A stretch of 64,000 bases of DNA from Pontederia crassipes (taxonomy: Eukaryota > Streptophyta > Magnoliopsida > Commelinales > Pontederiaceae): assembly GCA_030549335.1 (NCBI GenBank), contig CM060187.1, positions 53,154,203 to 53,218,202 on the forward strand, written 5' to 3'. A program made the translations under genes and the position numbers. Shown here in pieces: positions 1 through 64,000 of the stretch. The notes below the pieces were generated by a model. The model was not told where the DNA came from, searched no databases, and was given only the letters and a program-made list of their open reading frames with translations. How positions within the stretch are numbered: position 1 is the stretch's first letter; the number at the start of each line of letters is the position of its first letter.

Positions 1-515
1 TACACTTCTATTCTATCTTTTAACATTTAAATATTTAAAATCATATATAATAATAATAAAATAAAAAAGAGGGGACGTTGTCCCCTCCCCCTTGCTGGCG
101 GCGGAGGGAGGGGGCGGCGCCCCGTGCCCACGTCCCTAATGAGTGAGTCTCCAACGACCACCTACCCATCGTCGTCTGTAGTCATCTCCTCGAAGATGAG
201 CGTAAGTGACCTCTTCTACTTGAACGTCTTTTGTCATAGCTCGAGCGTGGGCATTTGTGTTGATGGCTTACTGTTTCCCTTCTCATCGGAGCCCGCCTCA
301 CCGGGGATGCGGACACGGGGGGCCGCTCCCACCCTCCGGTGCCAGTGAAGGGGAGGGATAGGGAGAGCTCGCCTCTTTTTCGTGTCACATCGCTGGAGTG
401 CGCCTCACCGGGGATGCGAACACGGGGCATCACCCCCTCCCTCAGGCACTGGAGAGGGGGAGCTGCCCCTTTTTATTTTATATAATTTTAAATATTAAAA
501 TATATGATAGAAGAC
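1..515. mobile_element. Inverted-repeat element with GC-rich core (left end may be cut)
   Basis: The left flank (about 10-75) and the right flank (about 470-515) are imperfect inverted repeats of AT-rich sequence; the right arm reversed reads much like the left arm around the stretch ATATTTAAAAT. Between them lies a GC-rich core (75-465) with repeated phrases such as CTCACCGGGGATGCG at about 298 and 406. No credible protein is encoded; short ORFs here follow base composition. The layout suits a non-autonomous foldback or Mutator-like element. The left limit is uncertain because the window begins inside or at the arm. Confidence 0.4.
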
Positions 516-747
516 TAGTTTAGTCATTTCATAAATAAAAATTGAAAAAAAATGAAAAGTTAATAGAATCAGACAGAGAGATTAAGTAGAAAATCTCGGT
601 ACAATTTAGGGATACACAACACTACGGTAAGGTTAGATGCGAAAAATCGTTATGATTTAGGGGAGTATTGAGGATTAATCCTTAACAACGCAGCCTTGCA
701 ACTCGTAGCATTGCATACCCATCCTTTAATATGTAGATGAATTCTAG
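516..747. other. Intergenic spacer, nothing recognised
   Basis: AT-rich spacer between two inverted-repeat elements. I see no ORF, RNA gene or repeat I can name. Confidence 0.5.
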
Positions 748-1505
748 AATAAATTATACGAATCGTTCTCTAACTTTGACTCAATATATCAATAGTCCCC
801 CAATTTCAAATTGTACATTTTATTGAACGTTTCGTCCACTTGATCATTCCCGATTTTCTCTCTTACGTGACCGCCATGTGGACTTTCCTCTCCTCTTCAG
901 CCATGTCATTTAAAAAATAATAAAATAAAATAAATATATAATAAAAAATGTTAAAAATAAAATATAAAAAATGGCTAGCACTGCCCTTTCCTCTCGCGCG
1001 CGCCAACGAGCACGCATGGGAGAGAGAGGGAGGGGGGTGATGGCCCCCTCTGGTCGAGCTCGTCGACGGTGATGCTCCCCTTTCCTCTCGCACGTCAACG
1101 AGGGAGGAAAGGGGGTGCCGGCCCCCCTTTTCCTCTCTCGCCGATGTCGTGCAAGTCTCCCTCGCGCGTAACGAGGAAGAAAAAGGCCCCCCCCTCTCCC
1201 TCACGGCCGGCGAGGGAGCCTCTTATGGAGAGAGGGAGGGGGTCGAGCTCATTGGCGCCGGTGCCAACGAGCAGCGTTGGCTAGTTTTTTATTATTTATT
1301 TTTAATAATTATTTTATTATATATTTTAATATTATTTATTTTTTAAATGATGTGGATTAATGAGAAAAGTTCATGTCGAAACCTATTATCGGTGATCATG
1401 TGGACGAAGCGTGCAAGAAAATTGAAGTTGGAGGATATTCTAATTACAAATTAAATTGAGTTATTACCGAACCTAATGTTGGACGACGATTCGCGTAATT
1501 TACCC
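748..1505. mobile_element. Foldback-like element with long inverted arms
   Basis: The left arm (about 748-975) and right arm (about 1285-1505) are long imperfect inverted repeats. The right arm reversed starts AAATTACGCGAATCG, against AAATTATACGAATCG at 751. Both arms then share a CTTCGTCCAC/TTTCGTCCAC block, a GATCA block, and a CAT(G)TCATTTAAAAAATAA block. The core (975-1280) is GC-rich and low in complexity, with repeated CCTCTC and CGAG words. No transposase is seen. This matches a non-autonomous long-TIR element (MULE or foldback type). No target-site duplication was identified. Confidence 0.6.
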
Positions 1506-1931
1506 ATGAATTATATTATACTTTTTTAGTTGTTATTATATTTTGATGTAATTTGACTAAAAATTTAATAAAAGCATGATTTAGTGAAATATAACGAAGA
1601 CTTGATGCGACAAATTTGTCAATATATATATATAATATTCGATTTAAATTTTTTTATCTTACGTTTTTTTATGTAAAATCTATGTCTTGACAATTTTAGT
1701 TTATACGTCATTACCTATCAAGCAATGCTTTAAGTTGAAAAGGAGCACTAATGATCCATCTCAATATGATTACAATATAATGTTCATAATATAATTGGAA
1801 TGAAGAAGCTAACATACACATCTTAAAATTTTCACCCTTCCATCAATTTGGAAAGTTTCTTAAAGTGCAAAACCATAAACCAAAAGAACGAAAAAAAAAG
1901 AGAAATAACAAGGAAAGAGAACTGAAATTAA
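1506..1931. other. AT-rich intergenic spacer
   Basis: AT-rich sequence between a foldback-like element and the 3' end of the minus-strand ORF. It probably includes that gene's 3' UTR. No other feature was recognised. Confidence 0.4.
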
Positions 1932-2396
1932 CTAAGGCGAAGGGTAACAAGACGCCAGACATGCTTCCCAGAATGCTCTGCCCTCCTCCTCACTTGTGTG
2001 TGTGTCCTTGTCGATCCCCTGATCAGCACTGTGCAGCACCCCTCCCGATCTGAATCCGGCAGCCTTCACCCATCTCTCGTACTCCTCCAAGTACTGATCT
2101 CCAAGGTCACCGTGATTCCAGTAGGCAAAACTCCAGCGGCACTCCTCTTCATCGCTGCCTACAGAGCTCACTTTCTTAACACAGCTGCTGCTGCCGCCGC
2201 CACCAAAACCGGACTCCACATCACTTCCCTCACCACCACCGCCGTCATTATCGTGCCCCAGAACATGATCTGAGATCGCCGCAGGGGTGCCATCCACCTC
2301 CTGGAAGTTGTCTCCTACCTGAGCAACTGGCGACGAGGGCGGTGGTGGTGGTGGAGGTACTGCTGCCGGCGGTGGCTCTCCCGGGGCCGCCTCCAT
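1932..2396 (-). CDS. Uncharacterised 154-aa protein, intronless
   Basis: A continuous 154-codon ORF starts at an ATG at 2396 and stops at 1932. The N-terminal third is a proline-rich tract (residues about 7-22) followed by an acidic glycine/serine-rich linker. The C-terminal half looks like a folded or conserved segment rich in W, Y and E (about residues 85-125, including YLEEYERWVKAAGFR), and the tail has FWEACLASCYPSP. I do not recognise the family. Codon use and a composition typical of soluble plant proteins favour a real gene, but no domain or promoter confirms it. The acidic linker and proline tract hint at a nuclear or signalling protein, which is inference only. It stands alone in a repeat-rich region. 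Confidence 0.55.
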   Translation of the reverse strand: MEAAPGEPPPAAVPPPPPPPSSPVAQVGDNFQEVDGTPAAISDHVLGHDNDGGGGEGSDVESGFGGGGSSSCVKKVSSVGSDEEECRWSFAYWNHGDLGDQYLEEYERWVKAAGFRSGGVLHSADQGIDKDTHTSEEEGRAFWEACLASCYPSP

Positions 2397-4127
2397 GAGT
2401 GATCATAACATCACACCATCTTTGTGTGGCTTAGTTTGACGAATGATATGCACATAGATCTGCCTAGATGCATATATAGGACACAGCGATTTGGAGACGT
2501 ATTAAATGGAATGAATTGGGACGTGTCACTGTGTCAGGATGAGAAAAGTACAGTGTTCCTGGTGGTGGTTTAGACAATGAGATGAAAAGAGACTGCCAAC
2601 TTCTTTTTCTTTTGCAAGTCATGCAGCCTTCTAGAAGCGATGCAGACAAATAGTTTTTATATGTATAATATTATATATCTATATGCAACGAATATTTATA
2701 GGATTATTACAATGGGAATGCGAGAAAGAAAATACTAAAAATCAAGGGACACACGCCCCACTGATAACATTCGAAGATGAGTTATTGTGTCACTTCTTTA
2801 CTCTCAATATTTTATCGTTGTTAAAATCGGAATTTTAAATAAGATAAGAAGAAAGTAATAAGATCGAAGATCGAAATCTTATAATTTTACTTATTAATAA
2901 AAAATATAATTATATTTTTGATGAAATTTTGATATTTAAATCTTAAATCATACTCCACTATCATTTTTAAGTCAAATTATATCAAAATATTTTAAAAATA
3001 AAGAAAATATATTAAACTTCTTCTAAATTACTTTTTATTATCATAAATATTTTTAAATTAATATTTAAATAATTATATTAATTATATGAGATCGTATAAG
3101 ATCGGATAATTTTGTATGATCAAAATTAAGATATTTTATACATAAAATTTTCAAAATAAGATCGATCGTAACGACATGAGATTTACGAATCAAGATGGTC
3201 TCATGAATAGTATCACATGAGCAAAACACGAAGGTGATCATGAGTTTATATGTAGCTATTCCTTTCATTTATCAACACATATTTTAAATTCGTATGGGTC
3301 GAGAGAGTCCAAAACGAACAATATTTTGATTGAACAACTTCAAAATTGTTCTATTTATCGAATGGTCATAATATAACATATTTATATAAGGTGAGAATTA
3401 TTTAAAAAAACAATTGATATTATTCTGAAAATTAATCGATCAGTCATTATAATGACTATATATAGGGTTGGTTTGACGCTCAAGATTAAATGTTTATTAG
3501 CATGCCTTCACGAATTAGTATTACAATGTGCATACATATGTATTAATTGCATCTTCTTCGAATTATCAGTAGCAATTTTGAAGATCCAATCATGTAAAGC
3601 AACATTGATGATATAAAATAATAGGTTCTTCTGGAAGGAAAATAGGTAGCAATTAATTAATTAATTGAGCAGATGGGTAGCATGCATGCCATATAATAAT
3701 ACACCACAAGCATCCGCGGGCATGATGTGATGTGGTGGCATTGTTTTGTTGATGTCGCGTGTGTGTGTGTGAGGCCTCATTGGTTTGTGCAGGGATCATG
3801 CGGTCCACCAATGAAACCACCAAGGAAGAGCCCAACTGATTACGACTACTTGAATGCAACCAGCTACGTACATGAAGTTTGGCAGAAGACAGCATCGGTT
3901 CATGTCAGTCATATATATGCAATAAGAAATCTGAGTGTTGCTTCACCCATGCAATAAGCAAGAAAGGAGGGCCACATTACTTTTAGACTTCAGTTTTTAA
4001 AACTACCAAGTTAATCGAAATGAATGTTTACCGAATGTTAATAAGTTTGAACTTTAATATAAAAAATGGCTACTCATGCTTAATTTGTGTAAATATATTA
4101 CGGGGTTGCTGAATATATTGGAGTGTG
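2397..4127. other. Intergenic, mostly AT-rich
   Basis: The promoter side of the preceding minus-strand ORF (from 2397) grades into AT-rich, repeat-like sequence at 2800-3270, where the word AAGATCG recurs. Short ORFs near 3650-3960 show no protein-like features. No RNA gene was recognised. Confidence 0.4.
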
Positions 4128-4575
4128 TGTATATACATAGAAGTATATTAATGTGCGACCACACATTGGGGGCGCATCGTGAGACCAATTCATTTGAGTC
4201 ATTCGATCGTGCATCAACGGCTCAAATCGCGCTGTGTCTTCCTATGATGCTTCGCAAATGCTCGATCACATCCTCATATGCCTCATGCGTCAACGTCGAT
4301 CGCACTCCAGGGCCGACAAGCACATGCGATTTAGGGCTGGCACAATAACAAGAGGGGGCTGACACCCGCTTTTTTGCTGTCGCGCCGACGAGCGGGAGAG
4401 AGGAATGGGAGGCAGTGAGGTCGCAGAGGCTGGAAACGAAGCTGCGAAGGCGGACACGAAGGAAGAAGATAACGCGTGCAGATGCCAATCGTTGATGCTC
4501 GATCGATGGCTAAGATTTAGTGGTCCAATGTGTGATCGCACATTATACCTCATACAAATATGTATATACATATAT
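4128..4575. mobile_element. Short inverted-repeat element (MITE or foldback-like)
   Basis: The left arm holds AATGTGCGACCACACATTGG (4150-4169); the right arm, read in reverse, holds the near-identical AATGTGCGATCACACATTGG (about 4525-4544). The similarity continues outward (TATATACATA words) and inward (GATCG-GCATCAACG words). The core is GC-rich, with no coding potential I trust. The architecture parallels the elements at 1-515 and 748-1505, but the arms differ in sequence. Confidence 0.55.
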
Positions 4576-4719
4576 TTTGAATTAAATAATAAATAATTTT
4601 AATTCAAAAGGTTTTATCATTATATTTTTTTTAAAAAATAGTAATTTAAGTTGAAAAAAGTTAGTGTTGTAAATATTCTATCGCTAACATATTTATTTTT
4701 CTAATGTATTATATGTATT

Positions 4720-5737
4720 AGATGTTAGCTGATGAGACAACGAACCTACGGATCTTTAATGACCACTGTTCCTGAGGTACAAGCCCTCTACCACCTGTAT
4801 TCCGAAAAGGGTATGCATTGGCATTATACCTTATCCAAAGTGGGCATCCCTGGCTTCACAAATGCATAGAGACACATCTGACTTTCTAACTTAATAAAGT
4901 CGAGCTCGCATAGGATAACGAACTTCAAGGACTGCATAGTAATATAAAAGACATAGTGCAACTCATGGCAAAGTAAAACACAGTAAAGTATGGTATGATA
5001 AAGTACAAAACATAACATAGTAAAGACAAAGCATGATTATAGTAAAGTACATGACATGATATAGTAAAAGCAAAGTATTGTCATAGTAAAGATCAGAGCA
5101 TGAATATGATTCAGAACAAAGTATAGACATAGTAAAGTATAATTTATTGTATATTGCAACCAAAGTATGGATCATCTATTTAAAGCATATTATCTTATTG
5201 CTTATTCATAATTGATTCAAGCATTAATCTGATTATAAATTTATAGCCTGTGATTTTATTCACTGAGCATTTTCGCTCACGGGTATTCCATGTCTCTGCA
5301 TTTGAGATTTTGCATGTGAGAATCCTGTTTAGAGAGGAATGATGGAGGACGCATAGCTCGAGGATCGTTGCACATGACTCATCAAATTCAATAGTGTTCT
5401 TTCCTTTCATTGCATTAGTTTGATCATTTGTTTCCGCATCAATAGATAATTTGGTCTTTTCTCTTGGAATTAGATAAGTGATCATTTGCTTGGACTTATT
5501 GGATATTATTGTCATTTCTTTTCCCATTATGGATTTCATTAGATGTTGACATCTTTTGATATTTCGACGTTTCTTTCTTCCGCAATAAAGTTTGTATTCA
5601 TGTTATAGAGATATTCGTTGCCACACATTGCATTTGTTGAATGGTCAAAGTCATAGTCAAGAATGTAGCAAATAACGTCCTCCAAGGTCAACCCGACTGT
5701 CTACATGGCGGGAGGACCGATTTTGGGGTCGTTACAT
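4720..5737. mobile_element. Possible LTR fossil (Ty3/gypsy-like), low confidence
   Basis: About 1 kb begins with TGTTAGC and ends with GGGTCGTTACA, giving the TG...CA outline of an LTR. It contains a CACTGAGCATTTTCGCTCACGG stretch of a kind seen in gypsy-type LTRs, and a local repeat of ATAGTAAAG words at 4970-5130. No internal domain follows, and no convincing flanking duplication was seen, so at best this is an old solo LTR. Confidence 0.25.

Positions 5738-5738
<1 letters not shown>

Positions 5739-5768
<30 letters not shown>
5739..5768. repeat. (GA)n microsatellite
   Basis: About 15 tandem GA dinucleotides directly after the putative LTR end. Confidence 0.9.
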
Positions 5769-5770
<2 letters not shown>

Positions 5771-7689
5771 TCGCGAGATGTTGCTAGTGTCATTGATCTA
5801 AATCACGAGATGTCGGAAATGTCGCCTGAAACGCGCGTGACATGGGTTGTTGTTTATTTGGTGATGGACGACTCGAAACGCGCGTGATACAATGTTGAGC
5901 ATTAGCCGCACATTCAGCTTCCCTATATATATGAATAGTAGTGATGTGGTAGCACTTTGCGCCCGTTCAGAGCCGTCAGATTCGAGATGGATGGACGATA
6001 ATGAGAGAGATAGATCAATTGGTTCACGTGGTTCTTCTCTGCACGATGGACAGATCGCGCAGATCGAGCACAAGATGGCGACGATGGTTCTGAACCTGCA
6101 AGCATTGGAAGCAATCTGTGTTGACGAGTGCAAAAAAGTGGCGTCGGTGAGCTCGCGGCCCCTTTTCGTTGCCGCATCGGCGAGTGCAAAAAGAGAAGGT
6201 GGTGGCCTTCCTTCGTGAGATCACCTATCCCTTTTTCTCTATGCACGCCGACTGATTCATGGCGACCGACTAATTCGTAGGCTGACTCTTTGGAGATTGA
6301 AGGGAGGAGAGAGGAGATGAGGGAGGACGATGCTACCACCAGATGGTTCGTGGCAATTGGCGTCGATCACCAACGTCCTTCGTCGTCGCAAAGGAAGGGG
6401 ATGAGAACAAAAGACGGGGAGGAGATCTGCATCCTCCATCCTCCGTTTCCAACGTCCTCTTGCTTATTCGCAGCCGGGGTAGATCAACAATGTTCATCTC
6501 ATACTTGAACCCCCGGATGCTCGAACCCTCCATCGTCGTATAGAGATGTGGAGGAGACAACTCTGGGCAGACAGGAGTTCTTCGTTCATGTTTGAACCAT
6601 AACAAGTTTCAGCAGTCAAACATGTAATATAATTTTATTGACATAATTAAGTAGTGAGATTATGTTTTAAGGACGATCGAAGTTAATAAATTGGATTCTG
6701 TCCATCAAGTCACTAATTTAATCAGAACTTTATTAACATAATTAATTTGTTAAAATATCGACCATATAACACTTTACAACATGATAACATTAACACAAAT
6801 ACTACTAGTATAACAATTTGCAAAATAACCTCTTGGGAACAGAGATAACTTAGAAGCAATATATTATTCACATATTAAACCTCTTGAGCTGTTCAATTCG
6901 TTCATTCTGTCTTGAGAACTCCCACTGTTGGTTGGCCCATTAGGCCTGTTCTCCGAGTCCATCAAAACTTTCAATAATTTTAAAATATTTTATTTATCTA
7001 CTGTTTTATTTTCACTCTTAAACTAAGAAATTGATCCTTCTCTCTTTTATTCATCTATGTTCTCTTTGTTATCATTTGGAAAAGAAAATTAAAAAAAAAG
7101 CCTTCATAAATTAATAAAAGGATGCATGGTAACTTTTTAAATGCGCAAATGTACTTTTCAACATTTATACATTACTAAAATAGATTATAAAAGTGTAATT
7201 GAACAAATAAGAAATAATGAAAGTTAACATTTGGTGTGATAAAGTGAGATTTGTTTCATTGTTTAAAAAATAATGGGGAGAGACTGTGCCAAATTGGGCG
7301 ACCCATCTACCGGTCAATAGTTGCCCGGGTCGAACCATGTGGTCAACATATCTTGATGTCAATGGAAAGTAGGAGCCTTATTTTTCGGGTAAATAGGTTT
7401 AAAAAATATCAACAAAAAAAGATCTTATCTTATGAAACTCGTATTCTAAACTACTACCAATTACACGTTTGATCTTAGTATGATTGCTATTCAAATGATA
7501 TTATGATCTTATCCAATCTCATAATAATAATAATAATAATAATATAATTTAATATTATTTAGATATATAATATTTAAGGACCGTAACGTGAAATCCATAC
7601 CTTACCAAATCAAACATATTCAAAAAAAAAAATCAAACATATTATTTTCTTAGTCTGCAAGAAAATTACTCTCATACAGTTTCAACCAG
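5769..7689. other. Intergenic region before the Rab2 gene
   Basis: The left part (5770-6600) is moderately GC-rich and gives several overlapping ORFs on both strands, none with recognisable domains. The right part (6600-7690) is AT-rich and includes an (ATA)n run near 7520-7545. The last few hundred bases should contain the Rab2 promoter, but I cannot point to a specific TATA box. Confidence 0.4.
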
Positions 7690-7809
7690 ATAAACTCAAA
7701 AAGGAAGGGGAAAAAGAAAGAGAAAATTCCAGTGGCATCCCCTTCACATCTCCTCGTCAGGGAACAACCGGAGGAACAGGAGGAGAAACAGAGAGTTGAT
7801 CAGACAAAC

Positions 7810-13660
<5,851 letters not shown>

Positions 13661-14527
13661 TGGCAAACAGGAACAAAGACATACCCAGTGAAAAGAAGGC
13701 CCCATGCTTTTGCCTTTGTGTTAGTTTGTACAGTCGTGTTTTCTTTGGGTAGATCCAGGAGAAAGCTACCTCTTACCTCAAATTGAAAGGACCAGATGGG
13801 ATACAAGATAATGATTCGCTTTTCTTCTTTTCCAAATTATAATTCAAATGATAGTCTTTGTAAATACATCTAATGCATCTTAAAACCGTTTAAAGCATGC
13901 CTTTACTTTTATGTATCGGTTCTCCTGTTTTTTGTTTTGTTTTTTTATTGAAAGTTCTTATCTTGGTTGTGCTTTACAATGTGCGAAAGGGACCGAGAGT
14001 ATATACTCTTGCTCGCTCTTGCTTTGAACTTAAGATTCAATGGGTTTCTTATACAACTTTAGTTTCAAGTTGAGGAAATACAACATCAAATGCTTTTCCA
14101 AGGAGGAGCAGAGATTAACCGTTGAGATAAAATGTGTCGATCAACATTTTTCGATAAAAAAGATACAACTATCTGATTATATGTAATGCCTAAGAGGTTG
14201 TGTGATTTTCAAATCTGTCTAAGCCTCTCGGCGCAAGAAAATTTTCTGTTTTCTGTCACGAGGGAAAGGTGAAGATTCTGTATCCACATGACCAAAGAAT
14301 AGTTGAGCACAATAAATTAAAGGGACCTTGAATAATGTTATAATTTCTGTCTACGGAAGGTGTTCGGTGTTCGAAATTATTAGTACTCAACTAATCTGAA
14401 ATTTAAAAGATAGAGTAATAATGATTTATTTTCTTATTAAGATGATGACTCTAAAATTCCTATTATCACCCTGCGAGCGCTTGACTTAACTCTGCTACGC
14501 TGGTTTAATAGCATCCGATTTGATTTC
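13661..14527. other. Intergenic between the 3' ends of RABB1 and MATE gene 1
   Basis: This holds the 3' UTRs of two convergent genes. Bases up to about 13875 also occur as a diverged copy at 18733-18950 (see the Rab2 exon duplication). Nothing else was recognised. Confidence 0.5.
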
Positions 14528-17048
14528 TCATGCTACGCTTTCTTGTACTTGTACGGAGTTGTTAACTTGGGCCGCGGCATCTTGAGCCTGTAAAAGAAAC
14601 AGAATTTTTCGCCGGTTAATGAAAGTATTTAGAAAGGAGGTTAAACCGTTAAGGAGCATCTAAAACACCCCACACCTTAATATAGAGATTTTATTTTTTA
14701 TTATTAATTTAATAGCTATGATTTGTGATTAAATTAATCGTATAATTTATAAATGAAACTATACTTAACGGACTAATTTGATAATAGAAAATGTCATTCA
14801 AAAGAAAATCAATTGTGACCGTTGAATTAGTCATATAAGTTAAAATGAAATATCGAATAATTAGATGACTTTAAAAATTGATCAAATTTGTTATTCAACT
14901 AACAAGATAAGCTAATATATATTTATTTATTTTATTAATCTGATAAAAAAAATTAACGCATTGAATTCTCTGTATGTATATATCCAACTATTTGAACTAC
15001 AGAAATGAAATACCAGAGAAACTCACTTGTTTCTCCCAGTTGGTCTGTAACATAATGACTGCAAACAACACGTCTTGTGCTACAAGTGCACATACCATTC
15101 CTGTCCAAAGTCCCTGTTTATGACAATTTGATGTATCCAATTTGATGTATCCGTTCATTAGCACAAAATTCACACGAGTAGAAAACAGAAAACAATTAGA
15201 AATTAATAGTAGAACAGATTGAAGAGAGCCACCTCTTCCCGGAAATGGAACACAAAAGCTAAGACGGCAGAAACAGGGATGCCAACAATATAATAAGCCC
15301 CAAGATTAATGTAAGCACCAATTTTTTGTCGCCCACATCCTCTGATAGCAACTGGACATGTAAAGGGAAAATAGTTCATTCTTCTTCATACATTTCAGAA
15401 ACTAAACTTGTACCAATTATCCTTTAATTGCATATATGTTTGGAATATAAAGTGCCCGAGAAGCTAAATTCTACCTGAAAGTACAGCCTGCATTCCATTG
15501 ATGAAGTGAGAAAAAGCAAGTAATGGCAGAATCTGTGTTACATGCTGCACTACTTCGGCTTCTTTGCTGAACAACTTTCCCCAGAGGTTACGAACTAGGA
15601 CAATTGTTACTCCAACTGTAAGACATTCAGTAGTAGTAATGCATAGCATGACCCACACCGCTAGACGTGCAGCATTCGGCCGATTGGCGCCCAATTCATT
15701 TGATACGCGAGTGCTGCATGAACATGACATGAAAGAATTATGGCTCATATTTGTGCTATGAACACAAGTAATATGGAGAAAAACAAGCAACTGACCTTAT
15801 AGTAGAGCTAAAGCCAGAGAGAACCATGAATACTACAGTGGAAGTGGTGAGGCTGCACAAACACATTGTTGTACATGAGAGGAATAGGAAAACAAAACTA
15901 AAAAGAGATTCACTGTTTACCTGAAGAAAAGAATCAATGGACATCTATACATCATGTGAAGCTAGGAAGAAGAATGAGAACTCCAATCAATTACCAGATG
16001 GACAAGACTGATGCTTCCAGCTTTGGATTTGGCAGAAGACCAGAGAGAAGTAGTACTGTCTCAAAAGACCAACCTTCTAAGCTGTTGCAGAATAGTGATC
16101 ATGGAGTTATTTTGTGTTGGTTGCATTGGGCTTAGAAACACAGCCAAAACACAAAAGCAAACATCTATCTTTTCCCTCACCAGACCATGAGAGCTGAAGG
16201 AATCGCCAGTCTAATGAAGGCAGGAATGCCGGTGAAAGCCTTCCTGGAAAATCCAGTCCAAGATCTCTTGCACCTTGGAGAGAGCTTGATATAAGTTGCC
16301 AAAAACAGCAAGGTAAGCCAGAGAACAATGGTGTTGGCTAAAGCAGCACCTCTGCTTCCTAAGTCGGATTTATAAACCAGAGACCAACATAGAGGGATAT
16401 GGAGCAAAGTTGCCATGCCGGTTATCAGCATCTGAGGGACGACGATGTTCTGACTTTGCAGGAACCTGAGCTGACAATGGATGAGACTATATGCAAAAAT
16501 ACCTGGGATCATCCGACGAGCAAACACTCCGGCTTCTGCTGATATTTCAGCATCCTGCCCCAATGCGTGCAGGATTTGACCTGTGAAGGCCCATATGACT
16601 GATATGGGAAGAGAGACGAGAGAAAGAACGAGCATTGCTCTTTGCATATGAATGCCCAGCACAGAGTGCTGTACTGCTCCGAAGGCCTGCCCGCATAAGG
16701 TTTCTAGTGCACTTGCCATTCCCAACTGATCAGCATTAGAAAGATCGATCGTAAGAATTTATAGCACTTATAACTTTGATATAACCATGACAAGCAGATC
16801 CACGATGTGTGTGTGTGAGAGAGCGAGAGGTTTGCATGGCATACCACGACGCGGAAACCTGAGACCTGAGCAAAAGATAGGGCCATGGAAGCACCGGAAA
16901 GTATCAACTCGCCGAGTTGCCCCACTAACATCAATGATACCGTCTGCTGAACGAACTGCAGAACGTTGACAGCTACGAGCGGCGCCGCCAGCTTCAACTG
17001 CTGCTTCGTCTCAATCGTCACTTCTCTCTTCCCCGTTACTACTCCTAT
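14528..17048 (-). CDS. MATE efflux transporter (DETOXIFICATION family), gene 1; start codon unclear
   Basis: Eight exons in reading order: 17048(or 17021)-16845, 16725-16181, 16081-15995, 15852-15796, 15713-15475, 15351-15233, 15113-15027 and 14587-14528. All introns are GT-AG, and the exons join in frame to about 456-465 aa, near the usual 480-500. Family signatures include KLAAPLVAVNVLQF at the N terminus, LGMASALETLCGQAFGA, IPSALMVCLEGWSFE, STISTRVSNELGA and GCGRQKIGAYINLGAYY. MATE proteins are about 12-helix membrane carriers that export organic compounds by H+ or Na+ antiport; the substrate cannot be told here. Oddity: between an in-frame stop at 17181 and the conserved first exon there is no ATG. 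An ATA (17048-17046) and a GTG (17021) sit where the start is expected. Either the start is lost, a non-AUG codon is used, or an upstream exon exists. Confidence 0.85.
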
Positions 17049-17214
17049 GATCCTTCGTGCTTTTGGATTGAAGGCATAGAAAAAGAGAGAAAAAAAAAAA
17101 GAAAAAACTCGAGGCCGACAGCATGAAAGCGTGTAAATAGATTGATATATGGGGCACGTAAAAGGAAGGTAGATGCGAATTTATAGGCGCATGTATTAAA
17201 TTCACAAAAACCAT

Positions 17215-17609
17215 TAATTTGTGGTTTCCTCTGAAAGGTAATTTTTAAGAAGCAAATACATTTTTACTACCTCTCGTAGCCATGAACATGTACAACTTCC
17301 TTCACTTCATTGTCATTAATTTTTGTATATGGAAAAGATTATTTCTTTATTTATTTTTTCGTTAAACGTATTTTCCAATATAGTCTTTTTAAATGACGAA
17401 AAGAATATAAAATCCATAACCTGGACACTTTAATTGCTGTTCAGAACAAAGATCTTCCTATTCAAATATCACACAACAAACATTTATAACTTTTATGCAA
17501 TTACGTTCATAGAAATTCCTAAAAAGCTGATTTCATGTTGTTTCAAACACTGAAAGACACTGCACATTTTAGATGGATTAAAATCCTTCATATTTTGTAA
17601 TGACATTTA
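17215..17609. other. Spacer upstream of MATE gene 1
   Basis: AT-rich. It should include the MATE gene 1 promoter if that gene is expressed. No specific element was recognised. Confidence 0.35.
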
Positions 17610-17776
17610 CAACAACAACAACAAAACCTTATCCCATTAAGTGGGATCGGCTACATGGATCATACGATGCCATTCTGCTCGTTGATCCATGTTCATAAGA
17701 TTCGACAGGATTTTACGCTGGCTGTCTGGGCCTAACACAACCCTCCTCCTTTATCCGGACTTGGGACCGACTATAA
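17610..17776 (-). mobile_element. Au-like SINE, near full length
   Basis: Reverse-oriented copy of about 165 bp. From the right it has GTCGGTCCCAAGTCCGG, the GGAGGAGGGTTGTG box, GATCCATGTAGCCGATCCCAC and a (TTG)n tail. It abuts the NAA15-like exon fragment at 17800. Confidence 0.8.
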
Positions 17777-17799
17777 TAGCATGGACTGAGCACACTTAC

Positions 17800-18290
17800 A
17801 ATTTTAGATTCTTTCTTGTGCATTTCTTCAAGAGCTCTATCAAGCAACCCACATTCCACTAAAAGGGTAATCTGCATATATCCTCAAAGAACATTAGGCA
17901 CAAAGAGAAATAAAATACAATAGAAGGTTATATTATGTGTCAATAATAAATGAAAGGAATCCAAAATGAATTCCTGGGGTTATTGTATTCAGTAATATTC
18001 CAATACAAGGAGCCAGATGGCCAGGTTTTTGGTGGAGTAATAAAATCTAAGCGAGGAATCCAAGTATAGGATAACACATGGAAGATCCATTTACAAGATA
18101 GCATGCAAATAAATTATGTAAAAGGAAAAAGCAAATAGAAACTATATGTCACAATATTATGAACCTTATACAACAGCATTTCTCCATGTTCATAACGCTC
18201 ATTTGCAGGAGGATAATCATCTCCTAGGGTTCCTTCATAGGCCTCCAAGACTTCAATTGCCTTTAAGCCATTAGAATTCAAATGGTGATG
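17800..18290 (-). pseudogene. Two-exon fragment of a NAA15-like (NatA auxiliary subunit) gene
   Basis: Exon A (about 18290-18165) encodes KAIEVLEAYEGTLGDDYPP followed by NERYEHGEMLLYK and ends at a GT donor. After a 293-bp intron, exon B (17871-17800) encodes ITLLVECGLLDRALEEMHKK then ESKI and again ends at a GTAAGT donor. This segment matches my memory of the TPR region of NAA15, the ribosome-anchoring subunit of the N-terminal acetyltransferase NatA. A complete gene has many more exons; none were found nearby, and a SINE and a hAT-like piece lie on either side. It is best read as a transposed or duplicated gene fragment. The family assignment is from memory and moderately sure. Confidence 0.6.
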
Positions 18291-18291
18291 A

Positions 18292-18504
18292 CATTTACAA
18301 CGAGAAGAAACACAGAGTCGGATATGACTTGACCCAATCCAAACCATTGGTCGACTCAACTTGACCTCAACTTGACCTTGGGGTATGGGTCGAAATTTTT
18401 CGACCCGAATCCACCTGACCTTTGGTTCGGGTACGGGTAGAAATTTAATTTTTAATTTTTAGCTTATATTTTATATTAAAAAAATTAAAATAAAATATTT
18501 TAAA
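18292..18504. mobile_element. Truncated hAT-like MITE fragment
   Basis: Rich in GACCCGA/GGGTCGA words followed by an AT tract (TTTAATTTTTAATTTTTAGC, then AAAATAAAATATTTTAAATA). It resembles the elements at 57990-58436 and 58825-59257, which keep TAGGGGTG-type ends. Only one side is present here. Confidence 0.5.
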
Positions 18505-18950
18505 TAAATATCTAATATTGACATTGACCACATTGATCACAGCGTGACTGCTTGTAGATGGATTTCAATAAAAATCCTTTCTTTCGTCTGTGGTATTGAT
18601 AGTTGTAGGCATTCTAATATGAAGATTATTCTGTGTGCAGTATCTGGCATCAAAATCGGCTATGGCCATACTCAAGTTGCACCTGGTGGAAGAGATAGAA
18701 CTGTAACCAACAGAGGAGGATGTTGCAGCTGATGGCAAACAGGAACAAAGACATGTCCAGTGAAAAGAAAACCCCATGCTTTTGCCTTTGTGTTTAGTTT
18801 GTACAGTCTTGTGTTTTCTTTGGGTCGATCCAGGAGAAAGCTACCTCTTACCTCAAATTGAAAGGAGATGGGGATACAAGATAAAGATTCGCTTTTTTTT
18901 CTTTCCCAAAATTATAATTCAAATGATAGTCTTCGTAAATGCATCTAATG
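18505..18950 (+). pseudogene. Duplicated copy of the last RABB1 exon and its flanks
   Basis: About 440 bp closely match 13437-13875: the 3' end of Rab2 intron 5, exon 6 and the 3' UTR. The exon copy (18641-18732) still encodes most of GIKIGYGHTQVAPGGRDR followed by TVTNRGGCCS. It has lost one C just after the acceptor CAG (TATCTGG instead of TCATCTGG), so it is frameshifted relative to the parent exon, and a G-to-A change gives GGRDR for GGRDG. No other Rab2 exon is present, so it cannot make a GTPase. It ends abruptly at about 18950, where MATE gene 2 exon 4 begins on the other strand. Confidence 0.85.
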
Positions 18951-18951
18951 G

Positions 18952-21900
18952 GATCATGAATGCCATTGTAGAAGTGTTGAGGCTGCACAAACAGATTGAT
19001 ATTTAGTACTGCAGATTACTGGAAATGTATAAAGATAACATGCATGAGTCGTTACAAAAGATGGAAAGATGTTCCTAAATCAAATAGAGTTTTGAAGAAA
19101 AAAGTCGACGTGTGTGTTTCTTGTGGAACATAACTGTTTTCCTGTACATAACAGTTGCATGTCATTGTTACAATCAACGGTTCACAAATTTATGCACCTC
19201 ATTTGGTCAGAAGTGTTTCTATGTTGTCAAATGAATTTATTCTGTTGTTTATTTTTCATACTTCTCTAGTACGACTTAGATCATTCTGGTACCATCTCTT
19301 CAGAATAGTGCTTACAAGTCTCAAGTTGGCTTATTGAAGATTTGAAAGAAGAACCTGAAGAAGCAAATTAACTAAAACCATGGACGGACACATTGAAATA
19401 TATAGTGCGCCTTTGAATCATCATTACTAATTTTCCTAAACAAACGGAGTAATGAGCATCTAATTCATGAAATTGAAAAACAAAATGAGTAAAATTACAT
19501 CACCTGATAGACAAGACAGAAGCTTCCAACTTTGGATTTGGGAGAAGACCAGAGAGAAGTAAAAGCAACTCAAAGGACCAAGATTCTAAACTGTTCATTG
19601 AGTGATAAATAATTAATTGGAGTTGAGTACATTGATTTTTGAGAAATGACATAGTTTTATAGAAAATACGTGTCCCAAGTAAATTTCACTTACCAGATCA
19701 TGAGAGCTGATGGAATGGCTAGTCTAGTAAAGTCAAGAATGTCATTGAAAGCCTCTTTGGACAATCCAGTCCATGTTGCTTTACAGTGCGGAAATAGATT
19801 GATATAAAATACCAAAAGAACTAGATTAAGCAAGTATGATATAGAATTGGCCAAAGCTGCACCTCTAGTTCCAAAATCAAGTTTCGAAATCAGAATCCAA
19901 CATAGAAGAATATGAAGTAATGATGTCAATGCAGTTGTCAGCATTTGAGGGAAAACGATATTCTGACTTTGTAGAAACTTAAAATGACACTGGAGAAGAC
20001 CAAATGCAAATAGAGCAGGGATCAACCAACGGGCATATACTCCAGCTCCAATTGATATCTCTGGATCTTGCCCCAATGCCAGAAGAATTTGACATATAAA
20101 TGCCCATATAACAGATATGGGAATAGAGACAAGCATAAGAACAAGCATAGCTCTTTGCATATGAATGCCAAGCACAGAGAATTGTTCCGCTCCGAACGCC
20201 TGCCCACAGAAGGTATCGAGCGCGCTTCCCATTCCCATCTAATAAAAAATTCATATATTCTAAGAACTTTAGATCATAGTGATCCAGAAGGTCAACAATA
20301 GCATCGTGCATAATTAAATTGTTAAAAAGGACATAATATCTGCCTTTCCACTTTTTTTTGGCTTCAGGCTACGGACTGCAAAAAATGTGGACAACTAATC
20401 AGAGAAGAAAATGATTGAACTCATGAGTTTCACATGATTTGAATTCTTGACCAACCACTCTGCTTTTTCAGATCAAAATCTTAACTAATTGATATTACTA
20501 TCTTTTCTTAACACCTTAAACTTGTATGTAAAATTATAAATTTCGTTGGTAATTATTCTAAGCAAGACAAACATAAAAACAAAAGAAGTATTATGACACA
20601 TATGTAACTGATATTTGCTTAACAAAAGAGGGGAGTGCCTCTTCTCAACATGATTGATGCCTGATTTAGTAATAAGGAATGATTTACAAGGGAGAAACAA
20701 TGTTTCTTCTCATTGGCATGCCATCTAAAAGAATGCAAGAACATGTTCACTTTAAAATGCCTTTCAACTAGTTTACGAGGGGAAAGGACAAAACATGAAA
20801 GAAAATTGTTTGGTGAAAGTTTCTTGTAGAATACAAAATTAACATAGAGCGACAATGATCTCTAGAAGCACATGATAACTAGTTAATGAAAAAAGAACAC
20901 CTAAGTATCTATAATAGTTAGGGTTACGGTACGGTGGGAACAGCTATTTTAGAATTTTTAACACAAGCCAATACAATTGCAATATCCCCAGCTTTAGTTA
21001 ATAAAGTGAAGATTATAAATTTACAGTTCTATTGAGATGGAATAACACTAAACATAAACAATATATGCATGCATCTTTAACTCATTTCGTATATTCCAGA
21101 CTTGGTGTGGGAAATAAAAAAACTTTTTACCAACCAACTTCCAGATAGATTGGTTGGGATTTTGATTTCTACTATGAATATTAATTGTTCAAAGGCCTTG
21201 GAGGGGAATATTTATTTTCTGTTTATCTTTTCTAGGACTAAACACATGAGCATAAGCTAATTACGCAGAGAACCAGTTACAAATTACTAAAAGAAAAAAG
21301 GAAGACCTAGGCCAGAATAACATAGAATAGTCTTAGAGCTGAATACTATTTCTAGACTACGGCTCCAAAATTTAGCATTTTCTTCAAAATGTTGAAGTGA
21401 AATCACCTCCTCTTTTTCTGAAACGGTAAAATTTCAGAAACTAATACAGCAATTTGATGTACAATTCCTAACACATCCCAGGTGTTTTCAGCTACCTCGT
21501 ATCATGGTCACGTCAATAAACATAAGCCAAATTACTGAGGAATGGAAAACGATAGGCTTCGAGCAGCAATGCAGATTGTATGAACCATATCCATCACAAA
21601 AACAGGCCCACGTTTACCTCAAATTCAGAAATTGATAAATCATTTTTGTGGGACTTAGATGAAATGAAACTAAGGTACTCTTGTGGTTCCCGGTTAGCTT
21701 TGTTGTCATCGAAAGTAATTTCTTTGTTCATACGAAATCTGCCTCTCGCTGAAAGACGTCACAACACAATGACATGCACAGAAACAAATCCGTAGAGTGA
21801 TTCATCGAAAGGGAGTAGTCATAAGATGGTACCATGATGCTGAAACCTGTGACCTGCCCAAAAGATGTCGCCATGGAAGCACTCGCCAGTGCCAGCTCCC

Positions 21901-22024
21901 CAAGATGACCCACAAACATCACTGATATCATCTGCTGGGCGAACTGCAGGAGACACACTGCTATCAGAGGCCCTGCCAGCTTCAACTGTTTCTCTACCTC
22001 AGCCACCACTGCGTCCCTCCTCAT
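18952..22024 (-). pseudogene. MATE transporter gene 2, 3'-truncated copy
   Basis: Exons in reading order: 22024-21833 (start ATG at 22024, MRRDAVVAEVEKQLKLAG), 20238-19694, 19590-19504, and the first part of exon 4 (18982-18952). Exons 2 and 3 have exactly the same lengths as in MATE gene 1 (545 and 87 nt). They encode MGMGSALDTFCGQAFGAE, IPSALMIC and SWSFELLLLLSGLLPNPK. Exon 4 stops homology after about 31 nt, at the junction with the duplicated Rab2 3' flank. The equivalents of exons 5-8 (the second half of the carrier, including VSNELGA) are missing. The remaining splice sites and frame are intact, so a truncated six- to seven-helix product is possible, but a working transporter is unlikely. 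Intron 1 is 1.6 kb, against 119 bp in gene 1. Confidence 0.8.
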
Positions 22025-22380
22025 TGCTCTCTCTCTCTCTCTCTGTGTTAATGCCTCTTCGAAAATGTCCAGTAGAGGAAATATAAATGCCAAGGTTACA
22101 CTGTAGATCCCACCTCTTTTTTGGCCGTGAGCTCTCTGCACAGCTAGGGTTAGATGTTCTTCCTTTTGATCTGTCTAACTCTTTCTATTGCAGCAGCACC
22201 AAGGATCTTCCACCTATCAGTATTTGAAGATCTCTTCTCTGCAACAGCAGCCACCACCAAGCTTCTTCTGTTCAGCACCCTACGTCCAGGTAAGATGGTA
22301 TTACCTTGACTATTTCTCTCTTCTTGTCACCTCGTGATGTGTAAGATTCCAGCTTCCAGCTTCCAGATGGAAACATGTAG
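22025..22380. promoter_or_regulatory. Upstream region of MATE gene 2
   Basis: Contains a (CT)n/(GA)n run at 22027-22044 directly 5' of the MATE gene 2 start, probably in the 5' UTR. The reading frame stays open upstream to about 22141, so a longer N terminus is formally possible. I chose 22024 because the protein then starts a few residues before the conserved KQLKLAGPL, as is usual for the family. Confidence 0.35.
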
Positions 22381-22775
22381 TGTTGGACAGCAACAAGTAG
22401 AGACAAACAACACATACAAGAGAGAGAAGGAAATTGAGATTTCGAGCATTAAAAAATTTCAAGAACACAAGAATTGGTCACTGTAAAATTGCTCAGAGAT
22501 AAAATTCTGTCTCAGCCTTTGTGTACATGTTTGTAACAACTGTAATTAACTATTTATAACAGCTATTGTTTCTCTCTTTCATGTATATTTGTATACTACT
22601 AAGTATGTTAACATGTTTATCTACAGATTGTACACTTCATTTCTTCTTGTATTAATCTGCTTGTATTATCATTATACTCTGTAATAATCACATGATTAAC
22701 TTGTAATAAAATCCTTGTGCTGGACTTCTTATCCACTTCTATCCTCTGTTGTTATCAATTATTCTATTTGTAACA
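22381..22775. mobile_element. Possible solo LTR fossil (Copia-like), low confidence
   Basis: About 395 bp running from TGTTGGACAGC to ATTTGTAACA, with the TGTT...AACA ends and T-rich, TGTA-rich composition common in short Copia LTRs. No second LTR or internal region was found, and the flanking 5-mers do not clearly match, so the call is tentative. Confidence 0.3.
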
Positions 22776-23875
22776 CTCTCCCTCTGATTCTCGAGAAAGC
22801 ATCAAATGATGGAGGCATGGAAGGCGAATACGAAATAAACCCAAGAGCTCAGCATGTGAACAGTACCTGGAGGCTCTGCGGCCCTTGGAGTTTGCGCCAC
22901 GTAAAAAGGGTGTTCGGAGTCGTCCGGCAATATTTGGCGCCAAGTTCGCAGAGTAGCCATTTTATTTATATTTTTCATCCCGACCAGCGTGAAGAACCAG
23001 ATAGATACGATTACGACATGCATGTGTAGAAGTGTAGATCGCATTCTGTGGAGATTTGTGACCCTTCTGGGCAAACAAACAAGATAAGAGTAGATTAAAG
23101 ACGCGAACAAAACTAGATTATGTTAAATTATATTAAATATGCTATCAATAATTTTGAAAGCTTATGCAAATAAAAATATGATTCTAAAAGTTTAAGCTGA
23201 TAAAAAAACATCATTGACATATTTATAATCATAACAAAACTTAGAACTATAATCGTGTTGGTTTAAAACTTAATTAATTTTAATGCACAATAAATCTTAG
23301 AATAACAAGGTTAATAAATAAAATCAAACACGAAGGTTGTGTTAAAATCAATAACCCTTTTTTCCATTTTCAGTGTGCTAATCAACATGATAAAATGCAA
23401 TTATAACCTAAGATAAGATGAACCCTTCTGTCATTTTCAACTTTTTTAAGCCTTTGCACTGTTTAATACTTTCTTTCATAATCGTACATCATTAATTATG
23501 CCTATAACCAACCATGGGCCAGGGGGATAAAATATAATAAAAAAAGTATTAAAATAAAAATAGAGATTAACTCAACACTACAAAGTATAATTTTATATTA
23601 ATAGAGATAAAAAAATCATGATGCAGTAAGTCTAAAGACTACGACACTATTATTAATTAAAAACTATAAACACTTAAAAAATTGACTCCAAATTAAAAAG
23701 TAATTCAAATGTTTGATATACTTGAGCCTTTCTGTAGTCCGCATTTTGTAAAAGAAAATTAATAAAATATTATATTCCAGAAGATAAAAACTAGTCCACA
23801 ATTATTGCAATTAAAACTTATAAATTTATGATCTTGCTCGAATACTTGATATATTTAAGTTTTCCTTTTTAACCA
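22776..23875. other. Intergenic, AT-rich
   Basis: A GC-richer patch at 22800-23040 gives overlapping ORFs on both strands without recognisable domains. The rest is AT-rich sequence with no feature I can name. Confidence 0.4.

Positions 23876-23972
<97 letters not shown>
23876..23972. repeat. (TTA)n microsatellite, about 32 units
   Basis: Uninterrupted TTA trinucleotides for roughly 95 bp, about 80 bp upstream of the GC-rich leader of the FAR1-related gene. It is a likely polymorphic marker in or near that promoter. Confidence 0.95.
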
Positions 23973-24049
23973 TCACCCTAAGAAGCCACATTTTGATCAT
24001 TTTATCGAACCGGAGATACGCTGACTAAACACTCCTTGAACCGGAAGCC

Positions 24050-25224
24050 TTGGACCGGCCGGATCAACTCAAACCTAAAAGCTGATCTCCCTCTTTCCCC
24101 CTTTTCTCTCGCATCCTTCCACTCCCCCTCCTCATCTCCTTACACCGGCGACTAGCCGTCGGCGTGTAACCGCATATTCCAGATCCATTGCCTCCGGGAA
24201 CTAGGTATTATTTCTGTCTTCATATGTTTCTTCTCACTGCTGCTTCAATTTGAGAACCACCGCCGGCGATAAGTAGTTGCTGACAGAAAGGTCGCTGTTC
24301 TTTTAGGGCGTTCCATTTATCTGATTAAATATATCTAAGTTAGTCCATTTGGCGTTTTTTGTAACATTAATTGTGTCCAAATTACTTCTACAGAGGTAGT
24401 AAATTTCCCTCCATCATCTTGGACGTGGATTTTTGGCAAGTGCGAGTATATAGGATAACATGGTTAATTAAAAGTGACGGTCTACCTTTGAAGCATCATA
24501 TGATCCTGAGATATATTTTATTATCTTCAGAAGTTCATTATTATTATTATTATTTTTGAGGCCAGAAGCTCACTAGTTGTTGAGGATCAGCCAGATATCC
24601 TATTGAATATGTTGGTACTATATTACGTGTGTAAGAAAAAATACCTTGTTTTCAGTGTGCTAAAGCAGTAACATAGAGATTCTTCAAGGTATAAAATTGT
24701 TGATGACAATTTTCAAAAGAAAAAAAGGAATAGGAATGAGTTAGAATTTTGTCATGTTGAACCAGCCTGATACTATTATTATTATTTTCTTATGGTGCAT
24801 CAGCCTGTTATTGGCTGGATGCTGACTGAAACAAGAAAGGAGACTTATTTAGATATGGTTTAGTTTAGTGTTTCACAAGAAGAAATTGGACAGACACATC
24901 AGGAATGATGTTGTGTCTGCTTCGGAAAGCATGCTGTTACAAGCCTGCCATTTGCGGTATTCAATGTAACAAAAGAAATTAGAATACAAACTCATTAGAA
25001 TCCGTTTGGGGGATTTTCAGTGGAACATCTCTCAAGTATGGAGGCAGCATCTCACCAGCTGTGATACTAATTATATTTGTCATCCTTAAGAGTTCATAAT
25101 GAATATTGATGTAGGAATCATATTTGATGTACTATTGATTCAATAGAATTACTAATTATCTTCCATTCTATCTCCATTCAAAACTGAAGTTTTTAATTAT
25201 TTTGTACATTTACATATGGTTCAG
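24050..25224 (+). other. Putative 5' UTR exon and intron of the FAR1-related gene
   Basis: A pyrimidine-rich leader (about 24050-24204) ends at a donor AG|GTATTA (24204/24205). The acceptor GGTTCAG (ending 25224) lies 16 bp before the ATG at 25241. The intervening 1020 bp has no coding potential. A 5' UTR intron is common in this gene family. The boundaries are inferred from splice consensus only. Confidence 0.5.
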
Positions 25225-25240
25225 GCTTTGCCTTCTAGCA

Positions 25241-27628
25241 ATGGAAAGCACCTCAAGTGAGGATGATGAATCACTCAAAGATAACAATGTAGACCTAAAT
25301 GATGACAGTATTGAACATCAGATGACCTTTGATGTCAGCGGTCAGTTAACAGATGGAGAGAATAATTTTTCACATCAACATGGTCTCGAGACTGCCGAAC
25401 CTTTTGTTGGCATGGAGTTTGAGTCAGAAGAGTCAGCGAAGTTGTTTTATATGTCTTATGCTAGTCGTGTGGGTTTCTCTGTACGTATCAGCAAGTCACG
25501 ACGTTCAAGAAATGATGAATCTATAATCATGAGGCGGTTTGTCTGTTCCAAGGAGGGATTCCATATGAAGAAAGGAAATATTGATGATGGCAAGAAGAAG
25601 AGAAAGCGTGCAACTATTAGAGAAGGCTGCAATGCTATGATTGAAGTAATTCAAAAGTACTATGGCAGGTGGGTAGTCACTAAGCTTGTGAAAGAGCATA
25701 ATCATGTCGTGGCAGCACCAAGTAGGGTAAGTTACATAGCACCTGAAGAATTTGTTCTTAATCGTGGGGATCCTTACCCAGGAATGGAGTTTTCATCCCA
25801 TGAAGAGGCACAAACTTACTACTATGCATATGCTAGTCGTATTGGGTTTGATGTCCGCATTAGACTATCCCGTCGATCGACACGAGATGAGTCGTTTGTG
25901 ATGCGGCGATTTGTGTGTACTAGAGAGGGGTTTACTCCATATGAAGACAACTTTGATGAAAACAAGAAGAAAAGGAACCGAACCCCTACAAGAGATGGTT
26001 GTAAGGCAATGTTTGAGGTTATTAAAAAGGACTATGGCAAATGGATTTGTTCTAAGCTTGTTTTGGAACACACTCATGATCTGGCCATCGCAACAAACAA
26101 AGTGCATTATATTCAATCACAAACTGAAGTAGTTGTCCTTGCAAAAAGTGGCACACTGAATCGTGAGAAGTCTGCAGCACCACCCAATGTGAAGCCAACC
26201 GGAGAATATGGAAACTTCAACAATCTTCCCTCGAATGATCATAACTTTTGTGCTGACACAAGAGACACACATCATGATGCTTTTGGACTAGATGACACAC
26301 AAAATCTTTTGGAGTACTTCAAGAGAATGCAAGCTGAAAATCCTGCTTTCTATTATGCATTTCAAGTTGACAAAAATAACTGCCTGACTCATGCATTCTG
26401 GGCAGATGCAAAAGCTAAGATTGCATACTACTGTTTCGGCGATGCTGTTACATTGGATACCTCTTTTAAGGAAAATAAGAATATGCTCCCATTTGTCATG
26501 TTCACAGGCGTGAACCATCACTTGCAATCTGTAAGCTTTGGATGTGCATTACTCATAGATGAGACAGAAGCTTCATTTGTTTGGTTATTTGAGAACTGGA
26601 TCATGGCTATGTGTGCACGCTTTCCAGTTTCAATTAGTACCAGCTATCATGAATCTGTGGGAACGGCTATTTCAAAGGTATTCCCAGAGACACGCCACAG
26701 GTTCTGTAAATCACACATCTTAAGTAAATGCAAGGAGAAATTGTCTAACATTTTTCTGACACGAGCTACATTTGAGGAGGAATTTGAAAGATGTATCAAT
26801 GAGTCCGAAACAACTGATGTATTTGAATCAGGTTGGATGAATATCCTTGAAAAATATGACATTGGTGAAAATCTGTGGCTGCAGCTTTTATATGCCATTA
26901 GGCAAAAATGGGTGCCTGTTTATCTTAAGGACACATTCACTGCAGAGATTTCAGCAACACAAAAGCCAGAAAGTTTGAACAACTTTTTTGAGAAGTACTT
27001 TAATACTAAAACACCCTTGCTGGTGTTTGTTTCTTTGCTTGATCAAGCTATGATAGTTTGGTTTGAACGGGAAAGCTTAGAAGATTTAGCTACCAATTAT
27101 ACTAGACCAATTTTGAGAACCCCATCAAACATGCTAAAACAAGTGGCAGATATCTACACAAGGGAAATATTTGACATATTTCAGGAGGAGTTTGTTGAAT
27201 CACTTGGTTACAATGTGGACAAGATCGAGGATGGTGTGATTAGCAAGTATCGCGTTTCAAAAGATGAGGATGCTCATGGTATGTGTACTGTAATTCACAA
27301 TTATTCAGAGAAAACAACAAGTTGTAGCTGCTGTAAGCTTGAGAGGGCTGGCATCTTATGTAGACATATATTGAGAGTCTTCTTGACTATTGATGTTCGT
27401 GCCCTCCCTGAATGTTACATCTGGAAAAGATGGACTAAAGATGCCAAAAGTGGCTTTGTTTTGGATGAATGTGTTCGGTACAATGAACTTTATCGTGATG
27501 CTGTTAAATATGCGAAAGAGGGTTCAACCTCTACAGAGGTGTATAGTGTGGCCAAGGAGGCTTTGCAGATGGCTTTTACTGGCATCATAGCTGCAAAAAA
27601 GGGTGTTACCAACCAATGTGCGATGTAA
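25241..27628 (+). CDS. FRS: FAR1-RELATED SEQUENCE protein with two FAR1 domains
   Basis: A single coding exon of 795 aa. An acidic N terminus precedes two FAR1-type (WRKY-GCM1-like) zinc-finger domains, about residues 57-158 and 181-285. Each has GMEF, YAYASR/MSYASR, MRRFVC, a KKR(K/N)R basic stretch and a final EHNH or EHTH. A MULE-transposase-like domain follows at about 398-495 (DAVTLDTSF, FTGVNHHLQSVSFGCAL, FVWLFENW, RHRFCKSHI). A SWIM zinc finger (CSC ... CRH, about 695-709) is near the C terminus. FRS proteins are domesticated transposases acting as nuclear transcription factors in light and other responses. The first catalytic Asp (D406) remains, but the second, normally in an ITDQ motif, is Ser (S468), so transposition activity is not expected. 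The ATG at 25241 is chosen because the open frame further upstream lacks an ATG. Confidence 0.92.
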   Translation: MESTSSEDDESLKDNNVDLNDDSIEHQMTFDVSGQLTDGENNFSHQHGLETAEPFVGMEFESEESAKLFYMSYASRVGFSVRISKSRRSRNDESIIMRRFVCSKEGFHMKKGNIDDGKKKRKRATIREGCNAMIEVIQKYYGRWVVTKLVKEHNHVVAAPSRVSYIAPEEFVLNRGDPYPGMEFSSHEEAQTYYYAYASRIGFDVRIRLSRRSTRDESFVMRRFVCTREGFTPYEDNFDENKKKRNRTPTRDGCKAMFEVIKKDYGKWICSKLVLEHTHDLAIATNKVHYIQSQTEVVVLAKSGTLNREKSAAPPNVKPTGEYGNFNNLPSNDHNFCADTRDTHHDAFGLDDTQNLLEYFKRMQAENPAFYYAFQVDKNNCLTHAFWADAKAKIAYYCFGDAVTLDTSFKENKNMLPFVMFTGVNHHLQSVSFGCALLIDETEASFVWLFENWIMAMCARFPVSISTSYHESVGTAISKVFPETRHRFCKSHILSKCKEKLSNIFLTRATFEEEFERCINESETTDVFESGWMNILEKYDIGENLWLQLLYAIRQKWVPVYLKDTFTAEISATQKPESLNNFFEKYFNTKTPLLVFVSLLDQAMIVWFERESLEDLATNYTRPILRTPSNMLKQVADIYTREIFDIFQEEFVESLGYNVDKIEDGVISKYRVSKDEDAHGMCTVIHNYSEKTTSCSCCKLERAGILCRHILRVFLTIDVRALPECYIWKRWTKDAKSGFVLDECVRYNELYRDAVKYAKEGSTSTEVYSVAKEALQMAFTGIIAAKKGVTNQCAM

Positions 27629-28499
27629 GCATGTCTATCTTGAAGTCAAAGTCATCTTTTAACAGGGCTCTGCATTCTTCAACCACATACCTATGGATCC
27701 AGAACATCTTGTTTATCGATTCCCAAATAATAACATGACAAGCATCTTTCTAACCCTATATCCTTATTCATTTAAGAATATCTGTATATAACTTTTTTTC
27801 CTGGGAGGAGAAAGTCTTCTTGTGTATTTGAACTGTCATGTAGCTTCTTCAAGGAAATATTAGTTAGAAGTTCACAGCCTCCCTGTGCCATTCTTCTTCA
27901 CATACTTGATGTTAAACTGCTAGCTACTGAAAGAAAGTGTTGTTTTTCTTCCCATATTTGCTCTTACTGACAAGCTAATAAATCTTGAAATATTCTACTA
28001 TCAAATAACCCTTCGGACTGCAAGGATAGAACTGACGAGTAATTCCCCGGTTGTGTATATCAAAGCTCAGTCATTCCATGAACGATTTTCAACGTATGTT
28101 GTCATCTTATCAACGAATTAGTTGAGAGAACGCTCGAACTCACCACAGGACAGAATTGTTCTTGTTGTTTGTGCTTGACGATCTTCACATGTTTCTTCTG
28201 CTATTTTGTTTCCTGCATAAAACTTGGAAATACAATTTTTTTTCAGTTTTTCTTTTTGTTGTCCAGAATCGTTATCAAAACTAATTCAATTCAGGAACTG
28301 AGGATGTCGAATGTTATTGTATTTTTTTTTCAATACATTTAGGCTGTCGTATAAAAGTTTACTTCTTTCTAATAGTGTTAAGCGTGAACTTGGATTTCTT
28401 TAGCTCCCTCGGACTTCAATATAAAGTCGAAGCAAGATGGTCCTAGACGGTATAAATTGTATTTCTACTTCCTTTGGTTCCAGGAAATCCAAATTAATT
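27629..28499. other. 3' flank of the FAR1-related gene
   Basis: AT-rich sequence, probably 3' UTR at first, then spacer. No ORF or repeat was recognised. Confidence 0.4.
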
Positions 28500-28900
28500 T
28501 CGTGCTAGGGCGGAGCGTACAATATCCTATCATGTATAAAGATGTGCGGCTGCGCTACTCATACTAGAGGACGCGTTTTGGTAAAATCATGCGGGCCGAT
28601 GTTCAAAACGGATAATATCCTACGTAAGTGTAAAGGTGTTATATATGGTATTAGAGTCACTTCGCGTGGACCTCTGTGCATGGTGGGGTACGATCACTTA
28701 ACGAGGACGTTGAGTCTTCCGAGAGGAAAAAGTGTATGTAGTATGTCTTGATTTAGTCTCACATGCATAAATTATGAGAAATATGCTGGGTATATATGAG
28801 AATATGACTTTAAACGCGTTTTGATAAAATCGTGCATGTCGAGGTTCAAAGCGGCCTATGCAAGTGCATGGTGCTGCGCTCTTTGATATATTTCTTACTG
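28500..28900 (+). mobile_element. LTR-retrotransposon fossil fragment, low confidence
   Basis: TGGTATTAGAGTC at 28646-28658 resembles the primer-binding site complementary to initiator tRNA-Met that follows a plant 5' LTR. The upstream part has a phrase (ACGCGTTTTGGTAAAATC) that recurs in diverged form at about 28816 (ACGCGTTTTGATAAAATC). No coding domain is present. I read it as a short, old remnant. Confidence 0.3.
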
Positions 28901-29427
28901 AAAGTATCCCAGTGATAAGGAGTCGGACCAAATAATTCCATTGGGTTGTAGTTAGGCATGTGTACATTTGCTTTATACATGTAAGCATTTGCCATGCGTA
29001 CGTATTTAACGTTAGAAATCTATCTAACGAAGATGGTAGTCCGTATATTTTATCCATTCTGGTTCTAGTTACGGCTTTTGGACCTTTTTTCATTACCTAT
29101 TTCTTCTTTTTCTTATTTTGTTTGCAACAGTACTAAATAGATGATGATATCTTGTTTGCAAGAAGTCAGTGAGACTCGTTTATGCAAATATCAGGATGGG
29201 CATAGACAATTTAATCCCACATGAACTGTTTGTTCAAAATATTTTTATTAATAAGTTTAATTCCAAGCGCACGATCGCCGAGCCCGGTAACGCAGGCTTG
29301 TGACCCAAGTGGGGGCTTGAAGTGGTGGAATGGTTTGCTTCAGCTGCTGGTCCGGGCTGCGGCGTGCTCTATTTGGCCCGCCCGTTTCCAAGTCGGGAGT
29401 TGGACCGTATGGGCTGGGCGAAGGCTC
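28901..29427. other. Lead-in to the tandem array
   Basis: AT-rich to about 29260, then a GC-rich unique segment (29265-29427) that runs straight into the first repeat unit. It is not part of the repeated unit. It may be the unamplified left part of the founder sequence. Confidence 0.45.
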
Positions 29428-32400
29428 GACTCTCATTCGGGCCTTAGAGAGGAGGGCAATGCGCGAGGCTGGCTTCACAGAGCAGCGACTACTTCTCGCT
29501 TCCGTCGGTGGAAGGATAACGGGCCAATGCACGCGCGATCCACAATGGGCCAGTTAGCCTGGTTCTAATCAGATCAATATTTTTTTGTGGTTTGGTGCTT
29601 TTTTTGGATACGGGACCTTGTTTTTTATATCTCTCTTCCCAAAGTTTCAGATTTTTTTATTCTAGTTCTAGATAATATTTCTGTGATAAACTGATTTATT
29701 TAATTGTAAGGAAAACCGTATATTGACTCTCATTCGGGCCTTAGAGAGGAGGGCAATGCGCGAGGCTGGCTTCACAGAGCAGCGACTACTTCTCGCTTCC
29801 GTCGGTGGAAGGATAACGGGCCAATGCACGCGCGATCCACAATGGGCCAGTTAGCCTGGTTCTAATCAGATCAATATTTTTTTGTGGTTTGGTGCTTTTT
29901 TTGGATACGGGACCTTGTTTTTTATATCTCTCTTCGCAAAGTTTCAGATTTTTTTATTCTAGTTCTAGATAATATTTCTGTGATAAACTGATTTATTTAA
30001 TTGTAAGGAAAACCGTATATTGACTCTCATTCGGGCCTTAGAGAGGAGGGCAATGCGCGAGGCTGGCTTCACAGAGCAGCGACTACTTCCCGCTTCCGTC
30101 GGTGGAAGGATAACGGGCCAATGCACGCGCGGTCCACAATGGGCCAGTTAGCCTGGTTCTAATCAGATCACCATTTTTTTGTGGTTTGGTGTTTTTTTTG
30201 GATACGGGACCTTGTTTTTTATATCTCTCTTCGCAAAGTTTCAGATTTTTTTATTCTAGTTCTAGATAATATTTCTGTGATAAACTGATTTATTTAATTG
30301 TAAGGAAAACCGTATATTGACTCTCATTCGGGCCTTAGAGAGGAGGGCAATGCATGAGGCTGGCTTCACAGAGCAGCGACTACTTCCCGCTTCCATCGGT
30401 GGAAGGATAACGGGCCAATGCACGCGCGGTCCACAATGGGCCAGTTAGCCTGGTTCTAATCAGACCACCATTTTTTTGTGGTTTGGTGTTTTTTTTTTTG
30501 GATACGGGACCTTGTTTTTTATCTCTCTCTTCGCAAAGTTTCAGATTTTTTTATTCTAGTTCTAGATAATATTTCTGTGATAAACTGATTTATTTAATTG
30601 TAAGGAAAACCGTATATTGACTCTCATTCGGGCCTTAGAGAGGAGGGCAATGCGCGAGGCTGGCTTCACAGAGCAGCGACTACTTCCCGCTTCCGTCGGT
30701 GGAAGGATAACGGGCCAATGCACGCGCGGTCCACAATGGGCCAGTTAGCCTGGTTCTAATCAGATCATCATTTTTTTGTGGTTCGGTGCTTTTTTTGGAT
30801 ACGGGACCTTGTTTTTTATATCTCTCTTCGCAAAGTTTCAGATTTTTTTATTCTAGTTCTAGATAATATTTCTGTGATAAACTGATTTATTTAATTGTAA
30901 GGAAAACCGTATATTGACTCTCATTCGGGCCTTAGAGAGGAGGGCAATGCATGAGGCTGGCTTCACAAAGCAGCGACTACTTCCCGCTTCCGTCGGTGGA
31001 AGGATAACGGGCCAATGCACGCGCGGTCCACAATGGGCCAGTTAGCCTGGTTCTAATCAGACCACCATTTTTTTGTGGTTTGGTGTTTTTTTTTGGATAC
31101 GGGACCTTGTTTTTTATCTCTCTCTTCGCAAAGTTTCAGATTTTTTTATTCTAGTTCTAGATAATATTTCTGTAATAAACTGATTTATTTAATTGTAAGG
31201 AAAACCGTATATTGACTCTCATTCGGGCCTTAGAGAGGAGGGCAATGCGTGAGGCTGGCTTCACAGAGCAGCGACTACTTCCCGCTTCCATCGGTGGAAG
31301 GATACGGGACCACAATGGGCCAGTTAGCCTGGTTCTAATCAAATCACCATTTTTTTGTGGTTTGGTGCTTTTTTTTGGATACGGGACCTTGTTTTTTATA
31401 TCTCTCTTCGCAAAGTTTCAGATTTTTTTATTCTAGTTCTAGATAATATTTCTGTGATAAACTGATTTATTTAATTGTAAGGAAAACCGTATATTGACTC
31501 TCATTCGGGCCTTAGAGAGGAGGGCAATGCGCGAGGCTGGCTTCACAGAGCAGCGACTACTTCCCGCTTCCGTCGGTGGAAGGATAACGGGCCAATGCAC
31601 GCGCGGTCCACAATGGGCCAGTTAGCCTGGTTCTAATCAGATCACCATTTTTTTGTGGTTTGGTGTTTTTTTTGGATACGGGACCTTGTTTTTTATATCT
31701 CTCTTCGCAAAGTTTCAGATTTTTTTATTCTAGTTCTAGATAATATTTCTGTGATAAACTGATTTATTTAATTGTAAGGAAAACCGTATATTGACTCTCA
31801 TTCGGGCCTTAGAGAGGAGGGCAATGCATGAGGCTGGCTTCACAGAGCAGCGACTACTTCCCGCTTCCATCGGTGGAAGGATAACGGGCCAATGCACGCG
31901 CGGTCCACAATGGGCCAGTTAGCCTGGTTCTAATCAGACCACCATTTTTTTGTGGTTTGGTGTTTTTTTTTTTGGATACGGGACCTTGTTTTTTATCTCT
32001 CTCTTCGCAAAGTTTCAGATTTTTTTATTCTAGTTCTAGATAATATTTCTGTGATAAACTGATTTATTTAATTGTAAGGAAAACCGTATATTGACTCTCA
32101 TTCGGGCCTTAGAGAGGAGGGCAATGCGCGAGGCTGGCTTCACAGAGCAGCGACTACTTCCCGCTTCCGTCGGTGGAAGGATAACGGGCCAATGCACGCG
32201 CGGTCCACAATGGGCCAGTTAGCCTGGTTCTAATCAGATCACCATTTTTTTGTGGTTCGGTGCTTTTTTTGGATACGGGACCTTGTTTTTTATATCTCTC
32301 TTCGCAAAGTTTCGGATTTTTTTATTCTAGTTCTAGATAATATTTCTGTGATAAACTGATTTATTTAATTGTAAGGAAAACCGTATATTGACTCTCATTC

Positions 32401-35400
32401 GGGCCTTAGAGAGGAGGGCAATGCATGAGGCTGGCTTCACAAAGCAGCGACTACTTCCCGCTTCCGTCGGTGGAAGGATAACGGGCCAATGCACGCGCGG
32501 TCCACAATGGGCCAGTTAGCCTGGTTCTAATCAGACCACCATTTTTTTGTGGTTTGGTGTTTTTTTTTGGATACGGGACCTTGTTTTTTATCTCTCTCTT
32601 CGCAAAGTTTCAGATTTTTTTATTCTAGTTCTAGATAATATTTCTGTAATAAACTGATTTATTTAATTGTAAGGAAAACCGTATATTGACTCTCATTCGG
32701 GCCTTAGAGAGGAGGGCAATGCGTGAGGCTGGCTTCACAGAGCAGCGACTACTTCCCGCTTCCATCGGTGGAAGGATACGGGACCACAATGGGCCAGTTA
32801 GCCTGGTTCTAATCAAATCACCATTTTTTTGTGGTTTGGTGCTTTTTTTTGGATACGGGACCTTGTTTTTTATATCTCTCTTCGCAAAGTTTCAGATTTT
32901 TTTATTCTAGTTCTAGATAATATTTCTGTGATAAACTGATTTATTTAATTGTAAGGAAAACCGTATATTGACTCTCATTCGGGCCTTAGAGAGGAGGGCA
33001 ATGCGCGAGGCTGGCTTCACAGAGCAGCGACTACTTCCCGCTTCCGTCGGTGGAAGGATAACGGGCCAATGCACGCGCGGTCCACAATGGGCCAGTTAGC
33101 CTGGTTCTAATCAGATCACCATTTTTTTGTGGTTCGGTGCTTTTTTTGGATACGGGACCTTGTTTTTTATATCTCTCTTCGCAAAGTTTCAGATTTTTTT
33201 ATTCTAGTTCTAGATAATATTTCTGTGATAAACTGATTTATTTAATTGTAAGGAAAACCGTATATTGACTCTCATTCGGGCCTTAGAGAGGAGGGCAATG
33301 CATGAGGCTGGCTTCACAAAGCAGCGACTACTTCCCGCTTCCATCGGTGGAAGGATAACGGGCCAATGCACGCGCGGTCCACAATGGGCCAGTTAGCCTG
33401 GTTCTAATCAGACCACCATTTTTTTGTGGTTTGGTGTTTTTTTTTTGGATACGGGACCTTGTTTTTAATCTCTCTCTTCGCAAAGTTTCAGATTTTTTTA
33501 TTCTAGTTCTAGATAATATTTCTGTGATAAACTGATTTATTTAATTGTAAGGAAAACCGTATATTGACTCTCATTCGGGCCTTAGAGAGGAGGGCAATGC
33601 ATGAGGCTGGCTTCACAGAGCAGCGACTACTTCCCGCTTCCGTCGGTGGAAGGATAACGGGCCAATGCACGCGCGGTCCACAATGGGCCAGTTAGCCTGA
33701 TTCTAATCAGACCATCATTTTTTTGTGGTTTGGTGCTTTTTTTTTTTGGATACGGGACCTTGTTTTTTATATCTCTCTTTGCAAAGTTTCAGATTTTTTT
33801 ATTCTAGTTCTAGATAATATTTCTGTGATAAACTGATTTATTTAATTGTAAGGAAAACCGTATATTGACTCTCATTCGGGCCTTAGAGAGGAGGGCAATG
33901 CATGAGGCTGGCTTCACAGAGCAGCGACTACTTCCCGCTTCCGTCGGTGGAAGGATAACGGGCCAATGCACGCGCGGTCCACAATGGGCCAGTTAGCCTG
34001 GTTCTAATCAGACCACCATTTTTTTGTGGTTTGGTGTTTTTTTTGGATACGGGACCTTGTTTTTTATCTCTCTCTTCGCAAAGTTTCAGATTTTTTTATT
34101 CTAGTTCTAGATAATATTTCTGTAATAAACTGATTTATTTAATTGTAAGGAAAACCGTATATTGACTCTCATTCGGGCCTTAGAGAGGAGGGCAATGCGT
34201 GAGGCTGGCTTCACAGAGCAGCGACTACTTCCCGCTTCCATCGGTGGAAGGATACGGGACCACAATGGGCCAGTTAGCCTGGTTCTAATCAGATCACCAT
34301 TTTTTTGTGGTTTGGTGCTTTTTTTTGGATACGGGACCTTGTTTTTTATATCTCTCTTCGCAAAGTTTCAGATTTTTTTATTCTAGTTCTAGATAATATT
34401 TCTGTGATAAACTGATTTATTTAATTGTAAGGAAAACCGTATATTGACTCTCATTCGGGCCTTAGAGAGGAGGGCAATGCATGAGGCTGGCTTCACAGAG
34501 CAGCGACTACTTCCCGCTTCCGTCGGTGGAAGGATAACGGGCCAATGCACGCGCGGTCCACAATGGGCCAGTTAGCCTGGTTCTAATCAGACCACCATTT
34601 TTTTGTGGTTTGGTGTTTTTTTTTTGATACGGGACCTTGTTTTTTATCTCTCTCTTCGCAAAGTTTCAGATTTTTTATTCTAGTTCTAGATAATATTTCT
34701 GTAATAAACTGATTTATTTAATTGTAAGGAAAACCGTATATTGACTCTCATTCGGGCCTTAGAGAGGAGGGCAATGCGTGAGGCTGGCTTCACAGAGCAG
34801 CGACTACTTCCCGCTTCCGTCGGTGGAAGGATAACGGGCCAATGCACGCGCGGTCCACAATGGGCCAGTTAGCTTGGTTCTAATCAGACCACCATTTTTT
34901 TGTGGTTTGGTGCTTTTTTTTTGGATACGGGACCTTGTTTTTTATATCTATCTTCGCAAAGTTTCAGATTTTTTATTCTAGTTCTAGATAATATTTCTGT
35001 GATAAACTGATTTATTTAATTGTAAGAAAAACCGTATATTGACTCTCATTCGGGCCTTAGAGAGGAGGGCAATGCATGAGGCTGGCTTCACAGAGCAGCG
35101 ACTACTTCCCGCTTCCATCGGTGGAAGGATAACGGGCCAATGCACGCGCGGTCCACAATGGGCCAGTTAGCCTGGTTCTAATCAGACCACCATTTTTTTG
35201 TGGTTTGGTGTTTTTTTGGATACGGGACCTTGTTTTTTATCTCTCTTCGCAAAGTTTCAGATTTTTTTATTCTAGTTCTAGATAATATTTCTGTAATAAA
35301 CTGATTTATTTAATTGTAAGGAAAACCGTATATTGACTCTCATTCGGGCCTTAGAGAGGAGGGCAATGCGTGAGGCTGGCTTCACAGAGCAGCGACTACT

Positions 35401-36227
35401 TCCCGCTTCCGTCGGTGGAAGGATAACGGGCCAATGCACGCGCGGTCCACAATGGGCCAGTTAGCCTGGTTCTAATCAGACCACCATTTTTTTGTGGTTT
35501 GGTGCTTTTTTTTTGGATACGGGACCTTGTTTTTTATATCTCTCTTCGTAAAGTTTCAGATTTTTTATTCTAGTTCTAGATAATATTTCTGTGATAAACT
35601 GATTTATTTAATTGTAAGGAAAACCGTATATTGACTCTCATTCGGGCCTTAGAGAGGAGGGCAATGCATGAGGCTGGCTTCACAGAGCAGCGACTACTTC
35701 CCGCTTCCGTCGGTGGAAGGATAACGGGCCAATGCACGCGCGGTCCACAATGGGCCAGTTAGCCTGGTTCTAATCAGACCACCATTTTTTTGTGGTTTGG
35801 TGCTTTTTTTTTGGATACGGGACCTTTTTTTTATCTCTCTCTTCGCAAAGTTTCAGATTTTTTTATTCTAGTTCTAGATAATATTTCTGTGATAAACTGA
35901 TTTATTTAATTGTAAGGAAAACCGTATATTGACTCTCATTCGGGCTTTAGAGAGGAGGGCAATGCATGAGGCTGGCTTCACAGAGCAGCGACTACTTCCC
36001 GCTTCCGTCGGTGGAAGGATAACGGACCAATGCACGCGCGGTCCACAATGGGCCAGTTAGCCTGATTCTAATCAGACCATCATTTTTTTGTGGTTTGGTG
36101 CTTTTTTTTTATACGGGACCTTGTTTTTTATCTCTCTCTTCGCAAAGTTTCAGATTTTTTTATTCTAGTTCTAGATAATATTTCTGTGATAAACTGATTT
36201 ATTTAATTGTAAGGAAAACCGTATATT
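29428..36227. repeat. Satellite-like tandem array, 23 units of about 297 bp with higher-order structure
   Basis: Using the anchor GACTCTCATTCGGG, units start at 29428, 29725, 30022, 30319, 30619, 30916, 31214, 31496, 31793, 32093, 32390, 32688, 32970, 33267, 33566, 33867, 34164, 34446, 34743, 35041, 35335, 35633 and 35931. Most are 294-301 bp; three (31214, 32688, 34164) are 282 bp because of the same internal deletion. Each unit has a GC-rich half and an AT-rich half (poly-T run, TTCTAGTTCTAGATAATA, ATTTATTTAATTGTAAGG). Variants (GCGCGAGG, GCATGAGG, GCGTGAGG) recur in order, giving a five-unit super-repeat of 1474 bp and, at the right end, a two-unit period. Short ORFs inside are repeat artefacts. 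I cannot name the family. Confidence 0.97.
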
Positions 36228-36864
36228 GGTTCAAATTTTATTTTCTGAAGAGACAACACATCCACATGTAAAATAAATCGTGTAGTAAAATTCCAGTGTG
36301 CACGTAAAAGATTATAGAGTTTTTACTCGTTCTCATATTTTTACCCTCGATCTACTTCTTTTATTAATTATATGTATGACCACGTAGCACATGCATGCGT
36401 GACAGCATTAACTATTGAATCGATGCATGCAGACTGTTGCTTGGTTGCTGCATGAGAAAAAGTTGACCATTTCCTCTCATCGTGACATGATATCTACAAA
36501 GAGAGTGATCAACTGCCTGATTGAGAGAGGGAGAGAGACAAGGAAGCACCGAGAAACAGATGGATAGGGGATCGACCGATCGAGGGAGTGGAAAGACATT
36601 GGGATCCACTCGTCAGAACCCTACGACCTCCCAATCCATCGACCACCTTCCAGCATTTAATGGCGTGCTTAATTAATCCCATCTCCCCAACCCTATAGAA
36701 GACCTTCTTCATGACATGAGATGTTGTAGTTAGCACGAAAAAGAAAGATCGATCTACCCGCCAAGAAAAGCACAGTACTACTGCGCGTACTTGCTTTACC
36801 CACTCATACATCGTCGTCATCATCATCCAGTCCATCGATGCAGCATCTGTGAGCCGAAACGCCC
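36228..36864. promoter_or_regulatory. Upstream region of the small gene at 36865
   Basis: Unique sequence beginning right after the array. It includes GA-rich tracts and ATCGATC words near 36560-36590. Promoter function is inferred from position; no specific motif is claimed. Confidence 0.35.
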
Positions 36865-37371
36865 ATGGCCTCCATTAGAGCCAAGCTCTCGTACCAGAGG
36901 CTAAAGAAGCTTCCTCCGGAGAGTACTGATATTCATGAACGGGAGGAGACCATTCATGAAGCAAAAGGAGCAGTACCGTATCATCAGGAGGCTGCAGAGC
37001 CGGCGCCCAGCAGGAGGAGGACGAGAAGCAGCGGCTGGCTGAGGCTTACGGCCGCCGGCCGCGGCGGCGACGGACGGCGGTGGCGGAGGCCGAGGGTCCG
37101 AGTGGCGGGGCTTCTGAGGAGGAAGGTGAGGCTGGTGAGGTGTGCGGTGGCCAAGGTGGTGAGGAGGTTGAAGGAAGGGAGGCCTTACTTGGGGGAGCTG
37201 TTTGCAGGCAACTACATGTTCATGCAGGTGAGCCCTTCGCCAACCATGGGCTACGTGGACAAGTACTCCTTCCAGCCTGCTCATGGATTTGCCCACCACC
37301 ACCACCAGCAGAAGCAGCTGCAGCATGGTGCCACCTGCAGGCCGCTCAGCATCCCCAGGGTTGCTGCTTGA
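36865..37371 (+). CDS. Uncharacterised plant protein with a GELFAGNYMFMQV motif
   Basis: Intronless ORF of 168 aa. The N terminus begins MASIRAKLSYQRLKKLPPES. A basic, arginine-rich middle (about residues 48-105) includes GLLRRKVRLVRCAVAKVVRR and continues to LKEGRPYLGELFAGNYMFMQ (about 102-121). The C terminus has a His/Gln run and ends PLSIPRVAA. From memory, small plant proteins of unknown function share a similar basic helix followed by the FAGNYMFMQV motif, so I treat it as a real gene of a plant-specific family with no assigned role. The basic stretch could aid nuclear or membrane association, which is inference. It lies 640 bp from the end of the satellite array. Confidence 0.75.
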   Translation: MASIRAKLSYQRLKKLPPESTDIHEREETIHEAKGAVPYHQEAAEPAPSRRRTRSSGWLRLTAAGRGGDGRRWRRPRVRVAGLLRRKVRLVRCAVAKVVRRLKEGRPYLGELFAGNYMFMQVSPSPTMGYVDKYSFQPAHGFAHHHHQQKQLQHGATCRPLSIPRVAA

Positions 37372-39327
37372 TCAATCTAACCAGTCTTTCTTTCTGCTGC
37401 TACTTAATAATATTAATCGGTTCCATTCCATGTTCGATTACCTATCCACTTGGAGTTCAAATATCTATATATCTGGGGCACCAAATTAAGACGATCTTGT
37501 CTCCGTAGGGGTGTGGAAGAAGCTGCCTAGTACTATATATTTAATCTCTGATCTTCTACTTGATTGCTTGCTTGCTGTAGAAAAAAAGGTCTTTGTCATT
37601 ATGGAAATCAATTAAAGTACCATTTGTATAACTTCTTCTGCCTCTTCCTTGTGACCCGTACGCCCGTTTGATCGGGGGTTAATTAATTTTTGAATTACTT
37701 TTATTTAAATACGTTAACTCTCTTTTTTTACTATTAATAAGATTAACTTTTTTAAAAATTACAAGTTTACCTTTTTATATTTTTATAGAATAAATGATGC
37801 GTTCGGCGCGAAATATCTACGTAATTAATCTCCATAACTAGATTAGCACTGCAAGCGTATACTCAAAGATGTCCTCAGTGCAGAAGAGTTGAAATTACTT
37901 GCCCATCAAGTGCACCTGCATGCCAAACTGTTTGACATCTGTCTGACGATCGCAATTAATCTGATCGGTATTCGAATAAGCTAAATTTCTCGTTTACATT
38001 TGAATTTTCAGAAAGCAAAAAAGTAGATTCATCCAAAAACAGCTGAAGTTATTTACTTATTCCCACTTATATGTCGTCCTATTTATATTGTACAGTACAG
38101 ATCCCATCTTATGAGATAAAACTAACCAGAACGTAACAAATTGACACAAGGAATTCATCCCAAATCGAACACCGAATCACAAGTTCTGCGCCGTACACGT
38201 CATCGTAATCCCATTAAAAATAAAATCTGCGTGTGACATACTGCCCAACATATTTAAATGTTTAGCAAAGATGTGTACAGAACGGTGGAAGAAAATGACA
38301 TATCATAAATATTGTCACACATATCAATCACGAGAAAACGAAGTCTAACACAAAGAACGCCAATTTCATAATCTCCATTGACGAGTAGTTGACGTGCTTG
38401 AACAGTAACAAATTTTCTTGTAATATGTAAATACATAAATTACAACATCGCCGGAGAGCTCCACACCAACCCCGTTGTTTACAAGAAACCAACCGTCTTT
38501 TTGCATTAAGATATTCCAATGGCACGAAATAGGATAACTTAACATCACGGAATAAACGAAAAGAATACGCATATTCTAGCAGAGAGTGCAACTGACTTGT
38601 ATAACTTAAAACCATGGAATAAACGAAAGGAATACGCATGCGACTTACTTATTCCGCTCGCATGCCCTATTTCGCAACCAAACGGCCTATAGGAGGCTGT
38701 AACAACAAAGGGGTCTAAAGCATATCAACAAATATGATCGGCAGTATTAAATGTCTGGATACTTAAAAGTTAGCAAAAGCTCATTTTGCCTAGAAATATC
38801 CATTTTCCAACAGTCTTCCTACCTATGGAATTTCAACAGCTTTTACATGGAAAGACATAGGAGCAAAAGCTGCAAATGAGAACATAATGTAGATGATCAT
38901 AATGTTGGATTTGAACTGATATAGGAACCATTTTGAGCCCCCAAGTTGAATAAACATGGGTTGGGATAATATGTCGGATTTTAAAATCAACAGCCACCAC
39001 AACACGATGTTAATATTGCAAGTATTCATTCATGATAATAACAATTAAATGAATTTAATCCCCTGTTGTCGAAAGAGATTTGAATGTTACATAAGTTACA
39101 AATACTTTCAAATAAATACATCAATTGTAAATAAATTTCATGAATGGATCTACTAGAGAAACTACTTCGCCTTTCAGATGTGACGGGATGGAGAGAACTT
39201 AAATAGTCACGGATTAACACTTCCATCCAATCATATTTGGATTCCTCATTAGCTGCAGTTCACGGTTTCCAAATTCTCCTAGGTTGGTGTATGGGAATTG
39301 TTGCATGCTTACATATGATTTCTGATA
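37372..39327. other. Intergenic, with a small local duplication
   Basis: 3' UTR of the preceding gene, then AT-rich spacer. At 38545-38640 the phrase GGAATAAACGAAA(A/G)GAATACGCAT occurs twice about 63 bp apart, followed by a possible MITE-like end (ACCAAACGGCC at 38679). The part nearest 39327 probably holds the BRN-like gene's 3' UTR. Confidence 0.4.
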
Positions 39328-40633
39328 TTAATAAGGTTTTCTTTGTTTGTTGTCTCTCTTTAGTTGTACCTTCAACTTCTTACCACCTAACTGAGAACCA
39401 TTCATCACTGTGATTGCAGACTCAGCTGCAGCAGGCGACTCATAACTCACAAAACCTGCACAGGGGGAAACTAGATATAGGAAAGATACAAAAGTTGAAA
39501 GACGAGACAATGAGTAGCAGCTTATTACCAAAGCATTTACTAACACCAGTTGCTTTGTCTACGAAAACCTTAGCGCTTAAAACTCTGCCAAATCCCTGAA
39601 AGGCATTAGCGAGCTCCTGATCGCCATATTCTTGAGGGATATGATAAATGAACAAATTAGCTCCAGGAGGGCCTATAAGAGTAGAAAAATAGACAATCAT
39701 TCAGTACATAAAGAGTCTTTCTACTACATAGATTACAAGAATAAAAAGTTGCAAGGTTCAGCATGTGCACAATTCTGCAAAACAAACATGGTGCGGGAAA
39801 CACAGAATATGACAACCTTCAATCTGACCCCCAGAACTCGTGCTGGTGTTTGACGGTGTTACTGGATTGCTGCTTAAAGTATGCTGAAGTGAACCATGTG
39901 AATTACTCAAGGGTCTGGGACTTATTGGATATGGCAATGAATACTGAAGACCTGGTACAGTAGGATAGGGTGACCCTATATAACCACCTGACTGTGTTGT
40001 ACTAAAATTTCTAGCAACTGAGGCAGGAGACATATCAGAACTGCTAGCCCGCACTGCATTTCCTTGAGTAACTTGTGGAATTACATTTTGAAAGGAAGCT
40101 TGATTTTGCATTGAATTTAAAGAGTACAGGCCATAAGTTCCAGGTGACTGCACATAAACAACGAAAATGCCAAACGATGTCAATGTAAAGACAATACTAG
40201 CACTGATAAATGGTAGTAGGTCAAACAAATATAGTGCATGGAACAAATCTAAAAGCTCTAGTGCATTGAATGATATCTGCTTCTCATGCATATTACTGAG
40301 TTAAATAAATCTAAAAGTTATAACCTAAAACTTTTGGATAGAACACTTCTTTGTTTGGTTTCCATTGGAAGTAAAAAGATCATGTAAGAGTTATTGCATA
40401 TTATAATTTTGCCGGCCTCATATAGAGTATCATGGAAACTCAATTTAATGTTTATCATCACAGCAGAAATGAACACTAATAAACATGTAAATATCTAATC
40501 ACTTTAAATTCAACATAAGATATTTTCATCTATAAGCATTATGGAAACTTTGATCACATAGCTTGTTGTTCCTATCCCCTTACCCTTTATCCTTTATCCC
40601 GAGGAGAGAAAGAATGACCACCAGTTGTGGTTG

Positions 40634-40691
<58 letters not shown>

Positions 40692-40848
40692 CCGGTCCCA
40701 AGCCCGAATAAAGGAGGAGGGTTGTGTTAGGCCCCGACAGCCAGCATAAAATCATGTCGAATCTTATGAACATGGATCAACGAATAGGCGTCGTATGATC
40801 CATGTAGCCGACCCCACCTAGTGGGATAAGGCTTTGTTGTTGTTGTTG

Positions 40849-40889
<41 letters not shown>

Positions 40890-43800
40890 GAGGATCATGT
40901 ACAAGTGTGTGCTCTCATGAAGAGAGCGGCCACTAAAACCCACTCCCGAAGAACAAAAAGAGATGTGGTGTATAATACTCTCACCTAACATCGCTCCCCC
41001 CAAAAAAGACTGTCTCCAAACCCTCTCGTGATATTGGGTACCCACCAGTTGTCGGTATCCCCTCTCTCTTTCCACAAACCAAATGTGTGCTCTCACGAAG
41101 AGAGCGGCCACTAACCCACTCCCGAAGAACAAAAGAGATGTGATGTATAATACTCTCACCTAACATCGCTCCCCACAAAAAAGACTCTGTCGCCAAACCC
41201 TCTCGTGAGTCGTGATACTAGGCACCCACCAATTGTGGTTGGTATCCCCCTCTCTTTCCACAAACCTTACTCTCCTTGATTTATTTGTTACACAAGGAGA
41301 AACATTCAACCTTCATTTCCATAAGCAATTCCATATGCAAGAAAACCATCTAAGAAATATAGTGTGAAGAGCTAAACTTTACAGATGAAGCCAAGCTTTC
41401 GAACTATTGTCATAGGAAGATAAACTTTTGCCAAAAGTGTAATAAAGAAAACTGAAACGGCATCATACATAAACTGAGAAGTATACTACAACAACAACAA
41501 CAAAGCCTTATCCCACTAGGTGGGGTCGGCTACATGGATCATACGACATCATTCCGCTCTGTAAACTGAGAAGTATAAGAAATATAATAGAGATGGAAGA
41601 AAATCAATTCTATCATATAACATTTAACTTCCACTCTGTTCATGAAGCAAGTGTCCAAAAGAAAGACCTCACAAAAAAAAATTCTGAAAAGGTTCAAGAT
41701 TTTGTACTATTTTGGGTGTGCCAATAACAAAAAGAGTGGAGAAAGTATAAAAATATTCTAAGCTACTAAAACACACCTGATAACTGAAACCATTATACGG
41801 TGGAATATATCCCATGGGTAAGGCTCCAAAAAGAGAAGACTGTTGCATTGAATTGGCATTAGGAATGCTAGAGGCCTGAGATTGTGCTTTTTGTGCCCTT
41901 CGGGCTTGTCTTTCTTTCTCTGTGTCAGCCCACTTAACAACCAGGGGTACACTTGAACCCTGCATGCAGAAAATGACCATAATCATAAGCAATTGAAATC
42001 CAATCAACATGACATTACCAACAAAATGAAACTTCAAATTATTGTTAGAAAGATAGTGACTGATTATGCATCTTTGTTCTTGTGGGGCATAATGTTTAGT
42101 TAGAAAATAGTGGAATATCCAATACCTCTTCAAATACTCCCAAACATGTTTACCTGCACTTTTTTAAATGGACACCACACATAGTTTATAAAAACTACAA
42201 TTGCAACTCAATTGAAATGATTTCCCACATTTTCCTTGAAAATTACCATAAAAAAATTGTCCTCAACCATTCAATTTTTCTTATTATGTGGGAACTTCTG
42301 CCTAAACGCTCTGCTCATATAAAATGTTCAAACGTCATCATCTCATCAGAACTGCCTCAAGAGGTGGAACATTAATACATCACCTTCTATTGGGTTAGTT
42401 AGGGCACATTAGGCTTCTGAATATCAAGGTTCATAGAAAAATTGTCTTAAAGGTAGTCTTAAAGGTAGTTAAACATATTTTGGAAATTGAGCATTAGTGG
42501 GATAAGGCTTTGTCACATGGCGTCGTATGATCCATGTAGCCGACCCCACCTAGTGGGATAAGGCTTTGTTGTTGTTGTTGTTAGGACACATTAGGCTTCT
42601 GAATATCAAGGTTCATAGAAAAATTTGATTAGCTAGGGCGCTTTGTTAGGATTTTCATAATGCAATTGAAATATTAAGAAAGGACTAAGGAACATAATCT
42701 GAAAGATCATATAAGACGAACAAAGACAGACCTCCATCCTGTGTATGCCATTTAAGGCATCAATAGCTGCCGTAGCTTCTTCCTTTGTTTCATACTTCAG
42801 GAATGCACAACCTGCTGAAATTAGAGAAAACATGGCAACAAGTTATGTAAAGGGAATAATTTGGGACAAACATGCTTCTGTAGACAAAAAACTACTTCAC
42901 TTTTCAGTGTGATAAGTCCCTATCAGCATTTTAACCTACCTTTGCTTGTTGGTTGAGAACCTCTCAAGATTTGTAAGTCCTTAATATTACCATGTTTTGA
43001 GAATACTGAAGAAACTTCAGCTTCAGATATATTCTTCGGAAGCATTCCTATGAAAAGCTTGTGTTCTGGGCATAAATAAGATCCATGCATATGTTAAAAG
43101 GAATAAATAGGTCCTTGGAGGAAAGAAATGAAAATTTCTAGTTGTATATGACTGTCATCACAGAATAAGAAATGATGTAGCCTGTACCTAGTCTTTCAAT
43201 CTCGCCATCAGCATATTTTACTTGCAATGGACTAGAAGCCTGAGGTAAACATTGGTAAAGACCTCCGTTAGATTTTTGTGAGCACACTTCTGATGAGAAC
43301 CTTGCCTAACACTATGATAGAACCAAGGAGTGGATGAACAAAAAAAGGTAACAACTTGTATTATGATATATTTTGAAGCTAACAGTGACGATTATTGCAC
43401 TACAAGCTACAAACTGAAGGAACTATGGGAGATACATATTGATTGCCTCAAGATCTTCATGGACCAATGATGCCACAATTGACTAGCTAGGCAGTAACGA
43501 AGACTTAAAGAACACATCAGTATCATTTAAGAACGTTATTGTTGTAAATCGTGCAAATTAATCTATCAAAATCACATGGCACTTAGGAGAACCAAAACAA
43601 TTTGTGGAAAATGCAGATTCGTTGCAGTAACTGCAAATTTTTTCGTCATATCAAAAGAAAAAAAATGATAAGAAAAACTAATAAGTCACACTTTTTTATA
43701 ATAAAAAAGTAAATTGAAAGACGATCATATTAACTCCGCCTATGTTTTATAGCCGGTCCCAAGCCCGGATAAAGGAGGAGGGTTGTGTTAGGCCCCGACA

Positions 43801-46043
43801 GCCAGCGTAAAACCCTGTCGAATCTCATGAACATGGATCAACGAATATGACGTCGTATGATCCATGTAGCCGACCCCACCTAGTGGGATAAGGCTTTGTT
43901 GTTGTTGTTGTTGTTGTTGAAAGACGATCATATTGTACTTTTAGTATTTGGCTGTTGAGGGCACTTCAAAATACTGCCTATCATTGTGATAATAGAGTAA
44001 TCATCTCGTCTAAAGACTTCTCCATTTCTAATGTTAGATTCCGGTGCCAATAAAAAACTCTGAACAAGTTCCATTTGATTAATATATTAATGATGAACCT
44101 AAATGATAATTTGATTAAATTTTTTTAGTGCAAGAAAGACTGATGAACTTATCATGATACCAAGATAAGCATTGCATATGTCTCGACTTTAGACGATCAC
44201 TGTAATTCATTTGGATACCTAGGCAATTGATGCCTTTGTTACACATTTGACTTTCAAATTAGAGTAAAAGATGTACTTATACAAAATCAACTATTCCAAA
44301 AGAATATTGAAACTTGCTGATTACAACATTAATCTCATTTATGCCAGGGGTCCTAAACATTACCAATTATTTTAGCACTTCAATTAAACTGGGTGAATGT
44401 GTTTATATCATCCTAACATAATCACAAATTCACAATATTTCCCCTGCTTCTATAACTGCAATTTCCCAACCACAGGTAATGCATTGACTTTAAGAGTTTA
44501 AGATGCAAGACTTTTTCAGCTGCCCTCATTACATGAAAGAACATTTTAAAAAATTAGTCTTTATCCAAAAAGATCAATGGTAATTTGATTTATAAATCAC
44601 CAAAAAGCTCATTCAGACAAATAAAATTGCAAAGAACTTGATATAAACATGAGATTTCCTGCTATTATTTTTTCCTCATATCCTTGGTAAGAAATTGGTT
44701 TCAACTCTTTCATTTGGCAAAGGAAATAGCTGCATCAGTTCACTCTGGAAACTCGAGAACAATGTGCAATGTAACAGAAACTACAGATAATGAGATTTAT
44801 TTAATTGTTCATAATCTTTGAAGAAGGCAGAAAAACATGTTAACTGCTACATGATATAATATTATAGAACTTCAACTTCCTAAGTTTTGGCCGATGAGCA
44901 CTTCCTAAGCTTGGAAAATCAGTTATCAAACTCCCAAATCATTTTCACCATGAGAAACCTTTGGCATTTACTACCTCATTTCTGGACACAATGAAAATAC
45001 ACATGATGCATCGCTCTCAATGTATTCCAAAATGATATGACATTCCAAATTTCAACACATTTATTGCACCAGAAGACCATCTATATCTACTTCCACATTT
45101 GAGCCAATACACATAAGAGCAATGCCTTATGCTATAAATTCAGTCAATGACTACAAAATTCCTTAAGATCCGGATTTTCCAAGTACTTAGCAAATGCCTG
45201 GAAAAAGCATCCGAAGAAACGCAAGCAACAAGACTTATTCCCAAAAATTCCTGGACAATGTGGCATGCAATTCAAACGAACCCCCACTTCCTCGACATGA
45301 TCTGAACTAAGCAGCAGATCGGATCAGATCAAAACATAAATTAAAAATAACGAAACCGCAAAGACCAGACAAAACACATGCAAACACAGTATCAAGCACA
45401 GTTGCACACATGTCAGCAATTCAAACTATCCCCTCAGAATTCACAAGCGACACAATTCAAAACGCGCAAAAGCGTCAAATCCGCCAAATTGCCAAAACGA
45501 TAAGAAAACAATGCAGATCCAAGGAGAACAGAACCGCCATTTCGGAATGGTACCAACCCCGGGGAGCATGCGCTTGTTGTGGCAGGCGTCGACGGCCTTG
45601 TCGGCCTCCTGCCGGGACGGGCAGATCACGAAGCAGCAACCTGCACACGGGCAAAGGGAGAGACGCGTCGAGGGTGAGGTGGAAACCATGAAAACGACTT
45701 CGCATTGCACGCGAAATTCTCGAGATCCAAAGCGGGAAGAGGGTTAGAGGGGAAGGAGACCTCGGGACGCCTTGGTAGCCTTGTCGCGTATGATGTTGAC
45801 CTCGTCGACGAGCGCCACATCCTGGAACATGGCAAGCAGCTCCTCCTCTGTCATGCTCTTCGGCACCTGTCCCACGAACAACTTCACGCTGTCCTCTCCT
45901 CTCCTCTGCCCGCCACCTCCTCCTCCTCCCTCTGCTCCTCCTCCTACTCCTCCGCCTGCTCCCACGCCGCCAACGCCAGCAGCATCGTTCCCTCCGACGT
46001 CAACGCCGGCACCGCCGTCTCTCTCTTCTCCTCCGTCCCCCAT
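39328..46043 (-). CDS. BRN1: Bruno-like RNA-binding protein with three RRMs (BRN1/BRN2 type)
   Basis: Nine exons in reading order: 46043-45761, 45640-45558, 43239-43188, 43065-42940, 42811-42732, 41959-41777, 40147-39817, 39672-39529 and 39455-39328, joining in frame to 469 aa. A Gly-rich leader (residues 1-50) precedes RRM1 (about 53-135, [23 protein letters not shown]1 around SRGCCFVIC), RRM2 (about 142-220, [20 protein letters not shown]) and, after a long Ser/Gln/Pro-rich linker, RRM3 (about 385-462, [20 protein letters not shown]). It ends [13 protein letters not shown]. The layout matches CELF/Bruno-like proteins; Arabidopsis BRN1 and BRN2 bind 3' UTR elements of SOC1 mRNA and BRN1 is also called RBP-DR1. 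The first exon is very GC-rich, a trend seen in monocot genes. The acceptor of exon 5 is a CAGCAG tandem site. Introns 3-8 carry SINE copies. Orthology to BRN1 rather than BRN2 is not resolved. Confidence 0.92.
40638..40690. repeat. (TA)n microsatellite left of a SINE
   Basis: A TA dinucleotide run, resumed at 40850-40890 on the other side of the SINE at 40687-40849, so the SINE appears to have landed inside a TA repeat. Confidence 0.9.
40687..40849 (+). mobile_element. Au-like SINE, near full length
   Basis: Begins TATAGCCGGTCCCAAGCCCG and contains the GGAGGAGGGTTGTG box, GATCCATGTAGCCGACCCCA and a (TTG)n tail. It lies antisense to the BRN-like gene, in the intron between exons 6 and 7. Confidence 0.85.
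40900..41270. repeat. Local tandem duplication of about 175 bp
   Basis: The stretch GTGTGCTCTCATGAAGAGAG (40906-40925) through the CTAACATCGCTCCCC and CTCTCGTGA phrases is repeated as GTGTGCTCTCACGAAGAGAG from about 41083 onward. Both copies include the GGTATCCCC(C)TCTCTTTCCAC end. It is intronic, with no coding meaning. Confidence 0.75.
41486..41561 (-). mobile_element. Au-like SINE, 5'-truncated, with target-site duplication
   Basis: A 76-bp 3' fragment flanked by the 16-bp direct repeat TAAACTGAGAAGTATA (41470-41485 and 41562-41577). This shows it inserted already truncated. Confidence 0.85.
42491..42580 (+). mobile_element. Au-like SINE 3' fragment with duplicated tail segment
   Basis: The (TTG)n-ended fragment is preceded by an extra copy of its own AGTGGGATAAGGCTTTG segment. 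The whole is bracketed by a long direct repeat of about 45 bp (42399-42444 and 42581-42625), longer than a normal SINE target duplication. Confidence 0.75.
43732..43916 (+). mobile_element. Au-like SINE, full length, with 18-bp target-site duplication
   Basis: About 185 bp flanked by TTGAAAGACGATCATATT at 43714-43731 and 43917-43934. The body has AGCCGGTCCCAAGCCCGG, the GGAGGAGGGTTGTG box, GTAGCCGACCCCACC and a (TTG)n tail. It is the best-defined copy in the window. Confidence 0.9.
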
Positions 46044-46951
46044 TCTCCTCGTCCTTGCTCTCCTTCTTCCTCCTCCTCCGCCTTCTCTTGTTCCCTTTTT
46101 TCTGCTCCTGGTGGTGGTGGTAATTTAATAGTGGTAACTGTTTATTTTATTAGGTGGGAGAACAGAGCAAGATACAAAATTTTATTTATATTCCATTTTC
46201 TTATTTTTATTTATTTATTTTACTTTTATCTCATTTACTGCACAACCAAAAGTCCAAAGTATTGAGAGAATGAAAACAGAATTGATGGTAATTAAAATAA
46301 TCTTAACACTCAACTACTTTAGTGGGTAATAAATTTACTTAAATCTTATTATTTTAGTGAGGGGGATTAATTAATTGCAGCCAGGCGCCACATGGGGCAG
46401 ATCTGAGGCGTCGTTGCGGATCCAGACACGTGGAACCGATCCATCGAGGCGTGTACCCATCCGACGGTTGCTTATCGGTTCGTATCGGGTTCGTTACGGG
46501 GATAAAATTGGCGTAACGGCCAGACGAGGAGCCGGGCATAACGGACTAACGGAGTGGCTGCATCGTAATTATCCGTGAGGTCGTGGTTGGAGTTTTAATG
46601 GCGCCAAGCTGGCCCTTACACGGTGGCCCGGGAACGTGGTGCGCACGTGATGATCGCGTGATCCTCGAGTTCGGAAGGGGGGAAAAAGATTAAACTGAGT
46701 GCCGTCACTCCCCGGTAAACCGCACCCTCTCGCTTGTTATTTTATTTTATTTGTTTTCTCATGATTTTTTTTCCATTTTTTAGGAAACCTTTTAATGTGT
46801 CAGAACGAAGAAGCCAAGTAACGTAAGTTTCGGCTGTTTTTGCATCTCTTTTCCTCGTAGATCTCGGGAAGAGAGCACACTTTAAATTTAAAATAGGGGA
46901 AATAAAAAAAACAATACGTATTTTAACATTTGAAACTCTTTTTTTTATTTT
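46044..46951. promoter_or_regulatory. Upstream region of the BRN-like gene
   Basis: A purine/pyrimidine-biased leader next to the start (46044-46125; pyrimidine-rich on the plus strand, so GA-rich on the coding strand), an AT-rich part (46130-46370), then a moderately GC-rich stretch (46375-46700). Promoter role is inferred from position. ORFs here have no recognisable domain. Confidence 0.35.
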
Positions 46952-49420
46952 AGGATATAATGGGTCCTCGAGGAATCCCCTCCCCCATCCGCGCCCGTCG
47001 GATGGAGATTCGATGGGCGCGGTTTGTTCAATTTTTTTTATTTTTTTCGATTTTTTGAGCTTTAGATCGAGATGGGCGCAGGGGGAGGTTAGATGTTTCC
47101 GGTCCGGTCTGAGGTATAAAAGCCACACGTGAATAAATTTTGCATATTTTATTTTATTTTCTCTCTCCTTGCCCTCCTCTCGCAATGAAGGCCGTCGGAG
47201 ACCACGAAGAGATATGCTTCCCTGCCGGATCTCTAGGAGGTCGGCGTCACCCGAGATCGCATCCTCGCCGGATCTCCATCCGACACCTCCCGGATCTGCG
47301 TCGTCGCCGTCGGTCGGATCTGCTTCCCCGCCTGCTTCTTCGCCGGATCTCCATCCACGCCGCCCCAGATCAGCTTCGTCACCGCCCCGCCGCGCTCTGA
47401 CACCCCCCTGCCGTCGTGCTCCAACATTGTGCCCGCCCCGCCCCTCGGGCGCGACACCTGCCCCGCCCCATTGTGACCGCAATGCCTCTGACACCGCGCC
47501 CGCCCATCGCGCTCCGACACCGCCCCCCGCCGCGCTTCGACACCGCGTCCTCCCGACGGCCCCAACACCGCCCCCGCGGCCCCGCCCCGCCGTGACCGCC
47601 CTGCCGCGACGCCGCCCCGCCACTCTCCGACTCCGCGCCCACCCGGCGGCCCCAACACCGCCCCCGCCCCGTCGCAACACCGCCCTGAAGCGCTCTGACA
47701 CTGCACCCGCCCCGCCACTCTCCGATACTGCCCCCCCCCCCCGCCGCGACACCGCCCCGTCGCGCTCCGACTCCACGCCCGCCTGGCGGCGCCAACACCG
47801 CCCCTGTCGTGACCGCCTCGCCGCGACCATGCTCCGACATCGTCATGCCGGATCCTCGCATGCCGCCGCCGCACTGACGTCGTCGAACCCTTGCACGCCG
47901 CCGCCACCGCACGCCGCCTGTCGTGTGATTTTTTTATTTATTTAGGATGAATATTGTCGAAGTTTGTGATCGCATCGAGAAGCCTCGCCGAGAACGGGAA
48001 TGTAATTGATTCATTGTAATGTGTTCATGTGTCGATGTTGATTCATGAAAAAATGAAATTTGAGATTGTAATTGATTCATGTCGATGTAATTGATTCATT
48101 GTAATGTGTTGTAATGTGTTCATGTCGATGTTGATTCATGAAAATTGTGATTTCATTGTAGTGTGTTCTACATTTGGAAATGTAATTGATTCATGTCGAT
48201 GTTGTAATGTGATATAAACGTACACCGTTTCGAGGGTTATGAGCTTGATGTCGTTTCGAGATACAAACGTCATTCTGAAGGTTATGAGCTCGACGTCGTT
48301 CCGAGTATGTGATACAAACGTCATTTCGAGAATATGTGATACAAACGTCCCAAGCATGTGATACAAACGTCGTTCCGAGAATATGTAATACAAACGTCCA
48401 AGATATAAACGTCATTCCGAGGGTTATGAGCTCGACGTCGTTTACGAGATAAAACATGTTGTTCCGCGAATATATGATACAAATGACAGACGAAAAAATA
48501 TGTAAAAATGTACCAATTCCAAACAAGCTTAACTAATTTACGAACACTTAGGATTACAAGTGACTTTGTTGGATTACATCCAAATCATCTACGCGGCAGC
48601 GGCGAGTGGGCGAGTAGGTGGTGGTTGCAAGTGGGCAAGGCGGTGATCGTGGCGAGTGGGAAAGGCGGCCGAGGCTGCGAGTCGGCAGCGGCGGAGGCTA
48701 CGAGTGGGCGAGGCGGCGGAGGCTGCGAGTGAGCGAGGCAGCGGCGACGGGGAGGGTGTGAGTGGGTGAGGCGGCGGCGGCGGAGGCTGCAAGTGGGCGA
48801 GAGCGGCGGTGACCTCAGCAAGAGCGGCAGAGGGGGGCGAGAGCGGCGGCGGCCTCGATGAGAGCGACAGTGGGGGGCGTCGGGAGTGGCGGCGAGGGGC
48901 GGTGTCTGAGCGTGGTCGCGGTGGGGCGGTGTCGGATCGTGGTCGTGGCGGGGCGGTGTCGCGGCGTGGTCGCGGTCGGGGTGGTGTCGGGGCGTGGTCG
49001 CGGCGGGGGCGGTGTCGGATCGGGGAAGTAGAACCGATCGACGATGACACAGATCCGGCGAGGAAGCAGTCGGGGAAGTAGATCCGGCACATATCCGGCG
49101 AGGAAGCAATCGGGAAAGTAGATCCCGGCCGACGACGACGCAGATTTTCGACGAGGAAGCAGCCAAGGAAGCGCTCGGGCGACGACGACCTCGGCAGCGC
49201 TCGGGAAAATAGGGCACGGACGAAGGAGCTCGGGAGAAATAGGGCACGAGTGATGGAGCTCGGGAGAAATAGGGCACGAAAAAAACAAAAAGCCGAAAAA
49301 AATTGATTTTGATAAAAAAACCGAGTTTATTATCCTAAACTGTCCAAAAAACTCGCGCCCGTCGGATCACGGGCGCGGATGGAAGGAGGGGGTTCCTCCG
49401 GGAGGACCCCATTATATCCT
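46952..49420. mobile_element. Long inverted-repeat (foldback or MULE-like) element, 2.5 kb, GC-rich
   Basis: The ends are inverted repeats: AGGATATAATGGGTCCTCG at the left, and AGGATATAATGGGGTCCTCC at the right read in reverse. Both continue through CCCCTCC and CATCCGCGCCCGT blocks. The inner arms (about 47160-47930 and 48590-49290) are also related in opposite orientation, sharing CTTCCCCG(C/A)CTGCTTC(T/C)TCGCCGGAT and CGACACCGCCCC words. The centre (47940-48530) has short tandem repeats (TTGATTCATTGTAATGTG; ACAAACGTC-TTCGAG words). ORFs up to 362 codons on both strands are low-complexity by-products of the GC repeats. No transposase was recognised, so it would be non-autonomous. AT-rich flanks prevent a firm target-site duplication call. 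Confidence 0.75.
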
Positions 49421-51544
49421 TTCTTTTATTACAGCCGGAGATAGAGAAATTGTAGAGCAATAGTTGCCAAGACTTATGGATTGACGAATCTCGAGTTTAA
49501 TCGAAAAAATCTTAATTAAAATCACTTTTGTATCCTTCTTCTATTAGTTTATAATCATGACTCATTTTTTATAGGTTAAGTGAAGTTTTTTCTAAGAATT
49601 TAATTCATCTTCGTAGCATTCCCATATTTCGAAAGAACGTTGAACGGACTTGAATTGTAGATTTTGCTGTGAAGATAAATTAAACTTTTTTTCTAAATAT
49701 GATGTTATTTAAAGATTTTATGTCAAAGATCTTCTCACAAATTTTGTAATTTTCCCAAAAGCACCCGGTACCCATAATAATCTCCTCCTCCATGGCTCAT
49801 GGCTCATGGCTCAAGACAATTCACCATTTTAACGTACAAGTTTTTTTTTTCCTGATCATGAGATAGAGAGAAGGGCACAGTAGCAGGAGGAGGCAGCAGC
49901 AGGAGGTATATGACGGACCATTCTGTCTGGAGGTGGGAATTGATTGATGAAGATGGGGTCCCTCCTTCCCCTTCACAAGTGGATCAAGTGGTCCCTATAT
50001 TTTGTCCTACGGACATGCTGACAAAGTATCCTCAGCTGGGCGCCATGGTTGTTGTTACAGTTAACTTTTGTTGGATCTAACATTCTGCATTGATCCAGCT
50101 AAGATGGGATCATTTTTTTCAGATCCTCTCTCTCTCTCTCTCTCTCTTTAGCTGGATCATTTTTTTCAGATCCTCTCTCTCTCTCTCTGTGATAGATAGA
50201 TGATAGATTGGATTCCAGTTTCAGTGACTGCTGCAGAAAGTAAAGATGAAACAAACGCATGGTCCTAATTCCCAGTTGCCCCCCTCCCCTGCAATGTTAT
50301 CAATTTCCATCTGAACAGAACCAGAAATCGTTTTTCCCTTTCTCCTTCACACGCAGCTTCATCAATGTTGGACGGGGGAAGGGAGAGGAAATCTGAATCT
50401 TGATTCATTGATTGATGAGAGGCGGCAATGCCCCGCTTTGATTTGACAGATGTATTTCCTTTTTCTCTCTCTGTCTCTCTCCCCCTCCTCCTCCCTGTCA
50501 CAGGTGGTGATCATTGAAATCTCCAGCATCTTTCAAACTTCTAGCTGGCGGTTGGTGACCTCCACATGCAATGCAATGCAATGCAAAGGCTGCTGGCATG
50601 ATTGGAGGGGGTTGGAGTAGTATTGCGAAGCTCAGGTCAACGTTAGACAATTCAAAACATTCCATATTTGCCCGGCCGCTGGCTTACAAATTACCCTGAT
50701 CAATTTATTGTATATATTTTGTTAAAAAGAAAAATCTACGTAACAAGTAAGATGCACATTATTGCAAAAGATTATATACATCAAAATTGTACCACAAGCT
50801 GTATATAACATTTTCTTCAGTTCTTTCATCCAGACCTCTTTGGTCAACTAGGGAATGGGGCATTAACACCAGAAATGCTAACAGTCATTTCGACAGTTAC
50901 ATAGTACTGCCATTCCACCCTCTAAGATGCATATAGTTTTGCTTGGTAGTCTTTAATTTACAAAGGTGCAGAGAAGACACTTCAGGGCAAGGACTATGCT
51001 GGCAGGAAACAAAGGAGACAAAATCTACGAAAGTCGACAATAACTAAACCCAAAGATGAACTGCCAGCGACATCAACGTCGCGCCACGCTGGAGAGGAAA
51101 ACACAAGTTGCCGATCTTATTGCAACATTTATCGTTATTCAAGTTTCCTTTCATCCCAAACTGATGTCTTCCTGTCATGCCAAACGATAACTGGAAATAA
51201 TCCTATGCCATTTAGTTCATCTGCATTTGTTTGGTAAGCTTGGCAATGACAGAACCAAAGAAAGCTTTCCAGAAAAAGGGACTAATGAAGAAACGGTTTA
51301 TTTATTTTTTGAATGTCGGTTCCACGCAGCGCAACAAGCATTGTAAACTGTAAATGATGGTGAATCGTCGTCAACTGTTAACAATATCAAGTTAAAAGAA
51401 ATTCATCTATACATAATTTTTTTGAGGAGAATCTATGCACAATTGTGAACTATACACAACTTACAATACCCTGTAAACTTGTGTACATACATACGTTATC
51501 TTGGGAGAGCGCAGGTTAGAAAGGGTGGAACAAACAGGATCACA
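49421..51544. other. Intergenic and copine 3' UTR region
   Basis: Two similar TTTTTTTCAGATCC(TC)n blocks occur at 50113-50148 and 50160-50188, a local duplication around CT microsatellites. A GCAAT run lies at 50567-50585. Bases from about 50800 to 51544 are probably copine 3' UTR or flank. No further gene was recognised. Confidence 0.4.
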
Positions 51545-61630
<10,086 letters not shown>

Positions 61631-64000
61631 CTACAACGAGTCAACAAAATTAGAATGTTCCAAGACAAGGGAGTACAATCTAGTAAATGAAAACCTACTG
61701 ATTTTGCAGATCGAATTATCTTAATATAAAAAGTTCAATATTATTCATGGGTCAATAAGATATAAAATGAAATTTGCATAAAGTATTCTGGTAAGTGTAA
61801 AATAAGAGAGTGTCCAAATCCTTGTTTTTTGATGATTGAACATCCAGGTCAATTGTAACCACTAACCAGAGCTTGAAACTGCAGCAGAGAACAACCAACC
61901 ACAGCATAATGACTACAACAATGCCAATCAATTAATTCATAGTTGGAAGCGCTAAACAGATGTCATCCTTGCTAAAGTTGTCAAGTTTGAGGATTTAAGT
62001 AAATTTGTTTGTTGTAACATAAATTCTTATGTAAAATTATATCAAGTTTCCGTACTAAATATTTTGATAAGACTTGAAATATAATGACCACTGATATATT
62101 CTTCTTTTTAGATGGAGAAGTATGGTTTACCAAGAGTTACCTTCCATTTTATTAAAAGGGCAGTGCATTACATGTACATGTTACAGAAAAGTAGAGAGTT
62201 TAACAGATCATTCCAGATTTAACAGGTCATCCATTTGTCCACCAATGGTTCTGCCACAACTACAATGTTCACCACATAAATCCGTTCTTGAAATATACTA
62301 ACATTGCATTGAAGCCACCAATATATTCTATTAAAGTAATATAACTAAAGCTCACAAACTTTAAGTCAAATCAAGCAAGACACTTGATTGGTTTTTTTTA
62401 TTCATCAACATTAGGTTACACAGTACTATATGATTAATATTTTGTATGTAATTAAAAAGAAACAAACATTCTCAGTTTAAACAATGCCAGGTGGAAGAAA
62501 AATAACATAATGGTCAGACCAAAGTTGAGCACATTTTTCTTTTTTGAGATACGAGAAAGGACAATTACCAAGATGGTAGTCATCCAAAGTTTCGTTTCAT
62601 TAATACTAGGGTAAGTTACAAGAGGATTTCAGAGGGAGAGGCCAACAAGCCAAGCCTTGCACAAAAGACTATGATGGTGCTACACTATAAATACTTCCTC
62701 CACTCTACAAATATGGTCTCAGCATGATGGTTGATGTTTTCAGCGTAGACACGCTCCCACGGAAAAGCATGTCGTTTTGCTGTAACTAAATCGCAAGATG
62801 TACGCTGGGGGGAGGGCTCTTCTGGTTAGACTGATTTTATGAGATGTTTTAGCAGCAGCCGAGCATATGAAGGCTGCAAACGTAGAAGGCATATTGCTGT
62901 CTGCATACCTTTGAGTCTAAAACTCATCCGCACCCTTTCACCACCAAAGTCATGAGTCCAATCCAGGAAAAACCACAATGGTCATAAGCTGGAAACTTGA
63001 GGTGGTTGGTACTCAAGGAAAAGGAGGTGGTGAAGGTGTGCAACAGAGAATACCAAATGGAGATTGTGCAACAGCTGTAGTGCATATGTTTTATTGTTGG
63101 ATTAATCAACAGGTGTTGAATCAACTTGTTTTATGTGCTAAACAGTGATTTGATTATGATTGTGACTGTCAGATAAACTAATGGATACGATCAAACCAAC
63201 ACATCATTTTTAGACCAAAATAATCCTCAAGTCGATGATCAGAATCTCAATAACCGTGTATCAGTTTGGATGGACAGATTAACTCAAGGATCACACATGA
63301 ATACAATGGTGAATCTAAAAGATGATACACTTAATTGTTGAATGAGATACATTTAACCTCATTTTAATGACGAAAGCATGTACCTTTCCCCCTTAAATGA
63401 ACATAACTTTGCAAGCTTCTCTCCCAAAAAAAAACTTTGCAAGCTTCTAATATTCCAACAATGCTCTCTGGCATGCACCCTTTAGATCATTGGACAACAA
63501 TGGGAAGTTGGGGACCACAAAAATTGAGAGCAGACTTATCTAAAAGAACACATGATTACATGAAAGATCTGAAACTTATCAAACCTTCCAGCATGCATGC
63601 TATCCACTTGTCACAGCAACCATACAACCAAATTCCTATCAATTAGGGAAGTAATAAGATAGAAAGTAGCAGTTCGAGGCATTGCAATACAGAAGCAATA
63701 TTATGCTTTTCTGAATTCAGCATCATCTTGGTTTGCAATTTCCTTTAAAGTAGTGATTATGGATTAGATTGAGCAAATCATATTTCTCTTTCTCATTTTC
63801 TTTTAATTTTTTACCAACATCCCTGAAAACCTATCAAACTATCATAAAAAATCATCTAAAGCCTAACTCGATGATTTTTTTCATGAGGCAAACTTGATGA
63901 TTTTTAACAAGTGGACTCTTGCATCAACCAAATTCTACTCTATGTTGTCATTCAGGGTACGAGTTGACGATGTATTTGGTAACAAACTAGGGCAAATTTA
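61631..64000. other. Copine first intron (partial), with LINE-tail-like pieces
   Basis: No copine first exon is visible, so this should be intron, with the 5' exon beyond 64000. Two pieces, at about 62101-62165 and 62535-62640, read on the minus strand like LINE 3' ends: an ATTAAT(G)AAA or AATAAAATGG phrase, a short inverted TTACC/GGTAA motif, then CTTTCTC or CTTCTCCAT and an A-rich run. They resemble the end of the LINE at 53380-53443. Nothing else was recognised. Confidence 0.45.

Follow-up and report, generated by a model that had tools for sequence, protein, structure and literature searches.

In higher-order repeats of the alpha-satellite type, several units together form a block that is itself repeated. 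Among repeats related to small RNA genes, the 4.5SH RNA genes of rodents derive from the 5' part of 7SL RNA. They originated from 7SL through the B1 SINE and are present in hundreds of tandem copies, and their unit is a 4-5 kb repeat containing a gene with promoter boxes A and B, according to the available sections of PMC10137851. The PcP190 satellite of frogs has a unit of about 190 bp, a 120-bp part of which resembles 5S rDNA (excerpt of PMC11675491), and other 5S-derived satellites have been reported from Hoplias and from a B chromosome of Plantago lagopus, going by titles cited in PMC12692304. In rice, break repair has been named as the source of tandem duplications (excerpt of PMC7407515, which has Vaughn and Bennetzen 2014 among its references), and fill-in by Pol alpha-primase leads to tandem duplications at breaks with 3' overhangs (excerpt of PMC8355091). 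A survey of intermediate-size RNAs in maize listed 5 SRP RNAs and described tandem repeats for other RNAs in the sections available (PMC6172812). No 7SL-derived plant array was found in the available sections of the open-access literature searched on 7SL/SRP RNA repeats.

Here, we describe a tandem array made of 7SL gene sequence in Pontederia crassipes. The window, meaning the whole 64-kb stretch of DNA analyzed, is C5:53154203-53218202 in a genome of 1,132,208,429 bases and 43 contigs. The original prediction placed 23 copies of a 297-bp unit at 29428-36227, and Tandem Repeats Finder agreed, reporting one array with a period of 297 and 23.0 copies (29428-36228; 95% matches, score 12411). The nature of the unit had been overlooked: it consists of 7SL gene sequence, namely the 3' half, followed by the downstream flank of that gene. 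The gene, its upstream elements and the array are as follows.

29214..29224, forward strand: USE-like element ATCCCACATGA at -63, agreeing with the consensus at 9 of 11 positions
29246..29254, forward strand: TATA-like element (TATTAATAA) with ATAA at -26, from the upstream regions of 14 genes
29277..29584, forward strand: complete 7SL RNA gene, full-length match to RF01855, apparent parent of the array
29277..29427, forward strand: 5' half of the 7SL gene, single copy, outside the repeat (the first unit starts at 29428)
29428..36227, forward strand: array of 23 units, in each of which about 157 bp from the 3' half of 7SL are followed by about 140 bp of flank

The Rfam family Plant_SRP (RF01855, gathering cut-off 105 bits) matched 29277-29584 in full, covering model positions 1-305 of 305 with 203 bits and an E-value of 1.5e-58. 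This match extends 151 bases upstream of the array, and unit 1 is the 3' half of the complete gene. The unit begins at gene position 152, directly past the GAAG loop of helix 6, and helix 8 lies within the RNA part of each unit. Units 2-23 lack the 7SL promoter and 5' half. At a looser threshold, 22 partial matches to RF01855 followed the full one at 36.3-49.9 bits. In a genome-wide scan, stretches of the array scored 43-58 bits; with at most 58.1 bits, the array units stay below the family cut-off of 105.

A USE and a TATA element make up the plant 7SL promoter. The genome scan scored 28 of 4653 first-look candidates and gave 14 full-length matches above the cut-off, a number that may be incomplete; the window gene ranks 13th of these 14 by score. 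Among the 13 others, 12 have a USE-like stretch (7 to 10 of 11 positions) at -63 to -65 and 12 have ATAA or TATA at -27 to -30, while the gene on C18 lacks both elements. Judged by its full-length match and the spacing of its USE-like and TATA-like elements, 29277-29584 is a 7SL gene. No USE/TATA pair was found in units 2-23. The best USE-like score in the array was 8 of 11, for ATCTCTCTTCG, a stretch that lacks the CCCACA core. Because 8 of 11 falls within the range of the genes (7 to 10), the argument lies in this absent core and not in the score.

For the comparison of units, the array was split at the unit start, which yielded 23 units whose lengths agree with the original prediction. The larger-scale features and the right edge of the array are listed below.

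30022..31495, forward strand: five-unit block 1, 1474 bp
31496..32969, forward strand: five-unit block 2, 1474 bp, with 2 differences from block 1
32970..34445, forward strand: block 3, 1476 bp
31214..31495, forward strand: 282-bp variant unit (u07), with GGATACGGGACC in place of a longer stretch of the other units
36228..36260, forward strand: right edge, unique sequence GGTTCAAATTTTATTTTC

As had been claimed, the series of unit lengths 297, 300, 297, 298 and 282 bp occurs twice, in two blocks of 1474 bp each, and these blocks differ solely at 30768 and 30840. The next stretch (32970-34445) is indeed 1476 bp long and ends in the 282-bp variant; in the matrix of unit differences its units 13, 14, 16 and 17 are close to units 8, 9, 11 and 12, and unit 15 is unlike unit 10. 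Over all 23 units, the mean difference between units five apart was 5.44, compared to a shuffle mean of 8.19, and none of 10,000 shuffles was as low. The five-unit period is not due to chance. Within units 3-17, the mean difference was 2.0 at lag 5 and 9.0 at lag 1. The lag-5 and block data give good support to the proposal that unequal exchange acted at two scales, one of 297 bp and one of 1474 bp. The two-unit alternation described for the right end was found for GCAT and GCGT, which alternate in units 16-22, but did not extend to whole units, since a two-unit period in units 16-23 was not significant (1179 of 10,000 shuffles were as low). The first two units had also been called the most divergent. 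Ranking by mean difference did not bear this out, as u23 came first (11.2), followed by u01 (10.6), u12 and u07 (both 10.4) and then u19 and u02 (9.6).

The 282-bp variant recurs at 32688-32969 and 34164-34445, thus exactly every five units (u07, u12 and u17), which places its origin earlier than the block duplications. It may have arisen by a single short template switch and later spread with the block, since the 12-mer GGATACGGGACC also occurs in the flank part of 21 of the 23 units (it is absent there in u18 and u23). Given 2 differences over 1474 bases, the last block duplication would be very roughly 50,000 years old at a substitution rate of 1.3e-8 per site per year.

The claim that the array sits between ordinary genes held, as frames or exons with FAR1/MULE, RRM and MatE domains were recognized in the window.

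near 19.9 kb: MatE exon
25.2-27.6 kb: frame with a FAR1/MULE domain
36865-37371: short frame with no Pfam match
near 45.8 kb: RRM exon

The 7SL and U6 loci occur in matching order on C5 and C6, which, together with the appearance of the genes, suggests a polyploid monocot genome. The homeologous stretch of C6 is collinear with the window, and most long blocks are 90-97% identical (a few are 78-87%), among alignment rows above 60 bits that start outside the array or within its first two units. At C6:16363673-16364259, a 5'-truncated 7SL gene is followed by one partial second copy. This copy starts and joins at other bases than those of the C5 array. The sequence after it is almost matched by the right-edge sequence GGTTCAAATTTTATTTTC. 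In a tree, both C6 copies grouped apart from all C5 units, although weakly (support 68/87; 76% of 200 bootstrap trees). The differing breakpoints and this weakly supported grouping speak against shared ancestry of the partial C6 copy and the C5 array; the C6 copy is likely independent of the array.

We also asked how often such duplications occur at the 13 other full-length 7SL loci. These loci (42,994 bases) were compared with themselves, and self-matches of at least 40 bp and 80% identity were listed. Under a strict rule for tandem duplication (50 bp or more, 95% identity or more and a gap no larger than 100), recent duplications of 98.7-99.8% identity were found at 3 of the 13 loci, with none at the other 10. 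Each of the three extends downstream from a start that lies within the 3' half of the gene or at its end.

C5_38a, gene position 170-634: duplication of 465 bp, 99.8% identical
C6_21, gene position 277-952: duplication of 676 bp, 99.7% identical, both differences within a 9-base overlap
C6_32a, gene position 305-380: duplication of 76 bp, 98.7% identical

Templated filler is a hallmark of polymerase-theta end joining. The join at C5_38a holds 25 nt of filler, which is GAGGGCACCGCGT twice minus its first letter and copies the left edge of the duplicated piece; repeated slippage could be an alternative source. C6_21 was joined at an imperfect 9-nt overlap and C6_32a at a T-rich 10-nt overlap. 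C5_38a and C6_32a are homeologs by place, and their breakpoints differ. The C6_32a duplication lies in a T-run, where slippage may suffice. The C18 locus was excluded from the count, as its downstream duplicated stretch (81%) encloses a sequence resembling a primer-binding site and belongs to a large TRIM-like family.

Under the strict rule, U6 control loci (20 loci, 38,720 bases) gave 2 events, none touching the gene, and other control DNA gave 2 events in 140,900 bases. The U6 loci were picked by hand and comprise 21 of 48 listed U6 matches, leaving out 4 matches at C11 26.6 Mb, 4 at C12 64.1 Mb and lower-ranking matches; the other control DNA was non-random and included the homeologous copy of the window and neighborhoods on C3, C4 and C12. 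The event rate around 7SL genes was about 3 times the control rate. At the control rate, 0.046 left breakpoints would be expected in the 160-bp 3' zone of the 13 genes, and 3 or more would have a P of 1.6e-5, with both the strict rule and the 160-bp zone having been chosen after inspection of the data. The difference in numbers, 3 of 13 compared to 0 of 20 U6 loci, was borderline (one-sided Fisher P of about 0.05, by hand). With the rule relaxed to 40 bp or more, 70% identity and a gap of up to 150, one of the 20 U6 loci (L056) showed a whole-gene tandem duplication of 184 bp and 93.5% identity, which is older than the 7SL ones; with this locus counted, the difference is not significant. In L062 and L063, two other U6 loci, the 3' end of the gene carries a TRIM-like element.

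It is the position of the breakpoints, not the number of events, that carries the argument for recurrence. With the window gene and its homeolog included, one-sided duplication is seen at 5 of 15 7SL loci. This small, post hoc sample hints that 7SL genes are prone to one-sided duplication. We can offer only tentatively, and with more doubt than confidence, the broader idea that 7SL genes are duplication hot spots of fixed direction, with recurring breaks within the 3' half or at the gene's 3' end and duplication of the downstream stretch, and with the 23-unit array as a runaway case; the whole-gene duplication that the relaxed control revealed at 1 of 20 U6 loci makes this idea slightly less probable. 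Pol III termination, fork conflict, RNA-DNA hybrids or retroelement integration at the 3' end could drive such events. Breakage at a hairpin formed by the 7SL gene in single-stranded DNA was not supported, as the DNA of the window gene folded no better than shuffled sequences (z = -0.93; 17 of 100 folded as well). Should the recurrence hold in more genomes, 7SL genes would offer a natural setting in which to study DNA breakage and duplication by Pol III genes, and a class of 3'-half 7SL fragments would be accounted for.

For the array itself, we consider it probable that end joining created a tandem duplication in a redundant 7SL gene and that unequal crossing-over then turned it into a young, locus-private satellite. 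The left break would have fallen within the gene at position 152 and the right break about 140 bp past the gene end. At the first join, 1 base is common to the two parent sequences, which by itself does not identify a repair pathway. The two-copy duplications at three other 7SL loci, one of them with templated filler, are simpler forms of a similar event and speak for this origin. The promoterless 3' half and its flank would then have grown to 23 copies through unequal crossing-over in steps of one unit and of five units. We infer this break-and-join origin and order of steps, along with units that do nothing beyond promoting exchange. The array is probably functionless by-product DNA.

Were the array instead a working gene cluster, its units would be transcribed, and their helix-8 hairpins would serve as binding sites of SRP54, as a decoy or as a reserve for dosage. 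In every unit the RNA part is followed by a T-run, a possible Pol III terminator, but the units after the first have no USE/TATA pair, and their scores in two scans (36-50 and 43-58 bits) stay below the cut-off of 105; some units could perhaps be transcribed from outside. The helix-8 region is variable at 3 of 44 sites, slightly below the rest. The RNA half as a whole is as variable as the flank, and selection is therefore not evident: variable positions within the array number 16 of 157 for the RNA half and 10 of 123 for the flank, and the fixed differences from the first C6 copy number 11 of 132 and 7 of 109, respectively (T-run columns omitted in both cases). On these counts, the RNA half shows no excess conservation that would point to a functional array. 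Most of the changes seem to be transitions, as judged by eye, and shortening of a helix-5 strand has spread to 3 of the 23 units. Predicted folding keeps the usual inner stem of helix 8 in 12 of the 23 units, but alters helix 8 in the other 11, those with GCAT, which lack this stem. In predicted pairings, the 3' half of the parent binds its own 5' half at -120.0 kcal/mol. Of the 22 other units, 18 have a 3' half that would bind that 5' half better (-125.8 to -138.6 kcal/mol), u02 gives the same value of -120.0, and the three units of 282 bp are slightly worse at -118.6 to -119.8 kcal/mol. Since its own 3' half pairs worse than those of most units, the parent gene is probably decaying at its 3' end, with most units keeping the older form. 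Such decay would fit a redundant gene and would argue against units kept for function. A working cluster is thus quite unlikely in our view.

The original prediction compared the array to centromeric satellites. A centromere-type or heterochromatic satellite, present here as a small outlying array, would agree with the head-to-tail arrangement, the higher-order repeats with their multi-unit periodicity and the near-identical blocks, but not with the distribution of the unit: matches to the flank half came from 23 places within the array and from two copies (three matched pieces) at the C6 locus, counts that are lower bounds, and neither the flank half nor other arrays of the unit or flank turned up elsewhere in the genome within that search, so the likeness does not extend to the abundance or several arrays of a satellite. 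The unit had no match among plasmids. The position of the array, at 53.18 Mb of a 60.17-Mb chromosome in distal, genic DNA collinear with the homeolog, also argues against a centromeric satellite. This reading is already largely refuted and we regard it as very improbable. We judge just as poorly a tandem repeat borne by a transposon, for example inside an LTR element or as a 7SL-derived SINE. A small LTR-like (TRIM-like) insertion, absent from the homeolog, does lie directly upstream at about 28509-28949, and a member of its family abuts the C18 7SL gene; the array, however, runs from the 7SL gene at its left border to unique collinear DNA at its right border, and no further copies of these borders were found elsewhere. 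The flank is not dispersed within what was searched, and the units lack the 5' part of 7SL; both points also argue against a SINE of the Alu/B1 type, which has the 5' domain of 7SL, an internal promoter and dispersed copies. Misassembly could have produced the copy number or the exact 1474-bp repeat, as the copy number comes from one assembly and blocks 1 and 2 differ at 2 of 1474 bases. That 19 of the 23 units are distinct in sequence, that no N occurs anywhere in the 64-kb window and that the homeolog and three other 7SL loci (in the same assembly) carry related smaller duplications make such an artefact unlikely.

End-joining duplication followed by unequal crossing-over would make this locus a satellite at an early stage, one that remains linked to its parent gene and has an almost single-copy counterpart on the homeologous chromosome. 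A single genome then records the course from one duplication to a higher-order array. The process is ordinary; 7SL as its source is new, as far as found in the literature searched.

The 7SL duplications resemble those described for the joining of broken ends in being short and tandem, and some of those described have microhomology; the sections available of these papers treat a general process and contain no recurrence in one RNA family with a fixed direction (PMC7407515, PMC8355091). Like alpha-satellite-like higher-order repeats, the array repeats blocks of several units, but it is less than 7 kb long, occupies one locus, and does not imply a centromeric nature. The 4.5SH genes are likewise tandem and 7SL-derived, in contrast with an array unit of 297 bp and no promoter, compared to 4-5 kb with promoters in the part of the 4.5SH description available. 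In composition, the array is like the 5S rDNA-derived satellites, which, in the excerpts available, also consist of a Pol III RNA gene region and spacer amplified in tandem. The array combines RNA-gene sequence and spacer in its unit as a small-RNA-gene-derived satellite does, and differs from the 5S-derived satellites in that its source is 7SL, it contains the 3' half alone, its parent is still joined to it, and it consists of 23 copies at one locus.

The three 282-bp variant units of the array (window 31214-31495, 32688-32969 and 34164-34445) contain the flank 12-mer GGATACGGGACC within the RNA part as well. Its presence there is likely due to a single template switch that is common to the three units. 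Tandem duplications were found at other 7SL and U6 loci, as listed below.

C3:2311104-2311573 (7SL locus L044, 1104-1573), tandem repeat with a 156-bp period
C5:38760984-38761008 (7SL locus L046, 7984-8008), 25-base filler in the join of a 465-bp tandem duplication
C9:25856336-25856704 (U6 locus L056, 937-1305), tandem duplication of the whole U6 gene

The 25-base filler is made up of two copies of the duplicated segment's left edge. The U6 duplication is 184 bp, with copies that are 93.5% identical and separated by 1 base, and the 156-bp-period repeat (99.4% identical) lies ~2.4 kb downstream of a 7SL gene other than the one in the window.

A type-P1 twister ribozyme match from Rfam (68.2 bits; cut-off, 67.2) at window 43727-43786 borders a MITE-like element, which is repeated within the window and also on C6. 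Another match, at 30-89 of the C18 7SL locus (L022), scored under the Rfam cut-off. The window also contains a perfect (ATT)32 microsatellite at 23877-23972.

Members of a TRIM-like family, ~420 bp long with two direct repeats of ~160-175 bp each, were found beside 7SL and U6 genes. Those that adjoin the 3' end of a gene occur in both orientations.

Window 28509-28949, upstream of the window 7SL gene
L022 1073-1496, adjoining the C18 7SL gene at its 3' end
L062 519-936, adjoining the 3' end of a U6 gene
L063 549-959, adjoining the 3' end of a U6 gene

The window member is diverged (70-75%) and has no counterpart at the homeolog. Among the U6 control loci, 2 of 20 had an adjoining member. The family is large, with 2497 first-look candidates, 40 of which were scored. 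According to PMC10886601, no TRIM with 7SL-derived sequence had been found. Since nesting is frequent in this family, and L062 has a second, inverted copy that overlaps or adjoins the U6 match on its opposite side, the U6-like pieces beside TRIM-like copies may be parts of composite repeats.
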